Shown piece by piece: positions 1-64,000 of a stretch of 64,000 bases of DNA. Source of the DNA: Strigamia acuminata. Taxonomy: Eukaryota; Arthropoda; Chilopoda; Geophilomorpha; Linotaeniidae. Position numbers and translations under genes: made by a program. The DNA is taken from the NCBI GenBank assembly GCA_949358305.1, contig OX442323.1, positions 4,836,001 through 4,900,000 of the forward strand. Reading direction: 5' to 3'. The notes below the pieces were generated by a model. The model was not told the origin of the DNA, made no database searches, and saw nothing but the letters and a program-made list of their open reading frames with translations. Each line of letters begins with the position of its first letter. The stretch's first letter is position 1.

Positions 1-1379
1 CGTCGGCCGGAGATTCGGCGTCGAAGAATTCATCCTCGTCCTCCGCTATATTTTCAGCTTCATTTGTTTTTTGGAACGTGTCGACCACGGTGCCCCCTTG
101 GCCGCTGTGTGTCTGACCTTCCAGCCAGATTTCTTGGGGAAACTCTGGCAGATATGGCCTTAAATCTCGGCCATGTATCGACTGAAAATTTTTGTTGTCC
201 TCTAAGCGGCGTAGTTGGTATGCGTTGCCGCCGTGTTCGGCCACAATTACATAGGGACCGTCCCTCTTGTCGGCTAAACCTGCGGCGATGCCCCTCGCTG
301 CATTGGACAACGTGTGTGCCTCCTTCCACACTAGATCATTCACTTTAAAGTTCGCGAAAGCGAGATCGCCTTCTTTATCTGCGATTCTTTCTCTCATGTT
401 GAAAATATGCGCCATCATATGCTGGTATGTGTCGGATATAGTCTGTTCCAACCGGCACACGTACTCGTGTGGGCTCGATGGGTCTAATACGTTAACAGCT
501 TCGGCAACGCGTGGGTCCCATGGCATCCTTAATTCGCGGGCGAAGTTGAGGTACGCCGGTGAGAATTCGCGTGTTCTTGACACGGTTGAGCGAATGCTGA
601 AAGCGATTTCTCGCAGGTATTCGTCCCATCGATTGTGAATATCGGTGAATACTGTCAGCGCATATTTTATGTCTTTATTTAATCTCTCGACTGGGTTTGT
701 CTGAGGATTATACGTGGAGGTGTTTGATGCATCCATTTTAAATTTTCTACAGAAGTCCTTATATATTCTCGATCGGAATTGGGGGCCGTTATCCGAAATG
801 AGTTTTCTGGGAAACCCAAATCGCATTGCCACGTCGTAAAGGCACTCGACTATGTTTTCAGCCGAGGGCTTCGCGAGGGCGTACAGCTCCGGCCATCGGG
901 TGGCCACGTCCATAATTACGAGAATATACATGTTCTTGTTTCCCGTTGTGGGCTTGGGGCCCATCAAGTCTATGCTTAAGCAGTCAAACGGTGCGTAGGG
1001 TCCGAGAGACATGGCGTTTCTGGCCACTTTATCTCGCGGTCTGCACGCTTGGCACCGGGGGCAGTGTCGGATAAATTTCGTTATCTTTTGCCGCGCGCCC
1101 GGCCAGAAGAAAAGTTGTTTTACTCGATAAAGGGTCCTCGCCACGCCAGAATGGCTGGCGAGCGGGTGTCCGTGCATCAGCCACAACAGTCGGGTGTGCA
1201 GCGATGCCGGCACGACCACTTTAACCGAGTTTCCCGCTCCGCTGAGGTCATCTTGAAACGTCGGGTGGTATTTTACCAGGAGTTCATCATCTATGAGGTA
1301 GCTTGTTGCTTCTTTGACGAACTGTTTCCGGCGGTGTGGGTTTGTCATCCCTTCCGGAAATTCGCCGTTCAGCAAATAT
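1..1379 (-). CDS. pol: Element B pol, downstream part: integrase
   Basis: Reading the minus strand from 1379 to the window edge gives one frame with no stop. It is the direct continuation of the pol frame that ends at copia element A: with one copy of AATAT removed the frame is uninterrupted. Seen in order: an N-terminal HHCC zinc finger (HGHPLASH, then CPRCQAC); the integrase catalytic core with Asp in SIDLMGP, Asp in SDNGPQF and Glu in NPVERLNKD, at the spacing normal for insect-type gypsy elements; and a downstream module with DGPYVIV that resembles the GPY/F region. The tail is acidic (AEDEDEFFDA) and continues past position 1, so any chromodomain or env gene is out of sight. Integrase would splice the element's cDNA into the host chromosome. 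Confidence 0.92.
1375..1379. repeat. Left target-site duplication of copia element A (AATAT)
   Basis: AATAT directly precedes the TG of the 5' LTR and is repeated at 8578-8582 directly after the CA of the 3' LTR. Removing one copy together with the element restores element B's pol frame. Confidence 0.96.
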
Positions 1380-1915
1380 TGTTGGTCAAAAGACCATTTT
1401 GTATCGATGAATACATTTGTTATTTCCTAGTTTTCCCTTTGTGTTTAGGTATACAGCGCATCTTTGTTATTATTTAATTGATTTCGATGTTACCATTCGT
1501 TTTGCGCTGTCCCGTATGTAATTCCATACTTTTATCACTTTATGCTAGGATTTGTCCTATTATCAAATGATTTGTTCAAACTTAATGTAAATTCCCGGCA
1601 CTAGGTGCCACTACCCATTGCTTTTTCATCCAAGATGGCGTCATACACAGCCGTGTATGACTTAGCTGCTTTCCCACCTGTTTGGATACCTATTTGTAAT
1701 GTATTACTATTTAATTAAACCGTTTTTATTGTTTTACTCATTGTGTTTGATTTAAAGCACCTTTAGTGCTTCTTGCTAGCGCATATAAGCGGCATTAGGC
1801 CGCGCGCATTTCCGAAACGATACGCGTCGTATCGTTAACGTCTGTGCGGGTCGCACAGCGCCAATTCACGCTTTCAATCGGTTTACACCGATATTTTGCG
1901 CATTCTCTGCCTACA
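1380..1915 (+). repeat. 5' LTR of copia element A
   Basis: Starts TGTTGGTCAAAAGACC and ends CTGCCTACA; 536 bp, matching 8042-8577 without a difference I could see. A TATA-like CATATAAG at 1782-1789 is a plausible promoter core. Several short palindromes (GGTCAAAAGACC, GATACGCGTCGTATC, CATACACAGCCGTGTATG) are candidate transcription-factor or structural sites; that role is inferred. Confidence 0.96.
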
Positions 1916-1916
1916 T

Positions 1917-1934
1917 TGGTAGCAGAGGGTGGTT
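1917..1934 (+). promoter_or_regulatory. Primer binding site, initiator tRNA-Met type
   Basis: TGGTAGCAGAGGGTGGTT begins one base after the 5' LTR. It is complementary to the 3' end of eukaryotic initiator tRNA-Met as I know it (rev. comp. TGGTAGCAGAGGATGGTT), with 17 of 18 bases matching. It would prime minus-strand DNA synthesis from the intact tRNA 3' end, unlike Drosophila copia, which uses an internal fragment of the same tRNA. Confidence 0.85.
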
Positions 1935-2824
1935 GTTGGTTAAACAACCACTCCATTCGCCTAATTTATCGACGTTTTTTCGCGAAATTCGCGAATTTGC
2001 GCCGATATTTTTATTTTCAGATTTTCGGCGGCCATTTTGTCTCGATTTTCGTCTCGCCTGCGACGCCGACGTTTTATCGACGTTCACAGACGACCAGGGT
2101 CGTCAATCACACCATTATTTGTCTAATTTTCTCCGAAATTCCGCGGGATTCGCGAATTTCGAGAGAAATTCTTTCTTTTTGCAGATTTCACGTCGATTTT
2201 CGCTTCGCCAACGTCGAAGCGACGTTTTTCAACGAGAAACGGATCGAATTCCGCTGTGTATACCCCGGCGTATGCACAGTATCGTCGATCTATTATTTTC
2301 CGGACGAAGAGCCTCGATTTATCGAGAAGAAATTCGGATTTTTCAATCCGAATTTGCGCTTTTTCCAGTTTTTCGAGAAAACTGCGCCGTGCCTTCATTT
2401 GCACGAGGATCGCAACCGCGATCGATTCACCTATTTCTCCTTCTGTCGAAATACTATTGTTAATTTTAAGATATTATTAAGGCTTTTGGGGGTTCCTTTA
2501 GAATCGTGTTTGCCCTTGGATCGAGTCCGGTCAAGCTTACACGTATTCTCCGGTTGTGCTTGTCGTGGTACAAGTGAGGTTTCCCGCGGCTCCAGGAAGC
2601 CGATCGGACCCTCTCAGACTGGCAACCGGAGGTTATTTGATTCCTTCAGAAGGAATTGCCCAATTTGTGGTTTTTCGCCTCGAACACCGAGGGAACCGTG
2701 CAGTGAAGTGCTCTGAATTGTGAAAATTGTGAAAAGTGCTCCAATCTTGTGCGACATTTCAGCGCCTCTCTCTGAGTCAGTGTGATTTTCGCGTTGTGTT
2801 ACGCTCTTCGCGAATCGATCTACG
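1935..2824 (+). other. Untranslated leader of copia element A
   Basis: About 890 bp between primer site and gag-pol ATG. It is rich in short palindromic runs built on TTCG/CGAA and AATT (for example around 1975-2000 and 2130-2170). An open frame at 1844-2716 begins inside the LTR and crosses most of it, but its translation is low-complexity (Phe/Arg/Ser-rich) with no domain I recognise. I treat it as leader, possibly with packaging or dimerisation structure. Confidence 0.6.
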
Positions 2825-5800
2825 ATGCAGAAAGCGGCCAACTCGAACAGTTTAATTCCGGTTCTCGGTGTCGACAATTATGAACAATGGCGCTTGTCGA
2901 TGCAGTTTCTCTTAAAATCGGAAGGGCTTTGGCGTCACGTAACGGAGGATAAGGAGGCAGAGCACATTGCCACCCTGACGCCAAAAGAACTTGATCGCTT
3001 TATGGTGAAGAAGGACAAGGCCCTAGGCCACATATACATCCATGTGAGCCCCGCCAAGCGTACAGTTTTGGAAACCTGTAACACGCCAAAGGAGGCGTGG
3101 GACAAGTTGGCGAAAACCTACGCACCCAGCTCTAGAGCCCGTCAAGCGGCGATGCGCTGGGAGTTTCTCAGCCTCCAACTCCAACCTGGCGAAGATATGC
3201 CGGACTTCATTGCCCGCGTCGACAATTACGTGCGGCAACTAAGCGATGTCAACGAGATTATTAGCCCGGTTCACCACGCATACCAGTATTTGAAGTGTCT
3301 GCCGCCTGAATATGCTCAGGCAACATTTGCCATATACCACTGGCCGGATCCCCAATTCACGCCGAAGGATGTCGCCGAGCAGCTGATTTCCGAGCACATG
3401 CGGCTCAAATCCATCGGGTTGCTCGGAACGAGCCAATCATCAGCTCACACGTCTATGAAGGGACAATTCCGACCCCGAAATAAATCCGGACCTCGTGATA
3501 TCTCGACAGTGAAGTGTTTTAATTGCGACCAGCTCGGACATTACGCGAACCGATGTCCACGTCTACCCCGTCAACAACAGGGACAACCTACGGTTTCACT
3601 CCAACGTAATTCTCGGAGCAAGAGTCGCCGGCGCAACAAGAACGCTGCTGCGAAGGCCAACAACGCGCGTCCCCGAGAAAGCTCGCATCCACACCGAGAG
3701 GGGACATATTTTGTCAATGCGCCGCAGGTTATCCAACGTCCAGTCGCTCATTTTATGCAATCCAATGAGTGGATTCTGGATTGCGGCGCTACAGATCACG
3801 TATCTCACGTGCGTGCCGGTTTCACCGAGTTCACCGATGTCATTCCATTCGACATCGAGTTGGGACAGGGAAAGTCCCAAGTGACGGGAAAAGGAACGGT
3901 TCGTTTGCTAATGGCGATCGATAAGACCCGGTGCACCGTGAATTTAACAAACGTCCTTTACGCGCCGAATTTCGAGGCAAACTTGATTTCGGTTTCGAAG
4001 ATAGACAAGGCGCGACATCATATCCACATTTTCAATAGTGAGATACATGTTTACGAATCGGACATTCGCAGCCCTCTTATTCGTGCAAAGGAGAGAGGAG
4101 GTCTTTATTATGTGGACGGTTTGTGTACAAATCCGACATTTGCGACAACGGTTTCTCCCACTGTACAACCGACTCCAACGCTACCGCCGCAAATGTACGT
4201 GACTACGGAAGAGGATTTCATTAAAATTCCCAAACCGAAAAAGGGAAAAGGACAGCAACGAGAAATTACGGATTTTCGGATTGAAATGCCGCTAGTTGAA
4301 CCCGTGAAGCAAATTCCCGTCCAACAAGCTCCCATTCCAACCAATCCGATTCCTCCTCCTATCCCTACTCAAATCCACAACGATTTGACCACCCTTCCTT
4401 CCTATGCGAATGCCCTACAGTCAATCCCAACGGCAACTCCTATTGCAATTCCAAATGCAAATTCCTTTCCTCCCCTTGGCAACCCGTCTCAACCTAAAAA
4501 GAAGGTCATCGCCAATCCAGCCTCCGTCAAGGACGCCACCGGCTTATGGCATAGCCGTCTTGGCCACCTTCATACGAATGGAATGAAGCTATTGGCCGCA
4601 AACGACCAAGTTTACGGAATGTCACCAGGGGAAGTGAGCAGGGAATTGGCCTGCAACGACTGCAGAATAGCCAAATCGACAAAAGCTTCTCATAAGCCTG
4701 ATCCTAATCCCTCGACTACGAAGCCTTTGGACCTTCTCCACATGGATATTTGGGGGCCAGCCCCAGTTCCATCGTTTGGAGGAGCACGTTTTGTCCTTAC
4801 CGTCATCGACGACGCAACACGCTATTGCTGGATTATACCGCTAGCCCAGAAATCGCAGGTTTTCGCAACCTTTAAGGACTTCGTTGCTCGAGTTGAGAGA
4901 ATCCAGGACACGCAAATAAAAGCGATTCGGACTGATCGAGGCGGAGAGTTTATGTCAAACGAGTTTCTCCGATATCTACAAGCCAAGGGCATCCAAGGTC
5001 AACGGACAAATCCGTCGTCACCACAGATGAACGGCACGGCCGAGCGCATAAACCGGACAATGGCCGACAACTTTCGTGCAGTCTTATCCGAGACTAAGTT
5101 GCCGGAGGCGCTCTGGGCCGAGCTAGCGGTCACGTTTGCCTACATCAAGAATCGGAGCCCTCATTCTCGACTTAACAATCAAGTTCCGTATATCCTTTGG
5201 CGACAGAGAGCCCTTTCGTTACGACATCTACGAAAAGTCGGTTCCAAGTGCTGGGTGCACTACACCGCACCAGGACGCAAGAAGCTGGATCCGCGGGCCT
5301 GGGAGGGATATTTAGTCGGCTACGCTTCAGGGACCCGTGGATACAGAATTTGGAACCCAACTGACAACCAAGTCTACGAATCTATTCACGTTAAGATCGA
5401 TGAGCGGCAGTCGTATCGGAAATCCATCAAAATTTCGACGCAGCAGCCGCAACAATCGTTTACTGGTCCCGGACAGCAAACCGTTACATTTGATGATAAC
5501 CTACATTACCATCAGTGGCCGAAAGGATCTGATTCCGAGGCGTCAGAACATTCTGCGAACGATTCCGAACGTGTGTCGACGGCATCCGCTTCGATGCACA
5601 CGCCTCTGGCTTTTCCGCACATCCACATACCACCACCGACAACTCCGGAACGGGCATTGCTGGATTTATGTGCGACCTTACCTCCGGGTTCTGCGTCTCT
5701 TCGACAATCCCATCATATTTCATATGAAGAGGAACGTGATACGGACCACGACATCCGAGAGATGGACGAATTGTCAATTTATCCGGAAACATCCGAACAC

Positions 5801-7828
5801 GTTGATGCGTCAGCGGAACAATCGGCACGACCATCGCCTCCGACAACTCCTCGTACATCCGCTCCGCCATCACCTCAGCGATCGGCAGCGCCTTCTCTTC
5901 CCCGTGAAACACCGGTACCGACGCCGAGATTTATTACGACGCGTCGTCAGCAACGTGTTGATGATCAGGCTGCGCAAGGGTTGCAAATTTTCGACCCCGA
6001 TCCCAATTCACCAGCGACTGCGCGCCACACTACTCATAAGTGGCGATTCGTCGGTGGAGATGGCGAGTGCCGTGAATGGGTACGCGAGGAACACCTGAGA
6101 AAGGATCAAAAACCCGGGAAGATCTTAATTGATGTCTATTATTTTCCAACTCCGAAGATCCGTCTAAGATCTTATCACGACATCGAGGAGTATTGTATGT
6201 TGAACAATATTGATTACGACCCCGGACTGTTTTTCTTCGGTAATCTCGAACACAAATTGCCAACTCTTCCGGGCGTTCGTCATGCGGCTCATCTGTGCCG
6301 AACCGAGCCGGCTTCATTCGCCGAAATTCCCAAGTTCAACGACGCTCCGAAATGGCGTGAAGCAATCGGAGAGGAACTCGATATGTTCAAAGAGCGAGAA
6401 ATCTATAAAGAAGTTCCCCGACCACCCGACACCACTATTCTTGGCTGCAAGTGGATTTTTAAATTCAAAACCGATGCAGCCGGAACCGTCACCCGATACC
6501 GAGCACGCTTAGTAGCACAAGGTTTTTATCAAACCCTCGGAGTCGATTTTGATGAGGTGTTTAGCCCAGTCGTGAACTTCATATTGATCCGTCTGTTTTT
6601 CTGTCTTCTCGTCGTATTGCGTGGTTGGCAGGACGCCCACCTCGACGTGAAAGGTGCGTACCTGTACGGGGAATTAAAGCATAACGTATACATGAGAATC
6701 CCTGCAGGTGCCACATGCACTGATCCAAATAACGTGTGGCTTCTTCTCAAATCGCTTTACGGCCTCCACCAATCCGGGAGACAATGGTTCGAGAAACTTG
6801 ACGAGACACTTCGGGCCCTCGGATTTCGAAGACTGCCAGCATGTAATTGTGTTTACGTGTTCGGGAATACAGCTGTTATGCTGGTCTACGTGGACGATAT
6901 CGTCGTGTTTTACGCGTCCGACAGCGTTTTTAATCAGCTAATCCGTCTCATCTCTTCGAAATTCGATATAGTCAACCTCGGTCCAATCACGAAGTTATTA
7001 GGCGTCGAGTTTATCCGCGACGCCGGACGCACGTTCATAACGCAACGTGCTTATATCGCCAAACTGGTTAAGAAATTCGGGGCGTCGACCAATAATCTCG
7101 TCAAGACACCAGTGACCCCGGGAACGACACTCGTTAGAGGATCGACCGAAAACTTGGAAGATTTTCCATACCGATCTCTAATCGGTTCACTTCTGTTTTT
7201 GGCATCGAGAACTCGTCCCGACATACTCTATTCCGTCATCGCTTTGGCACAGTACAACACGTGCTATAATCGAACCCACATCCGCGCCCTGTTACAGGTT
7301 CTGCAGTACGTGGCAAACACTGCGGAGCTTTGCATCGAGTTATCCGGTTGCTCTTCTAGTCAACTATCTGCATTTACCGACGCGTCGTGGGCAAGCGATC
7401 CGGAGACATCATTGAGCTTCGGAGGATACATCGTATACGTTGGAAATGTCCCTATTGGCTGGTCCTGTCGCAAACAGTCGACCGTAGCGTGCTCAACCAT
7501 GGAAGCTGAATTTATCGCCCTGGTTGAGTGCGTGAAGGAGATTTTCTGGCTCGACAGCGTGTACACCGAATTCCCGATTCTCAATCGTCTATCCCGACCT
7601 ATCGTGTATTCGGACGCCCTGGCCTCGATTCAATTCACATCTAATGATATCGAGAACGCGAAGACGAAGCATATTCGCGTGAAGTTTCACTGGCTCAGGG
7701 AGTGGTTTACTGCGGGAGTCTTCGATCTTCGAAAGGTAGCCGGCGAAGCTAATACCGCCGACATATTCACAAAGTGGCTATCTTCGGAACGTTTACGATC
7801 ATTGATTTCGAAGATCTTCCGAGCATAA
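2825..7828 (+). CDS. gag-pol: Copia element A gag-pol polyprotein with MBD-like domain
   Basis: A single 1667-residue frame. In order: gag with a CCHC knuckle (C231, C234, H239, C244); protease with D319 in LDCGATDH, where the usual DSGA/DTGA carries Cys at the second position; integrase zinc finger (H576, H581, C610, C613); integrase core with D641, D704 and E740 (exact DD35E); a Ser/Pro/Thr-rich acidic linker (about 860-1065); an MBD-like domain (about 1075-1140); reverse transcriptase with YVDD at 1355-1358; RNase H with D1519, E1560/E1562 and D1597. All catalytic residues needed for transposition appear present. The start was chosen as the first ATG after the leader, giving a normal copia gag N-terminus. 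Gag and pol share one frame, so Gag excess must come from another mechanism such as splicing or proteolysis. It lies antisense to element B. Confidence 0.96.
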   Translation: MQKAANSNSLIPVLGVDNYEQWRLSMQFLLKSEGLWRHVTEDKEAEHIATLTPKELDRFMVKKDKALGHIYIHVSPAKRTVLETCNTPKEAWDKLAKTYAPSSRARQAAMRWEFLSLQLQPGEDMPDFIARVDNYVRQLSDVNEIISPVHHAYQYLKCLPPEYAQATFAIYHWPDPQFTPKDVAEQLISEHMRLKSIGLLGTSQSSAHTSMKGQFRPRNKSGPRDISTVKCFNCDQLGHYANRCPRLPRQQQGQPTVSLQRNSRSKSRRRNKNAAAKANNARPRESSHPHREGTYFVNAPQVIQRPVAHFMQSNEWILDCGATDHVSHVRAGFTEFTDVIPFDIELGQGKSQVTGKGTVRLLMAIDKTRCTVNLTNVLYAPNFEANLISVSKIDKARHHIHIFNSEIHVYESDIRSPLIRAKERGGLYYVDGLCTNPTFATTVSPTVQPTPTLPPQMYVTTEEDFIKIPKPKKGKGQQREITDFRIEMPLVEPVKQIPVQQAPIPTNPIPPPIPTQIHNDLTTLPSYANALQSIPTATPIAIPNANSFPPLGNPSQPKKKVIANPASVKDATGLWHSRLGHLHTNGMKLLAANDQVYGMSPGEVSRELACNDCRIAKSTKASHKPDPNPSTTKPLDLLHMDIWGPAPVPSFGGARFVLTVIDDATRYCWIIPLAQKSQVFATFKDFVARVERIQDTQIKAIRTDRGGEFMSNEFLRYLQAKGIQGQRTNPSSPQMNGTAERINRTMADNFRAVLSETKLPEALWAELAVTFAYIKNRSPHSRLNNQVPYILWRQRALSLRHLRKVGSKCWVHYTAPGRKKLDPRAWEGYLVGYASGTRGYRIWNPTDNQVYESIHVKIDERQSYRKSIKISTQQPQQSFTGPGQQTVTFDDNLHYHQWPKGSDSEASEHSANDSERVSTASASMHTPLAFPHIHIPPPTTPERALLDLCATLPPGSASLRQSHHISYEEERDTDHDIREMDELSIYPETSEHVDASAEQSARPSPPTTPRTSAPPSPQRSAAPSLPRETPVPTPRFITTRRQQRVDDQAAQGLQIFDPDPNSPATARHTTHKWRFVGGDGECREWVREEHLRKDQKPGKILIDVYYFPTPKIRLRSYHDIEEYCMLNNIDYDPGLFFFGNLEHKLPTLPGVRHAAHLCRTEPASFAEIPKFNDAPKWREAIGEELDMFKEREIYKEVPRPPDTTILGCKWIFKFKTDAAGTVTRYRARLVAQGFYQTLGVDFDEVFSPVVNFILIRLFFCLLVVLRGWQDAHLDVKGAYLYGELKHNVYMRIPAGATCTDPNNVWLLLKSLYGLHQSGRQWFEKLDETLRALGFRRLPACNCVYVFGNTAVMLVYVDDIVVFYASDSVFNQLIRLISSKFDIVNLGPITKLLGVEFIRDAGRTFITQRAYIAKLVKKFGASTNNLVKTPVTPGTTLVRGSTENLEDFPYRSLIGSLLFLASRTRPDILYSVIALAQYNTCYNRTHIRALLQVLQYVANTAELCIELSGCSSSQLSAFTDASWASDPETSLSFGGYIVYVGNVPIGWSCRKQSTVACSTMEAEFIALVECVKEIFWLDSVYTEFPILNRLSRPIVYSDALASIQFTSNDIENAKTKHIRVKFHWLREWFTAGVFDLRKVAGEANTADIFTKWLSSERLRSLISKIFRA
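6047..6244 (+). other. MBD/TAM-like methyl-CpG-binding domain within copia pol
   Basis: Residues about 1075-1140 of the polyprotein. Set against the MeCP2 MBD as I know it: W1085 matches the Trp of the GW start; R1092, seven residues on, matches R111; D1103 matches D121; Y1105 matches Y123; R1115 and S1116 fall 12 and 13 residues after the Asp, matching R133 and S134; Y1123 matches Y141; and DPGLFFF (1132-1138) matches DPNDFDF. Only two single-residue gaps are needed. The core reads DVYYFPTP, then RLRSYHDIEEY. These Arg, Asp and Tyr positions contact 5-methylcytosine in known MBDs. Binding to methylated CpG, and a role in target choice, are inferences. The nearest analogue is the chromodomain of chromoviral integrases. 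Confidence 0.83.
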
Positions 7829-8030
7829 ACTTATCGTGACATTCCTAGTTTCTTTTCACCCGACTTCGAGGATCATCGGGTTTCTGTGGGAATACCGAGC
7901 TTAGTTAAGTGATAACCACGACAGTACCCGGCCCGATGGTTCGACTTTATCATCTTCTTTTTTTTCTCAACGATTATCAACTGTAATTCCAGTTTACGTT
8001 CATCTTGTCCCCTGATAAATATTTCCATCG

Positions 8031-8039
8031 AAGAGGGGA
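8031..8039 (+). promoter_or_regulatory. Polypurine tract of copia element A
   Basis: AAGAGGGGA lies two bases upstream of the 3' LTR. It is the expected RNase H-resistant primer for plus-strand synthesis. Confidence 0.85.
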
Positions 8040-8041
8040 TT

Positions 8042-8577
8042 TGTTGGTCAAAAGACCATTTTGTATCGATGAATACATTTGTTATTTCCTAGTTTTCCCT
8101 TTGTGTTTAGGTATACAGCGCATCTTTGTTATTATTTAATTGATTTCGATGTTACCATTCGTTTTGCGCTGTCCCGTATGTAATTCCATACTTTTATCAC
8201 TTTATGCTAGGATTTGTCCTATTATCAAATGATTTGTTCAAACTTAATGTAAATTCCCGGCACTAGGTGCCACTACCCATTGCTTTTTCATCCAAGATGG
8301 CGTCATACACAGCCGTGTATGACTTAGCTGCTTTCCCACCTGTTTGGATACCTATTTGTAATGTATTACTATTTAATTAAACCGTTTTTATTGTTTTACT
8401 CATTGTGTTTGATTTAAAGCACCTTTAGTGCTTCTTGCTAGCGCATATAAGCGGCATTAGGCCGCGCGCATTTCCGAAACGATACGCGTCGTATCGTTAA
8501 CGTCTGTGCGGGTCGCACAGCGCCAATTCACGCTTTCAATCGGTTTACACCGATATTTTGCGCATTCTCTGCCTACA
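8042..8577 (+). repeat. 3' LTR of copia element A
   Basis: 536 bp with the same start (TGTTGG) and end (CTACA) as the 5' LTR, and no difference seen by eye. It is followed by the AATAT duplication. Confidence 0.96.
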
Positions 8578-11109
8578 AATATTGCGTTATAATTTGACAT
8601 TTTGTGTCTGCTGCCTGGTGTTCGACGAACTCACGTCTCGTGGGTGGAGCGTATTGTGTTTTTTCTTCAATTTTTGCTGTGAAGGCGCGTAGTAGTGTTT
8701 TGTGGGTTTCTCCGGGGGGCGGAGATTGAATTTCGGATGTTGAATTGTTTGTCCCAGCTGGCTGGTATGTTCGAGTCCAAAAACCACAAAACGTTCTATC
8801 TTCAGGCTCCATCACTGGTAGCTCGTTCGCCTTTCGCAAACGCCATATTCTCCGTGGAGTCGGGCAGTACAAGAGGTGGGTGTCGTCCTCGCCGTCGTCG
8901 TCTGGTCCCTGGGGGTCAGAGGCTGGGGCTCTCGAGAGGGCGTCGGCCACATGATTGTACTTCCCGGGGCGGTACGTAATTGTTATATCGCACGCCATTA
9001 ACTCCAGTTGCCATCGTGCGAGTCGGCCGGAGGGTTCCTTGAGCTTCATCAACCAGCTTAGTGCCTGGTGATCTGTCTGAACCTCGAAGTTCGTGTACTC
9101 CAGATAGTCGCGAAATTTCCGAACTGCCCAAATTACGGCTAGGCATTCTAGTTCCGTTGCCGTATAATTTTTCTCCGCGCCCTGTATTTTTCTGCTTATA
9201 AACATACAGGGTACTTCTTGCGAGATTCCGTTGTACACGTGGGTCTGCAGAAGGGCTGCACCCAGTCCGATTTTACTCGCGTCGGTGTGCAACACGAACG
9301 GTCGGTTTAGGTCCGGCAATGGCATCTTTTCGACGTCAGCCAGCATTTGCTTGATAGTGCTAAATGCGGCCTCGCACTGGACCGTCCACTCAAACTCTTT
9401 ATCCGTTCGTAAGAGATCCGTTATAGGCGCGGCCACTTCAGCCAGACCAGAGAGTAGTCGGCCGAAGAAATTGACCATGCCCATGAATCTCTGGACACCT
9501 TTTATATCTTCGGGGGCGGGGAATCCGTTTATTGCTTTGACTTTTTCGGGGTCAATCGCGATTCCCTCGACTCCTATTCGATATCCTAGGAAGGCAAGCT
9601 CTTTCCTGCAAAACTTGCTCTTCCCTGGATGGATGTGGAGTCCTGCCTTGGCTAGGCGAGAGACCACTCTATCGATGTGGTCTATATGTTCTTCGAATGT
9701 GTCCGACGTTATTATGATGTCGTCGAGATACGCCCACACGAAGTCGTGCAGCATATCTCCCAACACGCTTTCGATCAGTTTCTGGAACGTGCTCGGGGCG
9801 TTTACAAGCCCGAACGGCATCACGTTGAACATTAGTCTTCCTATCGGGGAGTAGAAAGCCGTTTTCAGTTTGTCTTCGGGTTTTAGCTCCACTTGCCAAT
9901 ACCCCTTTGACAGGTCCATGGTGGTTACCCACTTGAACGGGCTCAGTTCCCGGAGGATCGAGTCTATAGACGGCATCTGAATCGGGTCTATAACCGTTAT
10001 CGCGTTCAGGGGGCGATAATCAATGCATAGTCGAGGTTCCGAGCCTGGACGCATCACCAGGACGATCCGCATGGCGTATTCGCCCAGGGCTTGCGTTACT
10101 ATGCCCTTGTCGAGCATGTCTTGGCACATTTGCGTCACGATGTCTCTTTTCTGGGGGTTCATCCCCTTGTAAGGCACTCGAATCGGCTTGTCTGTGGTTA
10201 AGACTATTTCGTGTGTTGCTTCCGTCGTTCGACCAGGTGTCTTGGTCAGAATTCTTTCATGCTTTCGAAGCACTCGCCTTAGTAGCGATGCCTCGTTAAC
10301 ACGCAGTGCTGCCTCCCCGACCAGGGTGTCCACGACGTTACTCCTCTGTAATTCCAGAGTGAAGGCTGCGAAATCGTAATCTTGGACGAATTTTCGCAAT
10401 CCTCTTCCGTATTCCTCTTTGTCCTTGGCTTCGTCCAGTAATTTTTGGGGAACTACGGGGACTGACCGTTCTCCCTCGGGACTTATCCAGTTCCATGAAC
10501 GGGTTATCGGGTTTGGCTGAATTTTCAGTTTCGCCATGATGTCCATCCCTAGGAGGAATACTTTGTCGTGGGATGGCAAGACTATGAAGGGGTGGGACAG
10601 GTTCCCCCCCGTCCAGTCGATCATGATGCGAACTACGCCCTTCGGCTTGACGTAGCCGTTGGCGGTGAGCAATTCTACGTTCGCGTTCACTTGTGCCACC
10701 TTCTTTCCAATATCCAAGTCTTTTACTATATCTTCGGATATGAATGAACGATCCGCTCCTGAATCCAGTAGACCGAACAATTTTTGGTTTTCTATCTCCA
10801 CTGGCAGCATACACAGAGTTTCGCAATGTGCTTTCGTGACATTGCAGTGAAATACGCGTAATGTCTGGGGCTCAACCTCCAGATTGAACGGAAGGTCCGT
10901 CCAATCCATGTCGACCTCCGGTTTCGTTCTCACTTGCATACTCGTTAACGTCACTTTTTCCTCCTTCTTCGGAACGATCTGTATGCGGTCTTTGATCTGT
11001 GCCTCTGCCAAGGCATGACCTGCGGGTCCAGTGTGATATTTCTTCTTTTTAATTTCCGCGGCTGGCGCAGACGAAGCTGAATTTATTTCGGCGACGCCTG
11101 CGCTTGGAA
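8573..11109 (-). CDS. pol: Element B pol: protease, reverse transcriptase, RNase H
   Basis: The frame is open from the frameshift site at 11110-11116 and has no obvious ATG near its start, as expected for -1 frameshift expression. Counting from the TTG at 11011: retropepsin with D83 in LLDSGADRSF; reverse transcriptase with YLDD at 428-431 and typical blocks LCIDYRPLN and MPFGLVNAPSTFQ; RNase H with D576 in HTDAS, Glu about 619-621 and D646 in QTDHQA. The frame ends artificially at 8573 in the LTR of copia element A; the real continuation is the integrase at 1-1379. Compared with intact Ty3/gypsy pol the visible parts are full length. Confidence 0.95.
8578..8582. repeat. Right target-site duplication of copia element A (AATAT)
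   Basis: Second copy of the duplication at 1375-1379. On its right the pol frame of element B resumes. Confidence 0.96.
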
Positions 11110-11116
11110 GTTTTTT
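11065..11116 (-). promoter_or_regulatory. Programmed -1 frameshift signal of element B
   Basis: Near the end of gag the zero-frame codons GCA AAA AAC contain the heptamer A-AAA-AAC (11110-11116), a canonical X-XXY-YYZ slippery site. After a 6-nt spacer, GCGCAGGCG (11095-11103) can pair with CGTCTGCGC (11065-11073) in a 9-bp stem with one G-U pair. Slipping back one base enters a frame that stays open through the gag stop into protease. The function is inferred from the geometry. Confidence 0.75.
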
Positions 11117-14100
11117 GCCAGATCAGTTCTTAACTCCATCATCATTTTCATCATGGTTTGCATGATGTCCTTTTCTTTGACGGTTTTCTCACATTTATCT
11201 GAGTAGTGGCCGTATTCTCCACAGCTGTAACATTTGATGTTACTTTTATCCCCTGTGGGAGTGAATCCCGGTTTTTTCGGGACGAAGGGCGTCGGGAATC
11301 GTCTTTTTCCTCCCAATGCTCCTCTCGCTTTTGTTGCTTGCACGTGTGCTCTGAATTGTGTGATTGCCAAGGCCCGGTGTGCATGGTGCAAATAGGGACC
11401 TTGATCGTCGCATCCCGTCGATAAGTTTTCGAGGTGCTCATTTAGGGCTTCCTCGTCGCTCGATGCTGGCTCCTCTTCTTTAGCCGTGGCGAGAGGTGTT
11501 GTCTCTTCGACTTTCTCCATCTGGGTGGAGTCCGTCGAGGTCACCTGCATCGCCGTCGCTGCCGGTGCTTTCTTTGGGGCAGCTATCGGGTTGGCTGGAA
11601 GAATACTGCCTGCTTTAGGCGTCAGCATTCGTCCGAAGGATGCTTCGGTGAGACTCATTATGCCGCTCAAATATTCACTTGGCCTCATTAATTTTTCTGA
11701 GGTCTTGTGGCGTTCGGCGCTCGTCTGCAACCGCTTCTCGTGCGCGTCAGCTTCTTCCGGGGGCAGAGTGGCGTAATACCGCTGTTCTATTTCTAACGTG
11801 TTTGTTAGAAGATAGTTACTGACATCTTGGTAATCGCCAGTGCGGGGTGCACGCATGTCTAGCAGAATTCTTTGCGAGTGGGCCGATAATCCTCCGTAAA
11901 AGATCATCGTAAAACCAGCGGGGTTTATTTCGTACGGCGCTCTTGCAAACAGGAGTTTCGCTCGGGCGTCGTAGTCGGCTAATGTTTCTCCTGGGGCTTG
12001 TCGTAGACCCCGTAATTTGTTACTGATCTCGTCTGGAGTCTCGCCGTATCGGAGATCGAAACGGACGAGAAAATCGTCCCAGGTTGGGTTTTTCAGTCCC
12101 TGGTACCATTCTCGAGCTGACCCCGTAGTTAGCTCCACTAGCCCGTGGGTTAGCATGTCGGCGACGGTGGCTTTTGTCGCTTTCTTGATACGCATTACTT
12201 CGTCCAGGAAGCGGTCTCCGGCCTTCCACGAACCGTCAAATCGCGTTTGAATATAGTGTTGCCAGCGGATGTTACCCGTGGCTTCACTGCTTGGTTCGTT
12301 TCGTACGCCATATTTGCGCTTAACCCTCTCTCCAGCGCGATTATGTTCGTCGCCTGGATGGCCTAGATCGATTCCTTCTCTTCTGAAAGAGTTCAGCAGG
12401 GCTCGGCCTAGCTCAGACATCGTGTAATGTCGGCCAGATGAGTCCTGAAAGTTCCCTTCCTCTGAACGAGGGTTGGAGCTCCGGGAAGAGCGGTCTGAAG
12501 CATTCGGCCGGTTCGACCGGTGCCCATCGCTGCCTTCTTGACTCCTTCCTGTAGACGGTCGACTCGGATGGTCGTCGTCCGACGAATCGGAGGGCTCGGA
12601 GGGATCTCCTTGGGGGTGAAACCTCGGCCCTCTCGGTGGGGTCTCTCCGCCAGCCTTCTTCTGTTTCGAGCCTTCGGATGGCGGCGGCTCCCCTCCGTCG
12701 TTGTTCTCGCAAAAAGAATGCCATCTGTTTTCCTCGCTCTCGGGGCGTTCCCGATTTTTATTTGCGTTTTTCTTTTCGAGTAACGCGTCGATGGCTGCTC
12801 CCGTCTCGGATCTTTTTGAGGGGTGACGGTCCTTTGTTTTTGGGACCGATCCGTCTCTCTTTTGAGATTTCCCCCTTTTTGCCGTTTTTGCCGGCTTTGC
12901 TGCATCTTCTCCTGTGTCGGTATCAGAGCCGCTTGGGGGTTCTGACTTCCGTTTCGGGTTTTCTTCCCTTTTCTTCCTGCCCGAGACACCTTGTTCGTAC
13001 TCTTTTTGGAACTTTTCTGTTTCTTTCTCCCAGTTTTCGGCTTCCCATCTTTTTTGCTCATCTATTATGGCTTGTTTCTTTGCTTTGTACTCTTCGGTCC
13101 ATCTGACTCGGTCCCATTCCTCTTTCTCTTTCAGGAACTGTTCCTTTTCTTTTCTGGCTTCCTCTTCTCTCAACCTCTCGCGATGTTGTTCTTCCCATTT
13201 TTGGTGTTGTAAAATGGCTTCTTCTCGCAACATTTGTAGCTTTTCTGCTTTTCTTTGAGCTACGAGCGCTTGAAATTGGTCCTCGTACTCTTGAGCTTCT
13301 CGATGTCGCCCTTCCACCGTGGCGTTCCATTCTTTTCGAATTTTAGCTTCTCGTTCCTCCCTCATTTTTTGGACCAGTTTTTCTGTTCTCTCGGTGGTTC
13401 TTCTTTCGCGTTGCTCCCTTTCTTCCTCTTCCTTCCAGAGTTCTCGCCGCTCTGCGCTCAGTCTTCGTTGGCGATTAGTCGCTTCTTGTCTGGCTTCTTC
13501 GCGGGCCTTCTCTCTGGATTGGTGAAGTGCCCGGTTGGGGTCTGGCGCGAAACCTCCGGTGTCACTGGGCGTTACCTGGGGCATGGGCGTCTCCGCTGCT
13601 GGTCTTGCGACCGGCGTCGGGGCTTGTGCCGCGCAGATAGCGTCAGTGAGTAGAGTAATCGATTCCCAGACTGACGTTCCTACTGGAATGTCTATCATCG
13701 CTTTCAGTTGGGCAGCTTGCCGTGTCAACCGAATTAGGTGAGATACCTCGAAGGAAACAACCGCAGGACTCGCCGTAACTCGGGGGGTTATCGGGGTCCC
13801 GCCGTCGTTTTTTCGTGGGGTTTGCTCCACGGACGTCTGAGCCGTGGGTGGCGATGGGTTCGTGCCGACCGTGACCGTTATTTTCGGAGCTTCATTCGTC
13901 TCCTCGGTCATCAATATCGATACTCGTCCTGGCGATACGTCGCGAATTTCTTCTCGATTTTCTATGGCTTCCGGATCGGTATCCTCGAAGGGTTGCATAT
14001 TCAAGGGAACCCGCTCTCGCTCTGGCCCGTCTAGGGCCGCGAGCGATGCAGCTTGCTCCTCTTTCTGCGCCTTCGCTCTCCTTTTATTCGCTCGGGCTTT

Positions 14101-14223
14101 CGCCTTTGCGGACATTTCAGGGACGGGACCATCCGATCTCAGGTGGTAGTCGGAGGTCCTTTTTCCCTTCTCGGGCATTCTCTGCTCGGTTTCAGACGTG
14201 GATTGCTCGTCTTTGTCTGACAT
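11083..14223 (-). CDS. gag: Element B Gag
   Basis: A 1046-residue Gag, long for the family. The N-terminal third is polar; residues about 230-420 are almost pure Glu/Arg/Lys/Gln and should form a long charged coiled coil. A low-complexity Pro/Ser/Arg region follows (about 420-640). A retrotransposon-gag core lies near 670-780 (SAREWYQGLKNPTW, FDLRYGE). A single CCHC knuckle near residue 1000 (CYSCGEYGHYSDKC) serves as nucleocapsid. The ATG at 14223 lies 74 bp after the primer site and is preceded by no other ATG in frame. The stop lies 25 bp after the slippery site, so most ribosomes would make Gag only. The very long coiled coil is the odd feature. Confidence 0.93.
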   Translation of the reverse strand: MSDKDEQSTSETEQRMPEKGKRTSDYHLRSDGPVPEMSAKAKARANKRRAKAQKEEQAASLAALDGPERERVPLNMQPFEDTDPEAIENREEIRDVSPGRVSILMTEETNEAPKITVTVGTNPSPPTAQTSVEQTPRKNDGGTPITPRVTASPAVVSFEVSHLIRLTRQAAQLKAMIDIPVGTSVWESITLLTDAICAAQAPTPVARPAAETPMPQVTPSDTGGFAPDPNRALHQSREKAREEARQEATNRQRRLSAERRELWKEEEEREQRERRTTERTEKLVQKMREEREAKIRKEWNATVEGRHREAQEYEDQFQALVAQRKAEKLQMLREEAILQHQKWEEQHRERLREEEARKEKEQFLKEKEEWDRVRWTEEYKAKKQAIIDEQKRWEAENWEKETEKFQKEYEQGVSGRKKREENPKRKSEPPSGSDTDTGEDAAKPAKTAKRGKSQKRDGSVPKTKDRHPSKRSETGAAIDALLEKKNANKNRERPESEENRWHSFCENNDGGEPPPSEGSKQKKAGGETPPRGPRFHPQGDPSEPSDSSDDDHPSRPSTGRSQEGSDGHRSNRPNASDRSSRSSNPRSEEGNFQDSSGRHYTMSELGRALLNSFRREGIDLGHPGDEHNRAGERVKRKYGVRNEPSSEATGNIRWQHYIQTRFDGSWKAGDRFLDEVMRIKKATKATVADMLTHGLVELTTGSAREWYQGLKNPTWDDFLVRFDLRYGETPDEISNKLRGLRQAPGETLADYDARAKLLFARAPYEINPAGFTMIFYGGLSAHSQRILLDMRAPRTGDYQDVSNYLLTNTLEIEQRYYATLPPEEADAHEKRLQTSAERHKTSEKLMRPSEYLSGIMSLTEASFGRMLTPKAGSILPANPIAAPKKAPAATAMQVTSTDSTQMEKVEETTPLATAKEEEPASSDEEALNEHLENLSTGCDDQGPYLHHAHRALAITQFRAHVQATKARGALGGKRRFPTPFVPKKPGFTPTGDKSNIKCYSCGEYGHYSDKCEKTVKEKDIMQTMMKMMMELRTDLAKNFQAQASPK

Positions 14224-14297
14224 TTTCTTTCGGTAATTCTACGATTTGGGTTATCTTATTGAGAGATCACAAGTTCAGATTTGAGATTTATTTCTAA

Positions 14298-14315
14298 ATC
14301 CCGGACAGGCCCCCA
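14298..14315 (-). promoter_or_regulatory. Primer binding site, tRNA-Pro-like
   Basis: On the minus strand TGGGGGCCTGTCCGGGAT starts two bases after the 5' LTR. It matches the 3' end complement of animal tRNA-Pro (TGGGGGCTCGTCCGGGAT, as used by murine leukaemia virus) at 16 of 18 positions. The two adjacent mismatches may reflect the host tRNA or drift. Confidence 0.7.
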
Positions 14316-14317
14316 CG

Positions 14318-15137
14318 TGTCGCGTCCTACTTGGTATAGGTTTAAATAGCGCTAACGTGTAATACTTTACCTGTGATCAATTATGTAAATACCCAAATGA
14401 ATACCAAATGTATGTAAATAAACAGGTAATTTATTCACCAGGCTTTATGCCTTTAAAATACACTCAGTAATAATTCTAGAGTCGACGTGGTCAGCGTCGA
14501 ACAAAGGATTTCTCAAGATGGCGTCGTCGATTCCGCGTGGTCGGCGGAACAAAGGCGGCGTCTCGAGTTGTCGTCAATTCGTCACGGATTCGTCTTCACG
14601 GACGCGGTGGAATGCTCTTTCGAGTCTTCTATCCGTGCCTGTTGTCTAGGGTTTGTTTAGCGTCGCAGAGGCCTCGTCTAGGAACTTTGGGGTTCCCTAC
14701 AAAGCACTCGGACACTTACTTCGGCGAATAATCGTCTGGGCGATTATTCTGGGTGATTTCACAAGGGCTATTCTCGTGCTTTCGCAGGAATAGCTCGCAA
14801 GTGACTTCGTGAGAGTTACAGTTTGCACTTTACTCAGCGATCCTCGATCAATCCTAACTTGTAGTTGAAGTTGGCCTGACGGTGAGGTAGTTGCTGTGTT
14901 CTTGGTGTCGTTTGTGTAAGTTCTGACTTTAGGCGGGAAACACAGCCTTTTATGCAGTGGGGTGAAGGGCCGGCGATCAACCAATGGGGGCTGACCATCA
15001 GCCGCTTCCTCCCCCTCGGGGCACACACCTGCCATGGGGAGGTGGAGCCAACTCGGGGGGGAACGACTCTTCAATCACAGTGACTCAGAGGACAAGCATC
15101 CGCCCTGGGGGGACACTTATCCAACTGGGTCACCACA
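14318..15137 (-). repeat. 5' LTR of element B
   Basis: 820 bp, in element orientation TGTGGTGACCC...GGACGCGACA. Homologous along its length to the solo LTR at 22106-22928. On the minus strand a TATA-like CATAAAAGG lies at 14946-14954 and a polyadenylation signal AATAAA at 14430-14435. The boundary with element C's interrupted pol is sharp. Confidence 0.93.
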
Positions 15138-17551
15138 AGATGCACACCTGTTTCCATTCCAAGTTGGATAGAAATGGGTGATCTCCTCTGGTTCGATATA
15201 ATCATAATCCGGAGTGTCTAGTGCAGACAGTGGAGCGCGTGATAATGCGTCCGCTACTTGGTTCATTGCACCGCGTCTAAAAATAATTTTAAACGCGCCA
15301 CATTGTATTTTGACGGCCCAACGACCAAACCTTCCCGATGGTTCCGGCGTACTCATCAACCAGCTAAGGGCCTTAGCATCGGACTCGAGAGTGAAAGTCG
15401 TGTATTCAATATAAGGGCGAAATCTTTCGATTGCCCATACAACGGCCAAACACTCCAATTCCGGCGTAGAATACCTTACTTCGGCCCCGTGTAACACTCG
15501 ACTGGCGTACGCGACTGCTTTTGGGACCATAATTAATTTCTGTTTCTTTTCACAGAATAATTCTACGTCTTGACAGAGTACTGCACCTAAACCTGAATGA
15601 GAAGCATCTGTCAAAATGACAAAAGGCTTATTCATATCTGGCATGTGGAGAAGGGCTTGGTCCTTGTCACACAAAATATCTTTGATAGTTTCGAATGCAG
15701 TTGTTTGTGGATCATCCCACACAAACTTTGCTTGATCATGCATAATATTGGTCAATGGACGAGCAATATTTGCGATGTTAGGAATGAATTTTCGGAAAAA
15801 ATTCGCAAGTCCTACAAATCTTTGAATGTCTTTAGAACAAGTCGGTTTGGGAAAATTCCTTACAGCCGAGACTTTGTCCGGGTCTGGAAGAAGAGATCCC
15901 TCGGAAATTAAATGGCCTAAAAATCGTAATGATGTTCGACCAAATTTTGACTTGTCTTTATTGATAGTTAGATTTGCGGCATCTAACTTCTCAAGTACGT
16001 CTTTAATATGTAATAAATGATTTTCCCATGTGTCGGAAAAAATAATTATATCGTCTAAGTAGACCAGAGCGTGTTTATATAAAGAGTCACCCAATACGGT
16101 AGTCATGAGGTGTTGAAAAGAGCTAGGTGCATTACAAAGACCAAATGGCAGTCTCTTGAATTGAAATTTGCCTTTTGGAGTGTAAAAAGCAGTTTTGCTC
16201 TTATCCTCCTCCTCCATTTCCATTTGATGATAACCTTTAGTTAAATCAATGGATGTAAAGTACTTGGCCTGATTAGTATGGTGAATTAATAGGTCAATAC
16301 TTGGCATTTGAATTGCATCAACTTCTGTGATCGCATTCAACCAGCGGTAGTCGATACATAATCGATACTTCCCGCCGGGTTTAGCCACTATGACGGGGTG
16401 ACTTATATAAGGGCCAGTGGCAGGTTCGATTAACCCATCAGCCTCTAACTCCTCGACCAATTCCGTCATAATGGCCTTCTTGGCTGGATTGTACATTCTA
16501 TATGGCTGGTGTTTCCAAGTAGCACCAGGTTTAAACTTGATGCTGTGCTTGGCCACCTTCGTACAGCCCAATTGATCTCGAAATACGTTTTTTAATTGCA
16601 AAAGAACGTTTACGAGTAACCGTTTTTCTTCCGCCGAGCTGTTGCAGCCTTCGACGAGTTTTTCTGCCCAATCAGGTGAAGTGGGAGTTCCTTCACCTTG
16701 GAGACCCAAAGTCCTAATGCTTGCTAAACAACAGTTAAGTTCAGTGGTCTCGTATGGCGCTGTCCATCCGGGCATGTCATCACAGGTGAACACAGCCCGT
16801 CGAGGATTAGGGTTTATCCCCGTTCTACGCATAAAATTGTGACCCAAAATCAACCCACATACATTCTTGTGTAGAATTATGAAGGTCATAGGTGTAACTC
16901 TCCTTTTATCGGCCCATTTGACACAAAGACAAACTTGACCGATAGGTCGGTGATCTATTCCGACCGCGCAGACACGCATTCCGCGGGGACATTCTTGTAT
17001 GAATTCCACCGGAATTTCTGTGTTTGAAAGGAGTTGTACTCCAATAAAACATTGGGTGGCTCCAGAGTCCATTAGTGCGTTGTAATCTAAACCTCCAATT
17101 TGGACATTCATACGCGGATCATCTTTGCCACCATTAATTAATTTGCTATTGCAAAGTTTGCCAAGAAATATTTTTCGTTCTTTCTTGTTCCATTTTTCAA
17201 GTTTAAGAATTTTCCTTAACTTGAAAACTTTGGGTACAAGCGGTTTCTTTGGCGCATTCCAACTTCCACTGAAAATACTCAAATTTTCTAGTTGGTCTGT
17301 CATGATTTTTAAATTCTCATCGACACCACCAGTGGAACTACTAGCTTTCCGACAGACAGGCACTGCTTCGTAAGAAATGACCAACGATGGTGGTTTATTC
17401 TTCGAATCATCGACATAAGGTACTGTGAGATGACTAGGCTTATGTCTTATTTTAATTTCTTTTTTATGAAAAAATAAATCATTTGAAAATTCCGAGAGAG
17501 GAAACAACTCGTTAGGCGGGGGTTGGGCAACTTGAACAACCCCCTGAATCA
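15117..17551 (-). CDS. pol: Element C pol (protease, RT, RNase H), truncated
   Basis: The frame opens at the frameshift site and lacks a needed ATG. Counting from the TTG at 17507: a Lys-rich pre-protease segment; retropepsin with D147 in LMDSGATQCF; reverse transcriptase with LCIDYRWLN near 383-391, LPFGLCNAPSSFQ near 453-465 and YLDD at 483-486; RNase H beginning near 625 with Asp in ILTDASHSGLG and a later ESDAKALSW. The last few codons and the stop (15117-15137) come from the inserted LTR of element B, so integrase is missing here. There is no internal stop, so C looks intact before B's insertion. It is related to but clearly distinct from element B's pol. Confidence 0.93.
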
Positions 17552-17558
17552 GTTTTTT
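17518..17558 (-). promoter_or_regulatory. Programmed -1 frameshift signal of element C
   Basis: The last gag codons read ACA AAA AAC TGA, giving the canonical heptamer A-AAA-AAC (17552-17558) directly before the gag stop. After a 7-nt spacer, GGGGGTTG (17537-17544) and CAACCCCC (17518-17525) form a perfect 8-bp GC-rich stem with an 11-nt loop. A -1 slip enters the pol frame, which is open from that point. Slippery site, spacing and stem fit the textbook pattern; function is inferred. Confidence 0.82.
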
Positions 17559-19606
17559 GTCTCATCGGGAGTGACTGACTCAGTGGCTGCTGGTAAATGC
17601 TTAATTAACAGGTCAACCATGTTTTTCTGGAAGTCAGTAAATTTGGAGTCTAAAGTTTCTGACGTAACCCAATTTTGTTTGGGTCGTTTAAACTCGGGGT
17701 TGGGAGCAGAGTGGTTAAATCTTTTATTTGTATTTAACGAGTCTGATTTCCCTGCTAATTTTTTGGCAAGAGCGGGACATTCTCTTTTAAAATGTCCAGG
17801 CTCGTGACAGAAAAAGCATTTTCCAGTAGTTTTTTCATACTGGGCGGCAAATAATCGCTCCATTGAACCATCGTCAGTTGAGTCGTCATTTTCCGACTCG
17901 TCTTCATCTTCAACTTCATCTTGTGTTTGCGTTAAACGTAGTGAGGTTTTGGATGGAAAAATCTTAGATTTTTCGTGAAGTTTGGGAGTAGGATGATTCT
18001 CTCGATTATCGTACTCCAATTTGGCTGCAAGTTGAGAACTTTCAAACTTAGAGCGATTTGCTCCTACATATTGTAGAATGTCATCTACTGTAAAGTTACC
18101 ATACATTCCTTGTGTACATAACGCCGTGAAACTTTCTTGAGTTAGATTGTCGAATAATTGCGCACGTCCAGTTTTATCACCTGGCGGCACTTCACCTTGT
18201 TCTTGCGTATAACGCAGAAGAAAACTATAAAGTGATTCGTCGGCTCGTTGTTTTACATTAAGAAGTCGCCTTTCTCTTGTAAGTGGAACGAGGTCGAAAC
18301 AATCGAGAAAAGAGGCTTCGAAAGTTCGCCAACTGTTAAAAGTATGGCGTTGCTTATGGAACCAACGTTGTGCATGGCCTAATAGTCGTCCAGGTACAGC
18401 AGTGTGTACCATGTCGTCTAAAGGAATGCCTTTCCCGAGTGCGACAGCTTTGACGATTTCAAGGAATCGCGCAACCTCTGTCTGTTTCCCGTCAAAAATA
18501 GGAATCTCGATTCCTTTTCCAAAATTCTGACTGGGATTACTCGGGCTTCGAATCTGACCAACCAAACCCTGAATAATTTGTTTTACGTTTTCGTCTGACA
18601 AATTAGAAGCAGAGTTCGAATTGGGTGTAGACCGACTTTCTTGGTCTCTGAGTGGCGGATTTGGTTCTTCTCGAAAATTTTGGCGTCTATCAGGTGGCGG
18701 AGGAGAACGAGAATTATTACGTCGGTGGAAATTATTGTTATAATTTCCCCCTCCACCAGCGTGAGATTCGTCACTACTCGAGTTAGGATCGGAGTCACGA
18801 GGGTCACCAGGAGCTCTGGGAAATCGTTGATTTCTCGGCGGAGCTCGTCCACCCTGAGAGCGGGAATTTCTATAATTCCTAAAATCCCCATCAGATTGGG
18901 TGTGAGATTGAAAATTTTGATAATTTTCATTTCTCCCCCTTGGTAGGACCGACAGATTAGTTCGAGGCTGTGGAACTCGAAAAGAATCATTCAAATTCCC
19001 AGTGGGAGCGGGTAAATTATTATTTACTGCCGTCGCACTTGGCAAATTTCGGGAAATTGGCGCAGAAATATTTCCTTGTCCGGAATTTCCCATTCTTTCG
19101 GCCGAATTCGATCGCCAAGAACTAGCTGGTAACTGAATCGAAGGTTGAACGGATAATGAAGAATTTAACTGCCCATTGTCGTCACGAGCAACATTCATTC
19201 GCCATCCAGGTAATTGCTGGTAGCGATATGTGGCCGGTGAACGAGGGCCAGTTCGATCTACAGAAACACTTCGTTCGTTGGTTACAACTACATCGGGAGT
19301 AATTACACGATTTCTCTCGTGATGATTATTCGCCGTGTATTGTTGAGCTTCACACAGAGAGGAAAACTGCGTCACTTCCAATTGGTAATGGCGACAGTAA
19401 ACCTCTAAATCATGCGGGACGGATAGTGGATCCGTTTGAGAACTACCTGGGTTGGAAACGTCTCTAGGAACATTTTCTTCCCCCTGGCTTTCTAAATCAG
19501 ACTCCACAATTCCTCTTGGTGTTTCACACATACCACCACGTCGTCGTGCTCCACGATTTCCTCGTGTTCCACGAACTCTTACAGGTCTACGGGCCATAAT
19601 ACTCAA
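17549..19606 (-). CDS. gag: Element C Gag
   Basis: 685 residues. The N-terminal half is basic and Asn/Arg/Ser/Pro-rich (many RNN and RSPPPP stretches) and probably disordered. A retrotransposon-gag core lies at about 380-480 (GHAQRWFHKQRHTFNSW, then FLDCFDLVPLTRERR). An acidic patch (EDEDESENDD) precedes one CCHC knuckle near 607-620 (CFFCHEPGHFKREC). The ATG at 19606 opens the frame after a long leader. The stop lies next to the slippery heptamer used to reach pol. Confidence 0.93.
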   Translation of the reverse strand: MSIMARRPVRVRGTRGNRGARRRGGMCETPRGIVESDLESQGEENVPRDVSNPGSSQTDPLSVPHDLEVYCRHYQLEVTQFSSLCEAQQYTANNHHERNRVITPDVVVTNERSVSVDRTGPRSPATYRYQQLPGWRMNVARDDNGQLNSSLSVQPSIQLPASSWRSNSAERMGNSGQGNISAPISRNLPSATAVNNNLPAPTGNLNDSFRVPQPRTNLSVLPRGRNENYQNFQSHTQSDGDFRNYRNSRSQGGRAPPRNQRFPRAPGDPRDSDPNSSSDESHAGGGGNYNNNFHRRNNSRSPPPPDRRQNFREEPNPPLRDQESRSTPNSNSASNLSDENVKQIIQGLVGQIRSPSNPSQNFGKGIEIPIFDGKQTEVARFLEIVKAVALGKGIPLDDMVHTAVPGRLLGHAQRWFHKQRHTFNSWRTFEASFLDCFDLVPLTRERRLLNVKQRADESLYSFLLRYTQEQGEVPPGDKTGRAQLFDNLTQESFTALCTQGMYGNFTVDDILQYVGANRSKFESSQLAAKLEYDNRENHPTPKLHEKSKIFPSKTSLRLTQTQDEVEDEDESENDDSTDDGSMERLFAAQYEKTTGKCFFCHEPGHFKRECPALAKKLAGKSDSLNTNKRFNHSAPNPEFKRPKQNWVTSETLDSKFTDFQKNMVDLLIKHLPAATESVTPDETKN

Positions 19607-20440
19607 AGAAATACACGTACAAAAGAAAAAATAAACTTTAACTGACTAGCGTAAATGTAACACGCTTAATATTAAACTAAGAAATAATTTGAAAAAATAC
19701 AACCTTAGCTGCTAAAACTGAAGTGGCTTCGGGAAAAAACTGTCCTGTTGCGTGGTCAAGAATGGTCCAAACGGGCACTGGTCACAAAGGCACAACTGGA
19801 TGGTCGCACTGTCGAAAAGCAAGTGTGGCGGAATATTGGTTGTCAAACTAGCTTCCGGAAAATCTCCTTTGTCAAGACAGTCTGCTGCGATTGGCGATGT
19901 TGAAAAATTTCTGATAATTTCTAACCCGAAATTCTCAACAATGTCACATCTGGATGACCTACTCCGAGCTGCATCGTGAGTGGCTCTCTTTGGCACATTC
20001 TTTACCTTGTCAGGGATTAAAAAATCATAATTCCTAACATTGACAGAACAATAGAAAACTAGTCAAGTTTTTAACCAGTAACATAAAATATTTTAACTTT
20101 TTATTTTTTAGTCAGCAGAATTTCTAGTCAAATTCGTTTTTGATCGAAATTCAAGGTTTCGCAATTTTTCAGAATATAGCCGAATATTCTGGGAAAATCA
20201 AAATAGATTTTTTCGTAAGAGATTCGGAATTATAATGAGTTTTCAAAATAATCCAAAAATTCGACTCCAAATATTTCCAAAAGATAATGAGAATTTTTTG
20301 AAAACAAATGAATATTTCACAGTAAATTTATAGAGAAAAATCGGAAATTTTCTAATTATAATATCTACATAAAATAATCAAAAAATTCATTTTTCAATTT
20401 TACACTTGATCACAGAGTTCACTTCAATAAAATGCAACCT
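19607..20440 (-). other. Untranslated leader of element C
   Basis: About 830 bp between primer site and gag, very AT-rich at its upstream end. A 94-codon sense frame (19712-19996) is present but shows no recognisable domain. It could be an upstream ORF or chance. Confidence 0.6.
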
Positions 20441-20458
20441 ATCTCGGTGGGACCTCCA
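20441..20458 (-). promoter_or_regulatory. Primer binding site, tRNA-Gln
   Basis: The plus strand reads ATCTCGGTGGGACCTCCA, which is the 3' end of a eukaryotic tRNA-Gln including CCA. Its complement lies two bases after the 5' LTR of element C, in the correct position and orientation to be primed by tRNA-Gln. Confidence 0.85.
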
Positions 20459-20460
20459 CG

Positions 20461-22031
20461 TGTGACGATTACCTTCTGGAGATAGCAATTGCTAAACTAA
20501 AGTGTGAACTATCCGTGTGAAAATGTAAAATATGCAAACCTGATGTTTTCTCAAAACATATAACATTTATTCCGGTTTGAACCTTATATAAATACTATGC
20601 CTACAAGTGGCTAAAATGACGATAAGTTAAACTATACAGTTATTTGGCAAAAGCCCTGAAATAATATCATTTGAAGGCTTCAGTCATGCAATAAGAATTT
20701 GTGACGGTCTTATTGCTGTGACGTAAAAGATGTCATCTATGAATGGCTTTGGCTTCTAAATGGTCCGGGGTTTGGTTCTAAAAGGCGTGTAAATGGTTAG
20801 GCTGGGTGGGTTATATCCGAGAGGTGCGGTTGACTTTTCTGTATCGTCACACACATCGCGTCGCAGATAATTATTGTAATCAATAATTATTGCGAGATGT
20901 AACAATGTGAGAATAAATATTCATATTAATTCTATGGAATTGATCATGATATTTTATAGTCACAAACTTAACTAAAACTATGAAAATAAGTAAAATATAT
21001 TAAAATAGCGCCGAGCTATTTTTGCCCCGAGTGCAATCAACATCTAAGTTAGACTTAAATGTTCCGTCAAACCAATAACGAATTGAATCGAAATATCTCG
21101 CAGGAAAGGTTATCCATCGCCGGGAAATTACTCCACTCGGTCCTGGCTGGCGGGAGAGTAACCGGGAAATTACTCCGCGTCGATCACTCTGATAATGCGT
21201 CTGTGAAATATAAATACTCCACTCTAGATTCTACATTACCAATGCGTCTGTGAATTTTACTCCACTCTAGATTCTGCACTCTACAACGGAATGTTGGCAT
21301 GAAGCTGGAGGGAGTGCGTCTGTGGGTTGTACCCCACTCTAGATACTACACTTAAATGTGTCTGTGAATCTCTCCACTCTAGTTACTACATTTCTACAAC
21401 GGAATGTTGGCATGAAGAGGCGGGAAGTGTGTCTGTGAGTCTTCTACCCACTCTAGATACTTACACTAAATACAAAGTATTTCTACAACGGATTGTCGGA
21501 ACGTAGAGAAGTATAATATGTGCTCAAGTAATATCAGTATCAAACAAAAACAGAACAAGAGCGAGCTATATCCGTTTTGCAGGGGGATATATACTCGGTG
21601 AGGAGAATAGCTGTTCAGTGATCCAATGGGATCACTGGGCAGTCAAATCCATCCAATCCCAGATCATAGGAAGTGGATACTCAGGACATAGTCTTCTACT
21701 AGGTCCACTACAGGAACTGGATACGCAGGACACATTTTGGATTAAGTCCCTTTGACTATAATCCAAAAGGAGTCCAACTCACAGTGGGTGATGGGGGGTG
21801 ACTTCACCAGGTGTAGAGTTTGCACATAATTCAATAGAATTATGTGACAAATAAATCAACTAGTATTTAAAAGTGTATAAAGTTGCAGTGGAATAAAATA
21901 TAAATAGTAATTTATATTTTATTCACTCAAAAATTGTCGAAATTTGAAATTGCCGCTAAAACGTATCAGCGCCATCTATTGACAAAATAAACGTCCTAAC
22001 TAACAACGTGCATGACAGTGTAACCGTCACA
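20461..22031 (-). repeat. 5' LTR of element C (long, 1571 bp)
   Basis: In element orientation it starts TGTGACGGTTACAC and ends ATCGTCACA, so the ends form the short inverted repeat TGTGACG/CGTCACA. The left boundary is fixed by the adjacent primer site, and the right boundary by the edge of an interrupted inverted-repeat arm at 22032. A TATATA-containing stretch (about 21587-21595) is a plausible promoter core on the minus strand. The LTR contains a degenerate tandem array (21195-21467). The second LTR lies outside the window. Confidence 0.82.
21195..21467. repeat. Degenerate tandem repeat inside the LTR of element C
   Basis: Five imperfect units share the pattern GTCTGTGA, then 12-20 variable bases, then CCACTCTAGAT, then CTACAC. 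Two longer units also include CTACAACGGAATGTTGGCAT, with a third, diverged copy near 21483. Such arrays in LTRs can act as enhancers; that role is not shown here. Confidence 0.75.
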
Positions 22032-22957
22032 TGTTTAAAACCACCACGAGCTGGTTCATTGTTTACATATTGTGCCCTCTATAAAATTGGTTGCGAACTA
22101 ACAACTGTGGTGACCCAGTTGGGTTATTATCCCCCCCCCCCCCCCGAGCGGATATCATCCTTCTGAGTCACTGTAGAGGACTGGTCGTTCCCCTTGTGCT
22201 GGCTCCGCCTTCCCCCCCCCTGGGAAGCGCCTGCCCCGAGGGGAGTGAGGTGGCCGGTAGTCAGCCCCCATTGGCTGTAACCGGCCCCTCACCCCAGTAT
22301 ATAAAAGGTGGAGTTTCCCGCCTAAAACAGAACTTACACAAACGACACCAAGAACACAGCAACTACCTCACCGTCAGGCCTACTTCAAGTACAAGTTAGG
22401 ATTGATCGAGGATCGCTGAGTAAAGTGCAACTGTAACTCTCACGAATTTACCTGAGAGCTATTCCAGCGAAAGCAAGAGAATAGCCCCTGTGAATTCACA
22501 TCGAATAACCGCCCTACGGTTATTCCGCCACCGAAGTGTCCAAAAGCTTTGTAAGGAACCCCCAGTTCCCAGTCGAAGTCTTGAAACGCCAAATCTAACC
22601 CCTAGGCAACAGGCACGGATAGAAGACTCGAAAGAGCATTCCACTGCGTCCGTGAACGACGAATACGTGACGAATTAACGACAAGTCGAGACGCCACCAT
22701 TGTTCTGCCGACCACGCGGAACTAAGGACGCCATCTTGAGAAATCTTTTGTTCGACTCTGACCAAGTCGACTCTAGAATTGTAACTGAGTGTATTTTAAG
22801 GCATAACGCCTATTGAATAAATTACTTATTTAAATACATTTAGTATTCATTTGGGTATTTGCATAATAGATCACAGGTAAAGTATCACACGTTAACGCAT
22901 TTAAACCTATACCAAGTAGGACGCGACACAACAAACTATATGGCGCTTTAACTAATC
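22032..22957. repeat. Left arm of an inverted-repeat DNA element, split by a solo LTR
   Basis: Begins TGTTTAAAACCACCAC, which recurs perfectly inverted at 23871-23886. Similarity to the right arm continues through TGCCCTCTAT and GCGAACTAA up to 22105, then resumes after the solo LTR (TGGCGCTTTAACT to about 22957). Removing the solo LTR and one ACAAC copy restores alignment with the right arm. Confidence 0.85.
22106..22928 (+). repeat. Solo LTR of the element B family
   Basis: 823 bp, TGTGGTGACCC...GGACGCGACA, homologous end to end to the 820-bp LTR of element B but in the opposite orientation. Flanked by CAAC on both sides (ACAAC if the last A is shared), the expected scar of an insertion followed by LTR-LTR recombination. 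It has a better TATA box (TATATAAAAGG, 22298-22308) than B's LTR, an AATAAA at 22816-22821, and an expanded C run at about 22131-22145. Confidence 0.93.
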
Positions 22958-23777
22958 GACCTGAAAATTGTCCATAAATGTGTAATGCCTTATACCAATA
23001 CGGGTACATTTTATCATTTTGCCTTCGAGGGTAAAAAATCAGGAGAAATGGCCTCTAATTAAAATATCACTTATTAATTTGTGCATTTACATGGGTCAAT
23101 ACACCGACGCTCTATTGTTTGATGTTGGTTTATTGAATAAGTGACTGGAGTCTAATCAAGCATGAATAACATTTAAACTTTATATTTATGGTATTTTGTA
23201 CATCGTCCAATAAATAAGCATTTGTTTGATGAGTCCTAAGGCATGCCAGCAATGTGTGTGCCATGTGGATCTACTGATGCGTGACTGATTCAGGACAAAT
23301 ACAGCTGCTTAATTGCAGGATGTAGCAATTTAGTCAAGGAATTTTTGTATTAAACTTTAATTTGATTCTTTTGAGATAAGTGATAGAAGTGATAGAGTGC
23401 TTGTCTGGGGATTTAGTGTGGGATGACTTTCTTAAGGAACTGGCCTTGCATTTAATTTTGTAGAGTATGTTGACTGGAAAGGAGAAGTTTAATTTAACTG
23501 TTACATAAATTACCGGTGTAATAGATGGTCGGAACGGTCCGAGAATAAAAGCAATGGTAGGTGGACTCACCTTCAATGCGCTCATGGATTCAAGTGCGAA
23601 AGAAAAAGTGCACTCAATCCTCAAAAGACGAATTCACTTCTGCTTAAATTACTTAAGCGTGCATTCACATGTGTTGCTGCATCAGCTTCAATGCTCATGC
23701 ACGACGCGCATGTTCCATTGCGCATTGTTAACGTAGCATGATGCATGGTTGTTTACATGTTCCTTGCAAAACAGAGT
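22958..23777. other. Interior between the inverted-repeat arms
   Basis: AT-rich, with only short open frames and no recognisable transposase. Consistent with a non-autonomous foldback or MITE-like element; the superfamily cannot be assigned. Confidence 0.5.
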
Positions 23778-23886
23778 TAAAGTGCCATTTATTTTGTTTT
23801 TAGTTCGCCACTAATTTGATAGAGGGCATTAGTGTGTGAACAATAATAATGAATAATTTTGCACGAACTGGTGGTGGTTTTAAACA
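23778..23886. repeat. Right arm of the inverted-repeat DNA element
   Basis: About 109 bp, ending GTGGTGGTTTTAAACA; the inverse complement of the left arm starting at 22032. The left arm cannot be followed past 22032 because element C starts there, so the true outer ends are uncertain. Confidence 0.8.
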
Positions 23887-26425
23887 CTATCGGGAAAAGC
23901 CGAAAGTTGTTTGCCGAAGCGCTCTTTGCTAATGCAGTGAAGGCAGCTTAATAGTTATGCTGGAGTTTTAAGGGGCAGAGAATTACAATTTAGTAGAATG
24001 AATAATCAATGACTTCAAATTTAATCTGAAATGAAGTTCATTTATAAACAAAGTAAACAAAATGAATGGGAAAAAAATCTTGTATTTTTTTTGCTGATGA
24101 CAAATGTTTGAGCGATAAAGTGACCGTGTAATGGGTCTAGACTGCTGATCAATTTTTCACTGCAATTTTGCTAACGATTTTGCTGATCCAAGCGATAATC
24201 GCTTGATGGGCAGTTAATGTGACAAGAAAAATGCCCCTCTGGTGCCAATTCATGCAAACATTAAGTTATAAATAAAATTATTTATTATTTTGTTTGTTTT
24301 TTGAAACCATTCTGAAATGGCATAATTGACAAAAGAGAAATCCAATAGAATTCCAAGAATTCAATATTAGTTTAATGCATCCAACTGCAACTTGAGTATT
24401 GTCTAAGTAATTGGTTTTGTATTTCCATTAAGTTTGACATTTTTGTGCTATTTTTATTTAACTTTATGATTTGGGGTTCCCAAATATTTTATGGCAACTA
24501 CCTATGACGTCATTTGTGTGAACAACATTTGTCGACAAATGCGGAAATTAATATTTGAAAAAAAGTTGTTTATATTAATTTTTCTGTTTTATTGGATATA
24601 TTTTTCTAATCGTTTTTAAAATTTGAACAGTGCGTTTAAAAACGAAATTAAACGTTTCGATTTTAATATTATTCTTCAACCAATGAGCGCGTTGCTTCAA
24701 CCGAATCTCGAACCGAACATTTATTTCCGGTGAGTAATGGCCGCTGTCTACAACGAGAAACTTGAGTGAGAATTTTGTACTTTTTCGTTATTTGTTTAAA
24801 ACAAAACTTATTTCTTTTAGAGACGAATCCTGAGCCTAGATTAAACCATGTCGAGGTCCCGTCTTACAGTTCAATAAGCCCATGTTATAGATCGGTCTAC
24901 GAAAACATGAAATTAACGTTATAAAATGCATCAGGTACAATTTATCACGTTTTTATCCGCTGAAATTATGACTTTTTTATTTTTATCACCATAAATGAGC
25001 ATGTAAACGTGGTATATCCATTTTGTGGTAGTTTACCGCCACTAATCTATATTTTAAAATCGATTTTCATTGACGGATGCAATTTTTTCCACATTTTCTT
25101 TGAAATTTAGGACAAAACTTCAATTTCAAAATAGTTTCCTCTTTTAATAACACAGATGTTTTATTCATCACGTTTCAAGCTGTCAAAATTAGAGAGAAAA
25201 ATAACAAGTTATATAATAGTTATAAATATGTCTAGATAAAGAAAAATAATGTGTTTGTGGATATTCAGGTCAGTTTAGAAGGAAAAATGGAGTTGGAATG
25301 TGTATAAACTTTGTTTTGAGAGATTTTGCATGTTTTAGTATGGAGAACAGGTGTTGCCGAAACTTGTTATTCTCACACATGTTTTGAATTCTTTTATTTT
25401 AATGCTTGAATAGCATTAAAGTAGCATATGCATGTAAAGTTTAAGGAAAACTGCGGGATAAAAGTTGAATGGTGGTGTTATTGCCAAGCTGACTGCGGTG
25501 TTTAGGATATGAATAAGGAATGAGGGGTATTAGGGATGTGTGTGAGGATTGTTGGATAGAAGATTGAATTATAATTTTGATAAATTGTTTTTTATTTTTA
25601 TTTTGAGGAATTGTTTGGGAATTCGATTTTTGTAGTAATTTAAAAGATTTACGTATGGTTTTCTATGGATTTCTTTGGATTTTGAAGGAAATTGATTGTA
25701 TTTTGTAGGAAATTGGTAGAATTGGTAAAAGTGACTTACCGAAAAAAAAAAGAGATTAAGTGACTTCACTTACAAAAGAATCCAACATTTGTGTGTGTAT
25801 AAATCAATTTCTGCAAAATCCGTTAGAAAATTATAAATAAATAGGAATGGGAAGCTAGCAGGTGCAAAGAAAGAAGTGACAAGTAGTTTCTGAATCCATC
25901 TTGTGAAAAAGCTTTTTCGTCGTGATCTCTGTTGAGTAATCCCGAAATTAGGTCATATGACGCAGCCTCGTTGTGGAGTCAACGTAGATTCAAATCTTAG
26001 AGAATAAAAGGTTCAAGGAGTGCAAGTGTTTGCTCGACAGATTACCGTTGCATTCAGTGGAAATAAAGTGCCGCAAAGAACTAAAAGTCAATAAATTCAT
26101 ATTAAGCAGTTTTCTATCTTCAGAAATGCATGAGTCTGCATTTTTTTGCCTAATCTCTCGAGAAAAAACATTCTTATGCAGCGAATGAAAAACATATCTT
26201 TAGAAACCAATCAGAAATGTCAAAAACTGCTTTATATGTTATTTGTACAGGGGGATGCGTACACAGACAAAGTGGTGGAGATGCGGTTTTCCAAATAGAT
26301 CGGAAAAGTTTAAAACGTGTGGTGTGGTGTGTGTCGTAAACGCTCTATAGAAAGTGGAGCATTGACAAAACTTTGATTTTCTATGCAATTTGTATATTGA
26401 ATTCAATCGGTTTGGTTAATTTATG
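23887..26425. other. AT-rich stretch without recognised features
   Basis: No protein-like open frame of note. A good 5' splice-site sequence (CCGGTGAGT, about 24728-24736) follows a CpG-containing segment and could end a non-coding first exon, but nothing else supports a gene. Confidence 0.4.
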
Positions 26426-26690
26426 CCGTATTTTACCGATTAAGAGTCACCCTCGAATTGTAGCCGCCCTCGAATAGTAGTCGCCGCTGAGACACCAAGA
26501 ATTTCGTATTTTTGCAAAAGTACGGTATTGTTTCCATATTTAACCTCACGAACGATGAACATACGCTTATTTGTGACGTTCAGACTTTGTTCGTTAAACA
26601 AATGTAACAAACGAAAAACCAAAAGTGTAATTGCTGACAAAAATGGCAGTTTTGAATAAGAGCCGCGACTCTTAATCGATAAAATACGTT
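26426..26690. repeat. MITE, CCGTATTTTACCG family, copy 1
   Basis: Starts CCGTATTTTACCGATTAAGA and ends with the degraded inverse AATCGATAAAATACG. The interior carries the GAGTC-CCCTCGAATTGTAGCCGC motifs seen in the copies at 28197 and 31330. Confidence 0.75.
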
Positions 26691-26773
26691 ACTCGCGTTG
26701 TAATAGAAATCACTTTGAATTAGAATCCCTTGCTCAATGGGAGCATTTACTGTACGCTATTACTTGAGATTCT

Positions 26774-27370
26774 TTAAAGGTCAAGTGCACTGAGTGGGAT
26801 TTTTACATTTTCTGAAAGCCCGTACTAAAAAACCAATAATCATAAAAAAAAATTAAATTGTTGCGGTAATTATTTTATAATATTAATCCAAAAACGTAAG
26901 AATCAAACAGCAATGCATCATGGGAGTATGACGTAGTCAGTTCTAAAGTTCATTTGACCTGGATCCAGTTCTTAGATCTGGGTGGATCCAAGATGTCCGA
27001 ACTCAATCAATCTATTGTTTTTCAATGACAGGATTGATTTTAAATTTCTAAAAATATAATTCCGTCCTAGTTGCTATCAATGCTAAATAAAAAAAAACAT
27101 TTTTGAACAATCTTGAATCGTTTAAAAAAGTACGAATCAAATTTTGAATCGACAGTCAGTCTGCGCGTGTGCATGACTGTCTGATTCGAACTGATGACGC
27201 AGGGCAAGACGTCTGCGACAATCATGCATTGCTTTTTGTTAACTACGTTTTTGGATTGTTATTATAAAATAATTACTAAAACAATTTAATTTTTTACCCG
27301 ATGATTATTAGTTTTTTAATATGGGCTTTCAGAAAATGTAAAAATCCCACTCAGTGCACTTGACCTTTAA
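26774..27370. repeat. TTAA-flanked MITE (AGGTCAAGTGC family), copy 1
   Basis: Flanked by TTAA at both ends. Terminal inverted repeats begin AGGTCAAGTGCACTGAGTGG and run for more than 60 bp with few mismatches. A TTAA duplication is the hallmark of piggyBac-type insertion. The interior has no coding capacity. A second, more diverged copy lies at 29451-29949. Confidence 0.88.
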
Positions 27371-27740
27371 TGCAGGAGCTTCATTGTTGTTGTTTTTTTA
27401 ACTAGAAATTTGGGGGAGTAGATAATGAATTTTCTGAAAATGCAGATTGGATTGAATCTTTTGTGGGTTGTATGTAATTCAATCCAATGTAAATATTTCA
27501 ATTATGGTTTTATGGATCGATATATTAGACGACTACCACAGAGCAACTTTATGGCCACGTGGTGTCTTAACCTGGACTGTCATCTGCCGCTCTGGTAAAT
27601 CTTGTGACAATAGCTGGTCATTGGTGCTGATCCGGAAATGAGGTGCATCCTGTGACTTCAGTATTATAGGCTTTGAAGGCTCTGGAGTTTAGTGCAGAAT
27701 GTCAACTGCTTTCAACAACACATTGATGGAATGTACTTCA

Positions 27741-28123
27741 TTTTAGCGATTTCATTTTAGCGATTTTATTTTAGCAACACACCATTTTAGCGACACAAAA
27801 ATCGCTAAAATGACATGTTCGCTAAAGTGATGGTCGCTAAAACGACACTAATACTAAACTAATATATAGTTTAGGTTTAATTCTTAAGAAGGGCTAACAA
27901 GGGGGGCTGTGCCCCCCTCCCCTTGACCCCCCCACGAACCTAACCTTACTGGTTTTTTGATGCAAACCACTTTTTTGAGCCGGCTTGTCGCGGTAAATCG
28001 TGTCGTGTGGCTAAAACGTGTCGATCACTACTGGAAAATGACCTCATTGTTGCTAAAGCGTGATTGCTAAAATGGGACTTTTTTTTGTAAAAATTGCTAA
28101 AATGAGCATCGCTAAAATGACTA
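27741..28123. repeat. Repeat with bidirectional CATTTTAGCGA subterminal motifs
   Basis: Both ends carry several copies of (T)CATTTTAGCGA and its inverse TCGCTAAAATG(A). Centre: a C/G-rich hairpin (GGGGGGCTGTGCCCCCC near 27901). Probably a non-autonomous DNA transposon; superfamily unassigned. Confidence 0.65.
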
Positions 28124-28196
28124 TAACCGCATTAATGCCGCTTTATACCAAAATCAAACTGAAAAATCATGTCTGAGCACCCCCAAACACAACAAA

Positions 28197-28459
28197 TACC
28201 GTATTTTACCGAATAAGAGTCGCCCTCGAATTGTAGCCGCCCTCGAATAAGAGCTACGACTGAGAGAGGCGACTTGAAATAAGAGCCGCCCTCGAATAGT
28301 AGCCGCGGTTTATGTTACGTTCAATGAACGTAACATTGACATTGGCCACTATTTGAAATAAAAGCCGCCCCCGAATTGGAGCTGCCCCCGATTTGGAGCC
28401 GCGGTTCAAAGTGCTCGTTTTGAATAAGAGCCGCGGCTCTTATTTGGTAAAATACGGTA
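28197..28459. repeat. MITE, CCGTATTTTACCG family, best copy
   Basis: TACCGTATTTTACC at the left and GGTAAAATACGGTA at the right, consistent with a TA duplication around CCGTATTTTACC termini (Tc1/mariner-like). The interior is built from repeats of GAATAAGAGCCGC and CCCTCGAATTGTAGCCGC. Confidence 0.85.
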
Positions 28460-29450
28460 CATGAATTTTGCAATAACAGGTAATGACACTACCTGCTAAT
28501 GAGTAGTTAACAATTTTGCACTTGTGTTTTCGTGTGGCAAAATTAAAATACAAGAAAATGTCAAGAACTTTTAGCACTAGGCATGAAGTTTGTAATCTCT
28601 TTAGTGTTAATTGCTCGACTGTTGTTACTAAAGTTGCCAACACAAAATCTTGAGCTCTGGGATCATTAAGTGACTTTTGAAAAGGGGTTGACGGGACAAC
28701 AAAGGTGGTCGTTATGTCTTAAATGGTCTCAAGTGTGTCAGACTGAGTTTCTCTCTAACCTTTAATCAGTACAACAAGATTTTGAAGTGGATAAATGTTG
28801 GCCAGCGTTCATGCTCTGTTGGGGGATTTACAGTGACTAAGTTTGCATGAACAGTTTTCTAGATATTGTATTTCTTCGATTCTAATACCCTGTTTGCACA
28901 AGAGAATTAAGCTAGCTTAACTCTTTAAAATTAGTTTTATAAATTAAGTGCGAACACAGCTAGATTATCCTAAGCTGGCTTATCAGTTTTGAAACTATTT
29001 ATAATTATCTAGTTTTGGGAACTGGATAAGCTAGTTATTTCCAAAGAGAAATGTTTTTTATCTTAATTTATCGTATTGACAAATTCTTTTACAAATAATA
29101 ATGACTTATAAAATTCCTGGATTGAGTGAAAATATTTTCCTCAATATTTTCCTGAATGAAATGAAGTCATTCGCTAAATCATGTGTAATTTTCTTAATTG
29201 GATCAAATTATATATTTGCAAAGTGCGAGACCAAATGGGAAAACAAGCAGCCTCAATTACTTGCTAATTATAATTAATGTGTTCAACTGGATATGCTCAT
29301 AAACTTTATTAACTGCATTAGTTTATTCATATGTGATGAGGCTTAAGGACTTGCTGTGCTTTGTGGTGCTTGTTTAGCAACAAACAGATTGTTTTTGCTG
29401 ATTCTATCAGCTTAATTTTAAAAGAGAAATTTTATAAGCTGTAAACTTAA
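28460..29450. other. AT-rich spacer, no feature recognised
   Basis: Only short open frames on both strands and no repeat or coding signal that I could recognise. Confidence 0.4.
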
Positions 29451-29949
29451 TTAAAGGTTACGTGCGCTGAATGGAATTTTTACATTTTCTGAAAGCCCGG
29501 AAAATTAATTGTTTATGATAATTATGTATATTAATAATCCAAAAACGTGATGGAGCATGACAGTTGGTTCTGAAGTTTATTTGACCTGGATCTAGTTCTT
29601 GCATCTGGGTGGATCCAAGATGTCTGACCTCAATTAATCGATTGATTTCAAATGACAGGATTGATCGGAAATCTTTTTAAAAATTTCTCCATCTTAGTTG
29701 CTATCAATGTCACAAAAAAAGCAATACGATCGTTAATCATTTAAAAAATGCGAATCGAATTTTGAATTGACGGTCAGTCTGTGCATGACTGTCGCATAGG
29801 AACTGATGATGCAGGGCAAGAAGTCTGCGACCTTTCTGCATTGCCTTTTGTTATTATAAAATAATTACTACAACAATTTAATTTTTTTCTTGATGATTAT
29901 TGGTTTTTTTATTACAGGCTTTCAGAAAGTGTAAAAATCTCACCTTTAA
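29451..29949. repeat. TTAA-flanked MITE (AGGTCAAGTGC family), copy 2
   Basis: TTAA at 29451-29454 and 29946-29949. The ends carry TTTTTACATTTTCTGAAAGC and its inverse as in copy 1. Its right TTAA is also the left TTAA of the next element. Confidence 0.85.
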
Positions 29950-30371
29950 CCCTTCCAACCCAAATGTATTGGCCACCTTTCATTCCCTAAGATGGGCATA
30001 TTTTAACCCAGATTCTGCATGCGGAAGATCCGGGTTTTAGGGAATTCCTAACATCTAGTTAGATTGACTATTCGTGTAGTGAACACCATATGGACGTGGT
30101 GGACATGATTGACATTAGCGGAGCCTGCTGATGATTATGATTTATGTCCTTTAGTTTCCTAAGATGGGTCTTTTTTGACCCAGTTAATCTTTGGGTTCAA
30201 ATTATAGAAAAAATTGAAAAATTAAAAAAATTTCAATTGTGTTATAGTGTCTACTGATGTTTCAAAGGAATAGTCAGCAAAAATCAGATAAAAAAAAATT
30301 TATTTCACATAAAAATAATGATTTTTTTTTAAAATGGGGTTACAAAATGACCCATCTCAGGGTTGGAAGGG
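29950..30371. repeat. piggyBac-like MITE (CCCTTCCAACCC family)
   Basis: Flanked by TTAA (29946-29949 and 30372-30375), with termini CCCTTCCAACCC and GGGTTGGAAGGG. The CCC start and TTAA duplication fit piggyBac. The interior holds hairpins around GATGGGTC/GACCCA. No coding capacity. Confidence 0.88.
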
Positions 30372-30375
30372 TTAA

Positions 30376-31329
30376 TCAGATATAATTCCTCTTGAAATGC
30401 ACTGAAGGGCCTTAAAGGGAGAATTTTGCAATTAGTTTTGTATAAAATCTCTCAACCTGTGCTTCCTTTGTTGAAAGATTGTTTGCAGTTTATTCCCACT
30501 TGTGGTTGTTGAAACTTGCAGTCATTAGTCAAAGTAATTAAAAGTATAATTAACGTGAAATTGATGACTTGAATGATAGAATGAGGGTTTAATATGTTGT
30601 CATTAGACTGATGTTCGGACCACAAGTTTTGAAATTTTTTTATTGCCATTCGGAAACCAATTGGAAAATAACTTTTAAAGTGTTAATGGCTTGGTTAGTT
30701 GGTAAGTAATTGGTAGAGCATGAAGAGCTAATGGCTTGTAAGATTTAGTCAATAAATCACTTCTTTTTGGAATTGATAATTAACTGACATGGCTTAAATT
30801 GTACCCATTATTGGCAAGCAGCAGGTGATTGGGAGTTAATGACTGCTAACAACATTTGCAGTGGGTTCATCCAATTGACCTGCTCACCAGATGTTGTCGG
30901 AAGATTGCTGATTTCAAATTATCTGCTATGGTGGACAGGATGGGGTTTTCTGGCTTGTTTGGTGACAATTGGATTTTGGACCATTTCCAAGATTGTTGAA
31001 ACTTGGACCGCGGTGACGTTTCAGCGATGTTTTCCCCTCGGTTTCTTTGGTTTTTTGGTGTTTTTTTTCTTGTTTTTCCTGTTTTTTTTTCGTGTTTTTT
31101 AGGTTTTATTGGTATTTTTTGAGTTGTGTGTGTTTATTGGGGGGTTTATTTGGTTTTTAAGTGTTTTTTCCGTTTTCTTTGGTTTTTAGTAAGGTTTTTA
31201 AGTGTTTTTTCCGTTTTCTTTGGTTTTTAGTAAGGTTTTTAAGTGTTTTTTTTCTGGACCTCGATAAAAATTTTCAATAGTATCCGGACCCCACTTAAAA
31301 TTACTTACCGACCCCTGCCTTAAGCGCTT
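30376..31329. other. AT-rich and T-rich low-complexity region
   Basis: About 31020-31250 is a TTTTGGTTTTT-type stretch containing an about 42-bp tandem duplication (AAGTGTTTTTTCCG units from about 31158). A hydrophobic 87-codon frame at 30839-31102 is judged a composition artefact. Confidence 0.45.
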
Positions 31330-31527
31330 GTAATTTGTTACATTTGTTTAATGTAACAAACGAAGTCTGAACATCACCAACGAAGCGTACGTTCATCGTT
31401 CATGAGGTTAAATACGAAAATAACACCGTACTTTTTCAAAAATACGGTATTCTTAGTTTCTCAGCAGCGGCTACCATTCGAGGGCGGCTACAATTCGAAG
31501 GCGACTCTTAATCGGTAAAATACGGTA
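31330..31527. repeat. MITE, CCGTATTTTACCG family, inverted partial copy
   Basis: Ends AATCGGTAAAATACGGTA. Its interior matches the inverse of 26500-26620 (TTGTTACATTTGTTTAATG, AGGGCGGCTACAATTCGA). The other terminus is decayed. Confidence 0.7.
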
Positions 31528-32731
31528 TTTTAAATTTAAATATTTACACTTAGGTGTTTGAAATTTCAAGAGAAAATTTATTTTTCATTCACATGGAGAT
31601 GTTGAGGAAGCGGCAAACCATGAAATCCTGGGTTTCAACTGAATAATTAAGAGATAATTAAAACAAGTGTGTTTGTGTTTCACTCTCTTCAATAGGTTAA
31701 TGAGTACTGCAAGCCATAACACTTTTTTGAGATTACAATTAAGCTTGGATCTTAGCTTAATTAGTCAGTAGAGTTAAGCCAGAAGTTTAGCAATAGGAGT
31801 AGTAATTTTCTTATTGTTTTGACTTTTAAAAGAGTTGTTTGTTTGGCAAATGGCATTGCATTTAATGTGTGTGTAAAATCATTAGAAAACCTGAAGGGAA
31901 ATCAAAGTGAATGGGAATTATAGCATTAACTTTTAAATTGGTTTAATTCTTGCCTACATGTCTTTGAATGTGGTGGAATTTAATGCAATAAATGCAATAC
32001 AAACAAACCATTTTTGGGTTTTAAATATTTACTCAAATTTAATTTATTAATGAAATATTTCATCCAAACAATAAAGAAGCAATGTATGTTTATTTCAGTG
32101 GGGGAAATGAAAAGAAGTTTCTTCTCTTGTTTAGGTGAAATATGAGCTTGAAGTTGGTATGGTGTAGTGCTTGCTCAAGGTGTTAATGACATTTTGTGCT
32201 TTAGTATCCTGTGGGGAATTTGTGCAAAAACACGCTGCAAGAATATTAATTGCAGAGATGCTTAAAGAGCATTCAAGGGATTCAAAACTTTACTTCCTTG
32301 CTTTTATGTGGTATGAAATACAAAATGAGAAGTTTGTTGTTGATGTTGATGCCGGAGTTTACTTAAATTAAATGTTAAGAAGTATATTATTTCTTATGAC
32401 AGGTTATATGGTCACTGAAAGATTGTTTACTGCGGTTTATGTAAGATTATTTTTAAGCCGTGCAATTACAAATTTGTTGGCAAAATTGGATATGTCATTA
32501 GTAGTTGCAAGCAAACAGATAGGTCAAAGGTGTCACCATGGCACTAATATCTATGAAGGTCGAAAGGCTAAGACTCTTAAGAGTTGGTATTAAATCAAAG
32601 TAGTTTTTGCTGCAATGCGAATTAAAATTAAAGTGTCATTTATAGAATTGGGTAAAAAGGCAATGTTAGGTATTTAAAACTTCTATTTCAGATGCGTATC
32701 ACTTTAGTGTTTTATTAAAAAGAATTAAATA
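31528..32731. other. AT-rich spacer, no feature recognised
   Basis: Two adjacent short frames (32171-32371 and 32372-32593) have no recognisable domain and no clear splice context, so I do not call them genes. Confidence 0.4.
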
Positions 32732-32915
32732 CAGTCGGAACTCTTCATAACGAATCGGAAGGAACCCAAAAAATGGATTCGTTATAATGAGAATTTGTCA
32801 TATCGAAATTTTTTAACATGGTGTTCTAAGGCAAGCCAACCAAACCAACCATTTTTAGTTATTCGTTATATCGTTAATTCGTTATATTGCGATTCGTTAT
32901 AAAGAGTTTCGACTG
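32732..32915. repeat. pogo-like MITE, copy 1
   Basis: 184 bp between TA dinucleotides. Termini CAGTCGGAACTCTTCATAAC and GTTATAAAGAGTTTCGACTG. CAGT ends with TA duplication fit the pogo/Tigger group; the family is confirmed by a transposase relic in the copy at 51330. Confidence 0.85.
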
Positions 32916-33025
32916 TATCACAAATCTCTGAAGATGACTGGGAACAGCCAAAACGCTTTTAGAAATAATATTTGTATTAATATAATATAATATGATATAT
33001 ATATATACTGTATAATATAATACGG

Positions 33026-33437
33026 CAGGGGTTCCCAAACTTTTTAGCATCGCGCCCCATTTTTAAGCAAGGCGATCTTACGCGCCCCACTTCATCTACC
33101 GGTGCATTAAATTTTTCAAAAATGAACTACTAAAAAGAAAAAAGAAATTTTTAGAGAAAATTGCATACAATTTTATACAATTTTACATATAATTTTATGA
33201 GCATGAAGGCTTATTTATTAGCCATTTTTCCATAATAGAATTGAGCACACAAACTGAAATGGATTTGAATTTGGCAGTTGTGTATTGTCTAGATAGAATA
33301 GACTCTTCTAGACGACAAGACAAGTGCACTATTCTAGGGGGAGGGCATCATGTCTATAAGTTAGTTTGATTGTTAAAATTTAAAATAAAAAAATTTTGTG
33401 AGCGATGCGTCGCGCCCCACCAAAAATTAGCTCGCTG
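33026..33437. repeat. hAT-like repeat (CAGGGGTTCCCAAAC)
   Basis: Begins CAGGGGTTCCCAAACTTTTT with GCATCGCGCCCCA downstream. A related inverse motif (GCGATGCGTCGCGCCCCAC) is near the right end. A fragment of the same family lies at about 37860-37945. Right boundary uncertain. Confidence 0.6.
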
Positions 33438-35628
33438 TAATACGGAGTACATAATATAATATTTGTAACATAAAACACTCTTAATAGGATAGCCCCAGGC
33501 AGCCTTTTATGTTTTTTGCAGTAGTTGGTATGTTACATGATCTCTTGAAAAACTAAGATTGTGCACATGCACAGACGTGCACTGTCAAGAGAGACAGAAA
33601 TGACTTGTTCAGTCTAGCAATGTGTTGTAACTAGTTATGGTTATGTAAACGTTAACGTTAAGCAAATTAAAACAGCTCACTTAAGCAGAACATGTGTAAA
33701 CAACATCATATCCTGTAGTGAAAAAGAGTTAATCAACTTAAAGCATTTTCCTCAACCAATTCGGACACGTCTATCGAATAAAAAATTGATCAATAATGCA
33801 GTGAACTGTCTGCAAAGGATGACATGAATATGGTGCCATTGACCATAAACATAGTTTAACCAAGATGGAGACTGATTTTTCACTCTTCTTTATTTCATTC
33901 TTGGTTGATAGATAGTTAGATTAAATTAGATCAGAATATTAGCCAATAACTTTCCTGAACAGTCAACACTTCCTCTAGTTGAGTTCCAACTTGAATCACA
34001 ATAGCAACTAATTTAATTTCCTATTTAGCATCTTTACTTCTGATTGCTATTTACCACTTCAGTGAATTAATTTATTAGAAAACACAATAAAAGCTTTTGA
34101 TCAGATTTGACAGATTTGAGTATAAGCACCTCATGCCACTGACTTGATGAGAATTTATTGCAACGGCTTCCAAATTTAATTCATTAAAGGGGCTTGTGCC
34201 CTGAGTTTGAAACCGGGTATCTGATTGCCTTAAAACATCCAACTTTTGTTGTTGATTAATGAAAACATTCTTGGCAAACTTGAGCAGAACTGTCGCTCCA
34301 AGTATCAAACTGCGTTGTTATTCCAACGAGCGGTTGACATCGTGCGGAAAAACTTGTTTTCCTAACATGAGCCAATTCAAAATGGCATAGAAAGCGGATT
34401 TTTTCATTATGGTTGCGAATGTGAACCTAAACCACCTGGGTTGGTGCCAAGTACTTGTGCTTTCACTCGCAGCCACCAGCTTGGGGTCTATAAAGAGATT
34501 GGAAGCATCATTCATGATAAACACTAGCAGCTGTTTGCTCGCTTGATTAATCTCCAGCCCTTTCCATGTCTTTCTGGTGTAAGGTCATGCAGATATAATG
34601 GCCATAAACCAGTCTATATAACCTTAGTTGGGACTCTACATTGTAATAAAAAAATCAATATACATGGTTCTGGCATTAGCCAAGAATGAGATGCGAAAGT
34701 GCTTGCTTTTAATCTCTTAATGAGCCATTTTCACAATGTGGTGCCATTTTGATTTTTATGTTTCTTCTTTTGTTGGTTTAATTCATTAAAACGGATTTTT
34801 TTTAATCTGTTATACCTTGAAGTTTGTAATCGGAAAGACAAATGTTTATTATACCACTCAATGTGCTGAAATGGTGAAATGAGATTGTACTTTTATTGCT
34901 CTTGAACCACTTTAGGTGAATTGTTTCATGAGAAAATAAAAAGAATGTGAGTGTGTTGCTGGTTTCATTTTTTGGTAGCATTTTCTGCTGGATTAATGGA
35001 TGGATTTTTTTTATCGGGCAAGAAAATAGAGAAAAGGTTTAAAAATGTGTAAAAAAAAATTTGCTGAAGTGATTAGAAGCTTGGTTTTGGTTTTTATTAC
35101 TTTGTATTTAATGGGTTTATCTAGTATTAAATTCTTAGGTTATCCAGAAACCTAAAACTGGTCCAGGAGTGGTAAGAAATGCTCAATGCACACTCAGCAC
35201 ATTGGGACCAGATTTACTAAAATAAATCAACTTTGTAAGACAGTATAAGTTATAGTGAGGCACATGTTGTGAAGGACGATAAAATGTAATCGTAAACTTG
35301 GCAAAAACTTATAAAAAGAAAATAACTTCAGCCAAACCTCGTTGTAAAGAATTCCCGAAAGTTGCGAAAACTCGATTTGTGAACAAGGGCAGCATGAAAA
35401 GAATATCTGCCAGGGTTTTTTTTTTTTTTTAAAAATTGGATCAATTTTTGGAAATTTAGCTATTTCAAAAACTCCTAAGCAGTCCAAATTGGCTAGTCTG
35501 CCTTTCGGGACTTGCCTGATTGCCCGATGGGTCAATCTGTCCCTGCTTGTGAGTCTTCCTAGCAGTGGCATCTCATATGGTTCAAAAATATATTTTACAA
35601 TACGGGTATAAATGCATTTTAAAATGTA
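33438..35628. other. AT-rich spacer, no feature recognised
   Basis: Only short open frames (for example 34075-34308 and 34318-34524 on the minus strand) with no recognisable domain. Confidence 0.4.
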
Positions 35629-35895
35629 TAGCATTTTTTGGAATTAGGTTTATTATTTGTACATTAAATAATGCATTTCATAATACAATTGAAAAAATTT
35701 TTACGGAGGGGCATAGTAGTTTCTACGCCGCAATGTAGAACTACATCTCGGCAGGAGTAGCGCTAGGAGTTATTGTTGTCGTTTGTTGGTGTGTTTGCTA
35801 TCAGTATTGGTGTGTGGTGAGAGAAGTAAGAAATGTGTCTGTGTGTCATTTGGTTATGTTATTGATACACTATATAATCATAAGCACTCAATTAT

Positions 35896-36316
35896 TGGGG
35901 GCCCAACAAAAACCTGATTATGTGATTATTGCTCCGATGGGCGGAATTGTTTAAATTGTAACCTAAATACGTTGCAATTGTTTAAAAAATGTTTCTACAA
36001 ATAATAATTGCAACTACCTAACTCGTTTCATATGTTCAGTTTAACATAAACTGAGCAGACTTTGTAATATTATGACCATGTGTAGTTGAAGCGGGTCTGG
36101 TGCTGCCATGTTGGTTTCAGTTGAGAGAGCACTTATAATCGGCCCAAGTCAGCAGAAAATCATGGTTTGGGGTGATTACTTGATTAGTTGCTTAGTTGCT
36201 TATTTGATGAAATGATTATTCTCGGGATTGGTTGAATCCAGTCACATGACACATCAAGTAATCGACTAATCAAAGTAATCAAAATAATCAACTAATCGCT
36301 CATTTAATGAAACCTC
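35896..36316. repeat. PIF/Harbinger-like MITE, inverted copy
   Basis: Reads as the inverse of 47186-47596: both share GGAATTGTTTAAATTGTAAC, CATAAACTGAGCAGAC-like and GGCCCAAGTCAGCAGAAAAT segments, and this copy ends CTCATTTAATGAAACC. Its left terminus is degraded. Confidence 0.75.
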
Positions 36317-38871
36317 CTGTTGTGATTCCCGGGGTTGTTTAAGGGCCATCTCTTGATGGGAAATGTTTTCCATCGTGGCATTGTGAGGTTTGCTTGTGGT
36401 TAGGTTAAGCTTTGCCAACAATTGGAGTTGGCACCAGTCGTTATTTCCATTGCTGGCGCTGGTTTACATTTCTGCCAAAAAAGACTGTCCTCTTAGGACG
36501 AAGTTCTACATCGAAAGGCATTTTGAAATTGCATGCATATTTGACAAATAATAGTATTGGGGATGCAGTTCATAATACATTTTATAAAGTGTATTGTCTT
36601 TTGCAAACCAATAACAGATAGCGGGTGCTAGCTGTAGGCACGTGCCGAGAGTGGCGGACCAAGGTTGACGCAGACCAGGTGTGTCCTGATAAGTGTCATA
36701 AGCACTTACTTTATTTGGCACATGTCCAAATCTGCCACTGACTGTTTCCAGTGGAAAAAAATAGTCTAGTGGTTGCATTGGCACTCTGGGAGACAATGCG
36801 TTCAGGTTCAATCAACTACGATTGGTTCAATTGATGGCTGGGGGATTATGGTACTAAGTTGTAGCTGTATAAAATCTTCTTAGATTTGCTAGTTGTTACA
36901 TTCAATGACATTTGGTTGTATTGTTCCTGCTGGAGTTCTCAACGGCGCCAGTTGGTAATGCAACTGATTGGCAATCTGAGAAGCTATCATTCAATTCCCA
37001 GTTGCAGATTCTTCGGAATCACCGCTGTTTGTCTTTTTAAGTTTTATGTCAATAGATGGTTTGTTGTTTTTCTAATCTATTTAATAGACTAGAGTGTTTG
37101 TATTACTTCTTTCATTTTTCTTTATTCCACAGAGTGCTAATGTTTGTTTCTTTTTGTTTGTTGCTTACTGATTTTATCTTAGTGATAAAACACATAAGAA
37201 AATCTAAAAATAGTTATCTTAAAGTGACCGAGATTTTCTGAAAGAAAGAGAAGTAGAAACTCGAAATAGGTTTGCGGTTCATTTAAAGTTGACAAAATTA
37301 AGCGTAGAAATAGCAGCAAAAACCTTTTCAAGGTCATGGAACTTTAAAAATAAACGGATTTAATTTATATTTTTAGGACCTATGGCTTCTCTCAACTGCT
37401 ATTCTAGGCACTCCGGAATAAAAACTTGTGGGAATAACATTTATGGGCTCGAGTGTCTTGAGTAAACAAACCAATTGAAATTAAATCAGCATTAGGCTTA
37501 TAAATACCTGTAATTTATTTGTGTGTGTTTTTGTACTAAAAGAAACGGAGTGCGTCTTACAATCGATGGCGTCTAAGGTGGGTTCACACCTGGAAGTAAA
37601 GTAAAGTAAAGGAAAGTAAACAATGAAGAAGTAGATACTATATTGAAATTGACCGAACCGATTGAATTTAATATTGTATCTAAATTGCTGGAGAAATCTA
37701 AGTTCTGTCAATAGAAAGTGGATGTTGTAAGTTGGAAAGTATTAACTTCAGATTCTCGTGTCCAAAAACCAAAAACCTCCAAAAATCAACCAAAACTCCC
37801 AAAAATGGAGGTTTTGTATTGTCAGTCCCCAAAGTGATGAATTTTGCAGGATGGGAAAAATTTAATGCAGGGATGATGAAGTAGGGCGCGGAAGATCGCC
37901 TTTCTTAAAGATGGGTCGCAATGCTAAAAAGTTTGGGAACTCCTTGGATTATGCGGTTGTCGCATAAAAAAAGGATGGAGATTGTGCGATGAAACAGAAA
38001 TAAATAAGGAGAAACGATAACCTTATCTGCTTACTAACTGTTTAGTTAGATGCCTGCTGTGTCCATGTTAGTTATAGGCCCAAAAGGATACCAATAACAA
38101 TGTTTAAAGTGGTTAAAGTATTAGTTGTGACAGTTGTACAGAGATACTTACTGTAAACAAAGGATGTAACAAAATGTTAGTACAATGTATCTCTTCTAAT
38201 AAAAGACAAGCCAAAGAGACAAGCAGGAAATGAAATTGCAACACATTCCTGTGATTTAATGGAATTACATGGATGAAGAAGCAAAACACATCAGCAATAA
38301 ATTTCAGGGGATAAAAAGCTGTGTAAACTGAGCTTAGATCATGGTTTGGTTTGGTGTGCAGGATATTTACATGACAAGGTGGTTAGTTAGGCTGATTTGA
38401 AGAACCTGTATAAAAGTTGAGCAAAGGGTTTGAAAAAGTTTTCTTTTATCAGATTAGGAGAATGAATGTTCAGCTAATATTATATCTCTAGGCATTTCTA
38501 GCTAAAGATTAAGTTAAATCTCTTTTTATTTCAACAAAATTACTTTTGCTTGAAGATATACCTAGAGTAGAAAGTGACATAATTCTATCTACGGTGTAAT
38601 TAATCTTCTAGCAAGATGCATTCTTATTTGAACTATCAGCAGTATCTGGTGAGAATTACAGGAAATTTTAAAGTGCCTTTGGCTAAGTGATGACTACTTG
38701 GGCAAGTGCTTTTCAAAGTGTGGACTGGTGCAGGTTTACCACTTTACCATTGAAATGCAAAGATTAATATAAACAAGTTAAAATAAGTTGGTAGCAGATC
38801 ATAAACTTGAATCTCGTACAGTCTGAACTGTATAAAAATACTAGCTGCATTCAAAAACTCTAAAGGCTAGT
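36317..38871. other. AT-rich spacer with minor repeat fragments
   Basis: Contains a short copy (about 36520-36605) of the ATAATACATTT/GTATTGTC repeat also found at 35629-35701 and 58311-58545, and an hAT-like fragment near 37860-37945. No gene recognised. Confidence 0.4.
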
Positions 38872-39293
38872 TCACATGGATGCGTTAACGCATGCGTTAT
38901 CGCACCAAAGCTGCTTCGTCACATGCGTTGCATGTGAACTGGTATGCAGCGCCAACGCGTGTTGACTGAAGCGCGTTGTGATTTTGTGCGTCGTAACGCA
39001 CAACGCACGAGTTGAAAATTTTCAACTTCAACGCAGCAATGAACTTCAGTTGCCAGAATATCCCGCTAGGTGATACGGCGCTGCTACATGTGACTATTCA
39101 TTGTCAACAAAAATGGCTACAGCTAAAAAAACTCGCATATTCCTTTTTGTTTGTCAAAACAATGTGAGCATGTGAACTGGCATGCGTTGTTTGTTGCTGC
39201 GTTGACAATGCACGATGGCACATGCTTGCACGTTCTGCTTCATGCTTGCGCGTTGAAGCTGATGCAGCAACGCATCCATGTGAACTAGGCTTA
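38872..39293. repeat. MITE with AAGGCTAGTTCACATGGATG termini
   Basis: Left end AAGGCTAGTTCACATGGATG and right end CATCCATGTGAACTAGGCTT are inverted repeats with one mismatch. The interior has many GCATGCGTT/AACGCATGC segments. Superfamily not assigned. Confidence 0.8.
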
Positions 39294-39310
39294 AAACATA
39301 TGCAAAACTC

Positions 39311-39395
39311 GTTTCGTGTTTGTACATGACGTCATTCCCATTGAATAACATAGAAATGTTATTCAATGGGAATGACGTCACGTACAGACACGAAG
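39311..39395. repeat. Near-perfect palindrome with paired TGACGTCA sites
   Basis: About 40-bp arms starting TTTCGTGTTTGTACATGACG and ending in its near-inverse, around a 4-base AGAA loop. Each arm contains the CRE-like octamer TGACGTCA. May be a small foldback element. Confidence 0.75.
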
Positions 39396-40172
39396 TATCG
39401 GAGTACTGGGGATGTATTATCCTCACCACTTTAACCTGGGATCAATTTTGTCTCATAAACTGGTTTTCTTTCTTCAAAAATTCATCATTAATTTAGTCTT
39501 CTGAAGGTTATTATAAACTTTTCCCACTTTCTCGTAATTTTTTTTTTCAACAGATGTGGCTGAAAGCATTTGCAGGAAAGTCATTCATTTAAAGAAAAAG
39601 AAAAACAATTACAGATGTAAAGTTTTAACAATTTATACTTTTATTTCAGTACAATTCATTTACTGCTCATAATAGTTCAATTTATATTCAAGTACAATTC
39701 ATTTACTTGCAAATTATATTGTAATTTGTATTTCACTACAATTCACTTATTTGCAAATTATATTATAATTAATATTTCAGTACAATTCATTTACTGCACA
39801 AGACATTCTAATTTCTAGCCTAATTAATTTTTTATGAATACAGTAACAAACTTTTGTTAAAGTTTGTTTACAATCAATTCCTTTAGATTAATAATGCAAA
39901 AAAACAAATTAATACTTTCACGTGTGTCAAGAATTTAGGAAAAGTGTTTAGGCTGTTCAAAAAACACTGGCGCTGCAAGATTAAGGGCCCACCGGGCCAG
40001 AAAGGTTTTATTACGTGTACGTAATATTGTGAATATATCGCAAACGATATCTACTGAGTAATATAGCTGCGATATTACATAAAAAAATAATTGCGTTGCG
40101 ATACACGGCAAATTCGCACAGGCCTAATCTCAAAGAAGTGCGGTTTCTCTCGTGGTTAAGAGAGAGGGGAAG
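39396..40172. other. AT-rich spacer with short direct repeats
   Basis: At about 39645-39790 the phrase TTTCAGTACAATTCATTTAC recurs three or four times with changes. No gene recognised. Confidence 0.45.
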
Positions 40173-40673
40173 CAGTAGGTGCATTCGAAAAGTCACTTGC
40201 ACTAAATGACCAGTGCAACTGGTGGTGTAAATGTCAAGTTAAACGACCCAATTTACGGGTTTAAAAATAAATTTCTGTGTAAATTTCAGTGTAAATTCAA
40301 GTGTAAATAAATTAGCCCAAATAATAACCGTTCGATCGCACAAATGCGGCCGAGCACCGGCCGCATTCAACCGCACAAATGTGGCCGAAGACCGGCCGCA
40401 TTCGATCGCACAAATGCAGCTAATAACTGATAAAAAATTGTTCTTACGATTGAAATTGTTGCAATCGATTTAACGAAAATCCAGGATGGCTGCCGGCAAG
40501 ACCCGATTTGAACGAGAAAACTCGTTGAACGGAGATTTAAACATGGCGTGCAGGTCGTTTCCGTTTGACCAGTTTACACAACATTTACACGAATTAATTA
40601 GTTTAAATGTCGTGTGAAAACGAGTGTAAACACATTTCCACTCGTTTTGATGACTTTTCGAATGCATCTACTG
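40173..40673. repeat. MITE with CAGTAGGTGCATTCGAAAAG termini
   Basis: Left end CAGTAGGTGCATTCGAAAAG and right end CTTTTCGAATGCATCTACTG are inverted repeats with one mismatch. The interior (40335-40420) has tandem CGCACAAATGCGGCCG-type units. A half copy in inverse orientation lies at 57184-57310. Confidence 0.85.
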
Positions 40674-40739
40674 TATTGTCATCTTAAGAGATGGCTTAGA
40701 TTGTTTTGATCTGAGGATAGATTGTATTAGGGGGTTTCA

Positions 40740-42283
40740 TTATATGAATGATTTTGCAATTTTGTGATTTTGCATTAATCACAAAATCATTATTTTTTGA
40801 TGCCTCCAAAAATGAGTTTACATTGAATTAACCCAGTCAATTTTGCAATTGTGTGATCTGGACAATTTTGTGATTTTTGAGTATTGTCATGTGATATCTG
40901 TTCTACCAATCACATTCACATTCACTAAAGCACAAAAGAGTAAAAACACAAAATCCCAAAAACATCTAAAAGGTAGTTTTTGTGATTTTGATAAGAAGTG
41001 ATTTTGAGGCTTGTGAAACTCAAAACAAAATGGAGGCATCCAAGCTCTATCTAAGTGGCCAACTTGTATCCTTGTATATCATCAAAATGCTGATGCATCC
41101 ATGACTGTATAACAGCTAGGAAACTCAATACTTCGATTCGGGTAAAAAAAAGTACCGATTCAGGGCGATTCAGGGCGATTTTAGCGGGTGCCCGAATGGA
41201 AATTCAGGCGGAAATGTTCGTCGCGTATCGTTTTTTATTGTTTTCTATGTCAAGATGAGCTCGGAAAATTATGGAACCAAGCTCATTTTGAAGAGGAGAC
41301 AATTCTGCACAAGCCTGTATTTTTTATTTTTTGATTCGGGCGAGGAAAAGTGCCGATTCGGGCCATCTTAGCGGGGGACCGAATGGGAAAATTTGGAAAT
41401 TTGGTGCAGAATTTGGATTCGAGATTCGACCATGACAAAACCAAAAATTCGTAAAATTAACCGAATGAAATGTTTAAAACAGGTTTCCAGAGAAGAAAAT
41501 CCCGCTGAAAACGATGGTACAGATAACTTTTTGATCGGATTAACCGTTGATTTTAAATTTTGGAAAAAACGATCTTTTTTGGGTTGATTTATAAGAAAAA
41601 GTTGGAAAAAGTAGTTGAATAATAAAGGAAGACAAAATAGCAGGTTGCAGTGGTTTGGGCCAAAATTGAATTGGCTGGATTGGCATTGGGTTTAGGTTAA
41701 CTTTTGGGTTTGATTGTGTTTGGGTATTGGCCAGATTGGCATTGGTTTTGGTTTGGTGTGGTTTGGGTTTGGGTTGCATTATTACGGGTTTGGTTTAGTT
41801 TTGCAAAAATTTATTTTATGATTTGGTTGTATACATTTGTCTGATCTATGGCTTTGGCTTTGTGGGTGAACAGCTAGTATTTATTAAAATGCACCTTATT
41901 AAAAAATATTTTGTTTCATCACACAAATAAGAACTAGTTTTTTTGCATCACATTTTAAAATTGGTTGGATATAACTATAACCTAATATGGTGGATAGGAA
42001 GTCACGTGACTATTTAAATAATTGCAAAATTGCAAAATTATGAGATTATTTTTGAAACTAATTATTAATCACAATATGTGATGGCCACTTGGATTGAGTT
42101 TGGCTGCTGCCATTTTTGCCAAAATAGCAAAACTACCTTTGATTTTGTGATTGTGTATTTTTTCTGTTTTGTGTTTTTGCAATTATGCACATGATTGGTG
42201 GAACTGATATCATGTGACAAATCCAAAAGTGCAAAATTGCTAAAGTTGCAAAATTACAAAATTGCTTAATTAATGAAACCCCC
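40740..42283. repeat. DNA element with GGGGGTTTCATTA termini
   Basis: Left GGGGGTTTCATTATATGAAT and right TTAATTAATGAAACCCCC are inverted. Both ends carry TTTTGCAATTTTG-type subterminal repeats. The terminus resembles that of the PIF/Harbinger-like MITEs at 35896 and 47186. The interior has low-complexity TTTGGG-rich sequence (about 41640-41780) and no clear transposase. Confidence 0.7.
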
Positions 42284-43452
42284 TATTGTTAGCAATACAA
42301 TCAATGAGGCCATTATACAGCTTTCATATTTTCTCCTTAGCAACGGTGTGGAAATTAAACAATAATTACATTTTATATCACTTTGTATCACTTGCATTAT
42401 CGAGTAATATCACTAGCAATATCGATTAATATCGCCTCATTGTTTAAAATATTAAATAACAAATGCTTGTACTTTGCCCAACCACTCCTTATATTTATTC
42501 AGTCGGAAATAAACATTAGTTGCTTCATCTTCACAACTCTTGGTTCTCTCAACAATTTTGACCAAATTTATGTAGCCCAGTGCACATATGTTCAGGATTG
42601 TAGAACCAAAAGGAATCATTTCATAAATATTAATAGAAATTTGGTAGAATGTTACCAAATTGACCTGGGTTTATGCTGTGAAGTCAGAAATAAGCACCTA
42701 TGTATTATGGCACCATATTTGCGTGGCTGCAATGAATTACAGCTTTGGGACCTTTACAGTTTGGGTCTAACTCTAACGCTAGAACTATGTGTGTTACCGT
42801 AGTCTGGGATTGTCTCTTGGGAGAACTTTTTATTTCTACAAGGAACCATCTACACATCAAAGCTGAAGTTAATTACTGCAGTTTGCGTTTCAGTAAGAAC
42901 TTTTCATGGTCGCTTTGTGTGTTTACCGATGCCTTTGAGACTGCATCTTGATTACCTGTTGAAATGCTTATTCAACAAATGTATAGTGTGGGCGATCAAA
43001 AGCCATCTCACAGGATGTTCTTTACATAATCTATTCTCCAGAGAGATCTTTAAGGGTCATGCTTATAACTAATAATCATAAGAAAAATCCAATGAGAAAT
43101 TTTTTTTTGAACTTTTACCTTGAACTTTTACATTTATTAATTTCCCTGGAGTTGTAATTTTATTTTTTAGTTTGTCGCCTGACAGCACTTGCCAGTGCGC
43201 TCTTCCACTCAAGCAGGTTTGTATAATGTCATCGAATTTCCATCATAGCGGCAGTGGGAACATGAGTTTAGAATTGGATAAATTTATCACACCCTAATCC
43301 CTTGTTGCGAGTCTTCTTCATTTTGTCGCCTATCATTTTGTCACATATCTTTTTGTCGCAATTTTTTGGCCATGGCATGCTTATTGGTTTGATTTATTTG
43401 CTTTGTGGGTCGTAGTTAATGTAATCATCAGCAACAAAATGAATCAAGGTTG
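42284..43452. other. AT-rich spacer, no feature recognised
   Basis: The longest open frame (42383-42802) has no recognisable domain and no supporting splice or start context. Confidence 0.4.
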
Positions 43453-43460
43453 CCTTAGAG

Positions 43461-43925
43461 CAGGGGTCAGCAACCTGCGGCTCTTTCGATGTCAAGATGC
43501 GGCTTTCCAGTTCCAGGCCGGCTGTATGGGACCTAATTTAATATTGTATTAATTCAGTGGACATACAATATTGTATGCACTGCAAAAATCAAGCAATCAA
43601 CCAAAAAAATATCAGTTACTCGCTCGATCAGACATATGCCTGATCGAGCGAGTAACTGATGTTTTTTTGGTTGATTGCTTGATTTTTGCAGCGCATATAA
43701 TAAAAGAAAACACTTTCGCGAGGGCTCTATGCTTGCCACTGCCGACTGCCGTCGTCACTAGTCACTACTACAACCCAGCAGACGGTAGTGTTTAGTCTTC
43801 CACTTACCTAATCGTATTCAAATGCCATAATATTGAAACAAAAATGTTAGTGGCTCTTTAAAAACTGGGAAATTTTGTAAATTGTAACTTTTGGCTCTTC
43901 CGTCTCAAAAGGTTGCCGACCCCTG
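43461..43925. repeat. hAT-like MITE with perfect 8-bp target duplication
   Basis: Termini CAGGGGTCAGCAACCTGCGG and GGTTGCCGACCCCTG. Flanked by CCTTAGAG at 43453-43460 and 43926-43933, the 8-bp duplication typical of hAT. The interior contains a palindrome with about 54-bp arms (43577-43630 and 43640-43694). Confidence 0.93.
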
Positions 43926-44014
43926 CCTTAGAGGGAATCAGGAAAGTACGAAAACGTGCTGACGGGCCGTAATAACATGTTCACACCAAGCTTTTGGATC
44001 CCATCCGAAGCTGC

Positions 44015-44155
44015 GGATCTAGATCCAAGATTGCTGTGAACACTGAACTCCGTTCACGGATCTAGATCCAAGATTGCTGTGAACACTGAACTCCGTTCAC
44101 GGATCTAGATCCAAGATTGCTGTGAACACTGAACTCCGTTCACGGATCTAGATCC
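44015..44155. repeat. 43-bp tandem repeat, three copies plus a partial
   Basis: Units at 44015-44057, 44058-44100 and 44101-44143, each starting GGATCTAGATCC, followed by 12 bases of a fourth. The units look identical, implying recent expansion. Confidence 0.92.
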
Positions 44156-45497
44156 GTGTGCCCAACAACTCCGTTCGTCAATCGAGTTCCCACAACTCGA
44201 TTCGACGATTGGACAACAACTCCAACTGGTAGACTGAAGCTGGCACCTAGCGGGGGAAGGTTTTTCTAGAAGGGGCCTGCCCTCCAGAAGAGAATTTCGG
44301 TTACTTTTGGTACCCGCTTGTATCTCGCCTAGATTAGATTTTAGCTCAGCATGTGCAATCAGTCTTCGATTGTAAACGATTTTTAGTCTTGCTTGGCTCC
44401 AGGAAATTGGCACAAAACGTAGCGACGCACTTCGCATGCGTGAACGCAAACTAAGCTTTACATGTGGATCAATGCACAAATCAAACAATTTTTATTCGGT
44501 TCGGATCGCACTCGAGTCATGTTGATTTTCATTCATACTTGAGTTTGTCACTGAAATTCTATGCCTGAATTAATCTATGACATCTTTTGAGCACTTGGGA
44601 ATTACCCAGAGGCAATTACTTCACTTTTTTTTATATATATATTTACTTTCAATCAAGTCAAGTGAATATAAAAAGCTGAAGTGGGATTGAGTGTGTTCGG
44701 TGAAGGAGAGAGAGAAGAGCTTCATGAAAGTCAATGAAATGTTTCTCAGGAAATGGTCGACTTCTCACAAAGTGACGATTTTTTTTATATTGGACAGTGT
44801 GTCAACATTTTTCTGAAACAAATTCTATACTGCCTTTTTTATTTTTTATAAAAAAAATTGATATGTCCAAAAAAATTGCATGAATTTTTCTATTTGGGCA
44901 AAAGACTTGACTTTACTGCAGCATTATTAAGTTTGCTCACCAGGGGCATGAAAATCCATTGAGATTTAGTGTCTGCATGTAGTGCTGTGAAGGAGAGGAA
45001 TTGTATCTCGTCGGGTTTTTTATGTGTCTTGTGAGGAAAGTTAAAAATGATAGAATAAAGGAAATTTTTTTTGTCGGTTTCATTTAACTGTCTGATAATG
45101 TGACTAAAAGGAAGTTCAAAGTTTTAATTTGGGTGTTTGAAGTTAAAGCAGGTTTCATTTGATCAGAAGATATGTTTTAAAAATAAACGAAAAGCGGCCA
45201 ACATTCCTAGAAAATTTTCTCACAGATGAGAGGACTGTGTGCACACCAGATTATTTCTAAGTGTGGTGTTGGAGAAGATAAATTGAATTCCATTTGGATT
45301 CAATCCACACTTTGGTTTCCCACAAACCCAGTTAATGGAGAGACTCTTACAATGCAATTTTCCCAGTTTTCCTCTTTCAGTTACCTAATCAACAGAGATG
45401 TTTGCGAAGTTTCAAGCTGCAGTCTGCTTTGTTCTTGGCTGCTGGGGCTATGCTTCAAGAGACATAAGTTAACGATTGCTAAAAATGGGAATTGATA
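44156..45497. other. Spacer without recognised genes
   Basis: Includes short inverted motifs around 44160-44215 (TCGAGTTC/ACTCGA) next to the tandem array, possibly parts of the same unclassified repeat. No gene recognised. Confidence 0.4.
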
Positions 45498-45875
45498 AGG
45501 GGTTAGACCATATGAGCACAAATCAGGTAGATGTGCTTATAAAATGCCATGTTTGCCGCATGGTTATAAAGAAGCGTAGCTACCTTACCAGACTCTTCTT
45601 ATAATTAAAATAAGGACATTAATAAAGAAATAACAACGGATTTACTCATGTGCGCATTTGAAACCCATTTTCTTATTATTATTACTTAATGTTATTTAAT
45701 TTATTTCTATTTTATTTTATTAAATTTTAATCAGTGCGCATTTAAGACGAGCACATTTAGGATGTGCTCACTTGCATTGTGCGCCCGTGAGACAGCGCCT
45801 TTGCAACATGCCCAATTGAGGTGCTCAATTGATTTCGGTGTGCACTTGCACTGTGCTCATATGGTCTCCGCCCCT
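45498..45875. repeat. MITE with AGGGGTTAGACCATATGAGC termini
   Basis: Left end AGGGGTTAGACCATATGAGC and right end GCTCATATGGTCTCCGCCCCT are inverted repeats. The interior is rich in GTGCGCATTT and GTGCTCA motifs. Superfamily not assigned. Confidence 0.8.
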
Positions 45876-47185
45876 TATTGATAATAAGCGCACAATAATC
45901 AAGCGCTTAAAAATAAGAAAAACGCGCATAACTGATTTGAAGAAACGCGCAAACCGGATTTGAAGAACCACACAAAACAATTTTGAAGTACCGCGCAAAA
46001 AAATTAGAAAAACCGTGGTGAAAATCGCCGTCATAATGCTGCATTCACTCCCAGATGCCTTGCATGCCGTGGAGTTGTGGAGAGCATTATTAACGTTGTC
46101 CTGTAGAGGGTGTGTAAAATGGTCGGTTGAATTGCAGCGAAATATGTACAAAACGTTGGGTTGAATAACAGCAAAATATTTTTAAAATGGATCGTTATTT
46201 GCATCCCTGAGTTTGTGATATGCCCATTGCATGGAAGTTTGTCATAAGTTTTTTGAAACACAGTGTAGGAAGGTTTTTAATCTTCATCAAGAATGTTTGA
46301 TGGATTTTGTTTACCGAAAGAATACTAACAAAGGAAGGGGCCCGATAAACAGCTTCAAGCACGTAGAATATGTGTTGAACCCCAAGATAATAGGTTAATG
46401 ATGCCACTTGCCACTTGCAGAGGATAAATGATTATTGTTGATTGCTTGTAATTCTTCTAACACAAAGTTTAGAGGTTAAAAGCATTCAGTGTTAATGCTG
46501 ACAGAAATTAAAATATACCATTAAAACCTACTTTATTTAGACATCAGCATGGTGATGTTCACGAATTTAGAGAAAGATGCAAAGACAACACGTTATTTTG
46601 CAGAACTAAATATTTTATTTTACACTTTTCAATGGAAAACATTAGCAAATGAGTGAATCAAATATACCAACATCTGATTCAGAATGCTGCGAATCGAAGA
46701 GCAAAATTTAATGGCAGTGTCTAAGATCCATTGATGTCGATTCGTAGCCCCCCCTTCACCCTCAGACCTAACCTAATCTGTTTTTAGCAAAGTAGACCGA
46801 ACTGTGTATTTTCAGTTCGTATTTCAATGCATCTCTCAACCAATCACAGCGCGTCTTGGAAATAATACGTTCACGTCGGAGGTGAACGAAGCCACTTCGA
46901 AATTTAATATGTTGTGCGAAGTTTCAGTTCACAATGCAGCGAAGCTCACCTAATTTGGAATGCCCAGAAAAGTTGCGCATTGTTCAATCTAAGATGGAGA
47001 AGGCTTTGTTGTAGGTGATAAAGTTTTTTGATAGGTGGAAAATGTCAAGTGGCCCAGGCAACGTGTCGCATGACACAGGCGAAGTAAATTCAGAATTGAA
47101 ATTTTTCAATTCTCTTTTTTGACGCGAAATAATACGCAAAGCGGATTTTCTTCGTGTCATTGTGAACAACAATTTGCAGCACTAA
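45876..47185. other. Spacer without recognised genes
   Basis: Near 45895-46020 short GCGCA-containing phrases repeat about every 35 bases (GATTTGAAGAA and ACGCGCA variants). No coding signal. Confidence 0.4.
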
Positions 47186-47596
47186 GGGGTTTCATTAAAT
47201 GAGCGATTAGTTGATTACTTTGATTAGTTGATTACTTGATGTGTCATGTGACTGGATTCAACCAATCCCGAGAATAATCATTTCATCAAATAAGCAACTA
47301 ATCAAGCAATCAGCCCAAACCATGATTTTCTGCTGACTTGGGCCGATTATAAGTGCTCTCTCAACTGAAACCAACGTGGCGGCGCCAAACCCGCTTCAAC
47401 TACACAAGGTCATAATATAACAAAGTCTGCTCAGTTTAGGTTAAACTGAACACATGAAATGAGTTAGGTAGTTTCAATTATTATTTGTAGGAACTTTTTT
47501 AAACAATTGCAACGTATTTAGGTTACAATTTAAACAATTCCGCCCATTGCAGCAATAATCAACTAATCACAATAATCGCTCATTTAATGAAACCCC
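47186..47596. repeat. PIF/Harbinger-like MITE
   Basis: Termini GGGGTTTCATTAAATGAGCG and CGCTCATTTAATGAAACCCC are perfectly inverted. The flanks (CTAA left, TTAA right) allow a TA or TWA duplication. The interior is homologous to the inverse of 35896-36316. Confidence 0.82.
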
Positions 47597-48636
47597 TTAA
47601 TGTGAACTAGCTTTTAGGCTTATCATTTCAAAATAAAACAAAATAATAATTAAGAATTGTTTTGTTTTATGGAGTGGTTTTAATTCCTCCAATCCCTGAT
47701 TTAAAATGGCATTAAATCTCTAAGTGAGCTTATTCCTGCGTGCAGTGAATTGCAGAATAAATTACAAACCGGATAGGGAACAACCACATAGTAAATATAT
47801 TTAGTAGCTGTTAAATCATTTTTTGAACGAAGCGGAGTAAATTTTATTACCTCATTCCAATGGTGCCGTGCAGACTTTAATTGAATACTTTTGTTATAAA
47901 GTTGCAGTGTTTATATTAGAAACAGTAAATCTTAAATCAGACAACCTAAAGCTGCTTACCTAAACAAATATAGTCTATGAATGAGATATGGAAGAATTGT
48001 ACTGAAAGCAGTCTTATTTATCGGTGGGTTCTTGCATGAACCAAGGATAACATGGACACGTATCCGTATGTCATTTCCTATTGATTCGTTGTTCTGTGTG
48101 CTGATTGGATGACAGCAATCACGTGAAGAAAACATTTAACTTAAGATGACTTAAGATAAGTTGTATAGTACTAATTTGATGGTGCTCTACAACTTTGTAA
48201 TTGGAAATTTTGCTGTATCTTGAACGGTTTAAAAGTTAGCAAGTGAATGACCTTGAAAATAACCTTCAAGGTCAAATTTGATGACGTCATTGGATTGCTC
48301 TCACCCAACTTCGTATACGGTCGCTTCATCAAAGTTGGCCTAGATGCAATTGCTCAGGAAATATTTGGAAGGAACCATACTTTTAGAACATGTGGATACA
48401 TATCCATGGTTCGTGGTTCTTACAAGCAGGCAGAGCTATAAGTTACAGTATTATGTAATAAGTTGGTGGACTGACAGAAAGCATGAATGATGTCAAAAAC
48501 TTTTGATCTTGGTTTATTTTACTTACAATAGTTTTTTGACATTTCACCTTTAGCTTAGTGATTGAAATGTAACGATTTTGCTTTTCCATTTTCTTTTACT
48601 CTTTTTTTTATGTGAATATCATTGATTTCTTTGCAG
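47597..48636. other. Presumed receptor intron upstream of the TM3 exon
   Basis: No earlier receptor exon (TM1, TM2) was recognised here or further left. The stretch ends in a pyrimidine-rich tract and TTTGCAG acceptor at 48636. Confidence 0.5.
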
Positions 48637-48837
48637 CCACCTCAGTGTCAGTTTCTGTGTGGACTCTGACACTCATCTCTTTAGAACGCTACTTCGCCAT
48701 CTGTCAACCACTTCGGTCTAGGAGCTGGCAAACACTATCTCATTCGTATAAAATGATTGCAGTTGTATGGCTATCATCTCTCACTCTAATGTCACCTATT
48801 CTTCTTTTAAGCAAGCTTAAACCTTTGCAAGTATCAG
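48637..48837 (+). CDS. Sulfakinin/CCK-like receptor, exon covering TM3 to extracellular loop 2 start
   Basis: A phase-1 exon bounded by TTTGCAG acceptor and CAG-GTAAGG donor. It encodes the end of TM3 (ATSVSVSVWTLTLISLERY), the ERY form of the class A E/DRY motif, intracellular loop 2 (CQPLRSRSWQTLSHSYK) and TM4 (MIAVVWLSSLTLMSPILLL). The loop-2 block SRSWQT-SH-YKMI is characteristic of cholecystokinin/sulfakinin receptors, and of the arthropod form in particular. The protein would be a seven-helix plasma-membrane receptor for a sulfated neuropeptide controlling feeding and related behaviour. Exons for TM1-2 and for TM6-7 were not found, so only about 118 residues of the receptor are seen in the two exons together. 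The subfamily assignment is from recognised motifs, not a search. Confidence 0.85.
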
Positions 48838-49086
48838 GTAAGGATTGAATAGACTTTGATGTGAAAAGCTAAAGACAAACACAATTTTGGATGTGCCCAT
48901 TTATGATGGTTCAAATTTGTTCTTGCTTTAAACACATTTTCAAATTCATATTACTAAATGCTTTCTCGTTATACCCAATGCATTTCAAAATACATTACAA
49001 TATAATTTCAATGTATTTTTGAACCATGTGGGTATTTTCAATTACAGGGTTGGTGCTATTTGCACTTATTCAGATTCAAAGTTATA
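48838..49086 (+). other. Start of the 10.1-kb receptor intron
   Basis: The donor GTAAGG at 48838 pairs in phase with the acceptor before 58963. The intron contains MITEs, a pogo-like copy and retrotransposon D. Confidence 0.7.
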
Positions 49087-49568
49087 CAGGGTGTACAAAA
49101 AGTCTGTATAGTACTAAAGTTGGGTGGGGCAATCTTTTGGTGACTCGAAATTTGACCTTGGGATGTTCAAGCAAGGTCATTTGAAAATTATCTCGGAAAT
49201 CGTTAAAGATAGACAGAAATTTCTAATTGTAAACTTGTAGAGCAACATTTATTTAGTCTAGAAATGACTACTCCTCAGATCTTTTGTCCTAAAATTTTTT
49301 AAGAAAATTGCAATTTTCTAAAGTAGACACAAGTCAAAGAAATAATGACCCAAATTGAAAAAGCGCCAAACACGTGCTGATTAGACGTAAAATGACCCAA
49401 AACATCGATTTCCCTAGTTGGAATTTGCATATCTGACACCGTTGCAGAGATATGAGCAGAAAACTGAACTTTTGAAAAGCCATCATTAGATTTGGCATCA
49501 TTAGATTAGATGCATTGTCAGCACTTTCAGACATATTGAGTAAAGATACAGACTTTTTGTTCACCCTG
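49087..49568. repeat. TA-flanked MITE with CAGGGTGTACAAAAAGTCTG termini
   Basis: 482 bp between TA dinucleotides. Left CAGGGTGTACAAAAAGTCTG; right is its inverse with one change (CAGACTTTTTGTTCACCCTG). Fits a Tc1/mariner-like MITE. Confidence 0.88.
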
Positions 49569-51329
49569 TATATTTGAAAGCAATTCTGTGCCACCTTTAA
49601 ACATGGCAGCACAATTTAATCTCGTAGTTGCAACCAATAATTTGTGGTAAGGCATGGCCCACATAAAATCGCAGTACAGTCCCTCCCATAAATACCCTTT
49701 CTGCAGCTTGTGCTGATATTTCTGCTTGCATTCAAGAAGAAATTATCACCACAAAGTGCAGAAAGGCTACAGAGTATACGACCACTGCAATCTGAGCAAT
49801 TAAGCCTTTTGAAATAGCTATTGGGAAATTTCATTCTATTAACTGAATTTATAATTGTTTGTTTGTTTGCTGTTTTCTCCATTTGAAAATTGTTTACGCT
49901 TGACATTGTATTTTGGTCACCACCAAATGACCCCCTTTCTGATTTCCCGATCTTTGACCCCAGAACTCGAATTCCCATCCTTTTTTATTCGAACCAATTA
50001 ACTCATTGTAAAACCCCAGTTTCTTTACTGTGCAAATAAAGTTTATCTCGTACGCGTTTGTACTTTCCTCTACGAAAATTTGAACCAACTTCGATTGAAA
50101 TGAACAGAACTTAACAAAATTGATTTCGACTTTGATTTGTGATTTACTGACCACATCACGTTAGTGTTTTTCCTTGCTGGAAATTTACACCTATTGCGTG
50201 GTCTTATTTAATTGAAACGAGTTGACAACAAGTTTATAATTTTTAAATAATTATAAATCTAGATTTTTAAAACTTTTAAATTTGCCTTTTATTCATTTTT
50301 TATGTAGTTTTATTGGGTAATCTTTTTATTTCTCTAAACTCACTCACAAATGCACAAACTCAAATTTTTCAAAATGTAATTGCTTAGATTGCAGTGGTCT
50401 AATATTTATCGAAGGGACTGGGGATGTGTTTCTCTAAACCCTTTCCCAGCCCATCCCAGAAGTAAAAAATTTCCATTTATATAACTTCATGTGGATTACT
50501 TGGGTACCTCTCAACTTGAAAAGCTTAGAAATTTTTTTTTGTTAAACAGGAAATAAATTTGTAGCTTGCAGAATGGAAAGCTGCAAAAACCACTCTTTGT
50601 CACTCATTGAGCTACATCCTCCACCAAAGAGCTTATATTTTCTTAAGAATTTTCTATTATCAGTTAGTCTTATCTCGGCTTAATTTCATTTTGACAAATT
50701 ACTACTCCACTTAAAGTTGAAAATGCGACGAAACAAAAAGACAAGACATGTATGTGGCTTTAACATGTCTGATTAAAGGGGAATGGTGACTGCATAGGTT
50801 TAAGTCAGTGCCACATCTACCACATTTCCTTTCCATGGGTAAACTGATAAGAGAAATAAGATGCCTGAGCTTTCACTTAGAGTTAAAGTACAAGTCACTT
50901 GCTGCATTCTAAAAGAGTGGGATAATTTGCAGTGAACAGTATTTTGCTGCAAGCTGTTCAGATCTGAAAAGTTTAGTTTCCATTGTTGAAGAGGGTACTT
51001 AAAGTTTGATTAAATGGATGGAAAAAAAATGAGCAACAGCAATGAAGTTGAGCGGCCTCAACATTATGTCATTAAGTTAAGCGGCATGGATAGATGTGGG
51101 ACAATGTGTTGGATGTTCCCAGGGCCCCCCCAAAGGCTTTAATCCGGCTCTGTTTAAGCCAAATTATTGGACTATCGTAACTTAAATAGAAAATTACAAA
51201 GGGGCACAGTAGTAATTGTGGAAAAGGAGTTGTTTGTTGAGTTTTATTGTTTTTTGTTTGGCCGTGGTTTCCATTTTCGTTTTGAGGATTGTTCTCTTTG
51301 ACGTAGTTCTATATGTAGAAATACATATA
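49569..51329. other. Intronic spacer, no feature recognised
   Basis: Short frames only (for example 49616-49978 on the minus strand) with no recognisable domains. Confidence 0.4.
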
Positions 51330-51894
51330 CAGCCGAAACTCTTTATAACGAATCGCGATATAACGAATTATCGATATAACGAATTGGTAAGAATGACTTG
51401 GTTGGCCAGCCATAGAACACCATGTTAAATATTTTCGTTATAACGAATTTCAATATAACGAATTATTCGTTATAACAAGTTTTCATGTACACTGTAATAC
51501 CAACAAGCCCTCGTTATAACGAATTTTCAAAACTGATCACATGACTCACAATATCCTATACCCATGTTAGGAACACATTTAGAAAACATGAAAAAATTTC
51601 TGTTTTAAAATGGCTGTCAAATGAAAAGAAATTTTTATTTAGGACAAGGTGAACATTTTTAATGCCATTAACAATGGCAAGAAGCTATCAATTGTAGCAG
51701 TTAAGTTTAATTTGTCCCGTTTTACAATTTCAACAGTTTTTAAGAATTGGGATAAAATTAACATGATTTTATGAATAAATAATGTTGTTTATGATGAGAT
51801 TTTATTTTTTTCAGCTAATTCGTTTTAACGAATTCTCGTTACAACGAATCGATTTGTCCGGTCCCTTGCGATTCGTTATAAAGAGTTTTGACTG
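51330..51894 (+). mobile_element. pogo-like element, copy 2, with transposase relic
   Basis: 565 bp between TA-type ends, termini CAGCCGAAACTCTTTATAAC and GTTATAAAGAGTTTTGACTG. Contains a remnant of the transposase DNA-binding domain, so it is an internally deleted copy of a once autonomous element. Confidence 0.88.
51643..51774 (+). pseudogene. Relic of pogo/Tigger transposase N-terminal HTH
   Basis: Forty-odd codons read DKVNIFNAINNGKKLSIVAV, followed by KFNLSRFTISTVFKNWDKI. This matches the CENP-B/pogo-type helix-turn-helix pattern (K--I--AI--G-K---IA--F-I--STIS-I-KN-DKI). It has no proper start, ends in a stop after about 43 codons and lacks the catalytic DDE domain. Confidence 0.78.
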
Positions 51895-52078
51895 TTTACA
51901 TGCAAGGAACATTTCGAGTGAGATGAAATATTCTGTGTGCACAACTGTCATGTAAACAGGGTTATTCGGATTATTCGAGGATTATTCGAGTAGTGAATAA
52001 TCCCTCGCAGAAGGTTTCTTAATTCGAGTGAACTCGAATTATTTTTATTGCGAAATATTCTGTGCACGTAAACATAGG
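51895..52078. repeat. Repeat with TGTTTACATG-type ends
   Basis: Left TTTACATGCAAGG, right CACGTAAACATAGG. Shares GTGCACAACTGTCATGTAAA and GAGTAGTGAATAATCCCT with the element at 61141-62043. It abuts the pogo-like element. Confidence 0.65.
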
Positions 52079-52462
52079 ACTAATGTCAAATCGACTCGGT
52101 GGTTTTTGTCTAAACGAAATTGAATGCACAAAAAATGATCTCATTGGCAATTTCATCACTTTATGACTGATAAATGTAAATTTTGAACTAAGAACAACGT
52201 TTCTTGATGGAAATGAATATTGCCAATAGAGGAAGCGTAGTATGTGCTGTTATTGGATTTCCATCCAAGCAGAGGATGAAGAAATATATGGTTGAACTTC
52301 CATTAGTTGACATGGGACTTGCGGTTCAGCTTGATATCTGTTGCCTGGCATCCATACAGATTTAGTGGTGCCTTAAGCGGTAAACTATTTCACCATTCAA
52401 TGCAGCAAAATGATTTTCTATTTTTATTTTCGGTTTATATGCTTTTAGGGTTACGACATGTT

Positions 52463-52658
52463 TGTTAAGTTCTAACATAAATACTCCAGAAACTGTCTCA
52501 ATCGTACACAAACACACATGTTTATTCTCTCTGCTAAAACTCATACATTCTCGAATTCACACAACATCACCATGGTGATCCTTGAAACAATTAGTAATCA
52601 CTCATGTGTCTTGTAGCATTATTGAATGCTTAATTGGAAATACATAACGAATACAACA
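52463..52658 (-). repeat. 3' LTR of element D
   Basis: 196 bp; in element orientation TGTTGTATTCG...CTTAACA. Matches 56177-56372 except for the last base. Confidence 0.93.
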
Positions 52659-52672
52659 TACCTCCCCTAGTT
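52659..52672 (-). promoter_or_regulatory. Polypurine tract of element D
   Basis: On the minus strand CTAGGGGAGGTA directly precedes the 3' LTR, as expected for the plus-strand primer. Confidence 0.75.
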
Positions 52673-52875
52673 CCAATTACAATTCAATCAAGGAAACGGC
52701 CGAGTCACAATATCATCTCCAAACTTAATTCAATTAACTTTCAACAAATATAATTTACCAAACTAAAACAGGTCGCAATTTCCCTCGCGACATTTACACA
52801 AATCAATTTAAAACTTGTATTTCACAATAAACTCTTTAAATTTTAACCCCAACTTTTCTTTTTTCTTTCTCCATT

Positions 52876-55146
52876 TTATTCTTTCTCCCGACTTTGCATC
52901 ATCCTTCTAAATGACGCTTCCGCACCCGTATCATCAACTTCTGGACTCTGTTCTGGTTCTGGAGAAATTGGCGTCGTTATCGTCATGTCAGCCACCCTCA
53001 ATCCTCGTTTTGCGGTACGCTTGCTCAGCGACTGTTGCTTGTAGGTGACCGGGATCAGATCTTCTTCGCCGCCATTCTCCTCCCCCGATGAAGAGTCTCT
53101 GTAATTAGGGGCAAGATTACGAGTTACCCTAGTAGTACGTGTCGTCACAGGTGTTGTCTGATCCAATGCTTGTAGGATGTTCCCAACAAACTGCAGCCTT
53201 GGTAAGTCCGGTCGTGCCCCACTCGTTCCAGCCACTGGTGTAGGCCGCGAACCTCCCGCATTCTCTTCCTGCGCACGAGGAGCCACTTCCGGCGCCGGTG
53301 TAAGTACGTGAGCCGGCAACACTGCCCTAAAAGGTGGTGTCAGTATCACAGGTGCCCCCGCCACAGGTGCCGCCTCCACTGCTGGCACAGGCTGTAAAAC
53401 TGGAGATAAAACTGGGGGCTGCACTGGAGGCCCTGGCAACACAATTCCCGGGAGCACTGGTATCAGTTTCGGTTTAGCTGGTGCACCCAATGTGTACGCT
53501 CTCGCATCAGTTGTAACCGTCTCGGGCTTCACTTGCTTGTGTTCACTGGGTAGTGGCAACGGCTCGCCTATCAATTCTCCTGTGACGATCTCATCCCTGC
53601 GTAATAGATGATTAACATGTCTCGTTACCACTTTCCCGGCGGTGACGTCTCGTAAAGTGTACAACAAACTGCCCTTTTTCTGCATAACTACCGCTGGTAA
53701 CCAAGGTGGTTTGGTATCTGGGAATGACTTATACCACACTCGATCATTTGGTCTAAACACTCTGCAAAGAGAATCGCGCTCGCCACCGGTCACCAATGCA
53801 CGGGGTCTGACAAGATCTAAGTAAGTAAATAGCTGCCTCCCCAGAAAGCTCATTGCGGGTGATTCATTGTCGCGTCCCTTGAATGCAGTGTGTTGAAAAA
53901 GCATTAATCGCAGCAGCCGAACCCCCCTATCTTTCTTAGCCACAGTGACCAGTGGGGTCCCCCAAGCTGAAAACGGAATTGGTTGAAAAACCCCCTGGCC
54001 CACCAAACGATCTATCTCACGGTCGACTGCCCCCCGGAGCGGCAACGGGATTGGTCTAGGGCGGTAGAATTTAGGGACGGCGTCTTTTTTTAATACCAAC
54101 TCTATAGGCTCGCCCTTGTATGTGCCTAATTCCTCCCCAAAAACGTGCTCGAACTTTGCCAATAATTGGGCCAATAAAACCTCCGTTGACACGGGTGGCA
54201 CATGAGGGGCTGACGTCTCCACTTGACCCACCGACCGCTGACCGGCGTCTTTAAATGCACCCGACCACTGTCCTTCTCCGCTCCGGGCTGCAGTCAAGTC
54301 TAAACTCGGGCCACCTGAAATTAAAGCAGATGAAATGTTAAACCATCCAAATTTTTCGACAATGTCTCTGCCTATCAAACTCGGGCCGCTCCTATCAACA
54401 ACCACAAAATCAATTATTTCAGTCATCCCACCGACTGTTGTCGTGAGAGCAACTCGTCCCAAGGTCCTAATAGGATGTTTCTGGTAAGCAAAAAGTTTCA
54501 ACCCGGTCGGTTTAATTTCCCGCCTTAACAATAAACCTTTTGCCAATAAAATATCGCAATCCTTTGCATTCAGCACTGACAGCTCGCTCCCTGTATCCAA
54601 CCACAAATTAAAATTTAATAAGTTCAAAGTCACGCGCACTATCAGTGGTGGCGAACGCGACCTCGCAGCTGCCAATTGGAACAATGCAAAGTCCTCATCT
54701 TGCTCCTGGATGACATTAATTGGCACATTGCGCTGTTTCCACTTATCCTCTGAATCCGCGCCACAATACCCAAGATCAGTGTCCAACGGGAAAGTCGGGG
54801 GAAGTGAGGCAGTCAAAACTTGATTGTCGCTTTTCTTCCTCCAGTCGGCCACCGGGCGTGTCCCCGCTGCTTGTTGTTGAGTGGTTATGGGTGCCAAAGG
54901 TTCATAGGGACAATCCCTAACAAAGTGCGGACCTCCGCAGCGAAAGCATTGGACTGGCCTGCCGTCCCTAGTTACCGGTGGGCCGGCCTGTCCCCTTGCA
55001 GATCCTTGACGCCCGCGCCAAGGTCGCTGTGAAGATCCCCTCGTCTGAACGCTCGGCCCCGCACCTGCAGTACCGGGGAACGCCTGCTGGAAAGCTCTCC
55101 CACGTCCCCTCCATCCACCACATCCTCTCCCAGTGGACACCTGCAT
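52876..55146 (-). CDS. pol: Element D pol-frame protein: NC, protease, RT start fused to integrase tail
   Basis: 756 residues from the ATG at 55146. N-terminal Gly/Arg-rich region; a knuckle CFRCGGPHFVRDC (C-X2-C-X3-H-X4-C, one residue shorter than usual); retropepsin with Asp in LWLDTGSELSVL; a connection segment; and the start of reverse transcriptase (FYRPRPIPLP, FSAWGTPLVTVAKKDRGVR). At about 53910-53925 the sequence jumps in frame to an integrase C-terminal region (FRPNDRVWYK, LYTLRDVTAGKVVTRHVNHLLRRDE), followed by a long Pro/Ala-rich tail. The YxDD box, RNase H and the integrase DDE core are absent, a loss I estimate at over 2 kb compared with intact relatives. The frame is +1 relative to gag; whether it is reached by frameshifting, by its own ATG or only after a mutation is unclear. 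Confidence 0.88.
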   Translation of the reverse strand: MQVSTGRGCGGWRGRGRAFQQAFPGTAGAGPSVQTRGSSQRPWRGRQGSARGQAGPPVTRDGRPVQCFRCGGPHFVRDCPYEPLAPITTQQQAAGTRPVADWRKKSDNQVLTASLPPTFPLDTDLGYCGADSEDKWKQRNVPINVIQEQDEDFALFQLAAARSRSPPLIVRVTLNLLNFNLWLDTGSELSVLNAKDCDILLAKGLLLRREIKPTGLKLFAYQKHPIRTLGRVALTTTVGGMTEIIDFVVVDRSGPSLIGRDIVEKFGWFNISSALISGGPSLDLTAARSGEGQWSGAFKDAGQRSVGQVETSAPHVPPVSTEVLLAQLLAKFEHVFGEELGTYKGEPIELVLKKDAVPKFYRPRPIPLPLRGAVDREIDRLVGQGVFQPIPFSAWGTPLVTVAKKDRGVRLLRLMLFQHTAFKGRDNESPAMSFLGRQLFTYLDLVRPRALVTGGERDSLCRVFRPNDRVWYKSFPDTKPPWLPAVVMQKKGSLLYTLRDVTAGKVVTRHVNHLLRRDEIVTGELIGEPLPLPSEHKQVKPETVTTDARAYTLGAPAKPKLIPVLPGIVLPGPPVQPPVLSPVLQPVPAVEAAPVAGAPVILTPPFRAVLPAHVLTPAPEVAPRAQEENAGGSRPTPVAGTSGARPDLPRLQFVGNILQALDQTTPVTTRTTRVTRNLAPNYRDSSSGEENGGEEDLIPVTYKQQSLSKRTAKRGLRVADMTITTPISPEPEQSPEVDDTGAEASFRRMMQSREKE

Positions 55147-56155
55147 TACTGATGAAGTCTACCTCTGTGAGCGGCAATGGCTCCTCAGTTCCAACCATGG
55201 CAATGTGCGCCATCTCGTGCGCCACCGCTCGTTTTGTCGCCGCATCCACTGTCATTGGCATGTTCAAGAGGATTTCCCTCACCAAAAACGAATTTCCCAC
55301 GCCTCGGACTAGCTGGTCTACGATGGCATTGTCCGATTCGGTTTTCGTCGCAAAACCACACTTTTCGGACATGATCCTCAACGTGGCGATGTATTTTTCC
55401 ACCGTTTCACCTTCCAGCCGCTTCCTTGCTCCAAACTTTTGTTTAGCCATATATGGCGTGTTGATGGAGTCATAAAAAGTATCAACAACGCCCAAGATCT
55501 CCGTCAAGTCCATTTTGGTCACCTCCTTTGGGTGTGTCCAGCGCTTAATTTTCTCATACATGGGGATGCCGATGACTGTTAACAACAATGGCACCTGCTT
55601 TGGCGCTAACACATCATTCAAAATTACAAATTGGGCGAAGGTCTCCCGCCAGCTCTTCCACTCATTCAGGCTCGACCCTGTAAACGGTGGGATGCTTCCC
55701 AACGTCACTTGTGCCATTATTTCTGGCTGATTAGTCCACTCACTCAAATAGGCCTCAATACGATCGACGAACGTCGACAACGTCTCTAACTCAATTCGCC
55801 CACTGGATCCGAATCTCTCGTCTTTAATTCCTTCAAAAACCTCGGTATAATCAAACGTAAACGGCGACGACTCACGGTCGCTCCTCGATCCGCTCAGCTC
55901 AACACAAATCGAACCCGACGTGGGCAACACTCTCAGATTCCCCGTCAAAACGCCATTTCGATGTCGCACGTCGTCAATGCAAACATAAAACGTCTCATTA
56001 AAAGGTAAACACGACCAAAACTCACGGTTGCGCCTCTCTGTTTCGCCACACGCGAAATTCGAAATCGACACGAACGACCTCGCTAAAACACACGCCAACC
56101 AGCACAGGAAAATTGTCCACACCAAATCACGTACGCAATCGACTTTGGTCTTCAT
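54968..56155 (-). CDS. gag: Element D Gag with signal-peptide-like N-terminal extension
   Basis: 395 residues, starting 22 bp after the 5' LTR and immediately after the likely primer site. Residues 1-26 look like a signal peptide (basic start, then LVWTIFLCWLACVLA). Residues 27-146 contain several cysteines (near 36, 49, 59, 84) and an N-glycosylation sequon (NET), as in a small secreted domain. A normal-looking Gag starts at M147 (MAQVTLGSIPPFTGS, coordinate 55717) and continues through a retrotransposon-gag core (WKSWRETFAQF, YIATLRIMSEKCGF) to about residue 335. After that the real nucleocapsid continues in the pol frame, and this frame ends in non-homologous sequence. Whether translation starts at 56155 or 55717 is open. 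Confidence 0.82.
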   Translation of the reverse strand: MKTKVDCVRDLVWTIFLCWLACVLARSFVSISNFACGETERRNREFWSCLPFNETFYVCIDDVRHRNGVLTGNLRVLPTSGSICVELSGSRSDRESSPFTFDYTEVFEGIKDERFGSSGRIELETLSTFVDRIEAYLSEWTNQPEIMAQVTLGSIPPFTGSSLNEWKSWRETFAQFVILNDVLAPKQVPLLLTVIGIPMYEKIKRWTHPKEVTKMDLTEILGVVDTFYDSINTPYMAKQKFGARKRLEGETVEKYIATLRIMSEKCGFATKTESDNAIVDQLVRGVGNSFLVREILLNMPMTVDAATKRAVAHEMAHIAMVGTEEPLPLTEVDFISNAGVHWERMWWMEGTWESFPAGVPRYCRCGAERSDEGIFTATLARASRICKGTGRPTGN

Positions 56156-56157
56156 TC

Positions 56158-56175
56158 AAAACATCGTGGATACCA
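56158..56175 (-). promoter_or_regulatory. Probable primer binding site of element D
   Basis: On the minus strand TGGTATCCACGATGTTTT begins one base after the 5' LTR. The TGG start and position are right, but I cannot match it to a specific tRNA. Confidence 0.55.
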
Positions 56176-56176
56176 C

Positions 56177-56372
56177 AGTTAAGTTCTAACATAAATACTC
56201 CAGAAACTGTCTCAATCGTACACAAACACACATGTTTATTCTCTCTGCTAAAACTCATACATTCTCGAATTCACACAACATCACCATGGTGATCCTTGAA
56301 ACAATTAGTAATCACTCATGTGTCTTGTAGCATTATTGAATGCTTAATTGGAAATACATAACGAATACAACA
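56177..56372 (-). repeat. 5' LTR of element D
   Basis: Same 196 bp as 52463-52658 except the base next to the primer site. Followed on the right by the ATGTT duplication. Confidence 0.93.
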
Positions 56373-56465
56373 ATGTTGAAGTGAATTCGTTTCGCTGACT
56401 GTTTTCTGATCATTAGTAATTGAAATATTTAAATAAATATTTTGAATAATATCCAAAAAGTAATA

Positions 56466-56582
56466 CAGTCGAAACTTTTTATAACGAATCGCAAGGGAAC
56501 CGAAAAATCGATTTGTTATGAGTGTTCGTTATATCGAAATTTTTTAACATGGTGTTCTATGGCCAGCCAACCAAACCAGCCA
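56466..56582. repeat. pogo-like MITE, truncated copy 3
   Basis: Starts TA-CAGTCGAAACTTTTTATAA and matches 32732-32860 (TTTTTTAACATGGTGTTCTA and the following CCAACCAAACCA block). The right terminus is missing. Confidence 0.8.
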
Positions 56583-57183
56583 TTGATATTTTAAATAAAT
56601 ATTATTGAATCAGTCTGAAAATTTAATCAGACATTACTTGAGTGGTATATTTAATAATCCTAAAAGCAAAATTAAATCAAAATATTAGAAATTAATTTTT
56701 TTCAAATTTTTAGTCATTCCACAGACTTTTTGGACGCACCTTATTTCATTGTCAAAAGTGATGTTTTGGCACAGAAATACTTTTCTGCGTAGTAGAGCAC
56801 AGTCCACAGTTCGGCGTAATACGGCTGGAATTAGGTCAACGTTGTATCGGTACAGTTAATTTTTTTTTCGAAAAAAAGAAGCAAACATGTCTAGAAAGTC
56901 CAATCTCTCTTGACAGACTGTCGCTTTCCACGCAGACAAGCGCAGATAAGGATGAGGAAATGTTGATTGTTGCAGTTTGTTGTATGGCACTCAAAATGGA
57001 GATTTACTACATTGAAGTAGAAAGTAAGGATGGGAATACGAGGCTTGCAGTTAACTTTCAGCCACGGCAGAATATTTTGAATTTGTTAAAATTAATAAAT
57101 AATTTTTAAATGACAAATACAATACGCGATACAGAATCTAGTATTCTTATAAGTAACAATCTGATTGTTACATATTTTTCATG
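56583..57183. other. Intronic spacer, no feature recognised
   Basis: AT-rich, no coding or repeat signal recognised. Confidence 0.4.
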
Positions 57184-57310
57184 TGCTAATTTATTTACAC
57201 TGAAATTTACACAGAAATTTATTTTTCAACTCGAAAGTTGGCTCGTTTAACTTGACATTTACACTACCAATTGCACTGGTCGTTTAGTGCGAATGACTTT
57301 TCGAATGCAC
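57184..57310. repeat. Half copy of the CAGTAGGTGCATTCG MITE, inverse orientation
   Basis: Its inverse complement matches 40179-40315 (GTGCATTCGAAAAGTCA, AATGTCAAGTTAAACGA, AAATAAATTTCTGTGTAAAT). Confidence 0.82.
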
Positions 57311-58310
57311 ATAGTGCTTGCGGTGTTGACTGCCAAGCGGAGCCACCTGGTGGTCAAAATCTCGGCTAAATCAAAAAATATTAATTTCATTTCCCATCCT
57401 TAATGGGTCGTTGCGTGCTTCCAATTCGGATAATGTCCATCTCTTAACTACCGGCTTTAAAAGTGCAGCTGTCTGGAAGAGATCGAAATTCGTGAAGAAT
57501 AAGATGTGCTGGTTGATCACAGAAAGGATTAAAACGTTGGATTTTGTTGGGTTCAGTCTTTTCCGCGTATAATGTAGGTTATCCGCGAGGTCACTCGATA
57601 TAGGGATCAAGGGCTAAATGAGAGAGATTAGGCCTGTGGCTGGAAAGAACCGAACGTCTGAACACAGCACGTGGATCATAAAGCTCAGATAAAGTTGAAA
57701 AGATACATTTACCATTCTTTGGACGATGGCTATTAAAAATTGCTGTTTTCCTTGCGGTCATTTCATTACGGAGACCTACACTGAGATGCTTTGCATGGAT
57801 CCAGCAGTGGTTAAACATGGAATAGAACTTAGGGTGGGTGTAGCATGGATTTCTAATGACACATAAAGAGGCACACAAGTTGTAATTGGGTTTGTTTGTA
57901 CTCGTTAAACAGAACCTTCCTTTAAACTCGCACATGTGGGATTTGTTGTGTGAAATTCTGCATAAAGTTTGGGATTTTTACGAGCTGTGCTGGAAAGCTT
58001 TAAGATTTGGTCTAATGTTGTTTGTTTATGAAAATTGTTCTAAAGGATCAATATGGTCATCATAGATGCTGAAGTAAAGCAAGAGAAATTTATTTAGCAT
58101 TTTTAGGACTAATATTAGGCTTAATACTGCTAAATAACAACTGGAATTAGAAAATCTTCTTCGCGGTGCGAATTTAGCATTAAGATACCGGGGAGGAACT
58201 GTAGGTCTTTAGTTAAACTCCCTTGTATTTTTCAATTAATAAAAGTAACAAAAATATTTTTTGCAATGCAATGCTTTTCACTTGATGCATTCCAAAATGT
58301 ACAGCATTTT
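57311..58310. other. Intronic spacer, no feature recognised
   Basis: Two minus-strand frames (57371-57610, 57591-57935) have no recognisable domain. Confidence 0.4.
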
Positions 58311-58545
58311 TCAGAATTATGTATATTATTTGTACATTAAATAATGGATTTCATAATACAATTGAAAAAATTCATTTGAAAATTCATTTGAAAATTCATT
58401 TGAAAATTCATTTGAAAATTTATTTCAAAATTTATTTCAAAATTTATTTGAAAATGCATTTATATTTTATAAATAATAATATTGGGAACGTATTTCATAA
58501 TACATTTGAGAAAATGTTTTGTCATTTGTAAACCAATAGCACGCA
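58311..58545. repeat. Repeat with a 12-bp tandem array (AAAATTCATTTG)
   Basis: Eight or nine 12-bp units, AAAATTCATTTG drifting to AAAATTTATTTC, lie at about 58366-58460 inside a longer AT-rich repeat whose flanks (TTTGTACATTAAATAATG, TTTCATAATACA) recur at 35629-35701 and 36520-36605. Confidence 0.8.
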
Positions 58546-58962
58546 AATATGTATTACAAATTGAATTCTCGTGAAACCCGATGCATTTCAAAATACATTG
58601 CAATATAATTTTAATGTATTTTAAAACTTTATGGAAACTTTGAATCTTCGACTTGTCACAAAGCTTTACAGTCACTACTTTAACTTTTTTTGTGTGAGAA
58701 AACCGTCAAATCCGATTAGAATTCACCTTCTCACTGGCTCTATTGATTCTTTTCAATGCTTGAGTGTGTTGCCAATTACACAAATTCAATGAGTTTAAAA
58801 TCAAGTTTTTTTTTTACTTTATTCTATAAAAAATTAAATTGAGTTTTAATTAAGAGATTTGTAAAGAAGAAAACATTAATGGGGGGATTTGTGAGGGATA
58901 TAATCTAAAAATGATTCAAATAAAATTGAAATTTATTTTCTTCTTCTTTTGAATTTTTGCAG

Positions 58963-59124
58963 GTACATACAAGTGTCGAGAAGACTGGCCTAGCTGGGAA
59001 ATTGAAATTGCTTTCAATGTCATTTTGGATATCTTATTATTGGTTTTACCTCTCTTTATAATGATGGCTGCATATTTGAAAATAACCATGTGTTTGTGGA
59101 AAGGAATTCAAATCGAAAGACAAG
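58963..59124 (+). CDS. Sulfakinin/CCK-like receptor, extracellular loop 2 and TM5 exon
   Basis: Phase-1 exon between TTTTTGCAG acceptor and CAAG-GTAACT donor; joined to 48837 it keeps the frame. It encodes TYKCREDWPSWEIE, with the loop-2 cysteine that pairs with TM3 in class A receptors and the KCRE-WP pattern of sulfakinin receptors, then TM5 (FNVILDILLLVLPLFIMM) and the start of intracellular loop 3 (KITMCLWKGIQIERQ). The matching phases at both ends and the motif order support a single gene with the exon at 48637. The next exon (loop 3, TM6, TM7) was not found before 64000. Confidence 0.85.
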
Positions 59125-59540
59125 GTAACTGAAGATGACAGGTAACGGTCGAAATGCCTTTGGTAAACAAAAAATGCGTATTGTATTTGTTATAAATGTG
59201 AACAAATAACGAGTTGCGATTTAATGCGATCAAGCACGTCTTTACCATTTTACATCGAGTGGAGAGTGATACAAAGTGAAACCAAAAAGTGACCACTCCA
59301 AATATGGTAGGAGCGTCACCACGTGATACTAAAAACAAAAACTACACTAGTAACGCCATCAATTGGTGATTTTTACACTAATGATTCTCAACAGTATTTG
59401 TCATTCAAACTCCGATCACTTTACCAACGGGTTGTTTTACAGACACTAGCGGTTAGATCAAGTTAGATTAGGTTAGGGTAGGTTGAAGTTGCTTTGCCGC
59501 TAAAATGGTGTTGCTAAGGTGTACCAAGTTTGATTTACTA
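59125..59540. other. Start of the following receptor intron
   Basis: Begins with donor GTAACT. Contains a short GTTAGATTAGGTTAGGGTAG stretch (about 59463-59482) and no coding signal. Confidence 0.5.
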
Positions 59541-59681
59541 TACCGTATTCCTTCGAATAAGAGCCGCGGCTGATGGAGCAAGAATACCGTATTAACATGA
59601 CAATACGTAGTCTACGTTAAATGCACAAAAAGTATTATTTTTTTATGAAAAACGTAAATCGAAGTTGCGGTCGACAATTGC
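59541..59681. repeat. Fragment of the CCGTATTTTACCG MITE family
   Basis: TACCGTATTCCTTCGAATAA then GAGCCGCGGC matches one terminus of the family at 28197. The opposite end is not recognisable. Confidence 0.6.
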
Positions 59682-60101
59682 GGCTCTGTATACACTGGCT
59701 TATCATAAGAGTGTAACTTTTTCCTATTGGCCAAGCCTGTTTACTCCTAACTGTTGCTTTTGTACTACCACCAGGAAAAGTAGTTTTGTTCTGTTTTTAA
59801 TTTGTTTGATTATTATAATAGTTGAAATGATGTAAATTGATTTGTTTTTTTATAATTGAATGTTTTTTAAATTCTTAAAACGATGTTTTATGCTCTTCTT
59901 ATTTCAAAATACATATTTGTTCAGTTTATTGGTTGCTTTGTCAGGAAAGCTATCAATTTTTTAATTTTTTGATTAGTCTGGAAAGCAGTCAAAATGTCAG
60001 CCATTGTTTTGATCTATTTTTTGGTATCACTACACCAGTGAAATGGCTCGGCCAATAGGAAAAAGGTACACTTTTATAATGACCCAGAGTATAGTCGCTC
60101 T
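59682..60101. repeat. MITE with about 50-bp terminal inverted repeats
   Basis: Left arm includes AAGAGTGTAACTTTTTCC then TATTGGCCAAGCC; the right arm is its inverse (GGCTCGGCCAATAGGAAAAA then GGTACACTTTTATAATG). The interior is AT-rich with no coding capacity. Confidence 0.8.
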
Positions 60102-61140
60102 GCTTTAAGTAATATAAGCAACAAGTTTGCATTGATGCCACGCTATTCTATTGGTCTGTTTCATATTTTAATCACTATAGAAATAAAGTCTGTTTAATCA
60201 CAGCAAACCATAAATTGTTTTCAATTTTGTGGTTTTGCTTGAAACTAAAAGAGTTTGATGAAATGTGGTGGTGGTACCATGGTGATTGCAATAAATATAT
60301 ATAGAAATACATAATAAATAATCTTCTGAGGAAGTTAACCAATCGATAACTCTAATTACCTAATGTACAAATAGAAAGCACCTTTGAAGTTTTATTCCAA
60401 AACTTTTTATTTATTCTTGACTGCACTATGACAACAAAATCCAGGTTCTGAAATATACGTAGTCATTTTCCACATCAAGTGGAATTAAACTTCAGGTCAA
60501 AAAGAATATAACATTTGTTTATTTACATAATTTAGAGGAAAGGAATGCCTACAACGAGGACATATCTCCTAGAATTAATCTCCTGTCTCTCTTGATGAAA
60601 AGTCAACAAGTCACATAAAATAAACCACTTGGTCTGTTTTTGAAAAGTTGAAGAATTTATATTGCGCGGCTCAAAAAAAAATTAAATGCCCGGGCTATTA
60701 AACGGGGCGGTATGGTAATCATATTTTCTAGCTAAACTTTATCTGTCTGCCCACAGAATCCACTAATTCTGATTTACTGGCTGCTTTGCCAAAGAAAATG
60801 ATGAAGTGATCATCTCAGCTAATCAAAAGGCACACTAGGAAATGAGTTGATTTCAGAAACAGATATGGTGTCCTTGAAACGGATGTGGCGTCTTAGCAAC
60901 AAACATGTCTGCTCAGGGGGAATGAATTAATTAATTAATTAATAATTCGAGTTGCTTTCTTTCACTATGTTGCGACAGCAACTCGAATTAGTATTTAGGA
61001 TTGATAAAAGTTACATGGAAAGGCTGATGGTGCAGGATTTAAAGCTGGATTGCAAAGAAAGCACACGTACGCAATGATTGCATTGGTTACAGTGGTTTAT
61101 TTTATTTAAAACAGGAAACACGTAAATATAGTTCCACTTC
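60102..61140. other. Intronic spacer, no feature recognised
   Basis: Contains a short AATT microsatellite (about 60926-60945). No gene signal. Confidence 0.4.
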
Positions 61141-61351
61141 GTTTACATAGAAATGAACTTCTTATATGTGCACAACTGTCATGTAAACAGGGATGACAAG
61201 GATTATTTGAGTAGTGAATAATCCCTTGCAGAAGGTTGTTTAATTCGAGTGAACGCGAACTATTTTTATTGCGCGTGCGTGCATCGCTTCTGATACTTCC
61301 CCATTGGTCGAAAACCGAAAGTGATCACGAATTATTTTCTGCATGTAAATA

Positions 61352-61977
61352 AAGGGTGTCCCAAAAATAACGCAAGATTTGAATTCGCTGCCATTTGTGC
61401 AGTAAATTGTTTGCAACCCTGAAACAACAACAAATTGACAGCTAAGAGTTTAGGGTTAGGTTTAGGGTTAGTGAAAATGGAGTGTTACACGATACAACAA
61501 CGTGTTTAGAGTGAGTAAAAATGGAGCGTTACACGATACAACAACGTGTAACAATTCAATTACTGCATGAGACATTTCCTGATCGTGTACTCTCTTTTCG
61601 GTGATCAGAATTGGCCCCCTAGATTGTGTGATTTAACACCATTAGATTTCTTTTTATGGGGTGATTTGAAGTCAAAGGTCAATGTCAACAAGCCCACAAC
61701 CACCCGTGCATTACAATTCTGATCACCGAAACGAGAGAGTACACGATCAGGAAATGTCTCATGCAGTAATTGAATTGTTACACGTTGTTGTATCGTGTAA
61801 CGCTCCATTTTTACTAACCCTGAACACGTTGTTGTATCGTGTAACACTCCATTTTCACTAACCCTAAACCTAACCCTAAACTCTCAGCTGTCAATTTGTT
61901 GTTGTTTCAGGGTTGCAAACAATTTACTGCACAAATGGCGGCCAATTCAAATCTTGCATTATTTTTGGGACACCCTT
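61352..61977. mobile_element. TA-flanked foldback derived from an IS630/Tc1-type transposon
   Basis: Termini AAGGGTGTCCCAAAAATAA and its inverse, with TA on each side. The arms are long (about 240 bp each), and both include the start of a transposase reading frame and a TTAGGG-like stretch. Only about 100 bp of unique centre remains. Confidence 0.85.
61521..61722 (+). pseudogene. Broken IS630/Tc1-type transposase fragments
   Basis: An N-terminal fragment MERYTIQQRVTIQLLHETF is followed, after a deletion and frame change, by NWPPRLCDLTPLDFFLWGDL then KSKV, a pattern I recognise from the C-terminal catalytic part of insect IS630/Tc1-mariner-like transposases. The DDE residues between them are gone. 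The N-terminal fragment is duplicated in inverse orientation in the right arm. Confidence 0.75.
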
Positions 61978-62043
61978 TACAACAATTTGATTTTTTCACC
62001 ACTCGAATTATTCACCACTCAAAATATTCGGTGCATGTAAACG

Positions 62044-64000
62044 TAGTAATAGTGGGTGATCAAAGTGACCTTAGTGACCAAACTTGACGTCATCTCAAAA
62101 CCCTCTTTTCGATACGACTTTTAAATGACAGTTTTAACACAATGAAGCAAACAAGTTCAGGGTTTTTTTTTATAATACGTAAGAAGTAATTTGCCCACTG
62201 CTGGCTTCCTTACAGATTAGGAAAAAAATCCTCTTACTGCAGATTGTTTGGTTTATTGAATGAGGGATTAGTAGATTTTCTGGAAGAATGAGGTTTATAT
62301 TGAAATTCAATATTATTTGGTAAATCAAAGGATGTAGTTTTACGTGCCATAATGTTTTGTTTTGAGGTATAAATGATGCACAATTGAATTGTCATTTCAC
62401 CGCCTGCTGTTGACGGAAAATAATTTGATTGTGTTAATTAAAAACCAAACCATTTTATTGTCATCATTCAAATGAATAAAGGTTAGCAGCCGTTGTCATG
62501 GTAACTGCCTAGCGGACATAAATGGAAGAAGTTAAAATGAACTCTTAATAACTGAACTAATAATGTCTATGTGAGGGAAAAAGTGAGTCTTAAGGCTAGT
62601 TTAAAATTCTGCGAATTGTTGTTCACAATCATGCAAATACGGTTCTGCAAAGAATCTGAAATTTGTATTTACTTTCGCTCTTTTTAGTTTTAATTTTGTT
62701 GACACAAAAAATTAGCACAGACATAGAATTTCTGTTTATTTTTAAGCTACCGTGCGGTATTTGCAAAAAAAAATTTTACGTTTCGGTAATTTTCTGCCGA
62801 CATGTATGCAAAATGTTTCATTTGTCATCCTTTTTTGGCATATTTCAGGCCTTCAATTGTGAACCCGCGCGAAATTCGAGGCTCGCGCGTTATCGGCAAA
62901 AAAAACTTTGCCCGGCGCGCAATTCGAGGCCCGCGGACAATTGGAAGATATACGATAGTTTAAACATCTTCATTTATAGTTTGCTGTTAACATGTATAAT
63001 ATTATTAGAAAAACTCATTAGGTATTTATTTAAGTGAATTTTTTCACTGGTTTTTAATATAATTGGACCCAAAAAAATAGAAATAGTAATGTATAAAAAC
63101 ATTTAATATATTGTTGTCTAGGGATACAGAAATCAGTGTTTGATTTAGTTGGTGTTTACAGAAGTAGGGAAACAAATTTGGACAATGTTTTTCTTGTAGC
63201 CAAAGTTCTAAGTCAATATTGGCTGGAGGAAGAGAAGTGAAGGCAAGAGTTTTAATTTGCCATCGTTTGAGTGACATCTATTGACTGGTAAGGTAAATTC
63301 AACAACTTAGTTTTTGCTACTGGGTGCATTCAAAGAGTCACTCAATCAAAATAAAACTGAATGACAACCAACACAGCATGCTCAATGGCTGCTGATCCTG
63401 ATGTGTAAACCAAAGAACATGCATTAATTATTTATGTTTTATGTGCGATAGTAAACAAACCATAAAGTTTTTTTTAATGACATAAATGGCGCCAAAGACA
63501 AATAAACGATTTGTTAAGTTTGACACTAAGGGTCTGTCGATATTCAGATCATCGTGAGTGGCGAATTTTATTTGAAACTACAATCCCATGTGGTTCAGAA
63601 ATACATTAGAATCATAGAACAATGTATTGCACATGTTTTAGAAGTAATTTTAATACGCCACCTAGTGCAAACAGATGGCATAACAGTACACGGTGCTCTC
63701 ATTAAGGGGGTTTTATGTTATAAATATTAAATTATCGTAATAATAATTGAAAAACTATTCGTATTTAGACATTATAAAATAAGAAAAAAACGTTTTTGCG
63801 GAATAAAAGTTGACCACTTTAATTAATTTTTAGGAATAAAAGAAATAGTTATTTTTTCACTTTTGTAATTTTTTTGACCCACCATGGCTATGGGAAGGTT
63901 TAGTGAAAAGGAATATATTGTAAATACCAGTTGGCCCACATAAAACCGGCCCGACAATACAAGGAGCGTTACTATTATCAGGCCAGTTTTATTTGAGCTA
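62044..64000. other. Terminal intronic or intergenic stretch
   Basis: AT-rich. A GC-rich patch (62860-62940) holds two copies of a CGCGCAATTCGAGGC-like phrase. Open frames at 62663-63037 and 63044-63277 have no recognisable domain. No TM6/TM7 receptor exon was recognised. Confidence 0.4.

Follow-up and report, generated by a model that had tools for sequence, protein, structure and literature searches.

A methyl-CpG-binding domain between integrase and reverse transcriptase in copia retrotransposons of Strigamia acuminata

The polyprotein of a copia retrotransposon in the genome of Strigamia acuminata carries an additional domain between its integrase and its reverse transcriptase. A profile of related sequences, conserved residues and relatives in the same genome strongly support its assignment, at residues 1085-1138, as a methyl-CpG-binding domain (MBD), and the predicted fold and purifying selection agree with it. 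The reading that we favour, at even odds, is that this MBD, probably captured by an ancestor common to several copia families, would tether integration to CpG-dense, perhaps methylated, chromatin.

The element lies in a 64,000-nucleotide stretch of DNA that was analysed as a whole, hereafter the window. Its two LTRs are 100% identical over a 537-base blastn alignment (the extra base is a T common to both, adjoining the LTR), which points to a recent insertion of this copy. The possible primer binding site may resemble the 3' end of initiator tRNA-Met; no tRNA was found in the 64-kb window. The gag-integrase-reverse transcriptase order, with integrase before reverse transcriptase, the RVT_2 type of the latter, the TG...CA LTRs, the short target duplication of 5 bp and the single intact frame are all as in Ty1/copia (Pseudoviridae), from which the element differs by the extra MBD. 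Intact frames span about 1510-1720 aa in the MBD families; the remaining copia frames used are shorter, at about 1290-1465 aa. To the right, the minus strand holds frames that belong to other LTR elements, with RVT_1, RNase H and protease domains, at 8576-14223 and 15120-17507; those at 8576-11011 (RVT_1, RNase H, aspartyl protease) start right at the LTR end. Judging from this right-hand side, the copia element appears nested in another LTR element.

Table 1 Features of the copia element in the window.
Feature	Position	Strand	Polyprotein residues	Basis
LTR, 5' copy (536 bp, TG...CA)	1380..1915	+		blastn of the two ends
LTR, 3' copy (536 bp)	8042..8577	+		blastn of the two ends
Target site duplication AATAT, left	1375..1379	+		read from sequence
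Target site duplication AATAT, right	8578..8582	+		read from sequence
Possible primer binding site	1917..1932	+		read from sequence
Copia polyprotein, 1667 aa, intact single frame	2825..7828	+		ORF and Pfam
Retrotran_gag_2			26-195	Pfam
zf-CCHC			230-245	Pfam
Pol_BBD			316-396	Pfam
gag_pre-integrs			564-618	Pfam
rve (integrase core)			632-733	Pfam
SH3_retrovirus, SH3-like integrase end	5207..5416	+	795-864	Pfam PF25597, E 5.4e-25
Linker, integrase to MBD	5417..6076	+		no Pfam match reported
MBD core	6077..6238	+	W1085-F1138	profiles, residues, relatives, predicted fold, selection
Reverse transcriptase RVT_2	6398..7117	+	1192-1431	Pfam, E 7.2e-57

The original prediction had aligned residues W1085, R1092, D1103, Y1105, R1115, S1116 and Y1123 and the block DPGLFFF from residue 1132 with the MBD of MeCP2. 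All of them are found at these positions, and the domain does sit between the SH3-like integrase end and RVT_2, in the same open frame. One correction applies: set against other copia MBDs, the window family has one additional residue past the Arg111 equivalent, inserted between R1092 and D1103, and Y1123 is not kept throughout.

By itself, the window domain stays below the Pfam cut-off of 21 bits. The MBD model (PF01429) gives 14.4 bits for an 84-aa cut-out and 14.9 bits for one of 82 aa (E 0.03 and 0.02, respectively), and window queries of 1667 and 111 aa returned no MBD match from Pfam. Searching the PDB by phmmer with the window sequence alone yielded GET3 noise only. A profile built from the MBDs of other copia families (10 sequences), in contrast, scores the window domain at 47.5 bits (E 1e-12), against 11.9 bits for the best of 20000 composition-preserving shuffles. 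The comparison with the MBD family proposed in the original prediction would not have decided the matter for the window domain alone; the relatives did so, through this bridging profile.

A profile of 17 sequences reaches MBD2 in the PDB at 1.3e-13 and ranks MBD2, MBD1, MBD4, MBD3 and MeCP2 above BAZ2B (1e-4) and BAZ2A. Structure prediction, performed on a stretch (6023-6268) slightly longer than the 6047-6244 originally delimited, returned an MBD fold; its first 28 Foldseek matches are MBDs, though weak ones. In MeCP2 numbering, the Trp and the counterparts of Arg111, Asp121, Arg133 and Ser134 are present in all 17 aligned copia MBDs. These four counterparts, contact residues of the MBD, recur in 34 of the 34 loci that could be anchored; in L041 the Arg133-Ser134 stretch is lost. 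Position 123 varies more: it is Tyr in 11 of the 17 (Y1105 in the window family) and V, I or W in 6, as it is in 14 of the 34 loci. Altogether, the copia domain is homologous to the MBD family (MBD1-4, MeCP2), with MBD2 as its nearest member by profile, the same predicted fold and, in the window family, Tyr123; its differences are the seat in a retrotransposon polyprotein and the insertion of the window family.

Relatives carrying the domain, which the prediction had suggested looking for, exist in the same genome (237.5 Mb, 157 contigs), where clear MBDs occupy the same place in other copia families. The best 150 of 1092 candidates for the Pfam MBD model all exceed its cut-off, and by our own count 119 of these 150 places lie in open frames 1500 aa or more in length. 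We read 20 loci and inspected 36 further stretches, 7 of them repeats of earlier places; by eye, all but one look like copia polyproteins with an MBD, and the exception, L055, resembles a BAZ2-type exon and is probably an exon of the host. Beside the window lineage, likeness separates groups A (L057, L010), B (L058, L059), C (L063, L048, L050), D (L064, L045, with L046 as a relative), E (L061) and F (L053), groups A, B and E being seen in shortened frames only. A reverse transcriptase match follows the MBD in all 16 sequences tested, 45-84 residues from its end. The window family extends down to 66% identity in the best 150 of 1196 candidates, and at least 42 copies, the window included, have a 100% identical 115-aa stretch. 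Of the best 150 of 2625 places resembling the window reverse transcriptase, at least 128 have an MBD within 1.3 kb among the matches listed and 22 do not, though some of the 22 may have one outside those matches. No relative was confirmed in the viral contigs scanned.

One window-family copy (C1:66463882) lies in a 3432-aa open frame, about twice the polyprotein length. Equal-scoring MBD pairs 3-4 kb apart, under one element length, occur at C9:1650569/1653884, C5:15710231/15714155 and C5:11959916/11963824; these are perhaps partial tandem duplications. L109, a copia copy from a family with a 1388-aa frame, has the integrase SH3 and the start of the reverse transcriptase and gave no MBD match. 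Its integrase-reverse transcriptase linker, where other families have the MBD, contains two GRP motifs that are AT-hook-like (L109 1-801, minus strand).

Selection was assessed in 11 pairs of copies, in 8 of which at least one region was saturated. The MBD gave a dN/dS ratio in 4 of the 11, between 0.04 and 0.23 (window-L033 0.10, L063-L048 0.08, L048-L050 0.04, L064-L063 0.23). For the first three of these pairs the linker stands at 0.23, 0.31 and 0.36 and the reverse transcriptase at 0.07, 0.05 and 0.02; the last part of the linker, for which 8 of 11 pairs give a ratio, ranges over 0.08-0.36. Across nine representatives, of which three belong to the window lineage, MBD and reverse transcriptase identities rise together (r 0.87; 1 of 5000 permutations as high), and the reverse transcriptases of different groups are 46-76% identical. 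For these MBD-bearing representatives, this fits one old capture and joint descent: an ancestor shared by several copia families probably acquired the MBD, which has passed down with the polymerase since.

The host genome encodes DNMT1, DNMT3 and MBD2/3 domains, which makes it likely that methylated DNA exists in this organism. DNMT1-RFD domains occur in five places (C3:35916032, C3:35876619, C3:32740723, C1:11843310 and C1:30365731), one with a stop and one weak, which may stand for several host DNMT1 genes or for remnants. It has one ADD_DNMT3 domain and one MBD2/3 gene, with an intron inside the MBD (L105, about 2325-2675, minus strand). At the Tyr123 position the host MBD2/3 has Phe, and the window element Tyr. 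With the equivalents of Arg111, Asp121, Tyr123, Arg133 and Ser134 kept, and with these methylation domains in the host, it is plausible that the window MBD reads 5-methylcytosine. Methyl-specific reading is likely for the predicted reader of the window family, and may or may not extend to the families with V, I or W.

After processing of the polyprotein, the MBD would stay on the C-terminal tail of integrase or on an integrase-reverse transcriptase intermediate. It would there bind CpG-rich DNA, with a probable preference for methylated CpG where a family retains the Tyr, and would tether the integration complex to CpG-dense, repeat-rich chromatin, like the chromodomain on chromovirus integrase. 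Chromoviruses (chromodomain-bearing Ty3/gypsy) also place a reader of a chromatin mark on the C-terminal side of integrase; they belong to another superfamily and use another domain, which reads histone rather than DNA methylation, and for the window element we infer targeting. Pfam found no chromodomain in the window polyprotein, an RVT_2 copia and not a member of the chromoviruses. Both the position of the MBD and the genomic distribution of the copies agree with a possible steering of integration; the observed/expected CpG of insertion flanks (below) does not differ from control DNA. In PMC5911963, Ty1 and Ty5 are described as finding their targets via integrase C-termini, and PMC2832683 reports that a chromodomain added to Tf1 integrase redirected it to heterochromatin. 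The same paper gives no strong preference for heterochromatin to LORE1, a chromovirus; a reader domain is therefore no proof of targeting.

The insertion sites lend no support to methylated gene bodies, one of the targets originally envisaged. From 20 left flanks of young copies we used 18, dropping L075 (no LTR start) and L082 (beside a neighbouring element copy); the controls were 20 stretches, 19 random and one (C4:9000000) chosen manually to replace a draw that fell on an element. CpG depletion, as a footprint of methylated-gene targeting, was not found in the 18 flanks: their median observed/expected CpG is 1.06 versus 1.01 in the 20 controls (p 0.21), so the targets show no sign of having been methylated over a long time. 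CpG density is higher in the flanks (6.5 versus 3.7 per 100 bp, p 3e-4), an excess that goes with GC (0.49 versus 0.37, p 1e-4). Several copies have inserted into other transposable elements, though one is in a probable host gene. Pfam on frames from seven of the 18 flanks returned one MBD-copia, one copia integrase end, one gag-like match below cut-off, one gene with a GBP domain (L080, the probable host gene) and, for three, nothing. The L068 flank matches region 14251-14749 next to the element in the window at 99.4%, and the L076 flank and L028 have a 107-base repeat in common. At L083, a young window-family copy sits inside another MBD-copia, immediately 3' of the latter's MBD.

The copies are also unevenly distributed. 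Among the matches listed, the small contigs (all but eleven large ones; 13.1 of 237.5 Mb) hold 7 of the 42 window-family copies with the 100% identical 115-aa stretch and 15 of the 119 intact copies of other MBD families, versus 0 of 96 intact copia copies presumed to be without an MBD, a status checked in L109 and inferred from shorter frames for the rest. Against these presumed non-MBD copies, Fisher tests give 1.7e-4 for the window family and 1.6e-4 for the other MBD families, uncorrected; two-sided binomial tests against 13.1/237.5 Mb give 0.008, 0.004 and, for the 0 of 96, 0.011. The part of C1 beyond 60 Mb contains, again among the matches listed, 3 of 42 (p 0.08, not significant), 14 of 119 (p 0.002) and 1 of 96 copies, respectively; 7 of 42 (p 0.03) and 26 of 119 (p 1e-4) of those listed lie at most 1 Mb from an old window-family fragment versus 4 of 96, all uncorrected. 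The 96 presumed non-MBD copies, set against 54 MBD places from the Pfam-model search and none from the window-family search, gave one pair within 6 kb. This distribution may come from targeting to repeat-rich chromatin, or from better retention there, from assembly or from the choice of listed matches.

A serious rival, which we nonetheless find doubtful, is that the MBD binds DNA or chromatin proteins irrespective of methyl-CpG and gives the integration complex a general grip. TAM-type domains of BAZ2 are thought to bind without such specificity, and the profile that places MBD1-4 and MeCP2 above BAZ2A and BAZ2B does extend to the latter. Both Arg fingers and the Asp121 and Ser134 equivalents, invariant in the 17 aligned sequences, argue for specificity; the replacement of Tyr123 in 6 of them, and flanks that are CpG-dense and not CpG-depleted, argue for a looser grip, as do the AT-hook-like motifs in the MBD-free linker of L109, where the slot may need any DNA binder.

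It is unlikely that the domain counters silencing, occupying methylated element copies or competing with host MBD2/3 so as to keep repressors off, with no steering of integration. The host does have MBD2/3 and DNMT domains and young copies are numerous, but the window element is CpG-rich (observed/expected 1.38) with no sign of long methylation, and its MBD, lodged between integrase and reverse transcriptase, does not form a protein of its own. Quite improbable, too, is a purely structural domain that has lost DNA binding and now serves the spacing, folding or assembly of integrase and reverse transcriptase: the invariant positions include residues that we take to be DNA contacts, and the L109 family does without an MBD, even if the similar MBD-reverse transcriptase spacing and the dN/dS constraint would suit such a role. 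Finally, chance resemblance, ruled out by the shuffles, or a decayed insertion is next to inconceivable, since the sub-threshold Pfam score and the barren single-sequence search are opposed by the relatives' MBDs, the PDB profile matches, Foldseek and dN/dS.

Among the open-licence papers listed in our searches, titles and abstract starts show no copia element with an MBD, though one may have been seen before. PMC6338049 names a chromodomain, a DnaQ-like exonuclease and an RNA helicase among accessory domains, and the MBDs encountered in PMC8616336 belong to the host. Retrotransposons of dinoflagellates and charophytes that carry a DNMT, described in PMC5890265, have likewise taken up part of the DNA methylation machinery, but carry a methyltransferase and not a reader; Symbiodinium copia without DNMT is reported there as well, and the term MBD is absent from the main text.

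Beyond tethering as such, we put forward tentatively, at less than even confidence, that an old and successful copia lineage of a methylating animal steers its integration by its own 5-methylcytosine reader into methylated CpG-dense repeat chromatin, as an analogue, based on DNA methylation, of the chromodomain retrotransposons, the integrase-reverse transcriptase linker being a slot for DNA-binding modules (MBD here, AT-hook-like elsewhere). DNA methylation is usually thought of as transposon silencing; if this reading is true, it would also be linked to a transposon's choice of site. Families within the same genome that are distinguished by a single contact residue, Tyr versus V, I or W, would then offer a natural system for the effects of methylation on animal transposons.
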